Source: Cladochytrium replicatum (lineage: Eukaryota; Chytridiomycota; Chytridiomycetes; Cladochytriales; Cladochytriaceae). From it: a DNA stretch of 64,000 nucleotides. Position numbers and translations under genes: made by a program. Shown here piece after piece: positions 1-64,000 of this stretch (positions are counted from its first letter, which is position 1; the number at the start of each line of letters is the position of its first letter). The stretch lies in assembly GCA_025526935.1 (NCBI GenBank), contig JAHLKD010000078.1:224455-288454 (forward strand), given 5' to 3'. The notes under the pieces were generated by a model. That model saw nothing but the letters and a program-made list of their open reading frames with translations, did no database searches and was not told the origin of the DNA.

Positions 1-782
1 GAGTACTCGCTCGCATGGATCATTGTGATGTACAGCTCAACAAAGTATGCGTACTGGGAGCACTTAATGTTGAGCTCGTATTGCATACACCGCAAAAAGT
101 CGCCTTCAACCATGCACCAGTATTCAGGGGATGGAGCTCCAGCAAGGTGCATCCAGAAAGAAATTTTGGAGAGTCCGAGGTCGCTGTCGAAGTAGAACTT
201 AGCGGCACTCATGAAAGCTGCAACGAACACATCGATTGGCTTGTGTTTACCCAGGCCCTCAAGCAGAGCTTCTTTCTTCATTGTGCCAATCTTTTCCTCG
301 CAAAATAAGAGTCCCATCGAAAAAATGAGAACGGAAATATCCACACCGACAGCTGTGGTGAGTGTGTTGAATAGTCGGTAAACCACCGAAGCGCTTTCGT
401 TTCTTGTCGATATCAAACTCGATGGGTTAACAGATTTTAGCTGTACAGAAAAGCGCTGGATGCACTCAACTAAGAAACCTGTGTTATTTTTTTTTTGTGG
501 TCAGAGCTAGCCAAGAGAATGAATAGAGAAGTTAATACCAAGGCATTTACCACCATAGTCCTCCTTCCACACTTGAACCAATTTGCAAAACGCTACTTCT
601 GATCGATCCACTTCAGTATCGCGATTGTTGAATGGATCATTGATGGGGAGAAGAGACTCCAACAATGACGTGATTCCTGATGAAGTATGCTGCTGGTTAA
701 GATCAGTGTGGTTGGGGTAGTAGAATGCCGATGAGGTGCATTGGGAGCCCGGAGGGAATGGATCACAATAGGCGAAAGACAT
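1..782 (-). CDS. Cyclin-box protein, PCL/PHO80-like (5' part; runs off the left edge)
   Basis: Two exons are visible, 782-551 and 478-1, joined in frame across a 72-bp GT-AG intron (codons read Y-G-G-F-L-V-E). The first exon starts with ATG at 782 and encodes a Ser/Asn/Pro-rich leader. The second has the look of a cyclin box: a hydrophobic helix (DISVLIFSMGLLF), then DVFVAAFMSAAKFYFD, then SPEYW..VEGDFLRCMQYEL and YAYFVELY. That is the order of conserved segments in the cyclin boxes of Pho80/Pcl-type cyclins, which bind and activate cyclin-dependent kinases. The C-terminus lies outside the window, so length and subfamily cannot be fixed. The family call rests on pattern recognition of the helices, not on an invariant motif. 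Confidence 0.65.
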
Positions 783-1791
783 TTGTGATCGCTCTTAGGA
801 AAGGAGAGAGTCAGGACTGATCGTGGATGATAAGTGTCACGAAGAGTGATCTCATTTATAGAACTGCGACGTAAGGAGGCAAAGGAGGGTGCGATGAAAT
901 ACGCCCGCGCTTAAGCACACACTCCGTCTCGATCGATCACTAATGCGCGAGGTCGAAAATATTAGGAGGACTTTTGATTGGGATATAAAAATAGAACAGA
1001 GTGGGGATAGACGATGTTGAATTTTCCCCACTCTGTCGCATGATTGTTTAATTGATCAAATAAAGCCGTCCGAACTAGTTTGATCGAATTAGAATGACTT
1101 GTCGGTCCCGGCCTAAACTCAGAAGTGGAACTTTTGATCTTCATTAAGCCCAAATGCTTTGTTTCGGAGGTCGTGCAGGAAGCTTGTAATTGGGCGCCCG
1201 TATTATGCAGCCATAGTTGCGCTGATTAACCCCGAATATGGATAAATCAATATTCGCCAATATGCAAAAATAGAGAGCAATGAGCTGATGTGTCATTTGG
1301 CCGAATTAGCACACAGAAGATCATTTTCCCAAAAACGGAGGCAGCTTCCCATATTCTCCATAAAGCAGCCCAGAGTCCAGGCCCTTCCGCTTTTCCGCTT
1401 GCCCAACCGGCCATCCCCAGCCTGCCCCGCCACAAATGAAACGCGACCCCGTGATCCCGTGATATATCTGGCGCGTAAGTCCGTCTGCACATTCCGTGAT
1501 CGCATCACATATCTGGGACCGACTCTGAAGGGGTGCAGCTCGCCTGTCCCCTCCCTCGCCACCACTATTTATTTGGACCTCCCCGCGTCAGCTGCGGGCT
1601 CTTGCAAAGTAAGCCCTGATTTTTATCCACTTCCCTTTCCCTGGTTTTTGGCGTGTATGATGGTTGGTCGCTCTTCCGCTGTGCAAAAGCGTGGTCCTCC
1701 ACACCGACCGAGCTCGATACCCCTTTATCGACGCGATGCATCTTCATCATCACTGAGGCTTTTGCCGCGTGAATCCTCCCATCTCCCCAAA
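783..1791. other. Intergenic region between divergent cyclin and GSK3 genes
   Basis: No convincing coding sequence. It is the shared upstream region of the minus-strand cyclin and plus-strand GSK3. A frame stays open upstream of the GSK3 ATG (1288-1791), but the translation is low-complexity and resembles no protein I know. It more likely represents the GSK3 5' leader. Confidence 0.6.
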
Positions 1792-3433
1792 ATGCAGAAC
1801 CCGTTGGCCATGTCCAGCAAGAAGAAGAATATTGTGAACCCGATGCAAGCTTCGACAATGGATAACAAGACTCCTAATGCCGCGTCGAGCAACAGCAACA
1901 GCACGACGGTGATCAACGGGATTAAACTGAGCAGTGGGTATCCACGATGACCGCTGAACTTCAACGATGTTGATTTGCGCGTTCTGCCGTTCAGATGAAA
2001 CAGATCCGTCGAAAGTCACAACGGTCCTCGCGAACGACGGAAAGACCGGCGAAGCGAAAGAGTTGTCATACACGAACTACAAAGTCATCGGGAATGGAAG
2101 TTTCGGCGTGGTCTTCCAGGCTAAAATCATCGAGACTGGGGAGCATGCGGCTATCAAGAAAGTGTTGCAGGATAAGCGCTTCAAAGCAAGTCGATGGCGC
2201 TAATAGTGATCCCCGGCGTGCTAAAACAGCAATCTGCTTCTTAGAACCGAGAACTCCAGATCATGCGACTGGTCTCACACCCGAACATAGTAGCCCTCAA
2301 GGCTTTCTTTTATTCGAACGGAGAGAAGAAGGATGAGGTGTTCTTGAACTTGATTTTGGAGTTTGTACCGGAAACCATCTATCGCGCGTCTAGACACTAT
2401 GCAAAGCTCAAGCAGACCATGCCAATGATCTGTGTCAAAGTAAGCGCGAGGAAAATTATCAACATTTGAAACCACTAATGCACGTCCATTCGATTCCAGC
2501 TATACATGTACCAACTCTTCAGGGCGTTGGCGTACATTCATTCACTAGGGATCTGCCACCGAGACATTAAGCCTCAAAACCTGGTAAGCTCTTTGCCCGT
2601 TTGTGTGCGATCCCTGACCTCAAACGCCTATCGTTCAGCTGCTTGACCCCGCATCCGGCATTTTGAAGCTGATCGACTTTGGGAGCGCAAAGATTCTCGT
2701 CGCGGGAGAGCCCAACGTCAGCTACATTTGCTCACGATATTACCGTGCACCAGAGCTCATATTTGGAAGCACTGGCTACGGTGTATGCATCGGTGAGTTA
2801 CCACATCCGCGTTAGAACCTCTTCTTCTCCAAAAGCTCACCAACTTCAACGCCAGACGTGTGGTCAACCGGCTGCGTGATGGCAGAGCTCATGCTCGGCC
2901 AACCACTTTTCCCGGGCGAATCCGGCGTCGACCAACTCGTCGAGATCATCAAGGTTCTCGGCACCCCGACACGCGAGCAGATCAAGGCGATGAACCAGAA
3001 CTACACAGAGTACAAGTTCCCGCAGATCAAGCCCTGCTCATGGAGCAAGGTGTTTCGTAACCGAGCGACGACGCCCGAGTCGATCGACCTTATCTCGAAG
3101 CTTTTGGAGTACACGCCCACGGCAAGGTTGACTGCCGTTGAAGCGATGACGCATCCGTTCTTTGATGAGCTTCGGAAGCCGGAGACGAAGATGCCGAATG
3201 GGAAGGAGTTGCCGCCTCTGTTTGATTTCTCAACACTGGGTATGTATTTCGGAGCCAGAGTTTGCTTTAAACAACTGATAAGCTGTGACGCTTCTGTAGA
3301 GCTGTCGATCAGGCCGGAGCTCAACCGCGTTTTGATCCCACCGCACGCCGAGCCGGCACTCCGTGCGCGCAACATCGACCTCGACAAGTTCCAGCCCGTC
3401 CAGATACAACAGCCAACCTCCCTCCACGATTAG
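1792..3433 (+). CDS. GSK3: Glycogen synthase kinase 3 (GSK3/shaggy family Ser/Thr kinase)
   Basis: Seven exons (1792-1933, 1995-2185, 2245-2439, 2500-2583, 2639-2792, 2856-3239, 3300-3433) give an uninterrupted 427-residue protein. The glycine loop GNGSFGVV is at 80-87, the ATP-binding Lys at 102 (AAIKK), the catalytic loop HRDIKPQN at 196-203, DFG at 217-219, and the GSK3 activation-loop signature [13 protein letters not shown] starts at 232 with the autophosphorylated Tyr at 233. The C-lobe [23 protein letters not shown] and the tail ELSIRPELN are typical of fungal Skp1/Rim11/Mck1-type GSK3. It phosphorylates primed substrates in glucose, stress and developmental signalling in cytosol and nucleus. 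Exon 2 ends in a GC donor (2186), so the intron 2186-2244 is GC-AG; the flanking residues ([13 protein letters not shown]) fix this junction. The ATG at 1792 is the first one after the 5' stops that fits; a second ATG lies six codons downstream (MAMSS context). Confidence 0.97.
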
Positions 3434-3883
3434 AACATATTAGAGTGCTACAATTTACGGTGTGTCGTTTGCTTTCAACCGATTTTTGGTGGATCGGCAG
3501 CTGAGGATGTTGGAGTGAAGCTATTTCAAATGGCTAATTTGCCGAGAGGCGGAGGGTTTGCGATTTTTTCAGTGCAACATAATTTTTGCCTTTCTGTTAC
3601 AGAACACTTAAGGGGGCAGCTTTGAAGCTGACTTCCAGACAAGATGGATACCACCCGGGTTACGCCTTTGAAAGAGTTCTTCGTTATTTATTGTCTCTTA
3701 TTCTTCAAACGTTGGGTTGGTGCTGCGAAAGCCTCGTCTCACACCAGATAACTTTGTTTTTATGGTCCTCCTTTCCTCTATAATGAAAGAAAAAAACAAT
3801 CAAACAAGAATAAATGGATCACGTGATGAACAGAGAAACCTCTCCTAAACATCATGTTCAGCCTCTGATCTCGACCTCTCAAG
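3434..3883. other. Intergenic
   Basis: 3' flank of GSK3. I see no gene, only short random frames and a modest A-rich stretch near 3784-3800. Confidence 0.5.
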
Positions 3884-4950
3884 ATGCGGATCCGTTCTCA
3901 GATGCAATGGCGATTGATGAACAGGAAAGCGCGAGCGGACAGGGACAGGACATTTGAGCATCAACCCGGATCCGCAAAGGCCCAGAGCAAACTCCAAATC
4001 AAAAGGATCAATAAAAGGGGCACAGAACTCTCCACCTGTCCGGATTCTCATCCTGCAAACACGCTGCCGGGTCCGCCACAAAGACCATCGCCCTCTAACC
4101 CGTCGTCGTTCTTCAACCGGATCCTGGGCACCACCCAACTCGCGATCACATCGCCCACGACCACCACTACTACACCGACGACAGGTGCGATGGACTCAAG
4201 CTCCTCCCCGCCCGCGCCGCCGTCTCGCATCGACCCGACGGACCACCTCGGCCTAGCGATCTACTACCACGAACAAAACTCGCTCGCGCACTCAGCGTTC
4301 CACCTCCGCCGCTCCGCAATCGAGGACGCACCCCGGTCGGACACTACCCGACTCGCGCGCGCCGCAGTCGAGCATCTTGTCAAAGCCGTCGACGCGAGCT
4401 TCGCGTTGATGGCGGGGCTATAAGGAAGGCGGTCGCGGAGGAGAAGAGGGCGAGCGTTGGGGCCGGGGAGAGGCTGAGGAGGCGGACACGGATTATCCAA
4501 AGGGGAGGTTGGGTCGGGGTGGACCGCAGGGACAGAGGGACGGAGTAGGTTTAGGGATATTGTGACGCTGGTGGGTTTGGCCAAGGGCGAGGATCCGCAG
4601 TCTATCGAGGCAGCCAGGGCGATCGTGCCGTTGCCGATGTACGAGATTGGGATGAGCTTCAGACATGGTTGGGGGGTCCCGGTTTGTGAAGACGCTGCAG
4701 CGTATTACCTGACTTTAGCAGCGCGTGAGTGACGTGCTTGATTGGTGATTTTCACTGAGATGCATCAGATCTTGGAGATGCAGATGCGTGCACCGAATTG
4801 GGCTATTGCAACTTGCACGGTTTGTCGCCAGTCCCGAAACCATACTTCTTGCTGTGAAGTACGTGAGGGAAGCATAGAAAGCCGGTGTTAAACTTATCGG
4901 GTAGAGCTGCGTCCATAAACGAAAGTGGGAGGGACTATCTGAAAGTAAGC
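3884..4950 (+). pseudogene. Decayed Sel1-repeat (HCP/TPR-like) protein gene
   Basis: The frame open from 3884 has a Ser/Thr/Pro-rich N-terminus (an internal ATG is at 4190) followed by DPTDHLGLAIYYHEQNSLAHSAFHLRRSA, then stops at 4421. Recognisable Sel1-repeat text continues in other frames: RFRDIVTLVGLAKGED at about 4540, EIGMSFRHGWGVPVCEDAAAYYLTLAA at about 4641-4724, and, after a plausible intron (GTGAGT at 4725), DLGDADACTELGYCNLHG. The family's usual C-terminus (KYVREA-KAGVKLIG-S.VHKRKW) appears at 4857-4930 with TAG in place of a residue twice. Sel1 repeats are scaffolding helices, for example in Chs4-like proteins. The region between 4420 and 4540 has only GC-rich low-complexity frames, consistent with frameshifts. 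I infer a pseudogene; sequencing error would have to strike several times to explain it. Confidence 0.7.
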
Positions 4951-5389
4951 ATCTCGAGAAATGTTAGCACATTCGGAAACAAGCTGCTTGTGGGCTCGTT
5001 GGGGGGCCCGTTTTGAATATCAAAAAAGTACAGCGAACAACAAGGAGCACAAAGTAATGAAATTTGTCCAAAAACAAAGGTCTAAACGGTGGTCCTCGAT
5101 TGTTCGAACACAATTGGTAAATGCAAAACCTACTCCCGTCCAGCAGCAACTGAAAACCCAACACCCCCGAGTCCCAGAATTTTTTTGATCGTGACACCAA
5201 ATGTTGCAAGCTGAATGTGTCCGTGATATGTAATGAGCGAATCGACTTCCAGAGCAGCTCACAACTCCAGAAGAAGGTGGGTGGGGAACAAAGTAACCAA
5301 ATTTATCGAAAGACGATGAAGCAGAGAGTCGAGAAATCGTGTTTTTAACGTGAGGTTGGAGACGGAAAAGGGAAAGTTTCGTTCTCCGT
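4951..5389. other. Intergenic
   Basis: No gene seen. It separates the Sel1 pseudogene from the 3' end of the minus-strand eIF5A gene and presumably holds the eIF5A 3' UTR. Confidence 0.5.
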
Positions 5390-6150
5390 TTAGGCCTTGG
5401 GGGCTTCCTTAACGGAAATGGCGGCCTCTTCGCCCATGGCAGCGATGACGGAGACGATCAAGTCCTTGCCATCGTGGAAGTCCTTCGAGATCTGGATGCC
5501 GAGCTCACCCTCAGGGACCTTGACGTCGTCCTTGGTGGAACCGTCCTGAGTCATTAGGGAGAGGAAACCGTCGTCGGTGACGTCGAGGAGCTGGTATTCC
5601 ATGCGACTGACGTTGGGGACGTCCATGTTGTGGGTGGAGGGAGAGATATCCTATAAATTTTGTTAGTACCCATACGAATACACGCAGAGATTGGCGCATA
5701 CTTCGAGCTTCTTGCCGTTGAAAATCTATCAGGAACGAGAGAGACACGTGAGACAAGAGCTGGTAGCAAGAAAGACTGTTCACTTACGTCGATGGCGACC
5801 AAGTGGACCTTCGCGTGACCGTGCTTTCCCGTCTTGGAAGTGGACATGTCGACAATCTTGCAGGGGCGACCCTTGATAACAACGAAGCCGTTCTTGCGCA
5901 GACCAGAGCACTAGTAGGAAAGCAAAAATACAAACAAATGAGTCAGTAACCAGACTCTCATCATTTGCCTCCATGGATAGATCCAAGACAAAGTATCGAC
6001 AAGAGCAGCATCAGTACAGCAGCCAAAGCATCAATACGCTACGAGGAATGCGCCGCCAACAACTGTGCAGTCAATTACCTGCATGGGGTAAGTGAGCGAA
6101 GCTCCCGCTCCGACGTTCTCGAAAGTCTCGTGGTGCTCCTCTTCAGCCAT
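5390..6150 (-). CDS. Eukaryotic translation factor eIF5A (hypusine-containing)
   Basis: Four exons (6150-6079, 5910-5788, 5725-5702, 5650-5390) join in frame to 159 residues, the usual eIF5A length. The hypusination loop [12 protein letters not shown] is at 47-58, with the lysine expected to be converted to hypusine at position 53. The N-terminal SH3-like barrel ([22 protein letters not shown]) and the OB-fold C-terminus ([13 protein letters not shown] ... [13 protein letters not shown]) are complete. eIF5A binds the ribosomal E site and relieves stalling at polyproline and other poor peptide-bond substrates; it also aids termination. The third exon is only 24 nt and encodes IFNGKKLE. The ATG at 6150 ([10 protein letters not shown]) gives the standard short acidic N-terminus. 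Confidence 0.97.
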
Positions 6151-6440
6151 TATGAGAAAGATGGATCTGTGAAAGCAAACAGCAAGCAGCGCACACACAG
6201 GCAGGCCAGCAGCACCGATGGTCAGCACCTTTCTTCCATATCCGTCCCCTTTTTTCCGAGTACCTTTTTTGGGTTGCTGGTGTGTAGGTGAGTAGCTGAA
6301 AGGGGGCTTGGGCGAAAGAAAAGGATTGGAGACTACGCCACCAAACAGACCATTCAGCGTGGGAACAGCAACATCTATGTTTTTTAGATACAGTGTGTAG
6401 AGTGTAAATACGGTTGGTGCGCGTGTTGCACACTACGGTT

Positions 6441-8356
6441 TCAGCCAAAACGCTTAGACATCTTCGTTGCAAGCTCGATAGAGCTGTACCACACTCCTCC
6501 GCACAGCGTGATCAAAATTCCTACAAATCAAAAATCAAGAAACCTTGCATCGTTCCCATCACAGTCCCACTTACCGAGCCCATTCAGAACATCCACCACG
6601 TACCCAAACACCCACATGCTCAGCAAAATCCCAAGTGCCTGCTTGACGTTCCCCGCGACCGTCATGCTCAGCGCCGATGTCTTCTTGTTCGCAGTGAACG
6701 ACACATAGTTGAGCAAGAACGCCAACACACCGTTCGTAAGCAGAGCGAGAAGCAGTCCATCGATGGTGAGCCATCCAACTGATGCTGCATGACCGCCGCC
6801 TCTGCTCTCTCCGTTCGGTTTTGTGCGAAGTGTAAACCAAGACCAGTCGGCTCGACGGAGCCGCGACACATTCGAGAGCATCCGATCGTACTCGCCTGAT
6901 ACATAGGCAATGAAAAGGCACTGCATGCATGCGAGGCTCGACATTCGCATGAGGAGATCCATCGGATGCAGACGGAGCCGTCCCACAAGCAACACGTTGG
7001 TCGCTACACCTTTGAGTGCTGAAAGCAGCACGCCCAGACAGGTCAGAAGGAACCCGAGTGCAGAGAAATCGTATTCCCCGAGCGTCGCCATCCCGACTCC
7101 AACGATCACCTATCATGACGTCATTTCAATCTCTCTGGCAAGCTGAAGTTCGTGAACTTGTCTACCATGGCAAGCGAGCAATATGTCAAGTTCGAATGCC
7201 GCTTTCCAAAGATCAGCTTCTCGAGAACGACAGTGACGGCCGGGTTCGTGCTTCGCACGATCTGGTGGAACGGCAAGCTTACCAGGTTCAACGACACGTT
7301 CGAGGTTGCGATGTTGACGGTGTACAGCACAGAAAACGCGAGCATCACGAATAAATCCTGCACACTCTCCGCTCGCCTCCTCTGTGCGTCGAACACGTTC
7401 TGCTTGGAGGCTTCGCTCGACGTCGCACCATCTCGAGTCTGATCCACCGAAAAGGGGAGTTTAAGATCGGACGGCGCCCCAGGTTTGTTGTGCGAAATGT
7501 TGATGTCGACAATCTTGAAGACGTAGACTGTAAGATACGCACCGATGACTGAGCAGAAGGCGTGGAGGGCGGTGAGGAGCCACGGGTACTTGAACTTGAA
7601 CATTTGAAGGATCACCTTGTTATCTTTGTTTTGCCCAAAGGAGGATATTTTCAGCTCAGTCGAATCACAAAGGCGATATATCTGAATATCTCACGTACAG
7701 ATTGTGATCGAGAGGTTCAAGAAGAAGTACGCCAGCATCCATCCGGCCGAAGAATCCAGCATGTCGATCGCTCTCCGTACAAAGCCCAGCGGACCTCGGA
7801 CGCAGTCCAGCCCGCACCATTCAACCAAGTTCCAGACACCAGAGTACTGCTCCGACTTTCGCTTCCTCGCTGTATCGCTCACTTCGAGGGTACTTTCCTG
7901 ATCTTTCTCTTTTGCGTCGAGGTATTGGTGGAAATGGTGTGCGTGCATCTGGTGTGGTGAGAACACCGGGGAGTCGGGCTGGTGTGCGGCTGGATCACAC
8001 ACCATCACCGGAGCTCGGTTTGTGCATCTGCTGGGGGAGGATGTCGTGGTTGAGGAAGAACGTAAAGGGGTGTTGAAGGAAACGGATCCCGGGCGTCTCA
8101 TTGGCTCGTCTTCGGTGTACAGATCACGATCTATTATTTCGAAAAGAGTCTCGGGTTTTACTTTTGAGAGGCTGCTGTGATCAGGGGAGGTTGGGACGTA
8201 AGGCGGAGGAGGATGATCTGGCTGGTTGGAATCAGACACGGTTGGAAAGGTGGGTGTACTACGACTTGTCCGTGAATTTCGATCTGCGCTAGATGGTAGC
8301 CGCCTCTCGCTGGATCTGGCAGGTGAAAACGACAAACTCAGCTCGGAGTTGTCCAT
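6441..8356 (-). CDS. Triose-phosphate-transporter-family (DMT superfamily) membrane transporter
   Basis: Exons 8356-7699, 7623-7166, 7109-6575 and 6530/6520-6441 (the last starts at 6520) splice in frame to 576 residues. The first ~200 residues are Ser/Pro/His-rich and probably cytosolic. They are followed by AYFFLNLSITIYNKVILQMFKFKYPWLLTALHAF, the first TPT helices, and by the conserved helix pair TNPAVTVVLEKLIFGKR and GEYDFSALGFLLTCLGVLLSALKGVATNVLL. This is the TPT/SLC35 arrangement of roughly ten membrane spans in Golgi or ER nucleotide-sugar and phosphate-ester transporters. The substrate cannot be read from the sequence. I placed the start at the ATG at 8356; the frame is open upstream to 8428, but the only codon there is GTG. 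A variable ~45-residue hydrophilic loop between helices 2 and 3 carries a Lys/Arg-rich segment. Confidence 0.85.
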
Positions 8357-8428
8357 CTGCACCGCGAGACGCGATCCTTCAACAGCTGACTGGCGCAGTG
8401 TTTTCGCTGAAGTTTTAAAAAACTTCAC

Positions 8429-8827
8429 AACTTAAAACATTGAAATTATAATGACAGTAATATCAAGACGTATTCATTCCCAAGTAAAAGTTAGCGGGCT
8501 TAAGGGTTACTCAATTGAGCGAGGTTAAAAAGAACTTTTGCTTGATCGTTACTTTCCTCGCCATGTTCATCTCCATCCGTAAGAACAAGGTCAGAAATGC
8601 GATGCGCGCTAACCATCGATAGCCTTTTCTGGTCCATACTGACGAGCGCATATCGTGCGACCGGCGCAGAAGCCCATTGAACATGGTCAAATATTTGCTC
8701 CACCCGATACCTCTCAACCAAATCCTTTTTAACCTCGCTCAATTGAGTAACCCTTAAGCCCGCTAACTTTACTTGGGAATGAATACGTCTTGATATTACT
8801 GTCATTATAATTTCATTGTTTTAAGTT
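8429..8827. repeat. ~102-bp inverted repeat enclosing a copied gene fragment
   Basis: Arms at 8429-8531 and 8726-8827 are reverse complements, with only about two differences (one substitution and one length change). They can fold into a hairpin with a ~195-nt loop. The loop (8536-8727, 192 bp) is a base-for-base copy of the sequence immediately outside the right arm (8827-9018). The arms carry no recognisable coding sequence. The structure starts directly upstream of the minus-strand transporter gene. Confidence 0.85.
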
Positions 8828-9160
8828 TTTGCTTGATCGTTACTTTCCTCGCCATGTTCATCTCCATCCGTAAGAACAAGGTCAGAAATGCGATGCGCGC
8901 TAACCATCGATAGCCTTTTCTGGTCCATACTGACGAGCGCATATCGTGCGACCGGCGCAGAAGCCCATTGAACATGGTCAAATATTTGCTCCACCCGATA
9001 CCTCTCAACCAAATCCTTAGCCATCTTAAGGGATTTCGCAGCTTGAAGGGCTTCCCCCACCTCTTCTGGGCAACCCTGGAGCTGAATTTATCTGCTGCCT
9101 CGTCCATAGACGGGAAGTTCGGAAAAGTTTGGTTCAGAATGTGGTCAACTATTAACAAGG
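8827..9160 (-). pseudogene. Fragment of an unidentified protein gene, with one frame break
   Basis: On the minus strand, text such as VDHILNQTFPNFPSMDEAADKFSSRVAQ is followed, after a one-base frame change near 9055, by GEALQAAKSLKMAKDLVERYRVEQIFDHVQWASAPVARYALVSM. It looks like genuine protein but I do not recognise the family. The 3' part (8827-9018) is duplicated inside the adjacent inverted repeat. No start codon, stop or further exons can be assigned, so I treat it as a broken remnant, possibly of a multicopy element. Confidence 0.45.
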
Positions 9161-9184
9161 TTTTACAACCATTGCAAGTTCATT

Positions 9185-11149
9185 TCATTCCAATCCCATC
9201 AGACAAATTCCATGCTCCAACAAGACCGCCAACCGCACAGGTCCACTCACTGCTTTCACCATTCCAATTCCAACAACATCTCCCCACTCTTCCCCTTTTT
9301 TCTCGACCAAATCCCCAAGATCAACCACCCCCTGCTTCCCATGCATACCTCCACCAGTCGGATCATATACATACACATGTCTCCTCGCTTCAACAACCAC
9401 ACCAACAACGTCTCGGCCTTCATTTTCCACAATTCTCACGAACCGCTTCTCTCGTTTCGATGCCGCAACATAACCAAGTGCAGGTACAGTAGCAACATGC
9501 TCAACCGCTTCACCCAAACCGACCGCAAACACAAGTCCGTCCACGTCCTGCCTTGTTGCAACCCTGATCATGTCGACTCCGTTCGGCCACACTTCACCCA
9601 GCCATTCATCCCCGGTCGCAACATCCGAGAGCCACCACCGACTTCCAGCGTCGTTGGAGAATATGTACACACCGACATTCGCACCTTCGAGATCCTCTTC
9701 TTCAACTGGATCACCGCCCATGGCCACCCGACCCGCCGCCAACGCACTAGTTTCGGGGTCCTCATCCTCTTCAGCTGTAAACTTTTCCATGTACTCCGCT
9801 GCTGTCCGGGCCTCGCTGGGGTCCATCGTCTCCTCAAGAACTTCCTTGGTGTCACCGCTGGGTTCGAATAGCCTATACCACCTCGCACCTCCAAAAGCCG
9901 ACGCTTTCATGATGTGAAGTGTCAAGGTACTCCCACCGTCCTCGAGCATCCACACGGACGTATCGGCGTCTACGCGTCCGCCGACCTTTCTGGGGCCACC
10001 GAAAAGGTACGCATCCTCGCTTCCGCCGTCCCACCCCGCCAGAAGCTTTACTGTAACACCCTCATCCGCAATTTTGCATTGGACGTATTTCTTCGCAATC
10101 TGCACAGGCATTCGCACGTACACAATTACATCCTCCTCGGTCTGACACCACGCATACCCGAACCTCCCCGCCTTCCTTGCGACAGTCTTTTCTTCAACTT
10201 CCATTCTTTCCCCGCCTGTCATCACAACCTCCACCTTTGTGTTGCTCACGATCCCAAAACCCGAAGTCTCGGACCCAATGAACCCCGCAATCGGCGCAGA
10301 CGCGCTCTCGACTTTCGCGAGCATGGTTGCACCGCCGGACCCGGACTCGGCTTCCCAGAGCTCGGACACGAAGATGGCCTCGATGTGTTTCTCGGTTGCG
10401 GGGGTTTTGGAAATACTCCCCAGTCCCGCGTGGCGTCTCTTACGCTCGATCGTGCGGTCGTCGGCGGTGTAGACCAGGAAACGGACTTTGTTGTTTTGGA
10501 ATGAGGAGGCGGCGATGATGACGCCTGGTCGGTTTGTTTGGATTACGGTGAATTGGGATCCGGTTGTGCCGTCGAGGATGCTGACTCGTCCGCGGCCATC
10601 GTGGGCCACGATTAGTGGGGTCCCCTTGACGGCTCGGAGGGAGGGTGGCCAGCAGGTTCCGTCGCTGGAGTCGTCGGTCAAACCAAGATCATACACTCCC
10701 TCGGCACGTAGCTATTTGAAAGAAGACATCAGCGAGTATTGAAATTGGGAAAAAGATTTCGATTACGTGATCTGTCGTGTCAAGGTAGCATCTGAAGACC
10801 TGATTATTCCCGTCGACGAACCACAAGTTGCTGCCATCCTCGGTCTCTGCGAAACGGTTTATGCGCGTCCGCGCTTCGATCCTCCTGTACCCTCCTCCGA
10901 GAGGCGCCGAGGGCAGTGAGTGTGGGAGCGATGCATCTGTGATCTGGGCTTCGTCGGCTCGGGTGAATGGGACGGAGGAGAGGAGTTGGACGCCTGAAGA
11001 CGAGGAGAGTTTGTAGCCCTCAAAGCTGTAGTACAAACGAGTGAGAAAAGCGAGCTAATCATGTTTTTGTTTCAATAAAATCACCTTGGTCGAAGCAGAG
11101 TCCTGTTCGGTCTGAAAGCGAAATATTTCGGTCTTCTGGAAACAACCAT
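9185..11149 (-). CDS. NudC domain-containing protein 1-like (CS domain)
   Basis: Exons 11149-11085, 11025-10767 and 10711-9185 join in frame to 616 residues, close to the ~580 of animal NUDCD1. The N-terminus RPNRTLLRPSFEGYKL matches the family's hallmark start (LLDP.FEGYKL), and the C-terminal half has HVATVPALGYVAASKREKRF, the counterpart of [20 protein letters not shown]. Between them is a CS (p23/Hsp20-like) domain beginning YAWCQTEEDVIVYVRMP and ending in an acidic linker (FTAEEDEDPET). NUDCD1 proteins are Hsp90-associated CS-domain co-chaperones, best known as CML66 in vertebrates, and the rest of the chain is thought to form a beta-propeller. ATG at 11149 is the only one compatible with the first exon (MVVSRRPKYF). 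Confidence 0.9.
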
Positions 11150-14100
11150 GCTGGTGCACGTGGCGGAGGAAGATACTTGGACATCGAAGACACAACATTG
11201 ATATCTGATATCTGGATATTGTATTGTGATAGAAATGCACTCGGTGATGCACAGTCAACGCTCGTGAAAAAACAAAGGGAAATGAAGAAAATGAAGGAAG
11301 CAACTGTTCCAAAATTAGTTTAATATTAGTGATATGTGTAGCCATTGCTAGGCATTGTGAACTTGACGCCTTTGTAGAGACACATGTCATCTGATCAGGA
11401 GCTCGATGCTCTATGTTTTAGTTCCTGCCTCTCAGCGGTGTCTAGAAAATAGCCACCAAATGGTCTTCATGGATTGGACCACTGGGACTGTGGGACAACA
11501 TGTGAAGCGAATGATGTCATTTTTTTTGGTGGGGTAACCCCTGGTCACTATCCCTGCTCCACTCCAGCGATTAGATTGGTTGGTCTACCAACGATAGTGG
11601 AAATGGAGAGCTTGCATCATCCAACGCGACCACAGATTGTTTTCTGAGCGGTTGGTAAGCAATCTGATTCTGATAGCAAATTGTTTCAGACTGTTCACCT
11701 CATTTGAATGAATTTCTTTCGAGGCTGTCTCATTTCCGCTCTCATTTTTGCCATTGTTGTCCCCCTCAAGAAAGCACGGGTCTCTATCACATTTGTTGTC
11801 GTTCCTTTCCCCATTGCCGAGTTCCCTTTGCCGAGCGTGATAGGTTAGCCATGTGAATTGACGTATGTTTCTCGCGAAGAAACCGATTCGCTTCTTTCTT
11901 GCGCACTAACAATAAGTTGATCTTTTCCATCCTGATCTCAAATGTTAGTGATTCAATTGTATCAGGCAGGAAAGTTCCACCACCGTCCGTGAGGTCCGCG
12001 TCCCGGTTGCTGGGCATGGGGCAGAGCAGCGAAAACTCGAGCAGCTACGGTAAGAATACAAGTATGGGACGACAGAAGATCATCGAGCTGCATCCATGCT
12101 GAATCATTGGCAAACCTCAGCCCGACACTATTTGAATGATCACCATCACTGCGGCTTCTAATGAACAATAGCTTTTAGTGCCATGCAAATACCACTCTGC
12201 CAATACCGTAGCTGAGAAGAAGCGCATCTACCTTGGCATTGGCATCCTTGAAGATCGATCCAAGCCCAGCAGAATCAACTAAGTTAAGAATCAAGGTACC
12301 TTCAAGCAGGGGGCTCAAATTATGCATTCACGGGATTGGCGAGTGGAATCCGGTGCAAAGACTAGCTCAAACGACGTTGTTGTCACTAGTTCGACAGTTC
12401 TGAACAACGCGCTTACCAAGCCTATTATCGTCAGCGAGCAACACTGCTGACATTGATTAACTCGAGCACCACTGTTCCAGCCGTATATTCTCCGTATATA
12501 GGGTCATGTAAATCGTGTGTTTCAGTGCCGCGACACTCACCAAGGCGGGGTTTTTACGACTACGAACAGACTACTGTGTTTACGTCTTTAAGGGGAAGGC
12601 TCTGGCGGAGTCAGCTCAACATGGCGAATCTACTATGGAGGTCTGACGTTGTTATTGAGTAAAAGCTCATTGAGGGCATTTGTATAGAAAAGCAAGAAAA
12701 AGTGAAGAAAACCACCGGCAGAAAATGAATTTGTCCATGAAGAGTACAAGGAAGGGCGAGAGAAAAGGAAACAATGTCCATGAATTATCTTCACACAACG
12801 TCGAGTGAACCCATAAATTTAGACCCGCATCTTGGAGGAGATTCCTCATGGTGATAAGCAGCTCTGAGGCTGGTTTCCAGTGCGCGGCCATCCCTTGCAG
12901 TGCTTGGCGATGCACCTGAAGCGCACCGATCGCCATCATCCTCATCAACGACTGGAATTTCGAGGCTCAGTTAATCCATCAACTTCATGAACCTGAGGAG
13001 CAGTCAGCCCAACCAACAAATTTGTGTGGTCCAGTCATCCGATTTGAGAGGGGATGAGAGGGTTGTTGTCGATTAGTGGATTGGCCCGGAGATGGAGGAA
13101 GGGTTCGCGCTGTTGTCTCTATATTTCATCAAACTCTTTCGTGACATATTTTTTTTAAACCACAGGTTATTACTTAATAAAGGAACTTCCCATCCATCTG
13201 CAAATTGTATTTGCCAGCTGTGGTCTCTGGGCTGTTTCTCCCAGTTTCTGATAGATCGACTCTGCAGACCTTTCATTTTGGACTATTTGAGCATCATAAG
13301 ATGTGAATGGAATCCTGAAAAATGAATAACAGCCGCTGAAGTCTCTCTCACTCTAATTCGGAACTCATTTGAAGAGGTTCTATCACAGTATGACAGTGTG
13401 CTCAATTGACTTTATGGTGACTTCTACGCGAAATATTTTCATATTATCTAGCTTCTTGCCATCGATTAGTTACCCAATATACTTCGGGGACTGCTCCCAA
13501 AAAGTTAGGACAGCTTGTCACATTCTAATATTCAACGACCACCAAATTTGTTCCTTTTGCGGAACAAATTTTCTGCCTGTTCTTTCACCCATGATGACGT
13601 CTGTTTTGTTATTTTAAATCTCTCACCAATCAGACGATATGGTTGTACATATTGTATACAAACATCAGCAGTGATACCGCCTAACGTGCATTTTTGGCCA
13701 CTTGAATAGTAGAGTATATTGGTTCTAATCAACGCATTTGAGGTTTCCCCTCTGTCATCGCTCTTGTCGCTGGATATTCAGCGAATCATGTTCTCACACT
13801 TCCTTTGGATTTTGTATGCTGTATTCAGTTCTCATTGTCATTTTTAATATCTCCATATCGTGCGGTGGATTCGAGTTTGGTCTGATCAGTATGCAGATCC
13901 AGATTGTGAATCCAGATGGACATTGTCTGTGTTCTCTGGTTCTGCTTATTCATTCCCAGCTTCGATCAATTGGGTTTCTTTCCGACAGAACACGACGACG
14001 ACAATCCCACCAATGATTTTCCAGAGGGTCGTCAGCTTTCACTTCGAGCGACGACCAACCTGGTTAAGACGTGAACTTCTGCTTGGCTGTTTGTGGACTT

Positions 14101-14891
14101 CTTGGACTTTCCGTGTTGCTGCGATATCGATTAGGCTAGTTTTCGTCATTTTCGGAAGTCTCTAGGCTTCGAGAAACATTCAAGAGCCGTTTCTTCGATC
14201 TCTGGTAAGAGCACGGATTCGTTTCTTTGAAAACAACGCCGATTGGGCAGATTATGAACCGATTGACCGTTACTGTCTCGCAACTCTCGGAAACCGGTTT
14301 CAGTCTTCGATGTGATATGCCAAAGACTTGACACTAATACTGAAACAACTTAATATGGATATCCTTCCTCTATCAAAGGTTTTCTTCTCTGCAGCTTGGT
14401 ATATGGGTGGATTATTGATAAAAAGTTGCTGCTAATTCGGCATAGTTGGTTCTACCGGGCCCCGCAACCCTCACTGGCTGCTGCATTTTTCAAGTAGTTC
14501 GATTGAAACAACGATGCAAAGGTTTTCTCCCTTTAGCACCTCTTTAAGCCTTGTTGAAGCGGATGGTTGGTGGATATTTATCCACAGTATCGACATCAGT
14601 CGGATCGGCCTTCGTGACCTCCGGTCTCCACGGAACTTGACACTCGCGATGTAAAGATACGTCATACATTCTGAGTTTGGTAACAATCCAATTTTAAATT
14701 TTTGTGTCCAGAGTGAGTGAATCATTCATCCATCCATCCCAAATCACAAAATCACCAAATCACGCTCACCGACATCGTACCACTTTGAAGTATTCATCGA
14801 ATGGTGATCTGATCCAATTTCTCTGCTGTCGAGTCGAGTCTGTTCTGTGCTGTGCTGCTGGTTGCTTGTGCTTGCCAACTGTACCTTTGCT
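11150..14891. other. Gene-poor intergenic stretch (3.7 kb)
   Basis: Upstream of both NUDCD1 (minus) and ERG24 (plus). Apart from short unsupported frames (for example 12667-12948 minus and 13369-14165 plus) I find no exon chain or domain. The 13.1-14.4 kb part is AT-rich and free of long frames. It may contain old degraded repeats or untranslated leaders. Confidence 0.5.
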
Positions 14892-16383
14892 ATGGGTATG
14901 TTTAAAGCCTACTTCTCTGTGTTTCCTCCCTCATGATTCATTTCTTCAAGCTCCCAAATTATCGGTCGCAAAATCCACCTCCAACCATCTCAACCCCCGC
15001 ACTACTCATTATGAGTTTATGGGTGTTCCAGGTGCATCTGTGTGCGTTGCCGCGTTGCCATTGGTAGTCCTCTTCCTCGGCGTGTACTGCGACTCGGACG
15101 GCTGTCTGCCATGGCACGGCTACCCGGACCTCACCGCATTCATCGACAAGGCCCGCTCGCAGACCTTCTTAACAATCCCGGCGTTCTCGGCTTACATTTC
15201 CTGGTACGCCTTCCAGGTTCTTCTGTACTACATTGTCCCCGGCCCGCTCGTTCAAGGAACCCAGCTCCGAACCGGGAAATATCTCACCTACCGTATCAAC
15301 GCATGGCGCTGCTTCCTCCTCACAATCGCGATCGTCGCTTCCGTGTGTTTGGTGGCCGGTGGGATCACGCCCATGCTCTGGATCGCGGACCACTACGTCC
15401 AGCTCTCGACTTCTGCGATGATCGTGGCCACGGTCCAGGCGGTTGCGGTCTACGCTGGATCGTTCAGGCCCGGCACGCTGCTTGCTTTGGGCGGAAACTC
15501 GGGGTACTTTATCTACGACTTTTTCATGGGACGCGAGCTCAACCCGCGCTGGACTTTCGGTGTGTGTGCCGAGCCGTGGTTCGACGTCAAGTACTTTTGC
15601 GAGCTGAGACCTGGCCTGATGGGATGGGTTCTAATCGATGCCGCTCTCGCTGCGAAACAGTGGGATACCTATGGGCACGTTACAAACTCGTTGTGGTTGG
15701 TGTTGGCGTTCCACACCATCTACGTGGCAGACTGCATGTATTTCGAGGACGCCATTCTGTCCACCATCGACATCATCACGGATGGCTTTGGGTATGTTGT
15801 TCAGTGATCTTGAAAGTAAAGAGGTTCTCATAGTTCCTTCAGGTTCATGCTGTCCTTTGGTGATCTCGCCTGGGTCCCTTTCACGTACACAGTGCAGGCC
15901 CGTTACCTCACCTTCTACCCAGTCGAGCTGAGCACATGGTTCGTCGGTGCCATCTTCCTCGTCCAATGGGTGGGCTACTGGATCTTCCGCAGCTCCAACA
16001 ACGAGAAGAACGCCTTCAAGACTGGCCAATTGAAAGGAACTCCAAAGTTTATCGAGACAGAGTCCGGAGGCAAGCTTCTGGCATCCGGTTGGTGGGGTTG
16101 GTCACGTCACCCTAACTATCTTGGTGAGTTAAGACCGACAGAGTGAGTGATTTACTTGAAAACCAACCATGTTTGATATTTAGGGGACTGGATGATGGGA
16201 TTGGCAATGTGTCTTCCCGCCGGCTTTGGACACGTTCTACCGTTCTTTTACGCGGCGTACTTTGCAGTTTTGCTCGTGCACCGCGCGATGCGGGACGATC
16301 ACAAGTGCCGGAACAAATACGGCAAAGCATGGGATGTGTATTTGCAGCGTGTGCCTTGGCAGATTGTTCCTTATGTGTATTGA
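14892..16383 (+). CDS. ERG24: Delta(14)-sterol reductase (Erg24)
   Basis: Exons 14892-14895, 14951-15791, 15843-16123 and 16184-16383 give 441 residues. The first coding exon is just ATGG, joined to CTCCC so that codon 2 is GCT. Family signatures are plain: [10 protein letters not shown] near the N-terminus, [13 protein letters not shown] in the middle, and the C-terminal [24 protein letters not shown] followed by [22 protein letters not shown] and the terminal VPYVY. This ER-membrane enzyme uses NADPH to reduce the C14-C15 double bond made by Erg11 in ergosterol synthesis and is the target of morpholine antifungals. About eight to ten membrane spans are evident. The related C24(28) and 7-dehydrocholesterol reductases share this fold, but the LNPRT and [12 protein letters not shown] text favours Erg24. 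Confidence 0.93.
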
Positions 16384-16517
16384 ACATTTCAAAGATAGTG
16401 GCTAATTCAGCCGCAACCATGCACAGTTCAAAAAAAAAGACTTTCTATCGTCGATTTTTCATAATTTTAATCTTCTTTAGCAAGCCATGTTCTGGTTGAA
16501 TAGGTCGACAGTGGAGT

Positions 16518-18876
16518 CTACACGTTGAAGGCTTTCCTAAGCTGTCCGAGATCGGTCTTGCTCTCGAGCGACTCGGAGTTTTCCAGTTTCTTAAAAATGT
16601 CGGTGACGACTGTTTGAAAAGAGAGTGATAAATAGAACCATTCAAGTTTCCTCGAGTCCCAACAAAACAAACCTGATTTCTCTTTGCGCGTCATAAACAT
16701 GGCTGCAAGATGGAACCTTGGAATTCGGGAGATGTTTTTCAAGAATTCATGAATCGTTGTATCACTCTCGTATCTAATGGCCACAAACCATCATCAGTCC
16801 AGTGTCAATCCATGGGCTGGTTAAACTTACTCCATATACTGGCTCGACACGGCGTCTATGAATGCCGAGAGATAGGTCGAATCAAATGACTCCTTGAAGA
16901 TATTACAGAGTTGCGCAGGATCGAATTGCTAGAAGTAATAAGTGAGAATCAATTCCGAAACAGATAAGTCCCCCGATGAAACCCATGCCTTCATGTACAG
17001 GTAGAATGCCTCCTTGTCCTTCTTGAGAGATTTGAATGCTCTTTCGAATTCGTACAAGGTTGTGGCAGGCTTGTCGATTGCGAGCGAAGATGCGCGAGAC
17101 CCTGCCTTGGAGGAATCAGACGCTTTTGCTGCTACGGACTGTTCAGATGGTTTCGAGACCGTTGCTATAACGTTGGATAAGGATCCATTCAGAAAGAAAG
17201 CGATACAGGGCTTACCTGCAACCTTTGGAGAAGTGGTCGATTTTGGCTACGTACGAAATTATTCAAAATATGTAAGATCCATTCTCGATTCAATAGCTAA
17301 TAGCTATGAAGGTCGAAATATATACCTCCACATTTGAATTTTCCGGAACTTCAATAATCTCAACGATCGCGGCCTTTCCAATCGAAGCGTGTGCAACATC
17401 TACTTGGAGGTGCTCAGCAGCTGGTGCCAGGACTGGATCACGATCTCGGTCTTCCATACTTTTGATTGGCGTTTCTTTAATTTTCAGTTCTGCACTGGTG
17501 ATTGGCGTTCCTTCAATTTTCGTCTCTGTTTCTGTACTCGTGATTGGTGTTTTAGGTTGCACGGCGGAGCGCGTAAACAGCCATGAATCTTCCAGCTTCT
17601 GGTCTACAGAAGTGATTGGAAGCTTTACTCGTGAAGACGGGCGGTTAAATCTCTGGGTTGGTCCGTCTGAAGCGCCGTTGCTCGAGTTCAATTTTCCCGT
17701 GTTTCGGGGCTTGGAAGATGATGGAGTGTTTGCAAGTAACGGTTGCTGTGTTAGAAATTGCGGCGCCTTTATTGCGTTCAGTTGACTTGGTCCGATCGCT
17801 CTGTTTGTAACTTCCGGTTTAATATCTGGTTTTTGTTGATTCGACTAAGAAATCTCATCGATCAGATATCCCAACTTTGAGTAATACGTTCAAACCTGGT
17901 TCTTGGCTTTTTCGTCAATTGCTTTGAGATCGCCTGCGATAGTTTTGTTTGAAGGTTCCAACACCAGGGCCAATTCAAGATCTGACGAATAAAGTTTGAG
18001 TGATAAGAGTCATACGAAAAGTAAAATAATCGTACCCTTTCTCGCCTCATCTGAGCGGCCGAGTTCCCGGCGTGCAATTCCACGCCTCCACAGTGCCTTG
18101 ACGCTCTTCGGATCCAAAGCCAACGCGGTGGTGCAATCCTTTTCTGCGTCATCATAACTTTCAGCCAATTCGTAAAGATAAGCACTAATTTCGCATTAAA
18201 GTCTCTCGTTTAATGATTTACCGCTCGAGCTTCAAATATGCCATGGCTCGGTTAGTTGGAAGAATCGGATTGGTGGGGTCCAGCTTCATCGCATTCCCGT
18301 AGCAAGTCGCGGCTTTGTTGTACGAGCCCTTTTTGAATAACAAGTTACCCTAGAAGAAAAGAATCCGAGTTCAAGTTTTTGACTAAATCTCAAACCATTT
18401 CTCCCGACGAACCTTCTCTTTCTCAATAGCGGATTCTGTGGCGTTCGCGGACGTTTTCGAGTTACTGGAAGAAGCGTTTTCATCGCTTGGGATCTTTAAC
18501 ACCGAAAATATGAGAAGCGGGCGGCTGAGCTTCACCAACAACAAACAACAGTCACCTTTTGGCTTTCAGGAACTTCACGCACCCCTGTCGCCACACTTAT
18601 TGTTCGAATCGGCGGGTACTAAGGAAAACAGGTCTTAAAATGCCTGTACATTAATTTCAGTTTTTTGAATTATTTACCTCGATGGTCCCCTTCTGTTCTT
18701 TGGCGGCAAGGTCCTTCTGTTTGATATCAGCCAGCCAATCACCGTACAAGTCGCCAACGAAAGACTACACATGAATCAAACACAGGTAAGCTCTTTTAAA
18801 ACTCTTTTGCATGTTCATTCCTTGGTACCTTCACGTCCTCCGCGTTCCTCCTCACTTGTTGCATCAAATCTGCCAT
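16518..18876 (-). CDS. RPAP3-like TPR co-chaperone (RNA polymerase II-associated protein 3)
   Basis: Thirteen exons (18876-18829, 18764-18678, 18618-18556, 18493-18413, 18349-18222, 18184-18036, 17981-17896, 17844-17326, 17246-17216, 17164-16983, 16928-16831, 16773-16673, 16609-16518) splice in frame to 554 residues. The N-terminus MADLMQQVRRNAEDVKSFVGDLYGDW.. and YPPIR match RPAP3. Three TPR motifs follow (GNLLFKKGSYNKAATCYGNAMKLDPTNPILPTNRAMAYLKLER, then AESYDDAEKDCTTALALDPKSVKALWRRGIARREL, then DLELALVLEPSN), with the Hsp70/Hsp90 tail-binding carboxylate-clamp layout. After a long Ser/Thr/Pro linker comes the RPAP3_C domain (YEFERAFKSLKKDKEAFYLYMKAWQFDPAQL...FLKNISRIPRFHLAAMFM). RPAP3 is the R2TP adaptor that delivers Hsp90 clients such as RNA polymerase II and PIKKs. 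The smallest exon is 31 nt. Confidence 0.93.
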
Positions 18877-18911
18877 TGAAGAGTGGCTTGTGTACCAAGC
18901 ACGTGACCCGA
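18877..18911. promoter_or_regulatory. 35-bp gap between divergent RPAP3 and TIM8 start codons
   Basis: The RPAP3 ATG (minus, ending at 18876) and the TIM8 ATG (plus, from 18912) are only 35 bp apart, so the two 5' leaders and core promoters must overlap each other's transcribed regions. No TATA box or other element is obvious in this gap. Confidence 0.7.
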
Positions 18912-19452
18912 ATGTCCAACAAGCAGGATCTCGGCGTATTGGGACTGGACGACAAGAGCCAGAAGGGTGGGGCATGCGAGAAACGAAATGCGTTTCTGGA
19001 ATTGTCTAACATCCTAGTTTTGAATCGGTAGAACTCGCTACGTTCATTGAAAATGAGGAGGTGACCAGAAACAAACCCTTTTTGCAACCTTGCCCGGTGA
19101 ATGCTAACCTCGTTCTTTCGGATTCATTTTTGGTGACAGCGCCGAGCTGCCTTCCAGCGATCAGTTCACGTGTACGCGGATACATGCTGGGACAAGTGCA
19201 TTACAAAAGTGAAGGCAAACTTGGACAAGTCCGATGAGGGTATTTGACATATCATCAGTTTTTTATAAGAAAATTGAGAACTTAATCTGGTCTTTGATAG
19301 TGTGCCTCACAAACTGCGTTGAGCGATTCTTGGACACGAGGTAATTACAACGGTCCCAGTAGAATTGCGTGAATTGCTTTCTGATTACCGTTCTTCTTTT
19401 TAGCCTTTTCGTTATCCAAAGATTTAACGAAACTGCGGGATCGAGGTCATAG
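18912..19452 (+). CDS. TIM8: Mitochondrial small Tim chaperone, Tim8-type
   Basis: Five short exons (18912-18966, 19032-19060, 19140-19239, 19301-19340, 19404-19452) add up to exactly 91 codons (90 residues), the usual size. The protein reads MSNKQDLGVLGLDD..., then ELATFIENEERRAAFQRSVHVY, then the twin CX3C motif: Cys44-WDK-Cys48 and Cys63-LTN-Cys67, 14 residues apart, then VERFLDTSLFVIQRF. That is the Tim8 pattern (animal DDP1/TIMM8: RF..LVH.MT..CW.KC...C..NCVERFIDTS). Tim8 works with Tim13 as a hexameric chaperone in the intermembrane space, escorting hydrophobic precursors to the TIM22 machinery. It was found by manual splicing because all exons are too short to stand out as frames. It is head-to-head with RPAP3. 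Confidence 0.93.
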
Positions 19453-19648
19453 GTTTTTGCAAAAAGTCAAGAGTTTTTGTTATCAAAAGAGCAATATACA
19501 TCGTTCTTCTGAATTTTGATTTCGAGAGCAATCTGTCGTGAAGACATCGCCCAAGACGGGTCGAATGGTTTCAACCGGAGGCATTTATAGGGTTTTTTGA
19601 GCCGCATTTTTTAAAAAAATATCGATTTGTTATCACAACACCAAAGTT

Positions 19649-21909
19649 ATGTCCAAGTCGGACCTCAAGTCCGGTGCGGCTGCACCAACACCCATGCGTC
19701 GCTCAACAGCATTCTGCGCTGCCGCATTCTTTCTTTTCATTGTCACACTCGCATCCCACAAATGCATGCATCACTCCAGCATTGCAACAACAACAGCACT
19801 CCAGTGCGAGCAAGTTGACCCGCTCTTTCCGGTGCCAGATGCAAAACTGGATGAAGGCTTACGTCGCATCAAGACCGACGCATTTGCGTTGGAGGCTGCT
19901 GAGAGGCTCGCAGTTGCAGTCCGGATCCCCACACAGTCATACGGTTGGTTACATGTTGCGGTAACATTGGATCGACTTACATTTTCCGAACAAAATAGAT
20001 GATATGAAGGCTAATGCGACAGTGTTCACGGACCCGCGATACGCACCGTTCGTCGAAATCCGGGATGCGATCGAAAAGTCGTTCCCGCTTGTGCATCGTG
20101 ACCTCGAACGTGTGATTGTCAATGGATTCTCGTTGGTGCATATATGGAAGGGATCCCCGTCAAAGAAGAAGCCCCTGTTGTGCGTAATTGTGGCAAATAG
20201 CAATTCTTTGGTTTGGGGTTATGAATGACGAGATTGATACTATAGGTTGGCGGCGCACTTGGACGTCGTTCCGGTAAACCAGGAGACGGAGAGCCAATGG
20301 ACACACCCGCCCTTCAGCGGCTACATTGATGCCAAAGGTACTCAAAATTTATTACTATTGAGTTCGAGAATCTAATTCGAGTTTGATTTACAGAGCGGGT
20401 TATTTGGGGAAGGGGGACATCGGACACAAAGAACTCGCTTCTTGCCGTTTACGAGGCCGTCGAAGAATTGATCCGTGCGGGATTCGTTCCCAAAAGGGAC
20501 GTGATCCTGGCGTTTGGGCACGATGAGGAGATTTCTGGATTTGGCGTACGGACCCAAAAGGGCATTTCAAAAAAAAATAATTCTGATTTGTTTGTTTACT
20601 GGCATCTTCAGGGAGCGCAAGAGATCGCAAAGTATCTTATTGAACAGCGAGGGTTGAAAGGAGGTATCGAAATGGTGATTGACGAAGGGCTTGGGTTCAT
20701 GGAATACGGAGGACGACTGTTTGCGACTGTCAACACAGCAGAGAAGGGTTTGTTCTGAGGCTCACATTTATGTTTTTGATTGACCTTTCCATTCACAGGA
20801 TACGTAGATGCCAAGATTTCGGTGAACGTGCCTGGGGGACACAGCTCAATGCCACCAGACCAGTACGTGAGCCGTCCCTTCCAAATATTCTGTCCATAAC
20901 ACTCTGGTTATATAAGTACCGGAATCGGAATGCTCTCCAACATCGTCGAGGACCTCGAGGAGCACCCGTACGTCCCAGCTCTTCCCGACAACAGCGCATT
21001 CCTACAGTTCCTGCAATGCGCAGCCGCGTACTCTCCCGGCATGGACCCCTACCTCCGCTGGGCGATCCGCAACATCTACTGGGCTCGTCAGAGCGTCGTG
21101 AACCAGGTGTACAGGGAAAGCGACCTTCGCTACCGCTACGCGATGACGACGAGCCAGGCCGCGGACATTGTGCAAGGGGGTGTAAAAGTCAACGCGTTGC
21201 CCGAATCGTCGAGCGTGATCATCAACCATCGTGTGGCGATCCACTCGAAAGTTGCGGATGTTGTGGAGCATTTGGTGGAGATTGCGGGGAGAGAAGCAGA
21301 CGCGTTCAATTTGACGGTTGAGGTTTGTAATGATCGGGGGTTTGCGTTTTTGTTGAGTGATCTGAGCATTTTTTTTTGGGGGGGGGATGTTAGGTGGTTG
21401 ACCACAACTCTGGAAAGGTGTGGAATGTACCCGAATCACGCAATGGTGCTGCGTTCGGTACAATTAAGATTGAAATGCTTGAGGGCGCACTCGAACCTGC
21501 TCCCATCTCTCCAAGCTACGGTAGCAAGCAATGGGACGTGCTCGCTGGAACGATCCGGGCTGTGTACGAGACGGATACTGAGGAGGATCTTGTGGTCACT
21601 CCCAACGTGAACCTGGGCGGAAACACAGACACTAGGCACTATTGGGGTCTGACAAAGCACATCTACCGATTCTGTCCGAGCAAAAAACAAATCAACATCC
21701 ACACCGGTAAGTAATGCTCTTGGTGTTGAATGCTTGATGACTAACTCTTTTGGATCATATTTCGAATGCAGTTGACGAACGGATTTCGGTATGTTGTGTA
21801 CATGGCTGATGAATGTGTATTTGCAACTAACCCAATATGTCAGGTGGAGGATCACCGTCAAGCCATTGAGTTTTATTACCAGCTGATTCGAAATGCGGAT
21901 CGGCTCTGA
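19649..21909 (+). CDS. CPS1: Vacuolar carboxypeptidase S (M20 metallopeptidase)
   Basis: Ten exons (19649-19943, 19999-20179, 20246-20337, 20394-20545, 20612-20747, 20799-20862, 20917-21322, 21394-21706, 21772-21788, 21844-21909) give 573 residues, about the yeast Cps1 length. Residues 17-37 are a hydrophobic signal anchor (STAFCAAAFFLFIVTLAS), as expected for a type II vacuolar protein sorted through multivesicular bodies. M20 two-zinc residues: His163 and Asp165 in LAAHLDVVPV, Asp200 in GRGTSDTKNS, Glu234-Glu235 in GHDEEISGFG, the Asp264-Glu265 region (VIDEGLG), and a late His in TDTRHYWGLTKHIYRF. It releases C-terminal residues from small peptides. Exon 9 is only 17 nt. The junction PPDH|TGIGMLS is inferred from frame and family similarity. 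Confidence 0.95.
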
Positions 21910-22313
21910 TTTCAATTTGTATTGTGTCCGCGGAAATGCAGACACTGGTAACTTGGTAACAATTGGGTGGTGCACAATAGGAGTCTGAATTGGTTGGCAT
22001 TGAAAGTCCGTATTGAAAATCCTGTATATCACGGTCGATCATTGTTATGACGAAGCCCTTGATCCTTCATTGTGTTGACGATTTGTTTGTTGTGAAGAGT
22101 AAAATCTGAGCAGAATCTGCAACTGCCGTCCAATCTAGACACAATTCTTTTGTTCTGCAGGAAGGAAGTTGGTCATGACACAGAAGGAGCTCTCTATAAG
22201 AAAATCCATTGTAAAATAACTTTCTACCTAACAGAATCTCCAAATCTCAACTCTGAATCTGTACAAATTCCAGGAGTGTACGAAGCCAGCTGTTTCTAGG
22301 TGTCAAATATGTA
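21910..22313. other. Convergent intergenic region
   Basis: Between the 3' ends of CPS1 (plus) and KRI1 (minus). No gene seen; presumably both 3' UTRs and polyadenylation signals. Confidence 0.5.
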
Positions 22314-24829
22314 TCATGAAAGCCCATAAGCCTCCAACCGTTTCTTGCTGATCCCTCCTTTCTCCTCCTCCTTCTCCTTAGCCGCATTCACCGCACCCTC
22401 CGTCCCGCTGCTCTTCTTCTTCTTCCTCTTCTTCTTGTCCGCCCCCTCATCCTCTCCTTCCTCCTCCTCCGCCTCCGCCTGAACCTCCTCAGCCCGCGAA
22501 AGCAATCCCTCCCACTCCTCCTGCATCCGCTTCTTGAACTCCTCCACCCTCTTCCTCCGTTTCCGATTCGAAAGTCGTCTCCGGTCACGCTCGACCTGCT
22601 CGACGCGTCGGTAGGGCGCGAGGGTCTTGAGGGAGACCAGCTCGTTGAGCTCGGTGTCGTCGGGAGCGAGGAGGATGTCGGTTCCGGAGAGTCCGAAGCT
22701 CTCGGGAGATACTTCGCGGTAGCGGAATCGTGGGCCTTTGGCAAGTTTCTTGGTGTCGAGGGAAGCTGGGGAAAGGAAGTCATTAGCATCCCGACTTCCC
22801 GGAGTGAGAGAGAGAGGGGATTGGAACTTACTCTTCTTTGAAACTTTTGGTGGTGGTGCAGGGGTATCTTCTGGAAAATCTGCGATTTCGATAACCTCGT
22901 CGCCTCCCCACGCCTCCTCTCCGTTGACTGGATATTCTGCATCTTCACCAACCAAATCACCGATCTCAATATCATCATCAAACTCGGGCTTCTTGCTCGG
23001 ATCCTGAAAGCACATTTTTTCCAACCTCAAAATCGTTGCAATCGTGTACCAGTTTTGGAAACTCACCTCAGAGCCATAGTAATCGTCTCCAAACGCAGCA
23101 GCCATCGCCTTCTCGTACCCGCCTTCATCGAACTCGTCGTCACCAAGAACCTCCGCAAGCACCCCACCAGCAATGTCGTCCTCGCCCTCGACACCGGCGT
23201 TGGCCTGAATCTTCCGTAATCGTTCAAGGACCTCGAGACGTCTGAGCTCCATGAGCCTCTCGACTTCCTCCCGCTCGCGTTCTTCAGCCTCCTTCTTCCT
23301 CTGCTCGCGAGCTTCGCGTGCGAGCTTACGTTTATCCGAAGTTGCGCGAACGGAGTCTGGAATGTTGCGGGCATAGGTGACCAGTTCGGTTGCACCCCTT
23401 CATTAAAATCAGACGATTTAAATGTGTGGTTGTGGAGAAAAGCAAAGAAAAACTTACTCTTCTTCGAATCGGTGTCTTACAATCTTCTCTTCGAATTCTC
23501 GCTCGCGTTCCACAGCCTGCGCGAGCTCGAACGCCTCCGCATCGTCAAAGTTGTCTTCGTCGTCGTGATGGTTAGCTACGATCTCGTCGTATGATGGGAT
23601 TTTGTCGCGGGGTTTCTCCATCCAGCCTCGGTTAAGAATATAACTGAAACGGATCAGTCAGAAGAATATAAAAGCGGAACATGAATATGGCCATACTCGA
23701 GCAAGAAGGCCTCATCGGGATCTTCAGATAGTGGTGGTCGGGCAGGCTCGTCACCTGTTTTTCCCTTCTTTCGTTTCTGATCCTTTCGCTTTCCGTCGGT
23801 GGATTCTCCTTCGGCCGCGTACTTTTTCCAGTTCAGAATTCCCTCTGCTCCTTCCTGAAAAAGAATCTCAGATATCCGAGCAGTGCTCAAGGTAACTGTT
23901 CGCCTCCTTACTGCGGCCATGCTTTCGAGCAAAAAGTTTCGGTAAGCCTCCTCCTGGTCTTCGACCTCCTTTTCCGTCCTTTCCCGCACCGTCAAGAAAT
24001 CACCTTCATCTTTATCATCATCAAGAGCCGCCCTCTATTCTTTTTTATGAACAGGTAACATTTCAACCATCAAAATCATCGTACCTTCAGCTCGTCCTTC
24101 CATCTTGTGTCATCTCCCGCATTCTTCCCTCTCGGTCCATCGTCATCGTCAGAGTCGGAATGAACGGCTCCGTCTTCTTCAAAGTCTTTCACTTTCTTGA
24201 GAAGTGCCTGACGCTTCACCTCTCCAATGGTCATTGGCTTCTTTTCATGCTCCTTCTTCGAACGGATCTTCCTCTCCCACTCCTGCCTTGCCTTTTCGAT
24301 CTCCTCCTCTGCGATTTTAACCATATCAATAACCCACTTTTCATGAATTACTTATGTAAACAGTACCATTGAAGAACGTTCGGTTGGGATCATAGACCTC
24401 TGATTTGCCCTCCCTGATCTTGATCCACGTCCGTACAATCGCGGCGTCGATGGCGGGTGTTACAAGTGCACCATCCTCGTCCTCCTCTTCGTCTTCCTCG
24501 TCCTCAAACTCATCGTCACCGCCTTCCAGCTTCTTCTTTGCAAGGTCTGCCCCGTACTTGTGCGTCACTACGACAACGTGTCAGAGAATTGCAAGCAGCA
24601 TTCCTCCCACATATGTAGTATTCTCACGGTCATTCAACTCCTCGTTTCGTTTTCTTGTTTCAAACTTTTCAGCGTAGGCTTCGTTGATGGTGAAACCGAG
24701 ATCCCCATCGCCATCGTCGTTGTTTTCTTCGAGAGAGAAGAATGATTTGCTTGAGGTTGTGTCTGCTGCATCGACAGAGCTAGCAGCACCAGTCAGTGTA
24801 ACATGCGATGATTTCTTCTTTCTGGGCAT
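22314..24829 (-). CDS. KRI1: Kri1-like ribosome-biogenesis protein
   Basis: Several exons from ATG 24829 (MPRKKKSSHV) to the stop at 22314. The start is not 24838, where the codon is TTG. Exon 1 is 24829-24628 and exon 2 begins at 24567; the junction near 24330-24365 is not certain. Family features are clear: GFTINEAYAEKFETRKRNEEL, an acidic stretch (EDEEDEEEDEDGA), VYDPNRTFFN, then VKIAEEEIEKARQEWERK, ILNRGWMEKPRDKIPSYDEIV, a long charged helical part with EREREFEEKIVRHRFEE, and FRYREVSPESFGLSGTDILLAPDDTELN with the terminal KKRLEAYG. Kri1 binds Krr1 and is needed for 40S subunit assembly in the nucleolus. The C-terminal ~120 residues are Lys/Glu-rich coiled coil (KKKRKKKKS). Confidence 0.9.
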
Positions 24830-25406
24830 TTGTGACAAGTTTTGCGCAGTGTGGCTTGAACGTTGAAAGTGTTGAATAGAAAAGCACCTTCTATCTGTGC
24901 GTTTCGTTTTTATGTGCTGGTGGATCTGGAGCGAGAAGCGACATCTGATGAATGCCGGAAGAAGGAATCCTCATAGGAATGACTCGGGTGAACACTGTGT
25001 GTCAGTAAATATGGGTGCAAACAATTCCATCGATGGACACGGAGTGCTGTCTGCATGCTGTGTGGGCTATTTCTGTGTGATTAAGCAGCCAGCATCATTT
25101 CTTGTGTGTTTCTGCTCCTTGTGTCTCTCAGATGTAAAATTCTTCTCTCCCGTCCTATAAAAACCCGCCTCTTCCCCCGTGTGTCCTTGCCCGGACCTCT
25201 TCCCAAACCCAAAACCACCACCCGCCGTTGAACTATCGCGAAAACCTCGTCTGCCTCTTAACAGTCGCCTATCAAGGTTTTTGTCGCTTATTTCAGCCGG
25301 ATTCCGCTCATCCAACACTACCATCAACCCCACCGCCTCGTCTACGACCCCCTCGCTCATCGTCAAGTTATCTGCAGAAAAAGGATCCCGGGCCAAGAGT
25401 TCGGAT
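24830..25406. other. Divergent upstream region of KRI1 and the cupredoxin gene
   Basis: Shared 5' region. A GTG-initiated open frame runs from 25179 into the downstream gene, but no ATG supports it. It includes a TATA-like element at 25156. Confidence 0.5.
25156..25163 (+). promoter_or_regulatory. TATA-like box upstream of the DM13/cupredoxin gene
   Basis: TATAAAAA stands 250 bp before the first in-frame ATG (25407) and just before a C-rich stretch, as expected for a regulated TATA promoter. It could equally be an A/T-rich chance match. Confidence 0.35.
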
Positions 25407-26917
25407 ATGTCTGACTCGGCTTTCCCCGCCGCCTCTCGGGTGTCTGCGCTTCAGTTTCCTCGAAGCTCTCCCTCGGTAACGGTTCCACCGGCCGCTTCTT
25501 CGCTTCGTGCGATGATGATCGCACCCGCGTCCGACAGCTCCTTCCTCTTCTTCCTTTGCAGGAGGTTTTTACCCTCGGTCTTGATGATGCCGAGCTCCCG
25601 CGCAACTCCACCGCAATCACCGGCTCTTGCCCTTCCCGAGCTTCTCCTGACACAGCCTAAATCGACAACATCCACGCCAAACGTTACCCCACCATCGTCT
25701 TCCAAGAATCCCACAGGACAACGGCGATCCAGCCGTTTGTCCTCGCAAGCTCTTGTGCTGACCTCGCTCCTGTGGTCACTCTCAGTGATTTGTGTGGTAG
25801 AGGCACAGACTTGCACCAAGACGCATCCGTTCGTCGGATTCCGTGGGACGTTTACCCCTAACCTTGGGACGATTCAGGTCCTCGACGACTGTTCATTTTC
25901 GCATGAGACATTTGGTGAGACTTTCCTTCGTGGTGTTACAAAGTTGTCTAAACTAATCTTTTTGAATTAGCCGGATTCAGAAATGCATCACTTCGTGGTT
26001 TGCGATGGGGTGGAATCATCGTGAACGGAAATGGTGAACTCCGTCGTATCGGCGTTATTTCCTCCAGCGTCGTCACCGGTTCCGACTTTGTTCAAGCCTT
26101 CCCTTTGTCCCAGGGGGTTACTTGGAACAGCCTGCATATCCTGACCATGCAGACTGTCGCCGGTGAAATCGTGGCACAGGTCACTTTGTCCCCCCCCTCC
26201 GCGATCACACGGACAACCACGACTACAAGGACGACCACCACGACTACAACAACGACCACCACGACCACGACCACGACCGACTCCCTCACCACCACCGCGA
26301 CGGCGGCTCCCATCACCATCGTGATCTCCCCGCCTGGATCCCCCCGTTCTTCGGCTCCAGACGCCACGGCCGCTCCACTCAGCAGCCCCGTGCCCACCAT
26401 CATCGACCCGGCCTCGCCCATCGTCATCCGCACCGGCCCAGTCCTCCACTACCCCGGTCTCCTCCCGACAGTCCTGAATATCTCCCTGTACGTCAATGAC
26501 ACCGAGTCCCCCGTCCTGGTCATGAAGCGCGGGAAACGCTACACGTTCTCGATCCAGTCTGGCGCCGCCCACCCAGTATACATCACTACCTCCCGCGAGG
26601 GAGGCAAGAAGAGCTTTGGCGCCAACTCTACCGAGATTGTCGTCGCTGGGAACATCACGACGTTTGGGACCGCAGCCGCACCGTTTTTGTTGGACTTTGT
26701 CGCGCCGCTCAAGGGACAGGTCGCGGGACTGAACGACACCACGGCGCTCTTTTACCAGTGCTACATCCACCGCCGGATGGGGTGGAAGATCATCTTCGAT
26801 GACGACCCAACTTTGACGAACAGCGCTGGTACTTCGGGCGCCAATGTCGCTACCCGGAGTGCCGGTCAATTCGCACTCGTCGTGCTTGTGGTCGCCACCG
26901 TTGCACTGTTGCTTTAA
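25407..26917 (+). CDS. Secreted/GPI-like protein with DM13-like and cupredoxin domains
   Basis: Exons 25407-25914 and 25971-26917 splice in frame to 484 residues. A hydrophobic segment ending in VICVVEAQT near residue 130 looks like a signal sequence, so the true start may be further in (ATG 25584) or in a missed exon. Next is a DM13-like module (GFRGTFTPNLGTIQVLDDCSF...AGFRNASLRGLRWGG), a family linked to extracellular redox proteins. A Thr-rich linker (26205-26300) follows, then a cupredoxin-like domain: YTFSIQSGAAHPVYITTS...FGTAAAPFLLDFVAP...LFYQCYIHRRMGWKI. The His in AAHP and the Cys, His and Met in QCYIHRRM sit where type-1 copper ligands lie. The C-terminus (FALVVLVVATVALLL) is a bare hydrophobic tail as in GPI-anchored proteins. 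I see no close named relative. Confidence 0.75.
26205..26300 (+). repeat. ACC/ACG microsatellite encoding poly-Thr
   Basis: An imperfect run of ACC, ACG and ACT codons inside the cupredoxin gene encodes a Thr linker of more than twenty residues between its two domains. Such runs are commonly O-glycosylated stalks in fungal cell-wall proteins. Confidence 0.85.
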
Positions 26918-28916
26918 GCGCGCTTTCCCTATGGTGTAATGAGTGAAGCCCAAGCTTTTGCATTTTTATCGCTACTGTTTTTTGAATCGGCCTCATTTTC
27001 TCTCTGTCTCGAATTTTTGGAATCATTTCATTTTGCATGCACCACCCCTTCATGCAATTGTCATGGCAACCCATTTTTTCCCCTCCATGCAACAATCTCA
27101 CTTGAGTACATACCCCAAATATGGTTGCACTTTTTACATAAGTTATTGCCAACTCCCTTTAATCTTCCAAAAACATTAAGATAACCCCCTGCAAACTCTG
27201 AAAAAATATTCCCTTTCCTGTGATAGTTTTTCGAGTTCCTCTTCCGCTCTTATACTATTTTTGGTTGATTTTGGATTCCTGTGCTTGCTCGAGTGATTTT
27301 GTTTTGGTGTCGCGGAAATCTGTCGAGGAACTCTCCTGAAGTGGTGTGTTTTTAGTCTATTATGGACTGCTGTCCTTTTTCTATGTGTTCAGCAGCTTTC
27401 TTATTTTTATTCATGTTGATGAGAAGAAAGTAAAGCGTGCTGACGTGGGACTGGCTATTGCGGTCTCCCCGACAAAACAAAACTGTTCGCACTATTCCCA
27501 GCAAATTGCGATTACCGCTCTTCTCTAAGTTGGGCGGAGCGCCTGTTTCATCATCCCGATCGTGCGCTAATCAGTCCATATGCCAATTGTTTTCTCTATG
27601 ATTTCATCACTAATGATGCGATTGCAATCTTTGCGACATTGAGTCGTTATAGCTTTCGCCAGCGCGTAGAAAGGTATAAACTAGCTTTGCGGTTTCTTCA
27701 AGGATCCAACTCGTGTTTCAATATCGACCCAGCTTCTGCGACTGTGCTGGTGACCCGTGGCTACATGCTCCTTAAGGAAATACATACCCGCCATAGTGGG
27801 CTGCCAGAGCGGAATACGGGAGACTAGCCAATGATTAAATGGGATTGTTAGGACGCTACACTCGGCAACTTCCGCTTGGGTCTCCGCGTTGGAGGTTGCT
27901 GCCTCCTGAACAAAGTCTCAGCCTGTTCGAGAGCTTGTAGGTAGATTGAATTGATGTTTGGATGTGTCAAGTGGACTCTGATCCATCTGCACAATCGCAT
28001 GCCCGACTAAAATATTCTCGTTTCCGCGCATCGGAGCAGTAAATTCTGTGACTACAGGGTTGAGATGCTTTCAAGTTCAAATGCAGTCAATCAGTAAAAG
28101 TCTTTGTATGGGTGATTTTAAATACAAACTCCAAGAACTAGCCCTTTCGATCAAAACTCCAAACAAGGCACAGGGAAGCAAAGCACCCAATCACTCGCAC
28201 TCCGTGCCCAAACCGCTGATCTAATCCCCTCACTCTCGGCTCGTGGGCTCGGTGAAAGATCAACTGGTGCGACAGTTGTGGGTGAGAGGGAGGCTCTTTA
28301 CTGTGTCAGGACCAGACAGGATGGGAATGGGGGCTGTTATGGAAGCCACAGCACCTATGGTCGTAGGAGAGTTCGTGGAGTGACAACGTGGTCATCTGCC
28401 TTTGCGAACGAGCTTACATCATCGATCGATTCGTGAGTGTGCAAGCAGTGCCATTGATGACGATCTGACCGGTGCAGATCGAGAGGATGAACAAATTCGT
28501 GCACACTGGCTTCGTCCATCGAGATTACGAGTTGGACCAGGGTCACGTTGAACGCATCGGCGATTGAACCACAGCAAACACTTGATCCAGAAGAAGTGGA
28601 TCGTCTGGTGCGCCAATGGCGAGAGTATTCATGGCACACACCAATGGAGAGTTCATCGAGGGCTGTTCTGGCTGAAATTATGCCTTTTGGCTCCTCGCCA
28701 CGCATTTTCTGCTGTTTTTTCGGCAAAAAGTCTCGTTTGCTTGCATGGTTTATCGATGAATGTTTTCTGCAACATTTAACAATGCTTTGAATCTGTGTTC
28801 TTTTTTCACATCTTTAGTGACAATTTGAACCAGTTGGCTGGAGAGAAGGAAAACCACCTGATCTCAGTGTTTATATTTAATATGATACGCCAAACAAAAG
28901 GTGACTCCTCCCGTCT
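26918..28916. other. Intergenic (2 kb), nothing identified
   Basis: Lies between the convergent 3' ends of the cupredoxin and STT4 genes. I find only short unsupported frames, for example 28355-28726 minus and 28548-28790 plus, which overlap in conflicting frames. No RNA gene or repeat is evident. Confidence 0.5.
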
Positions 28917-36694
<7,778 letters not shown>

Positions 36695-38011
36695 AGTTGG
36701 TGCAGAAGATCGATGTACATGATCTCTTTCATTGAATTCATTTCATTGCTTCACTCCATACTCCCTGCTGCTGAGATCTAGTAGTAGAGCATTTGCTCTC
36801 TCTGGATATTGATCCATCCACTTCCACGATGAAGATCCTTTCAGCTTGTGCAGTAAACCATGGCATGAACCGTCCTTCCCTTATGTGGAGGTTTTCAAGA
36901 GCCGCAGAATCGTTATACTTTACTATGAGTGCTAAAGCTCACACTACTTTTCACATCAGTCAAGTTGCTTTTGTACTGAGCCCTCACTTCGTCCAACAAC
37001 ATCCTGGGGATTCTTCGCCACCACCACAGCCAAGATCCTCACGACTCCGTTCTCTTGATGCGCCGTAGCGAAACTTTGCCGTATTGTTGTCCCTCAGGTT
37101 GGTAGATTCACTCGACAGTCCTCTGGCACAACATCCAAAACGTAGGGATTTCTTAAGAATTTACCCTTGAATGATAAGAACGTACGAAGGATGTATAACC
37201 TCCAAGAGCGTAGCACAGCTACGGAAAGCATGTTGCGTCACTTAGGTGTAACAGTTCTCACGCCTGAACACAACTCCCAAATGATAGCAGCACACAGTGC
37301 CTCTGGCAAATTCAGTATGAGACAACAGGACACACGAGATTTTGGAGACACAAGTCCTTATGCATAGAGACTTTGGTTCATGTGGGTCCACGACGTTAGA
37401 AATAGTGGTGATTTTACTCAAAGTTTATGCACAAGTGCAAGGTTAGCTGAAGGTGACCTCGCGGATCAGTAATTTGCGGATGTGTCTTTGACAATGTTCT
37501 TGGCTTCAATTGGAAGGTTGCTTGGCTTAGGTAAACAGCAATGCAGCGGCCTTGATGATGTCCTTGAAAAACCCCTGAACAGTCCATTAGTTAACAGAAA
37601 CACCGGATCGCATTTGGGATCTGGAAAGGGGCTGTCATTTGACACAGACCAAAACGCGGCAGAGACCCCCGGCAATGTCTTTGTCCGCATCCAATACAGT
37701 ATGCCTCCGATTGAGAGGAGGTAAGAGCGGGGATTGCTCGGCCGTTCGCCAGCGGGTTCAGTGCAACATATGTTGCACTGATCAAGTCCTTGACTATAGA
37801 TCAGGACATAAGACTTTCGTCGCCATTAGCATATGGGTGGTTGCTTAGTTGGATTGTATAGATTTTCAAGAACCTGAAGTACTCGGATTGGGATTGGAAG
37901 TTGACATTTTCTCCGTTCACCTCACTGGCTGGTGATGAGCTTAAACGGGAAGGAAGTTTGTATATGTATTTGGTGATTGCCAACAAAGATAACGAAATCA
38001 TTCCTGCATTT
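36695..38011. other. Intergenic between STT4 and CNOT9 (1.3 kb)
   Basis: Upstream of STT4 and downstream of CNOT9, both minus. No coding potential that I can support; short frames conflict and lack homology. Confidence 0.5.
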
Positions 38012-39243
38012 TCATGGCTCGAGCATGTTCTGCTGCAAGGTCTGCAAGCACCTCCTCGTGGTCATATCATCCTTCAAGATCGCCGTGAATGTCCCATCTC
38101 GCAACGGCTCCGGCAAACACGCCCTCAAAGCCTCCCTCGCCCTCGCATTATCCGACAGTCTTAAGTAACATCTGATCACATGCTTGAGTAGTCTGATCGA
38201 CTGCTGCTCGACGAGGTGTGTGACCATGTTTGCGAGGACCGCCGCCACCGCAAAGAAGCGCTCGTAGGTCTGGCAGATGTAGTTGAGGCCCATGTCGTCG
38301 AGGAGGATCTTTTGGACGATGAAGATGGCAACGGTTTTGGAGAGTTCTGAGCCAGTTTCCATGATTCTGAGACAGAGTGGGATGATTTCGGTGGAGAGGA
38401 GGAAGTTTGTGACTTCGGTATTGTCGTTCTGGGTAAGAGCAGAGTTAGACTGAATAAAGAAGATTAATTCAAGAGCTCACCTTGACGAGAGCGCCGATGA
38501 CACCTAAGCTCGTGAGACGGAGGTATTCGAATGGACGGGTCTTGCTGGTGGTGTTCAGGAATGGATATAGGAACAAAGGGAGGTGTGCTAACATTAGGAG
38601 TGAGCAGCAAGATAGATACATTTAAAAAGGGTCAGCTCACCGTTCAAGAACAGGGATCGAGTCTCGTTATGGCTGGCTACACACTGCAATAGGGCTAAGG
38701 CGTTGCAAACTCGGTTTGAAGCATGTCCCGTCAGCGTTCCAGGTGTAAGAATAGGATAGACTGCAACAATCTCCTGGAGCAGCGCTGCCATCACACCTAA
38801 AATACAGCCAAACCATCAAACGCAGTTCATCCTGTTTCATTGATTTGTGATCACACACCAAACGAGTGCCACAGAATTGGGGCCAAATCTTCGTACGTCT
38901 CACGCTTTTTGCTCAGCTCTAGTAAGGCCGCCTCGCGGTGTTGTGGGTTCGTCAAATCCAAAATGAGCTGGTACACCTTTTCTTCATCGAGGTAGTGACC
39001 CTGTGGTACGTTTACACCGGGCATGGGCATTCCGCGCTGCTGTATGACAGGGTTGGGTTGCATTCCGCCTGGGTTCGTTCCTGGCGGCCCAGCGCCGGCC
39101 AGCATGAGTTCCGCAGCGGTCGGGCCGAGCGGGATGCCATGGAGCTGGTTTGCGAGCGACGACTGCTGTTGTTGCTGCTGCTGCTGGTAGAGGTAAGGCA
39201 GCTGCTGCTGGTTCTGCAGGTGGTGCTGTGCGAGCGAGTGCAT
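38012..39243 (-). CDS. CAF40: CCR4-NOT subunit CNOT9 (Rcd1/Caf40)
   Basis: Exons 39243-38859, 38796-38641, 38587-38481 and 38428-38012 splice in frame to 354 residues. After a Gln-rich leader ([16 protein letters not shown]) comes the all-helical armadillo core: [113 protein letters not shown], and [32 protein letters not shown]. This is the most conserved CCR4-NOT subunit; it binds NOT1 and recruits GW182 or RNA-binding proteins, and is also known as Rcd1. The frame is open upstream to 39330 but starts there with GTG, so I use ATG 39243. An upstream exon cannot be excluded. The gene is head-to-head with the next one, 31 bp or 115 bp apart depending on the start used. Confidence 0.94.
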
Positions 39244-39358
39244 TTCTCGAATGGCAAGAGTTTCTACGTTGTGAATGAAACTTGCCAAGTTTTGTGGAGA
39301 TTTTGGGGGGGCACACGGCGTCACTGCCACGGCAGATCAGATCACAACTCTGTTAAGA

Positions 39359-41996
39359 ATGGAACACATCGAGAAGGTCAACGTTGTGGACGAGCCAGTT
39401 GCACTGGAGGAAAGCACTACTACGTTGAAGGCGACCGTAGACGTGCCGGACATCACGCTGATCCGCTCAACCGACGGAAAGAGGATGCCATGGAAGAACG
39501 GACTCGGAGAAACCACTGAGTTGGCAATCTACCCTGACTCCAAGGACTACCGCAAGGACGAGTTCATCTGGCGTCTAGCCATCTCTGAGGTTCTCGACTC
39601 TTGCTCATTCTCCGTCTTTCCGAACTACTCCGTCGCAATGCTCCTCCTCCCAGAGCAAGGTGCCCTTTACCCTCAACAACAGCAGGGCCGTTCATTGAGC
39701 CCTGCAAGTCTGCACCATAACGACCATGAGGCTGGCGTGCCTTTGAAACCTCTCATTCCGTATGTCTACCAAGGCGAATGGCCCACACAATGCCGCGTGA
39801 ACAATGGTCCGCTTAAATGCTTGGTGTTCATGGCAAACTCTCGCTATACCATCGTCGCCCTCAATGTGGAAACTATCTGTCCCCATGGTCTCTCTAACGA
39901 TGGTCACTGCGGATTTGAATCAGATGTCGAGTCCGGATTTGGAACGCCAAACCCTGTTCATTCCCCAAAAAGCCTTGTCGCTCAGGCAACGACGAATGCC
40001 GCATCTGCATCTGTAGCTTCTTCAATTTTTGCGGGGAATGAACTTGTCCCGCCTCTTCCGAACAGGGCCACTCACAACTCGACCTCAAAGATATTGCTTG
40101 GACACTTCACCATCATCTATGTTATTCGCGGTGCCATCAAAGCATCGTTCGAGGGCGACACCAAATCTTCGCGTTTGGTTTCCGCAGGTCAAACTCTGGT
40201 CTGTGAGCGGCATGAAGACGCAGCCCCCACGGATCTCACCATGTCTCCACTTGCTGGTTCAACAGAAGACGAAGGTAAACGATGGTTGAGTAATCAATGC
40301 GTGCACTAACTTAAGGAGATATTTCCTTAGGCTCACACATTGATGCGACGATTCTTGTCATACAAGCCAATCGAAAACGCGAACGTCGAGGCTCCATTAT
40401 CGACTGCGGCTCCTCCGTCAGCATGAGCTCGCTTGCCCGATCCCGTCGTGGCAGCATCATCGTCTACGACGATCAACCCCTTCCCGTATTCTCACCCCTC
40501 GAATCCCAGCTCTCACTATCCGATGTCAGCCAAGCCGCGCTTGCAGCTGCAACCGCCAATGCGAATGCTGTCGCTTCAGCAGGAAACACAGCGAACCCGG
40601 GATTGCAGGTGAAATTTTGGGAGTCTGCGAAACACTATCGTCCACCAGTGTTCTCTGCGAGATACCAGAATGAGTCCGATGTCCCTCCGCCAATGGTGCG
40701 TGACGATCTCTTGATTGATGAGTTTCCGAAAGGGAAGATCTCGACGCTGTGGATCAACATGGTCAAGCAGGGCTTGTCTGAGTGGTTGCGTATTCCCGTG
40801 ATCGTCGCACGAGGCACCGAAGATGGGTAAGTTGCTTCATGCTAAATTGCACATCTGAAGTTTTGACAATTCATCCATCTCGTCATCTCTACGGCGTATA
40901 TCTTTCCGCCAGTCCCGTGGTAATGCAATCTCCCCTCGCAAAGCTGTCTTCTACCAAACTGAGCTGTTTGATTCCCAGGTCGGAATCACCGCCGCCGTGC
41001 ACGGCAACGAACTCAACGGCGTCCCCTGCATCCACCGCGTCATCTCCGACATCGACGTCCACCGCCTCAAAGGCACCGTCGTCGCCTGCCCCTGCATCAA
41101 CGTCCCCGGCTACCTGCGCTTCACACGCGAGTTCTCCGACGGCAAAGACCTCAACCGCGTCTTCCCGGGCGCGGAATCCGGTACGGCCTCCCAGATCTAC
41201 TGCTACCAACTCATGCAGAAACTGATCCACCATTTCGAGTACTTGATTGATCTCCACACGGCGAGCTTCGGACGTGTGAACAGCTATTATGTCAGGAGCG
41301 ACATGAACGACACGGTTTCGGCTGTGCTGGCGAAGCTGCAGCAGCCGCAGATCATATTGCACAGCAGCGGACAGGATGGTGAGGTTTTAAACACGCTGGA
41401 GTTCGGTTAATGATTGACACCGTCGTTCTCTGTAGGCACACTTAGAGGAGCAGCGATGCAGAAGGGGATCAAAGCCATCACTGTCGAAATCGGTAACCCG
41501 CAACTACTCCAGAACCAATACGTCCAATGGTCCTACCTCGGCGTCATGCGCATCCTAAACTACCTCAATATGTTCACATCTGACCCACTCCAATCACCAA
41601 ACGGTACAGCAGACGATCCAGCTTGGCTTTCCCTCGGCACTCCACCGCCCCCAACCACGATCGTCTGCAGCAAAGGGTTCTGGATCTACACACGCACGGG
41701 CGGTGTTCTCGAAGTGTACCCGGCTGTCAACACTGTCGTGAGGAAAGGAGCGTTGATTGCAAGGATCAAGAATATATTTGGGAATATTGTGGAAGAGATA
41801 TTTTGTCCGAGCCATGGCGTCGTGAGTACTTTGTGGAGTTAGATTCGTGGGGAGATGTGTATTGATTGTTGTTTTTCTGTAGACGATTGGAAGGAGCTCG
41901 AATCCGGTGGCCATGGCTGGGGATCGGGTTATGCACCTTGGCATACTCAGGAAAGAGGGCGAGGCGCTCCCTGCAATTGCGAAGGAAAACTATTGA
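39359..41996 (+). CDS. HutD/Ves-like domain fused to a zinc M14-type deacylase
   Basis: Six exons: 39359-40274, 40331-40826, 40913-40919, 40979-41378, 41436-41821 and 41883-41996, 772 residues, in frame throughout. Residues 30-310 are a HutD/Ves-like cupin with the signature GKRMPWKNGLGETTELAIYP...FIWRLAISEVLDSCSFSVFPNY and a large insert. After a linker comes an AstE/aspartoacylase-type catalytic domain with zinc ligands His481 and Glu484 (TAAVHGNELNG) and His566 (LIDLHTASFG). The family deacylates amide bonds on amino acids or small acyl groups; HutD proteins accompany histidine-use genes in bacteria but have no firm biochemistry. The third exon is 7 nt (TCCCGTG) and is needed to keep the reading frame and the conserved GPVVGITAAVHG. 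An alternative ATG at 39275 would add 28 residues. Substrate unknown. Confidence 0.82.
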
Positions 41997-42221
41997 TGCC
42001 GCGCAATCCAGATTGTCCCATCTTCATCCATTCGCTTCCGAAAACGAAGGATATCGTTTCTGCGCTCAGAAGACATTGACCGTGCTCTCTTTTTCTTGCT
42101 TATCGCCATAACCTTATCGAGATGTATATCACAATGCCCCGATCTTTTCCTTCGATTCTCACGTCGTGAAGAGCAGTTTTTTGAATGACAGTGATATTAT
42201 TTTATGCATTGTGATATTATT

Positions 42222-42767
42222 TTATGCATTATCTTTATTTCGAACGGACGACTTTAATTGCATTATCATTGCTTGAAAACATTCAACAGAATTATATATG
42301 TAAATGAAGCTTTGGTCACGATCTGGTTTGAAGGGGTTTGTGTGAGTGTTCGATTCGTTCCAGCGGCTGGTGCTGTGAAAAGAAGAGAGAAAAGAAGTTC
42401 TTTGATTGGAGTAAGCTCGCCAATCCACATCCTGCGTCCCACTGACAAGCATGTGATCCGTTGATAACGTCAAGTGAACGGAGTTTGAAGTATTGGTGAA
42501 CCGAAGGTGAAGTGGTCGTGCTGAATCTGGGGAGAGATGAAGGAGGTTTTCATAGTCCAAAAATAACGGTATCGTCTTCAGTGGTTTCCCCACCTCAAAA
42601 GTCAGCAAGAACTGGGTGTTATACGCGTTGAGCGCCTGTGGATCTGATCTTCCTCCATCCCGGAAGCTTTTCGAAAGTGCTTTTCTTCTTCTTTCCTCCA
42701 AGTACGTGTTATCCTCAGCAATGTCATCAAACGTGTCCTTTTTTGCTATCCTCTCTATGATTGTATT
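42222..42767 (-). CDS. Unidentified gene, 3' exon(s)
   Basis: The minus-strand frame runs from an AG acceptor-like site at 42768-42769 through NTIIERIAKKDTFDDIAEDNTYLEERRRKALSKSF, then NAYNTQFLLTFEVGKPLKTIPLFLDYENLLHLSPDSARPLHLRFTNTSNSVHLTLST. It reads like real, conserved protein, ending at the stop at 42222 (the last ~40 residues may be intron). No ATG lies in this exon (the first possible codon is TTG), so the gene needs an upstream exon between 42770 and about 43050, which I could not place. I do not recognise the family; DNA-clamp-like (Rad9/Rad1/Hus1) was considered but nothing secures it. Its convergent position to the dynein pseudogene gives no functional hint. Confidence 0.45.
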   Translation of the reverse strand, partial: NTIIERIAKKDTFDDIAEDNTYLEERRRKALSKSFRDGGRSDPQALNAYNTQFLLTFEVGKPLKTIPLFLDYENLLHLSPDSARPLHLRFTNTSNSVHLTLSTDHMLVSGTQDVDWRAYSNQRTSFLSSFHSTSRWNESNTHTNPFKPDRDQSFIYIYNSVECFQAMIMQLKSSVRNKDNA

Positions 42768-43049
42768 CTGAATGTAGTACAGCTCTTGCCACCGTGACCC
42801 TCGGTCTGCAGCACGTTGTTTCCTTTGTCTTCTACCTTATGTATTTTTCGCCCGCCTGCGGTGTCTGGACAATCATCGTAATAAACATGGCATACGCAAC
42901 TTTCAATGGAGATTCAACCAACCTTCGACTTCTCTTTCGCCGCTGTTTCTTTATGCAGCAAATCCTCCACGTAAGCATCGTAAATTCACCACCACTTATT
43001 TGAGAAAGTGCCCACTGGCGGCCGCTCCGTGTTGGTTGACCGATCCTAA

Positions 43050-44233
43050 CAAGAAAATCGCTTTTACACACGTGCAGCGACCAAGTGTCCAATGTGACGT
43101 GGGTGCAGTCGAAATCAGTAAACCTCCATCTCTTCATCGCTCTGATTTACAGTTTTGACATCTTCGTGTCAAGGTGCCGAATTTTGTCCGCATCCACTGG
43201 TGGGCAGATTCTGTGGCGGGACATTCGAAAACTATCTGAGCCCACCGAATCTATGTTGTTGGATCCGGAGAAAATGTTACGGCACCGTTTTGGATTTCGA
43301 GACGATCATAGTAGGGCCACAACTAAACCGACGTGCAGTCCTGAAAGAAGAAACGATTTAGCCGACGAAGTTTATGGTCGGAGCAGAGAACGGATCTATT
43401 TTCTTTTGCAACAAGAAAGTAAAGAATCCTGGTAAGAAGATCACACACATCTATCCCGTCCACCATGGCCCCGTTCGCGCATTGCAGGCATGTCACATAC
43501 TGGAAGATGCTGACGAGATTGTGCCTGATCTTGTTTTGTTGTTCAGAGGAACCCATTCTTCCCGAAGAAATTCCTGTCCACTGGGGACTGGACGACAAAG
43601 TTGAGCCTTCTATGCACTCAGAGTGCTCATTCTGTCATCACCAAAAATTTTTCTCTGAAGATGTCCGCTTTCCCATCATGGCCACTAAATATTATTGTAA
43701 CTCGTTACGGATGGGTGCTTGAGCCCTACAGGACCATCCGTCTTTTTCACAGTCATAGCCTGACGGAATCGTGGACGTCTGGGATAACGTACTCAAGCAG
43801 AACGATCCCACTTTAACTACGTGCAATTGCATTGCATAAACGGCCCAAGAGCATGGCAAACTGATCGCTGCAACGGCACGAGATGGATCCACGACGATCC
43901 TGGAACTGTCCGACAGTCTCCTAAAGGTTTAACGCAACGAAAAGCCCACCTTTCACAGGTAAAGCGACATAGCCAGTTGCCAGTTGTAGAATTGCTAACG
44001 TGTAGAATATGGGTAGATGCTTGAAAGGAGGCAAAGAGGGGAAGACGCTGGAGGCTTCTGCCAAGAGAAGCGTATCAAGGCGCAACAGAAAGAGGCCAAT
44101 TCAGCCACGGTTAGACCGACCGGATCAGCACCTGATGGGGCTCACCAAGAGCGCCGAAGACGATCTCTTTCTCGCTATCGAGCAGGCTGGCATCGATGTT
44201 GTTGGGCCCTATGCCAAGGCGGCTGAGAATTAA
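43050..44233 (+). pseudogene. Axonemal outer-arm dynein intermediate chain (DNAI2/ODA6-like), decayed
   Basis: Text of the axonemal WD-repeat intermediate chain is spread over frames. SDQVSNVTWVQSKS lies at about 43078; CRILSASTGGQILWRDIRKLSEPTE at about 43170-43250 (the family's LWWDIRKMSEPTE); FMVGAENGSIFFCNKK..KNPGKKI..YPVHHGPVRALQ at 43370-43487; then, after a GC-AG-like intron, RNPFFPKKFLSTGDWTTK. Downstream are SEDVRFPIMATKYY and PDGIVDVWDNVLKQNDPTLT, then EHGKLIAATARDGSTTILELSDSLLKV, and a C-terminal TKSAEDDLFLAIEQAG. Four stop codons (TGA, TAG, TAA, TAA) fall in the C-terminal frame at 43720-43930, and at least one frame change lies near 43370. These are in-frame relative to conserved text, so they are not introns. 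Intact proteins hold outer-arm dynein to the flagellar axoneme. Confidence 0.85.
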
Positions 44234-44418
44234 TTTATCCTTCAGACCGAGCAACAGCTCGTTGTATCGCGTGTTACTGTTAAGTTAAAGAATGGATATC
44301 GAGTGGGGTTGCATTAGACTGTGAGCGTATATTAAACTCCCACGTTTCCATGTGGTCATATAGAGAAAAGAGCAACACAGACATCGTCTTCCCCAATACA
44401 GACGACACATTTTGGATA

Positions 44419-45381
44419 TCACAGGCTGGTCCACTGTGTGTAACCACCAAGGGCCGAGGTGATGGCCCCGATTAGACCAACATACCCGGACTCGATATTG
44501 ATGTACTCAAGTGCGGAAATTGGGATCAAGCTGTCTAGAGAATCCTGGACCGTGGCGAGAACGAGCTTGCTTCGCTCGCTAGAAAAAAAATCAGAACGAG
44601 AATGGAAGGTGATACAATGAATTGATCAAAGAATACCTCTTTAGAGCCTTGATTGCCTTTACAGAGGTTTCATCCTTAGGGGACTTTTTCAGGCTCTTAC
44701 CCTCGAGCTGCAGCTTGATGGCATTGAGACGGAGCTTGTGGGCATTTCCCAGGATGGCGGTGGCGAGGGCAAGGAGCCAGAACTGGAAACCTCGTTTGTT
44801 GATGTCCTTGATCGAGTCAAACTTGTAAACACCAGCTGTGTGGGCCTGTTCAGGACTTGTTAGCATTAAATTGGTCACAAAGGCTTCATCAGAACATACC
44901 CAGCCCAAGAAGTCGTAGGTGAGCCAAATGGACAGACAGATGTTTTTCACGATGGCTGTGAGACGGGTGATGTCGTCCTTTACCGACAATACCTTCTGAA
45001 TGCCGCGGAGGAACTCCAGTTGCCTACCAGCACTGAGAACTTTATGGAAAAGTTCGCGTGAGAAAGATGACGCGGGAGAAGGAATTGCCGGGTGAGTTGT
45101 CATCATGACGTACGTTTTCGGGTCTGAGCGAGCGAGCTCCCGAGTTTCTGCAAGCGCTCGATAGTATCCTTGTCACCACCACTCTTTTGCAAACGCCATA
45201 CGAGGTAGCGAGCGTAGAATTGTATGAATCGGTATATTCTGTCACGGCCTCAAAGATGGATAATGTCATGCAATGAGCATACAAATGCGGTTCGTTTGTC
45301 TTCGGAGAGATTCATACCCATAGCCGTTGACAAGAACTTGACCGAGTGGTCAGCGGTGGCGATCAGTTGCAACTGTGGCAT
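44419..45381 (-). CDS. PEX11: Peroxisomal membrane protein PEX11
   Basis: Five exons (45381-45318, 45248-45114, 45039-44900, 44845-44637, 44578-44419) join in frame to 235 residues, typical of Pex11. The N-terminal amphipathic part reads DHSVKFLSTAMGRDRIYRFIQFYARYLVWRLQKSGGDKDTIERLQKLGSSLAQTRKLL, the most conserved segment, which binds and curves membranes. It is followed by RQLEFLRGIQKVLS, SIWLTYDFLGWAHTAGVYKFDS, a hydrophobic FWLLALATAILGNAHKL, and a C-terminal span ESGYVGLIGAITSALGGYTQW. Pex11 elongates and divides peroxisomes and takes part in medium-chain fatty acid metabolism. The gene looks intact. The ATG at 45381 gives an N-terminus slightly longer than yeast. Confidence 0.93.
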
Positions 45382-47445
45382 GGATTGCGAAAGACCAGAC
45401 TGAGATCTGCGATGAAGTCACCCGCGCACGTGCTCGAGAGGTTCACAAAATATAGCCAAAACAGAACATACTTTTGTTCAATTTTCCTCTTTTTTTTTGT
45501 AGTATATTTCAACAAATTATGTATAATGAACAGAAGCAAAAGTTTAAAACCTGCTGGATTATGTTCATTATAGGACTTCATTACTACAGTCACTTTAACA
45601 ACCACACACATAACACATTACAACATAACAGACAGACTGGAGATTCTCGATGCATGATGCAGAGAGAACTGTGTTATAATTGTTAAGTCGACAACAATCG
45701 TTCACTTGGGAAGAGAATTTTTTTTCAATGCTTCACTATACCAAAAGGTTTAATCCCACAACCTCCTTACATGCTAATCAGAAAAACCCGCAAAGGGGAG
45801 AAAAAACTGAAGACATGCAAGTCCATAAACACATAAAGAAAATCCAAGATGCTCAGAATCCAGCCCAGATCTCCATATGCAAAATTACCACAAACTGCTG
45901 CCCTATATGCAAAATTACCACAAACTGCTGCCCTATGTCTCCAGCCGTGTGTCGCATTTGGAAAGTAGCACCCCAATGCTTTTATTACTCAGAAGGCGCT
46001 TGCGATACAGCAATCCAGTGCAACGTTATAGATAGCCTGTCTTTTCCAAAGATGGGCAGAACATCCCTGCTATCAATGCTCTCTGCCTGCCTGCCGGTGC
46101 CTGAGCCGCTCCACTGGTTTTGCCCACTGGGGTTGCCATAAACCATCATTGTCAGGGAAGAACATCAACGCATTCTTCTCAGGAAATCTTGCAAATGTTG
46201 CCAACTGTTCTTAAACCCTGTCACTTCGCCAGCCTCTGAATATTGACCATAGCCATAGTGTCATAAGTTTGACGATTGAAACTCACTGAATGTCTCCATG
46301 TGCTGGCTCATGCTGCTACTGTGCGATACCATGCAAAATTGTTCGATACTGTGATGCTGGTTCAAATTACGTAGGTCCATACAAATCCAAATTCGTGTCG
46401 CGTGTTGTGCCTCCTAAAATATGTCCTGTTGCTCCTGAGATCCAAAACTGCCGCCATCCACATATTCACATACCATGATCTGGAAGGAGAGCACAAGTCC
46501 CAGAAATGCCCCCGTCACATCCAAAACTGTGATAATAGGTCCCAATTGCCAGGGCTGTCATCCCCTCCTATGTACGGGTGCAATCAAAACATCATCTTTC
46601 AAATTGTTCAGAGTGTCCCATGCAAATCAATTGTTGTTAACCCTGCAGTGATATGATGGTCAATCCACAGCCCAAATTGAACCAGTCAAAGTGGTGGTCC
46701 AGGTGTTTCTCGATCCGAAGGGACTGAGTACGTAAAATTTGGAATAAGCCCATTTACATTTATTGCTGTCATCTGCGAAGCTATTGTATTGTACAGTTTG
46801 CTCAGGAGCTAAACCTGTCCTCCACTCTGTCTGGACATTTGGACAATTGTTGGAAGAGCAACATGCTGATGATTGTTTGGCTATTTTTCAAATTTTAACC
46901 GCTTTTTTCTCGCAAATCAGGCTTAGTAGAACACAGGATTAGAAGATTTCAGGACTTGCTACATGAACATCTACTTCCACAGTCCTTACATCAGGACAGT
47001 AGTGAATCCAGAATGGCAACTCCAACCGAGCAGGCGAGTGTTCGACGTCAGCGATTTCATATGTATATTTTGCGAGTACCAGTGGATGTAGTAGTGCTTT
47101 TGCATTCATGTATTCCTGTTGATGTATGCATATATATGGAACTAGCTACTCCAGTCTTCTTGAACTTCTGACATTGAGGGGAAATAGTCTTCTATGAGAC
47201 ATCCGGGACAAGCTCATATGTAATCATACATTGCATGAAAGAACTGGCATTTCTAACTATTGTTCATGAAGACAACTTCCTTTACCACATTGGAATCTAG
47301 TAGAGTTTTGCTAGTGATCACGCGTTTGGGAAAGAATGTGATGCTAATCAGTTTGCTGCTGACAATTATATCATACTTGAGTATCTTGTGTTATATTAAT
47401 GCAAAGGTACTATATACTTATTTCTCATAGAGAACATGTCACTGT
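45382..47445. other. Gene-free edge of the repeat island
   Basis: No host gene. The T-rich block at about 45487-45520 followed by AACAAATTATGTATAATG resembles the LINE 3' end at 63669-63715, suggesting another minus-oriented LINE end here, though too short to prove. The rest (46-47.4 kb) has only short frames and looks like old repeats. Confidence 0.4.
45875..45934. repeat. 30-bp tandem duplication (two exact copies)
   Basis: Two identical 30-bp units (each starting ATATGCAAAATTACC and ending CTGCCCT) lie head to tail. Unit length is a multiple of three and a frame runs through, but no protein is recognised there. Confidence 0.9.
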
Positions 47446-47620
47446 TAAGGATCGGCAGGTTTTAGGGTCTTTCGGGTCGGGTCCGGGTCCATTGACCAAA
47501 TGTACTTGACCTGATTGCCGGGTTTTCATGAAAAATTTTCGGGCCGGATCCGGGTCGGGTATCGGGTCCAGTAGCAAAACCCTTCTCAGGTCAAGATTCA
47601 GGCCCGAGTAAAACCCAATT
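47446..47620 (+). repeat. Left GGGTC-rich terminal inverted repeat
   Basis: Pairs with 60018-60189 in inverted orientation, with shared blocks TCGGGTCGGGTCCGGGTCC, ATTGACCAAATGTAC, GCCGGGTTTTCATG and GGTATCGGGTCCAGTAG. Confidence 0.85.
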
Positions 47621-47736
47621 TCATAAACATAACTATTTGGACGAAGCTATCTATCCACTCTATGCATATCTCAGCATCAATGACAACACCATGTGCAACA
47701 CCAGCACCAAGATCAAGGATGCGAACCTCTTCATCT

Positions 47737-48335
47737 TGTTGAACAAAGCTGTGGTCTGGATCCTCAGGTTGTGTGTGTTGCTAATTCACGGGTTAATGTT
47801 TCTAAGAGATGAATAAAGAAGATTGCGAGTCACAAGTACTAGCGCAAGAGAATGCTCCTTGTGTGTATCGCCACAGGCTCCTTAAATAAGTGTACTGTCG
47901 TTTTGGCTTTTCCTTCCGGAAGATCTGGATCGAAGCGATAAGGTTTGACTCTTCTTCTCACAGGCGTAGCGAAGCATAATCATGCTAAGCTGTGCGTGAG
48001 ATCTAGCTCTCCTCAACAGGATTGTTCTCACACATGATTCCCACGAACGCGTTAATCATATGTAAACCTTTGCTGTGATCTGATCCGGGCTTCACTTCTA
48101 CAAGTGGATGATAGAAAAGTAATGACAGTTTACTATACCTATGGCCGCAATAAATATAACCCATGAAGAAATACCCGGAGGTATCCAAACTCGTAATAGA
48201 TCATCATCTATATGCTTTAGTTCAATAGTTAGAAATGTTGCTCAGTGAAGAGTGACATTTCTGTATATCGGGCGTTTGTGTTTTTGTACTATCAATGACT
48301 GGATTGGCCAAGTCCATCAATCGAAATACTTAACA
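47737..48335 (-). repeat. copia 3' LTR (left copy)
   Basis: 599 bp, beginning TGTTGAACAAAGC and ending TTAACA. It is the 3' LTR because the polyprotein is on the minus strand. Confidence 0.95.
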
Positions 48336-48462
48336 CACCCCCTCAGTCATTAGATAGGTACAACCGAGAGTATCACTCAACCGATCATAACTTTCTGTAA
48401 ATGCTGAAGTTGATATTCTATTGAAATAAAGGTGAGTTGTATGGACATCGCCAGCCGGTCGT

Positions 48463-51400
48463 TCAAGATAGTATATTAAGTGAAGACTGACTGACTAGCC
48501 CCAACGAGCCCCTGTGTTTAAGGTATAATTTACTTCCAAGAGGTTTAGTTAAGATGTCCGCGATCATATCAGAAGTATCCATATGGTGTAACTCCTGATG
48601 TTTCTGTTCAACTTGGAGATTCACAAATCTCTCGCGAACGTCCATGTGTTTGGTCCGTTTGTTGTTGAACAGATTGTTTGCGATAGACTCGGTGGATTGA
48701 TTGTCTTGCCATAAACGGAGCGGATTGAACGACGTAATTCCAATACCCGTCATAAGATTTTTCATCCACTTCATCTCACGCGATAGTTCGTTCAGCGCAT
48801 ACAGTTCGGCTTCCGACGACGAGGCTGCAATAGTCTGTTGTCGAATCGACTGCCAACTGATTGCCGCATTAGCGAACATTACCACGTAACCGGTTCGTGA
48901 GTATCTATCTGCATCGCCCGCCCAGTCTGCATCGGCATAACCTTGTGGGTTGTTAGCCGAATCAAACATGTAGAGACCGTCGGGTCTTAGCATCGGAGAC
49001 GTGATACCAGTCCGTGTATAGTGTAAACCATAATCCCAAGTACCGAGTAAATATCGTTTTAATCGATAGAGAGCCTTTGATTCTGACTGTCGAGGATCAA
49101 TCTGATGTTGTGCCAAAATATTGACTGCGTATGAAATATCCGGTCGTGTCTTAGTCGCCACGTACGATATCTTCATTAACATTGATCGAAATTGTGTTGC
49201 CTCGGCATCGGACAGTGTTGGTGTGGTCTCATCAAAGATATATGATTTTGACATCGGTGTTTTGGTCGGTTTGATGTTGGTACCCCATAAATTCGCTTCT
49301 TCGAGAATCTTCTTTACGTACAATGCATTACTAAGGAAATATCCTTCCGTTGTCTGCAATAACTCCATTTTCAGAATCCATTTCGCCTTCGAAGTACTGC
49401 CTACTGTGAACGAAGTTTCCAAATCGGTCTGAAACCGATGATATGCGTTTGGATCTGTGGAAAAATGTAGTATATCATCGACATGAACGGTAGTGTGTTC
49501 GCGGGTATTATTTGTTGGATTGTATCGCCAGAAATGACAGATGTCTGCAATATTCCGCACGAAACCAACACTGAGATATTGTTTCCAAAGAGTTTTGTAC
49601 CATTCTCGAGCTGCCTGGTGTAGACCGTACAGACTTTTGATAAGTCTGCAGACGATGGGTCGATTCTGGAAATCTACTCGTCCGAAACCATGAGGGAGTT
49701 CGACGTAGTTCTCTTCTTCCAGTATCGCATTGAGATATGCACCCTTGATATCAAACTGGAATATGATCATGCCGACTAATGCTGCTAATGCAATCAGAAA
49801 ACGGATCGTGGACGTTTTCGTAACTGGAGAATAGGTTTCATCGAAATCCAATCCTTCAATCTGTGAAAATCCTCGTACGACCCAACGTGCTTTGAATCGA
49901 GTAATATTGCCATGTTCGTCAAGCTTATATGTGAAAACCCATTTGCCCGATAATAAATTCCGTCCATCAGGTAAAAACGTTTCGGCCCAAGTATTGTTGC
50001 CGACCAGTTGTGTAACTTCCTCCTTCATCGCCGCTAACCAGAATGGAGCCTCATCGGATCGTGATAAAGCCTCACGAAGAGTCTTTGGTGCAGTCCGTAT
50101 ATTTCCATTCGCAATTGGTTGTGTTGGATATGAGGAATCGGCCTTCAGGGTCCAATCGATATTAGGAACGGACCGGGTAAACAAGGAATTTTGTTTCCTT
50201 TTGGCGTTCGACAAATTTGCACTTGCTTGACGTTTTCGTTTTCTTGCTGCATATGCTTCGTCGACATCTTCTCCAATGAATTGAAGATCACTTTCGAGTT
50301 GTGCATCATATTCCTCTACAGGAGATACGGAAGACAAATTCGGAGATTCTTCAGTAATGGATTGTGGAGTCGATAAATCAGCATTTGGATCATAATCAGC
50401 ATCGTCTGGGTCATCATCGTCTAGTCCATGTAAATGTTCAACAACATGCATGTCACCGGCTTCTTCTAAGCGGTAATATATGGGGTCGTCGTTTATATCC
50501 TCATCGATTTCTTCGTCTGCAACGGTAGAAATCGGGAAATTGTCTGAGACAAACTCAACAGTCGTCTCTTGCACCCCCTGATCCCCGGTTGGTATTTGAT
50601 CAACATCGAAATATGTCCCGGCCTTCAGTGGATATTGTACCGTAAGATCGTCGAGTAACTGTCGGGTAGGATTATAACCAACAAAAACTCCCTCGTGGAA
50701 CGTAACATGGAAGTATTCGCCTATTGTGTTTGTCCGAAAATTGAGTGCTATGACGATCTTCAGGTCTTCACCCTTGTATCCGAGAAACAGACCTAGTTCA
50801 GACTTGTCTCGGATTCTGTGCGCCAACCTTTGTTCGTGTGAGATCCACAAACTAACGAGTGTTCCAAAGGCGTGGATAGTTGCCAAATCTATCCGCTTGT
50901 CAAGGTAAGCACAGTACGGAATCGCATTCACAGCTGAATGGAAAGTAGCGTTCTTGACGACCGCAGCGTATAGGATGGAGAGTTGCACGAATTGAAGTGT
51001 TCGTGGTAGTCCAGCTTGTAGCAGCATCGCGTCCGACATATACTTGATCGATTGTATATTCCGCTCTGATAGACCATCGAGTTCCTTTACTGACGGAGGA
51101 GCTGGGTGGACGCGGATGCGAGGAATCTTGGTATTGCACCATTGGATCAACCGTTTAGTAATCAATTCTCCTGAATCGGAACGTAGTTCAGCAACGTGTA
51201 ATGGGTGATTGCGATTTTCCACATCAGCGATATGTCGAATCATACTATCCACCGCATCACTCTTTCGATTCAGGAAGTAGATTGTGATGAAACGAGGTTG
51301 TTCGTCGACAATGATCTGCCAATATCTCTTCTTCTGTCCGTCGTAGATTAAACGTACGACATCGGAAAACAGACGGAAAAGTTTCCTCGGAGCTCGACTT

Positions 51401-53646
51401 ATTGTAGAATAAATCGGCTTCTGCTTCAGCTTTGTGCGACTACAGACCAAACAATTCTGCATAATTGATTTGTTGACAAGATTGAATGCATCCGGTTCAA
51501 CCTTGGGCATTTTGATGTTGAGCTTCTCTGCCGTTCGAAAGATCGTCCGTAAGTGGATGTGACCAAACTGCTGGTGTAACTTTGCAAGTTCGTGTACTGT
51601 CACTGGCGATAAGTTGGTGCTCACTCTAACTGTATCTTGAGATGCTCGTTGACATTCATCATCGTTCGTTTGACGAATGTTGTTGTCTGACATTACATCG
51701 AGACCCATCGCGTGAGAAGATCGTACACCGGACGTAAAGTCCATCGACTGATCGAGACCTTCTGCGGATACCGCTACTGCTTTAGCTCGTTGAGCAATCG
51801 CATGCCGCGGTTGGTGAGTTCCGACGGTACTAACATCAGCATAGAGATAGTACAAATCTCTTTCCCGTCGCCCAATAATAACGTGTTCATCCGTATCACC
51901 ATGCGTGAGGATAACCTTGTCTTTGGTGAAACTCACAATGTCCCCGGAGTCTCCAATGATACTACACACTGATGCAAGTGTGTCTTCGAGATCAGGAACA
52001 TAAAGTGCGTTGTGTATTATCTTAATTCGCCCATTGGGTAAAACTACAGATACATCTCCAAAACCACAAACTGGAATTGTATGACTATCCGCTAGTTCCA
52101 CCACGTCCTCGTCATTCGTATACGTCAGCGAACTAAAGGCATGACGATTAGGTGTCATCCAAACAGTTGCGCCTGTATCAAGCAAACCCACACGATCCTT
52201 TGCTTGAACATGTACACGGACAACCTTCTGTGCCGAGTGTGCGTTCACTATCGAAAACATATTTCCGATGTATGTGTCAGCATCTTTATCAACAGAAGTA
52301 GGTTGGGTAAGGTCAAAGATTACCTTCTTGGTCAGCACCGGTTTGGCGGTAGATTCGTCCTCCGACGAATCATCACCTGCATCGCCACGGCTGGCAATGA
52401 ATGCACGAAAATCCGTGTCTAAACAAAGACTCTTTGCAGTGAGATAGCGTTTACACGCCGACTGCTTGTGTCCTCGTTTGCCACAGAAATTGCATGTGAG
52501 ATCTGTCTTCTTTGCAGAAGAAGATGTGGACGACCTGGAGTCCTGCGACTGCCTGGTCCGAGTGGAACTGCTACTCCCACCGCTACTGCCTGAGCCACCC
52601 GAGGCACCCTGCTTACGGCATTGAGCATTGGTGTGAGATGAGTTCGGATGCAAGGTACAAATATCCTCCGACTTCGCAACCTTGGCTTTCGCTTTCGCCT
52701 TCGCTTTCTTCGCCTTTGCCTTCATGGCCTTCTTTGTCCCATTCGGCCCACCGGCATCCATGGTGACGTTGAGTTGGACCAATTGGTTTAGGTCGGTCAA
52801 GATATTTGACACTGTTTCGAAGTAATGCGTTGGCTTTTGGTGGAATGGTCGCGGAGCATTCGGGTTTGCAGCATCAATTGGATCTTGTATTAACGCCGGT
52901 TCCCATTCGGCATACGCAGAAGTGATCATTTTTCCGAGAAAAGGTACGAGGGTCCGTAGTTCAATTGTCTGCATCGTGATTTTTGCGACTAACCGGTTTA
53001 GTAGATCCTTGATTACGAGTTCGTCCGGTAAAGAGTTCAGTTTGAGTTCGAATAACTCAGTGAGGTCGGTCACAAACTGCTGAACGCTTTCTGCCGACTG
53101 ACCGTTCGTACATTTCAGATCTACCAGCCGTTGCTCCCACATAGACGATTCGATCGGAGCTTGACCGCCAGCACTGAAAATTCGGCGAAGTCCATCGACT
53201 TTGCCTTTTGCTGACGCATAAGCTCTGACTCGATTCATGTCGCGTTTTGGGAAACATTTGCATAGAATTCCAACTGCGACGTTATTGTCCGCTTGTTGTG
53301 CACGGTAATCTTGCATCTCAGCACGATATTGCGTACGTAAGTGACTGTTGTGTGTGACGATCGCCAAATGTTCACGTAGTTCTGCTTCCCATTGTGCTCG
53401 TGCTTCGTTAGCAGCTCCGCCAGCAGCTCCGGCGATGACTATCGGACGCTGTGGGCGATTTCCTTCCGCCTCGTAATTCGGACTATCAGGAAGAGCCATT
53501 GGTTCTTGGAGAAGCATAGTGCCAGCGCCGCCACGTAAGTTTGCGTAAGTCTGCACTTGTTCCATGTACAGATCGAAATCCTGCAGCGTTTTACCGGTGA
53601 ATGGCTTCGGCCGCGAAGATGTGGCGTCATTCGATCCTGAACCCAT
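48463..53646 (-). CDS. copia Gag-Pol polyprotein
   Basis: A single intact frame of 1727 residues. The first ATG is at 53646; the codon at 53664 is TTG. Domain order is the copia order: Gag (to ~330); a zinc knuckle CNFCGKRGHKQSACKRY (~390); protease LLDTGATVWM (~500); a GAG-pre-integrase and integrase zinc finger (HQQFGHIHLRTIF...NCLVCSRT) with catalytic core; then reverse transcriptase (WVFTYKLDEHGNITRFKARWVVRGFSQ, FQFDIKGAYLNAIL). The RT active site reads VHVDDIL where most relatives have YVDDM. RNase H follows, with YADADWAGDADRYSRTGYV, SSSEAELYAL and DNQSTESIANN. There are no stops or frameshifts, in contrast to the surrounding transposon. Confidence 0.97.
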   Translation of the reverse strand: MGSGSNDATSSRPKPFTGKTLQDFDLYMEQVQTYANLRGGAGTMLLQEPMALPDSPNYEAEGNRPQRPIVIAGAAGGAANEARAQWEAELREHLAIVTHNSHLRTQYRAEMQDYRAQQADNNVAVGILCKCFPKRDMNRVRAYASAKGKVDGLRRIFSAGGQAPIESSMWEQRLVDLKCTNGQSAESVQQFVTDLTELFELKLNSLPDELVIKDLLNRLVAKITMQTIELRTLVPFLGKMITSAYAEWEPALIQDPIDAANPNAPRPFHQKPTHYFETVSNILTDLNQLVQLNVTMDAGGPNGTKKAMKAKAKKAKAKAKAKVAKSEDICTLHPNSSHTNAQCRKQGASGGSGSSGGSSSSTRTRQSQDSRSSTSSSAKKTDLTCNFCGKRGHKQSACKRYLTAKSLCLDTDFRAFIASRGDAGDDSSEDESTAKPVLTKKVIFDLTQPTSVDKDADTYIGNMFSIVNAHSAQKVVRVHVQAKDRVGLLDTGATVWMTPNRHAFSSLTYTNDEDVVELADSHTIPVCGFGDVSVVLPNGRIKIIHNALYVPDLEDTLASVCSIIGDSGDIVSFTKDKVILTHGDTDEHVIIGRRERDLYYLYADVSTVGTHQPRHAIAQRAKAVAVSAEGLDQSMDFTSGVRSSHAMGLDVMSDNNIRQTNDDECQRASQDTVRVSTNLSPVTVHELAKLHQQFGHIHLRTIFRTAEKLNIKMPKVEPDAFNLVNKSIMQNCLVCSRTKLKQKPIYSTISRAPRKLFRLFSDVVRLIYDGQKKRYWQIIVDEQPRFITIYFLNRKSDAVDSMIRHIADVENRNHPLHVAELRSDSGELITKRLIQWCNTKIPRIRVHPAPPSVKELDGLSERNIQSIKYMSDAMLLQAGLPRTLQFVQLSILYAAVVKNATFHSAVNAIPYCAYLDKRIDLATIHAFGTLVSLWISHEQRLAHRIRDKSELGLFLGYKGEDLKIVIALNFRTNTIGEYFHVTFHEGVFVGYNPTRQLLDDLTVQYPLKAGTYFDVDQIPTGDQGVQETTVEFVSDNFPISTVADEEIDEDINDDPIYYRLEEAGDMHVVEHLHGLDDDDPDDADYDPNADLSTPQSITEESPNLSSVSPVEEYDAQLESDLQFIGEDVDEAYAARKRKRQASANLSNAKRKQNSLFTRSVPNIDWTLKADSSYPTQPIANGNIRTAPKTLREALSRSDEAPFWLAAMKEEVTQLVGNNTWAETFLPDGRNLLSGKWVFTYKLDEHGNITRFKARWVVRGFSQIEGLDFDETYSPVTKTSTIRFLIALAALVGMIIFQFDIKGAYLNAILEEENYVELPHGFGRVDFQNRPIVCRLIKSLYGLHQAAREWYKTLWKQYLSVGFVRNIADICHFWRYNPTNNTREHTTVHVDDILHFSTDPNAYHRFQTDLETSFTVGSTSKAKWILKMELLQTTEGYFLSNALYVKKILEEANLWGTNIKPTKTPMSKSYIFDETTPTLSDAEATQFRSMLMKISYVATKTRPDISYAVNILAQHQIDPRQSESKALYRLKRYLLGTWDYGLHYTRTGITSPMLRPDGLYMFDSANNPQGYADADWAGDADRYSRTGYVVMFANAAISWQSIRQQTIAASSSEAELYALNELSREMKWMKNLMTGIGITSFNPLRLWQDNQSTESIANNLFNNKRTKHMDVRERFVNLQVEQKHQELHHMDTSDMIADILTKPLGSKLYLKHRGSLGLVSQSSLNILS

Positions 53647-53697
53647 CTTGTCGTTGTTGTCCAAAGAAATGTGTTAAGCAACGATTCGTAACTATTG

Positions 53698-54296
53698 TGT
53701 TGAACAAAGCTGTGGTCTGGATCCTCAGGTTGTGTGTGTTGCTAATTCACGGGTTAATGTTTCTAAGAGATGAATAAAGAAGATTGCGAGTCACAAGTAC
53801 TAGCGCAAGAGAATGCTCCTTGTGTGTATCGCCACAGGCTCCTTAAATAAATGTACTGTCGTTTTGGCTTTTCCTTCCGGAAGATCTGGATTGAAGCGAT
53901 AAGGTTTGACTCTTCTTCTCACAGGCGTAGCGAAGCATAATCATGCTAAGCTGTGCGTGAGATCTAGCTCTCCTCAACAGGATTGTTCTCACACATGATT
54001 CCCACGAACGCGTTAATCATATGTAAACCTTTGCTGTGATCTGATCCGGGCTTCACTTCTACAAGTGGATGATAGAAAAGTAATGACAGTTTACTATACC
54101 TATGGCCGCAATAAATATAACCCATGAAGAAATACCCGGAGGTATCCAAACTCGTAATAGATCATCATCTATATGCTTTAGTTCAATAGTTAGAAATGTT
54201 GCTCAGTGAAGAGTGACATTTCTGTATATCGGGCGTTTGTGTTTTTGTACTATCAATGACTGGATTGGCCAAGTCCATCAATCGAAATACTTAACA
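53698..54296 (-). repeat. copia 5' LTR (right copy)
   Basis: 599 bp, matching the left copy except for about two substitutions (near 53850 and 53892). I could not match the adjacent internal sequence (below 53698) to a known tRNA primer site. Confidence 0.95.
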
Positions 54297-54953
54297 CATC
54301 TTTGATAGAGAGGATTATCACACTTGGTGCCTTCGCATGGAGACGGTCCTCCGTGGCAAACAACTCTGGGACATTGTTCGCAGTGGTATCAGCCCCGACC
54401 GTTCAACTTGGGCCAGCAGCAGCAGCAACACTATCCCACCGCTGCTGCCTCTGCCCACTCAAGGTCAAGGAGCCAACCCAAATGCGACTGGAACCGGAAC
54501 CACCACCAGTACCAGCAGCAACCCCACAAGCAGCTGCAACCGCCGCAGTCACCACTCTCCAGGGTGCAATCGAGACTAAGGTTCGGCGGGTCCGGGTTGG
54601 GTCCAGGTTTCAGTGGCGACCCGCATCAAAACCTTTGTGTCGGGTCGTGTTTGTCCAGGGACCCGCCGGGTCACTGACAGGTACAAAGGGAATACCCGGA
54701 CCCGAAGTAGTTGAAACACGTACCCGACCCTGACCCGCTGGGTTTTTGCTGCCCAGGAGAGGATTGATTGAACTTTGAGTTAGACCACGGATATTTACAT
54801 GAACACTTTGTGTCTGTGTGGACAGTGTGTTATTTAGAAACACTATCGTAAAAAGAAACAAAACTCCACTGAACAATCACAAGTTGATAGGTGGAACAGC
54901 CCAAATCAGCTTCTGTATCTGGTTCATATCGTCAGAGTCCCATCCACCACTGG

Positions 54954-56540
54954 TTACAACCCACTCCTGATGAACCGATCAATGTCGTCATTTGAAAGCA
55001 TGAAATCCTTGGCTAAACCTGTCTTCCAAGGTTTCCAATCCACCTCAGGGAGCGTTATGGACGAAAGATGCCCGATGTATGCCGTCCAGAACCTTATCCA
55101 CTCAGAAGGATATGCATCCACTAATGCCCTGAACATGCGATAGATAGTGGCAGACGAATAATTGTGCCGTATCCAGTTTCCGAGCAAAATGTGCACCCTA
55201 AGAAGAGTAAGGCTGCTCCGAGCACTGCTACTTGAAGTTGATATTCGGCTTGAGCAGTCGTCTGATTCAACAAATATGGGCCATAAAAACTCATTTCGGG
55301 AGAGGACTTCGTAGTTTACGTTGACGTACTTGATTGATGGTGGAAGAGACGGCAATTTAAGGTCATAAATAACCTCATTGATCTTATGCATCTGGAAGCA
55401 GATACCCTGGATGACCTCTTTCACCAAAAGGATAGCTGTACGACGGTGCTGCTGCAGGCTAAGCAATGCAAGGGAACTCGTTGGAGAACTGGTTCGATGT
55501 ACGTTCGGAATTCTACCAATCCCCTTGATAGCCGACGATATGCTTATTGGGCCGCCTGTTGATGTTGGCGCCGCAGGTGCTGCAGCTTCTGAATGACCAG
55601 CCTGCCGTTTCAGAGCAGCAAGCTCTCCCTCCAGGGCGGTCACACATGATTTCCATTGTGAAATCTCCTGGGAAGTTGCCTGCTTCTCCCTTTCCATTGC
55701 AGCGGTGATCTCCCTGAATCTTGCTAGCTCTTCGTGCTTGCCGTGCTGAATCAACGCACGCGCCCTGCCCAATTCATCAATGAGAGCCTTCTCTCGCACT
55801 TCTGCTGCGATGCGGGTCCTTCTCTCGTTCATTGCAGTCTCTTCAAGATCTTTTGTCATGTTCAACAGTCGTTCTGACTGTTTGAGGACCTGTTTTGTCC
55901 TTTCACAGTCCTCATCTGCTCGTTTGATGGTCGCTTGGAACTCGTCAACCTTTGCAGTGACAGGCATTCCTCTGTAAATGCCGTACTTGTGTCCCTGCCG
56001 CCTGTAAAAGTCCAGAAATGTTGTTTCCTTCTGAACTGAAGAGCTTTTCAAGCACTCCATACGATAGGCGTTTGCTGCTGTTATGAACTCCGTTCGTCCA
56101 CTGCATTCATCGTGAATTTCATTCAGGGCTTGACGAACTAGCTTGCTGTCAGAGTTAAGTCGGTTGATCAACCCTTGAAGAACAAATCTTGGGCCGCATT
56201 CATCACGATTTGTTTGACAGTTGCTGATGAAGTCCTCCGAGTCGTAGCTGTGGCCGCTTGCTTTGAATTTTCGTTACCAAAGTCGTACGTCTGTAGCAGG
56301 ACAGAGTCCGTCGATGAGCAAATAGTCAGCATCCCCTTTAGTACCACGTCGCGCCGGTTTCTTTGAAGGAGCTGTCGATTTGACATCTGTCAATTTGACA
56401 TCAAGGCCAACTTCTGCTTCTTCCACTTCAGAACCCGATCCCAGAAATGTTTCAGGTGCAGTCACAGGTTCTACACTTGATTCTCTTTCAGATGATGGTC
56501 TGGATTGTTTTAACGCTCGCTTCTTTGTAGTTTGAGGCAT
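54954..56540 (-). pseudogene. Coiled-coil protein ORF within the DNA transposon, with frame breaks
   Basis: The ORF at 56540-56274 begins MPQTTKKRALKQSRPSSERES. A shifted frame carries QTYDFGNENSKQ...TVKQIVMNAAQDLFFKG (56290-56171), and a third frame opens after 56171 (INRLNSDSKLVRQALNEIHDEC) and runs without stop to 54954. The last part has ~150 residues of heptad-like, charged helix (KVDEFQATIKRADEDCERTKQVLKQSERLLNMTKDLEE..AVREKALIDELGRARAL) and a C-terminal compact region with several Trp. I do not recognise the family. The two frame changes (near 56274 and 56171) each need a one- or two-base shift, which suggests decay. It lies on the transposase strand and inside the terminal repeats, so it may be a companion protein of the element. 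Confidence 0.55.
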
Positions 56541-56689
56541 GGTGTTTGTACTGTTTGTCGTGGGAAGATACTGGCCCGGTGTTCTTAGCCGGAATGTTAC
56601 AGGAATGTATGCTATAATACTTCCCTGACACTATAGTTTTCTACCCGATCTGAAAATAATAATAAGCTAGGGAAGAAACTGGCTAGTAA

Positions 56690-57060
56690 CATTGATAGAG
56701 AGGATTCTGTCCTGGTGGACAGAATCTTATTGCTAGTAACATTCAGTGATCTCTACCCAACACAACTAACCTCTCTATCATTGAAACTAGCAACAGGATT
56801 CTGTCCACCCGGACGCTTTCTCAACTCATTGATGGTACTTAAGTGATCTCTATCAAGTACAGCTAACCTCTCTAATAATGTTACTAGCAATAAGATTCTG
56901 TCCACCCGGACACTTTCTCAACTCATTGATGGTACTTCACTGATACTTCACTGATCTCGATCAAGTACAACCAACCTCTCTACAAATACTACTCGCATAG
57001 GATTCTGTCCAGGCGGTCGCTTTCTCAACTCCTGGACGGTACTTCAACAGATGAACAGTC
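56690..57060. repeat. Left subterminal repeat array of the hAT element
   Basis: Copies of a ~90-100-bp unit with the core GATTCTGTCCACCCGGAC (near 56796, 56893 and 57001) followed by CTTTCTCAACTC and then ACCTCTCTA. Orientation is opposite to the array right of the transposase. At 56703-56726 a 10-bp arm GATTCTGTCC and its complement flank a 4-nt loop. Confidence 0.75.
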
Positions 57061-57077
57061 TAAACAACAATTTATAT

Positions 57078-59427
57078 TTAAAAGAGTGGGTTATCATCAG
57101 TTGCTTCCAACTCTAATACCACATCAAAATCCTTGCCAAAATTATGCACCTTTACAAAATCCTCACTAACATCACTTTTTGAATCTAGGGAATCATTTTT
57201 GAACTGTTCTTCAGCACTCAATTGATGCAACCAGTCATGACGGCACATCAACGCATTTATTGTTCTTGGAGCGAGGCGGTTGCGAGTTGCAGGTACCAAA
57301 TCAACCCCGGCTGAAAACTTTCGTTCGACTGGAGCGCTTGTTGCTGGTATTCCTAAATAGTCCATTGCCATCTGGCTTAGGGCTGGAAAGTTCACACTTC
57401 CAACGGTCTTCCACCAGTCCATAATATTGATTGGCTTCCCATCAGAATCAATACCGCGGAGTACCTGATCGCCAAGATAGCGATCCAGCTCATCTTTTTC
57501 CTCAGGAATCTCTTCTTGCCAGATGAAAACGGATCTAATGGCTCTCAAGCGTTCAGCGTCCGTTTTTTTCTGTCTATCACCGGAAGCTCCGCTCGAATCG
57601 TGTCGACGTTCTGGCGTGTTTCCAAAAACATCGGCACCACTGTTCTTGATTTTCCGTGACTTATACGATTCCTCCCAGACTTTCCGCACTAGGGTGACCT
57701 GATCCCTTCCTACATCTTTCTCCCAAGCCTTTGAAAATCGATAATATTGATCCTTAAAACGAGGATCGAGTACCGTAGCAACTGCTAAACACGGGCTCTT
57801 AGCAATTGAGTAATATATTCTCAGCTTATCTAGTGCATTTCGAAATGCTTTGGTGAAAGTTTCATCCAGTTCTGCCTCCTCTAGGTCCTCCAGTTGATCG
57901 ATAAGATCGTTGTAAAATGGAATAACAAGCGGAAGTGTTGGATATCTAGACCCCTCGATTGCCTTTGACATAACCTCGAAAACACTCAAACCATCCCGGA
58001 TCTTCTGTAGGACCTCCCATTGCTTTGGATTTATTGACCAATCTTTCAAAGAATCTTCAATCCAGCATATTTTGTCCATTGCCTCTCGTAGCTGTAAGGC
58101 TCGTTTGACCATATAGAAAGTGCTATTCCAGCGAGTTGTCACATCGATAATTGGTAATAGAGGAACCAGTTTCACAAATCGGCACGAATCAATAAATGAG
58201 CTTCGTCGTTTTGGGGAAGACCGGATTCCTCTGACTAGCAGTCGAAGAAGGTTTATGACATTAACGCCGGAGTTATTGTCATTTGCGACTGTGTCCCCTG
58301 CAGGCGCGAATGTATCGATAAAATCCTTTGCTGCAAGATTGATAATGTGTGCCATACACCGCATGTGTTGAGTTTCTGCAGACCACGCAATATCCCTATC
58401 TTCCAAGAGCGTCTCCAGCTTAGCACTCATGGTAAAGTTGTTTGAACCATTGTCGGTTGTAATGCATCACCCGATAGCATGCCAAATTCATCCAGCAACT
58501 TGACAAGCTGACTAGCCATGGCGACGCCTTCATGCTTTCCAACCATCGGAATCATCTGCAGCAGCAAGTCCTGCGGCTCCCATTCTTTCGTGATGAAGTG
58601 GGCAGTAATTCCAAGAAAAGAAATCTGGTTCTTCGATGTCCAACAGTCAGCTTTTATTGATACTTTTGAAGGCGAACCAACAATCAGACCTTTAACGAGC
58701 TCCTTCTGCCTATCGTAAAGATCCATCTCCTTTTGCTTCACTGCTTTTGCCGTCTTTGGTGTATAGTTTGGCTGAAAAGTCTTCAGCATGCTGACAAAGA
58801 ACTCGTTCTCCACAACAGTAAAAGCCTGATTGTCTGCAGCAATCCAGTCCAAAATCGACCGCCACGCTACGTCTGGATTGAACACAAAGTTTTGCTCCTT
58901 CTCCTGCGAGCCGAAATTCATGTCTGTTGTCCCTTGGGGACGATGTCCAACAGTCCAAGCGACCTGGCAATACTTCCATGGTGGTTTTTCAGATGCCGGA
59001 GGAAGTTTTTTGTTGATCCCGTCTTATCGACCTTCTGGCTCCACTTGCATTTCGCAACCAAACATGCTCTCAGACCATTATCAACCTTATAGTAATCCTT
59101 CGCTATGCCACCTCGACTACCTCTACAGTCTGACATGCTATCAACATCTGCGTCTGATGAAAGCATTGATGGTTGAACTGATCCAGCTGCAGGCTCCTGT
59201 CGCACTGAAGAGTCAGCAAAACTAATGTCGGCAGGAAGCTCTGGTGCATGCTGAGAAGCCAGGCCCACTTGCTGGAGTCCATTGAAAAGAAGATGTGGAG
59301 CTCGGCTCTCGAGCACTGTTGTTGCCACCGTGTCCTGATACACGTCTGCGTTTGTCCTGCATGCTGTTCCCCTCGCTGGACGCCTCTGAAATTTGGGGGG
59401 CTGGCAGACTTCGCTTCCGTGTGTCAT
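57078..59427 (-). pseudogene. hAT-family transposase with frame breaks
   Basis: Three adjacent minus-strand pieces form one hAT transposase. The first (ATG at 59427 to 58918) has a BED-type zinc finger (ACLVAKCKWSQKVDKTGSTKNFLRHLKNHHG, Cys2His2). The second (to 58427) has KADCWTSKNQISFLGITAHFI with the first catalytic Asp. The third (58430-57078) starts just after DNGSNNF and ends in the dimerisation region TSAPVERKFSAGVDLVPATRNRLAPRTINALM. A frame change near 58465 (the text reads ITTDNGSNN in a different frame from LSGDAL) and another near 58921 break the chain, so the protein is probably not made intact. The element is nonautonomous unless these are assembly errors. Confidence 0.9.
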
Positions 59428-59481
59428 TGACGGTACTTGAGTGAAATTTGGGGGGCTGGCAGACTTCGCTTCCGTGTGTCA
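59387..59481. repeat. Direct duplication of a 40-bp unit (period 55 bp)
   Basis: Two identical 40-bp copies (59387-59426 and 59442-59481), each starting TGAAATTTGGGG, lie at the 5' end of the transposase. One copy contains its ATG. Confidence 0.9.
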
Positions 59482-59684
59482 AGTGGATGACTGTCCACCA
59501 GTCTTTGGCTTGCGTCAGACGCTGCCTTACGCTTTGGTTTAACAAAGGCGGCGTCCATTTTTGCTGTGGTGTGGCTGGAACGTTACCGACTCTAAGTGTC
59601 CAGGTGCACAGAAAGCACAGCTCTCGAGGTCTGTCGTGGTAGAAATTGTTTGTTACAGAACTTCCGTTGTGACTTCTTGGAAAG

Positions 59685-59990
59685 TGTCCGGGTGGACAGA
59701 ATCGTATTGCTAGTAACATTGATAGAGGTTAGTTGTACTGGGTATATTTAACTGAAGTACGTCAATGAGTTGAGAAAGTGTCCGGGTGGACAGAATCCTA
59801 TTGCTAGTAACATTGATAGAGAGGTTAGTTGTATTGGGTAGAGTAACTGAAGTACGTCAATGAGTTGAGAAAGTGTCCGGGTGGACAGAAAATACATGCC
59901 TCGATGTCTGTTGTGATGCAAAATTGTTTGATACATACAAAACTTATATTGCGTCTTCTTGGAAAGTGTCCGCGTGGACAGAAAGAACAA
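59685..59990. repeat. Right subterminal repeat array of the hAT element
   Basis: Four units with the core AAGTGTCCGGGTGGACAGAA (near 59691, 59775, 59870 and 59965, the last with CCGCG), separated by ATTGCTAGTAACATTGATAGAG and GTTAGTTGTA blocks. They are the inverse of the left array. Confidence 0.75.
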
Positions 59991-60017
59991 TAGCTTCGTT
60001 TTAGCTTCTCTATCACA

Positions 60018-60189
60018 TCAGGTTTACTCGGGTCTGACTTTTGACCCAACAAGGGTTTTCCTACTGGACCCGATACCCGACCCGGATCCGACCCGAAAAT
60101 TTTCCATGAAAACCCGGCACTCGGGTCGGGTACATTTGGTCAATGGACCCGGACCCGACCCGAATGACCCTAGAACCCGCCGATCCTTA
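60018..60189 (-). repeat. Right GGGTC-rich terminal inverted repeat
   Basis: Reverse complement of the left repeat with scattered substitutions. A diverged related GGGTC-rich block also occurs at about 54575-54750 inside the element. Confidence 0.85.
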
Positions 60190-61990
60190 CCTGTAGGTCA
60201 GTAGACACAGGCTCAGTTCAGCAAATTCACATTGTTCCTGCTAGCCAATCTAGCCTCGCTGCTGCAGATGGTCGAAGCAGGAGTCGTGGAGCAGTCCAGA
60301 GGACCCATTGCCAAGAAATGTCAGCTGGAAACGTCAAAGGAGAGGGTCATACCGCGACCATGGAGGTGGTCGCATTCAGCGTCAATCACAATAAGGCCTG
60401 AAAGCACAAAACTCAGGCTAATAGAGTGGGAGCTTTGATGGTGCATGAAATGGGGAATTGTCAGCGGTGCATTGCTTGAAAGACAGCAGGTTCACGCAAC
60501 AGATGAGCAGCCCAACACTTGTGGGTGGAGCAGCATAGGGAGCGCCAGCATCGGGAGGAGAAAAGCAAAACAGCTGTAACCGGAAAATGGTCAGAAGCCC
60601 AAGGTATAAACTCGCTGTCAGCAAGACGACTAACTATATAAGAAATAGGATCACATTGAAGCAGAGGATTGACAAACAACAAATCAATAATGGAGTCACC
60701 ATTGCGAGTAGAAAATGTTGGGTTATGACAGGAAGGGTGCTTAACTAGAGAAAAAGCGCAGGAGAAATAGATTGCTCAAACAACCTACCCCTACGATTTG
60801 AGAATGATCACCAGTAGCTAAAAAACAGGCATTGAACAACAAAAGAACAGGGCACGGAGACAACGGGACATGTTGAGGAAATGAAGCAATAAACTCTTCA
60901 AGGGAGGGGTCCTGAGCAACTCCACTTTGATGCTAATAATACCCTCCAATCAAAAGCCCACAAAATGTAACCATAGAGGGTGCCACCAGAACTGAAACTA
61001 GACCGAAATCAGAAGCTCTACAAGACTGCAATTGATCAAGACTCCCACACCAGTCTGTCGTGTACCCGATGACCCAGGGGAATCGAGTTTCAAAAAGCAA
61101 ATCTGGGGAAGGCAGCGGGGCTAAAGGGAAAAGGTGTGTTTCAGTCAGGAGCAGAAAAACAACGTGATTTGCGCACATAAAACAAAACAATGAATCAAGA
61201 ACTCCAAAGCTCAAATTTCAACACTTGAAGGTACTAACTCGAACACTAATCATTTACAAAGATGGGCTGAGCGAGGCTGATGCGCAATCACGCGGGCACT
61301 GTCCAGCATAGTTTCCTGAGCAGCTCCCCACAGACATACAGAAAATAGCAGGATCAGTAGCTGAGCTGAGGATATGTGCATATCGCTTGTGTATCACTTC
61401 CCTGACCAGCCTCCCGCTGCTCCAAGGCAGAGTAGAGGCTCGGCAAAGAAAGTCATGGTTTGATTCATTAGTGGACGCTTCCTGGGTGGAGAATTGCGCA
61501 CGGAGAGCAATTGCAGTAGAGCGAATACAGATGAACGAAGCAATCTTGCGACCAACAAAAACTGATATGGCGGATACCACACACAACATCATCCCAAAAG
61601 AGCCAGCAGCACAGTACGCACAAAGCCAAGCTGTTGTCTCATGATGTCCTTAATGTACACAGTCGTCAAATCAGCCACATGAGCCTGAAGATTAGCAGGA
61701 GGGGAAACCAGCAGCAGAGAGGTGGGTGGATAGAAGACAACAGGCCGAGGACCACGAAGGCTGACATGCGTAGTGGGGTCACGGCACGGGCATTGGCAGC
61801 AGCAGCAGCATAAGTGTGTGGACCATGAGGTCCACGTGGGCAGGTTCACTAGACAGGGGGTGAGGGCCAGAGGGACCAGAATTCCCAAGAGTGTCCCAAA
61901 TTGGAGGAGTGCCATGCACTTGGCTAGGGGGAAGGGACACAAGTGCAGCCACAGCAAACAATAAAACAGGGGCTCTTTTGTTGAACTAAG
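60190..61990 (-). mobile_element. Degraded LINE fragment with endonuclease domain remnants
   Basis: On the minus strand, LTETHLFPL near 61130 and SDHFPVTA near 60580 match the conserved TETH and SDH boxes of apurinic-like LINE endonucleases. Between them are several stops and frame changes. Other frames (61589-62008) show no known domain. The order (endonuclease lying 3' of the RT remnant in minus orientation) shows this is a different copy from the one to its right. Confidence 0.6.
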
Positions 61991-63660
61991 TTGTATGTAC
62001 TTATACAACTTATCTTTTTCTCATTTTTGTTTATTTAACAATATTATTATTTTCACTTTTTTTGAACTTCATAATATGTATTTATTGTCCAACCAATACA
62101 TATCACCGCTGGTGCAAAATCCAAAAACAAGTGTAAACATACACGTAAATTGGCAGCACATGGGGAGCCGTGCGAGCCGTAGGAAAAGTAAAATGTTTCA
62201 AAACACTAAGGCATATCCAAATCAACAAAAGCAGACAAGATACAATCAGGAGCTGGAGACAAACTAACTCATAATCAAGACAGTTTGACCAAATGCGGTT
62301 AAGTGCACGAAGAACAAGAACCCACTGGGAAAAAGCAGAGGAAGGATAAAAAGGCCGTGCTGAGAGCAGATCAATTGCAATGTCAAGAGGTAGGCGGGGA
62401 TCGTCAGGCAGGCCCAGATCAAAACTAGCAGACAAACTAGCACGCAAATGTAGACACACAGAGACATGGGCACGCGACACTTCAGGGGCATCATGACAGT
62501 TCCTACAATAAGGTCAGGGGTTTGGGAACAGGCGGCCAAGCTGATATAGCAGGAACAAACAAAGACATACTGTTGGGAGATGTTGGTGTGGGGGTAGCAA
62601 TAAAGGGTGACGAAGTTTCAAATTGCGAACAGGGGCAAACGAAACTGCAATTGGTCCATTATGCGCAACAGCTAAAGACTGAAAAAATGCAACATCAACG
62701 GATGAAGTGGGGGCACAACAGGCATAGGAACAATGAGATCATTGTGACAAGTGGAAAAATAAGGAGATGAACCATAACCGACTGGAGATGACCGATAGAA
62801 TTGCAACACAGCAGCTGGTAACAGAGGGCTGGAATCACTAGACCAGCGAGCAAACATACGTGCCTGAAGGTACTTCAGCCTGAACTCAAAAGTAGGAATT
62901 TGCGCTAACAGCAACAAACCAACACGCGAAGTGGTATGGGCTAGTGAAAACAGACGACACAGTGCATGATAACAAAAACGCTCGAGTACCTGAAGCTGAG
63001 CAGTGGAAGGCCGAATAAGTGCTAAACCAAACTCAAGTGAAGGTCTAATAAAAGACAAAAACAACAACCTGGCAACACGAGGAGCAGACCCACCAAAGTA
63101 CGAGACATAAGGTGCAAAAAGATACAATGAGGTACGAGCTTTCTCTAAGCGTTGATCAATAGTTGCAGCAAGATCAAACCCTTCAATAGTAAAATAGTGA
63201 CCAAGGTATCTAAATGAAACCTCTACAGGGAGGGCAGAGCCATGAAGCTTCAAGGGGTGGGTGGTAACCGTTGAGATAACACAGCACACTTTGAAGGTGA
63301 AACACAAAATGAGAAGCTAAAGCAAAATCTTCACAAATTTTCAATGCACGTTGGGCTTGCTCAGGGGGTGGCAGAAAACAAAGCTATGTCATCAGCAAAA
63401 ACAACGAATTGAAAACAGGAGTGTTATAAGAAAACCTAGCAAGATGAGAGGATTCACGACGAAGGAGCTGTGCTAAAGGATTGATGAAAACTGAGTACAA
63501 GAACGGAGACAAACAGAACCTTGAAAAAGACCTCGTGGAAGCAAAAACAAATCAGAGGAACGATTCTCTATAACAACCTGAGAAGAACAACGATCAAACA
63601 TACTCATCAAAACAGAGATCAAACGGTTTGGAATTCTCGGAAATTGATCAACACGTTTCA
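61991..63660 (-). mobile_element. LINE reverse transcriptase remnant
   Basis: On the minus strand the text VVFADDIALFSATP (about 63365-63410) contains the F-A-D-D RT active site. Downstream are FRYLGHYFTIEGFDLAATIDQRLEKARTSL (about 63180) and GLALIRPSTAQLQVLERFCYHALCRLF, typical of the thumb and C-terminal part of non-LTR RTs. Stops and frameshifts, such as a TGA right after the FADD box, break it. The 3' end, near 61990-62060, is A/T-rich. Upstream, RVDQFPRIPNRLISVLMSMFDRCSSQVV is the finger/palm region. Confidence 0.75.
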
Positions 63661-64000
63661 CAAAAGAGGCTTTTTTTTTTCTTTTTTTAACAAATTATTT
63701 ATTTGCAATATCAGTGCTAACAAAAAAACACCCAAAGTGCCTTACAAGATGGTCATGGACCAGCACATAGGGAAGCGCGCGCAGCATAAGGAAAAGCAAC
63801 AAAGCAAAACAGAGAATGTAAACTCAAACCTGTGGCAACCGTCAGATACTGCTAAGGTGCCAAAAAACAGGTGAGTAATAAATAATGAGAAAAGAAAACG
63901 TTAAAGATCCACAAATGCAGGGCCAAAGAGGGAGTCTGGAGGGGAAAACTTCTAATGGCAGACCCATACAGTGAAGCCAAATCTTATGGAGACAACGAAA
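63661..64000 (-). mobile_element. 3' end of another LINE copy with A-rich tail
   Basis: The plus-strand T-run at 63669-63688 with AACAAATTATTTATTTGC beyond it is an A-tail of a minus-oriented element whose body runs off the window's right end. It interrupts the RT remnant to its left, so it inserted later. Confidence 0.55.

Follow-up and report, generated by a model that had tools for sequence, protein, structure and literature searches.

A candidate seven-nucleotide exon ahead of the zinc-binding motif in a HutD-deacylase fusion gene of Cladochytrium replicatum

The fusion gene and its reading frame

The window analyzed here, a stretch of 64,000 nucleotides from one contig of the Cladochytrium replicatum assembly, carries a plus-strand gene at 39359-41996 that was modelled as six exons of 916, 496, 7, 400, 386, and 114 nt (Table 1). 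With the 7-nt insert included, the six exons form a single open frame of 772 residues. Position 39359 was chosen as the start codon of exon 1, and an upstream start is possible, as an ATG at 39275 lies in the same uninterrupted frame. It was also noted that the GC content at third codon positions (GC3) shifts sharply within the gene, with 0.84 in exon 4 compared to 0.57, 0.59, and 0.44 in exons 1, 2, and 5. Elsewhere, the window contains an ERG4/ERG24-type gene and, on the minus strand, both an open frame of 1736 residues from stop to stop (48466-53673), whose RVT_2 reverse transcriptase domain we take to be Copia-type and which looks like a retrotransposon, and the C-terminal part of a hAT transposase (57081-58466). 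The ergosterol gene and the shortness of the introns are in keeping with a fungal genome.

The first 735 residues of the protein from the 7-nt model were compared with Pfam, and two domains were found above the curated cut-off of 25. The HutD domain (PF05962) was matched by residues 39-160 (61.8 bits, E 1.2e-16), with the match spanning only profile positions 3-106 of 181. The AstE_AspA_cat domain (PF24827) was matched by residues 471-648 (100.1 bits, E 1.6e-28), beginning precisely at the glycine whose codon is finished by the microexon. The predicted gene product is a HutD-like domain fused ahead of an AstE/AspA-type deacylase domain. Within exon 4, the HGNE motif has its His codon at 41000-41002 and its Glu codon at 41009-41011, and the His codon of the DLHTA motif lies at 41255-41257. 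A narrow HutD motif, sought in six frames at 80 bacterial relatives with flanks of up to 1.5 kb, was found near none of them. The long N-terminal reading of one bacterial relative (L087) was set aside, as judged by eye it resembles out-of-frame sequence. Among titles and opening lines of abstracts, with partial coverage of the literature, we found no paper on this gene or on a fungal HutD-AstE/AspA fusion, and nothing on a microexon together with aspartoacylase.

Table 1. Exons and introns of the fusion gene in the window, with the further deacylase copies found in the same genome.
Feature	Coordinates	Strand	Description
Exon 1	39359..40274	+	Open frame; HutD-like domain encoded at about 39473-39838
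Intron 1	40275..40330	+	56 nt, GTAAAC..TTAG
Exon 2	40331..40826	+	Phase 2 at its end, where GG begins the final codon of ..ARGTEDG
Intron 2	40827..40912	+	86 nt, GTAAGT..CCGCCAG; acceptor weak
Microexon (putative)	40913..40919	+	7 nt, TCCCGTG; completes Gly471, encodes Pro472 and Val473
Intron 3	40920..40978	+	59 nt, GTAATG..GATTCCCAG
Exon 4	40979..41378	+	VGITAAVHGNE and DLHTA; Pfam PF24827
Intron 4	41379..41435	+	57 nt
Exon 5	41436..41821	+	C-terminal part of the deacylase
Intron 5	41822..41882	+	61 nt
Exon 6	41883..41996	+	Includes the stop codon
Deacylase paralog	G000:C22:51500-57000, about locus 1270-2580	minus	Eight exons inferred in the part modelled
Damaged copy	G000:C45:144500-154400, locus about 3585-8533	mixed	Parts of the gene and of the upstream flank 38903-39245
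Third deacylase copy	G000:C67:231500-237000, locus about 1370-3199		Close to C22

We then consider the junctions around the microexon. Exon 2 ends at the donor ATGG/GTAAGT (40826/40827), the 7 nt stand in the context CCGCCAG/TCCCGTG/GTAATG, and exon 4 begins at the acceptor GATTCCCAG/GTCGGA (40978/40979). Two bases of a glycine codon are left by exon 2 at its end, and exon 4 opens a fresh codon, so a length of 3n+1 is needed between those two ends. The earlier note had held that a direct join of 40826 to 40979 breaks the frame and that reading through fails, and both points were reproduced. The direct join gives 552 residues without HGNE, retention of both introns leads to an immediate stop (471 residues), and retention of the intron at 40920-40978 alone leads into the wrong frame (574 residues). 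TCCCGTG has AG before it and GT after it, and the introns on its two sides run GT..AG and are of viable size. Its insertion was found to restore the frame as had been claimed, giving ARGTEDG-P-V-V-GITAAVHGNE within the 772 residues, and every coordinate of that earlier account was verified.

Other copies in the genome and conservation of the encoded residues

Homologues were sought in prokaryote collections and in the genome to which the window belongs (198 contigs, 50.5 Mb). The deacylase paralog on contig C22, 50% identical in the deacylase alignment, was without a HutD match in its 5.5 kb region (tblastn). It codes AGPIVGITAA inside one exon, with no intron at the microexon position and with an intron of its own later, directly before HGNE. 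This uninterrupted exon reads AKGVKAGPIVGITAA, and the single exon reading over the region is also given as RVPVMVAKGVKAGPIVGITAA.

The C22 paralog appears to possess tiny exons of its own at other places. Its motif RVMP-GKKN-GTAAQ is best read with a homology-inferred 13-nt exon (GGAAAGAAAAACG), and the model with this exon came first of 1,905 (225.1 bits versus 217.5 for the next and 205.6 for the best single-intron model) when scored with a profile of 80 bacterial proteins (the best 80 of 415) and the window's 7-nt model. Further downstream, a 28-nt exon was placed by eye. The inferred 13-nt exon, taken together with the 7-nt exon of the window, suggests that tiny exons recur in this deacylase family.

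Two further copies were less informative. The one on C45 consists of five pieces that are 72-88% identical to the gene, with rearranged order and strands and with stops, and has the look of a decayed duplicate. When 40561-41200 was searched against it at high sensitivity, only 41083-41188 gave a significant match, and none was obtained at the microexon; being rearranged and interrupted by stops, this copy speaks neither way as an allele test of the microexon. The copy on C67 is 70.8-90% identical to the C22 paralog over four pieces, and approximately 79 nt lie between pieces that are approximately 623 nt apart in C22. The HGNE stretch is missing from it, probably through a deletion, and it was rejected as a comparison.

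The residues that the microexon would supply were also compared with bacterial relatives. Scanning of prokaryote genomes gave 491 matching stretches, of which 415 were confirmed; the best 80 were kept, and all of these were examined. Counting from HGNE, these best 80 of the 415 have G at -14 in 79, G at -10 in 74, V, T, or I at -8 in 80, L, V, I, or F at -7 in 80, and G at -6 in 80. Position -9 holds K 42 times, P 35 times, and D, E, or T three times. Because the patterns used in the scan extended only from -4 to +3 of the HGNE motif (or targeted another motif), positions from -5 upstream were not preselected by pattern. The relatives were retrieved with a query that already contained P-V-V, and the C22 and bacterial exons were read from uninterrupted DNA. 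Five PDB chains were also matched (3cdx, 2qj8, 6twl, 6twm, and 3na6), and the three of these alignments that were examined were ungapped from GP to HG. The proposal that G-P-V-V-G-I-T-A-A-V is the conserved approach to the zinc site thus agrees with the paralog, the bacterial relatives, and the PDB alignments.

In human aspartoacylase, the zinc ligands are His21, Glu24, and His116 (PMC5412892). The corresponding His-x-x-Glu and later His are present here as HGNE and DLHTA and were aligned with those of the C22 paralog. The zinc-site reading fits, with HGNE following directly after the strand and with the ligand roles transferred by motif from the human enzyme.

Splice sites, model ranking, and chance expectation

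Splice sites were scored with a matrix derived from ten further introns, three in this gene and seven in C22, all of them homology-inferred. Among GT sites in the window, the exon 2 donor ranks within the top 2.4% and that of the microexon within the top 3.7%; among its AG sites, the exon 4 acceptor ranks within the top 1.8%. The microexon acceptor scored -0.25, with 46% of window AG sites equal or better. The training acceptors, when left out one by one, ranged from -0.5 to 9.3, with one of the ten below -0.25 and the next at 0.7. This mediocre acceptor, at the low edge of the training range, is the weakest point of the 7-nt model. The two introns beside the microexon fit in size with the gene's others (56, 57, and 61 nt) and with the inferred introns of C22 (51-94 nt).

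Splice models were enumerated from GT or GC donors and AG acceptors, with none, one, or two introns and with the middle exon limited to 60 or 90 nt, over 40760-41040 (923 models) and over 40700-41060 (2,857 models). The 923 models were scored with a profile of the best 80 of the 415 bacterial relatives plus the C22 paralog, and the 2,857 models, in which introns were allowed down to 25 nt, with the same best 80 of 415 bacteria only. The 7-nt model ranked first in both. It scored 262.7 bits among the 923, compared to 254.5 for a 4-nt exon, below which stood other two-intron models; the best single-intron model reached 240.5. Among the 2,857 the 7-nt model scored 261.1 bits, compared to 252.9 for the next and 238.9 for the best single-intron model, the latter lying 22 bits under the 7-nt model in both enumerations. 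When splice-site scores were added in the larger set, the 7-nt model again led (280.6 versus 267.7). HGNELNG was reached in frame by 20/125 single-intron and 189/797 two-intron models of the 923-model set.

The runner-up at 254.5 and 252.9 bits is a 4-nt microexon, TCCC (40913-40916), that would use the donor GTGGTA three bases upstream and yield a protein one valine shorter. It keeps the frame, and yet its homology score is 8 bits worse, it falls one residue short of the spacing that C22 and the bacterial relatives show, and its donor is weak (1.34 versus 6.07). We regard this shorter exon as having next to no likelihood.

The earlier note had called the microexon required. This stands for the conserved residues, for which the 7-nt model is the first-ranked splice model, and falls for the frame alone, where the word is too strong because in-frame single-intron models exist. 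The most serious rival lacking a microexon is among them: a 34-nt intron (40827-40860) would be removed, and 39 residues (FDNSS..LFDSQ) would replace Pro-Val before VGITAAVHGNE. No stop interrupts the downstream frame between 40859 and 41410, the total frame comes to 809 residues, and the summed splice score of 11.7 is the top of the four in-frame single-intron models listed. This model lies outside the 923-model set, which had a 35-nt intron limit; in the larger set it scored 236.9 versus 261.1 bits (24 bits worse), or 248.6 with splice scores. The conserved Gly-x-hydrophobic strand, which is identically spaced in C22 and the bacterial relatives, would be lost, and the 39 residues would be inserted where both have none. 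Its intron would be much the shortest, compared to 51-94 nt for the ten others in both genes. GC3 also points weakly to an intron upstream of exon 4, as it is 0.49 over the 39 codons directly before that exon and 0.92 over its first 39; little weight can be placed on this contrast, since values between 0.31 and 0.77 are found among 39-codon windows of exons 1 and 2, and exon 5 has only 0.44. From these comparisons, the 34-nt intron was judged improbable.

A chance expectation was obtained from 20,000 dinucleotide shuffles of the 152-nt stretch, with the outer 6 nt fixed and both introns at approximately 40 nt or more. A stop-free, frame-restoring AG..GT microexon of 1-28 nt was present in 52% of the shuffles, and one of exactly 7 nt in 10%. 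Family-like residues (P, K, D, E, or T, then V, T, or I) were encoded by a 7-nt exon in 0.3% of the shuffles, and the stricter combination of P or K, then V, T, or I, in 0.14%. Because frame rescue is this common by chance, the evidence lies in the encoded residues and not in the frame.

These values also bear on whether the gene has decayed here, with no full-length protein and with the microexon as a chance reading. The frequency of frame-restoring microexons among the shuffles would be in keeping with decay, as would the damaged and rearranged copy on C45, through which the family is seen to decay in this genome. Against this, all the other exons are open through the 772-residue frame, both Pfam domains are well above cut-off, and the 7 nt code family residues at the rate of 0.3% given above. 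Decay of the gene was accordingly considered extremely unlikely.

Proposed splicing and comparison with known tiny exons

We estimate a probability of about 0.9 that the gene has a constitutively spliced 7-nt internal exon (40913-40919) that rebuilds the strand before the zinc-binding HGNE. The spliceosome would remove the 86-nt and 59-nt introns, one on each side of the microexon, and each would most likely be recognized across the intron, a mode that suits short fungal introns. In short-intron splicing, recognition across the intron needs no large exon, and since both flanking introns are of ordinary size, such recognition would need none here. The 7 nt would then finish the split glycine codon and add Pro-Val, restoring G-P-V-V-G-I-T-A-A-V, the strand that runs up to the zinc-binding H-G-N-E in the AstE/AspA-type deacylase domain, with its presumed enzyme activity.

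Two introns stand seven bases apart here and none is found at that place in the paralog, which suggests that the microexon may have arisen by two separate intron gains or by a shift. An alternative route, in which a cryptic exon rescues a lost base, was proposed in PMC12940212.

Exons of comparable size are known from several systems. Plant acid invertases have a 9-nt mini-exon coding Asp-Pro-Asn, which similarly encodes part of an active-site motif, but in plants and with a length that is a multiple of three. The closest parallel described is that of the Fusarium CYP621A genes, in which a 1-nt exon was seen across 20 orthologs and in SRA reads (PMC12940212). Both cases are fungal and were discovered through exon phases that would not join; in both, the tiny exon finishes a glycine codon in a conserved motif, and a family member that lacks the introns supports it. 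Left unsplit, the intron would likewise be long in each, with 139 nt in CYP621A (over twice the median) and 152 nt here, compared to 51-94 nt. The two differ in exon length (1 nt versus 7 nt), in family (CYP621A being a P450 family), and in the support from orthologs and reads that the CYP621A exon has.

Among the Phanerochaete chrysosporium P450s, an 8-nt micro-exon of CYP5141A1 lies in the I-helix motif AGHETT according to the discussion in PMC12940212, and PMC1184071 gives P450 exons down to 6 bp and frequent small introns (45-55 bp). These resemble the present case in having exons under 10 nt, that of CYP5141A1 also inside a conserved motif, and differ in enzyme family and genome. The single-nucleotide exon of Arabidopsis APC11, as outlined in PMC4674806, is similar in being a constitutive ultra-small exon missed by annotation, and different in belonging to a plant, in its 1-nt length, and in having been tested with GFP fusions. 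With exons of 1, 6, and 8 nt already published from fungi, the 7-nt exon would be a sound candidate addition.

A microexon switch regulated by glucose is described for Trichoderma virens Xlr2 in PMC11121469. It is likewise a fungal microexon whose inclusion alters domain content, but inclusion is glucose-regulated there. As 7 is not divisible by three, omission of the exon would shift the frame, and the predicted exon-skipped product of 552 residues would keep the HutD domain and be without the zinc site. By analogy with Xlr2, the microexon might act as a regulated switch between the HutD-deacylase fusion and a HutD-only form, which we consider improbable and far less likely than constitutive splicing.

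The finding matters mainly for annotation. Gene-finding software tends to miss exons of such size, and automatic annotation may well misread this gene, either by skipping the exon, with loss of the deacylase, or by accepting the 34-nt intron, with a false insertion of 39 residues. For splicing biology, the microexon would be one more candidate fungal exon under 10 nt.
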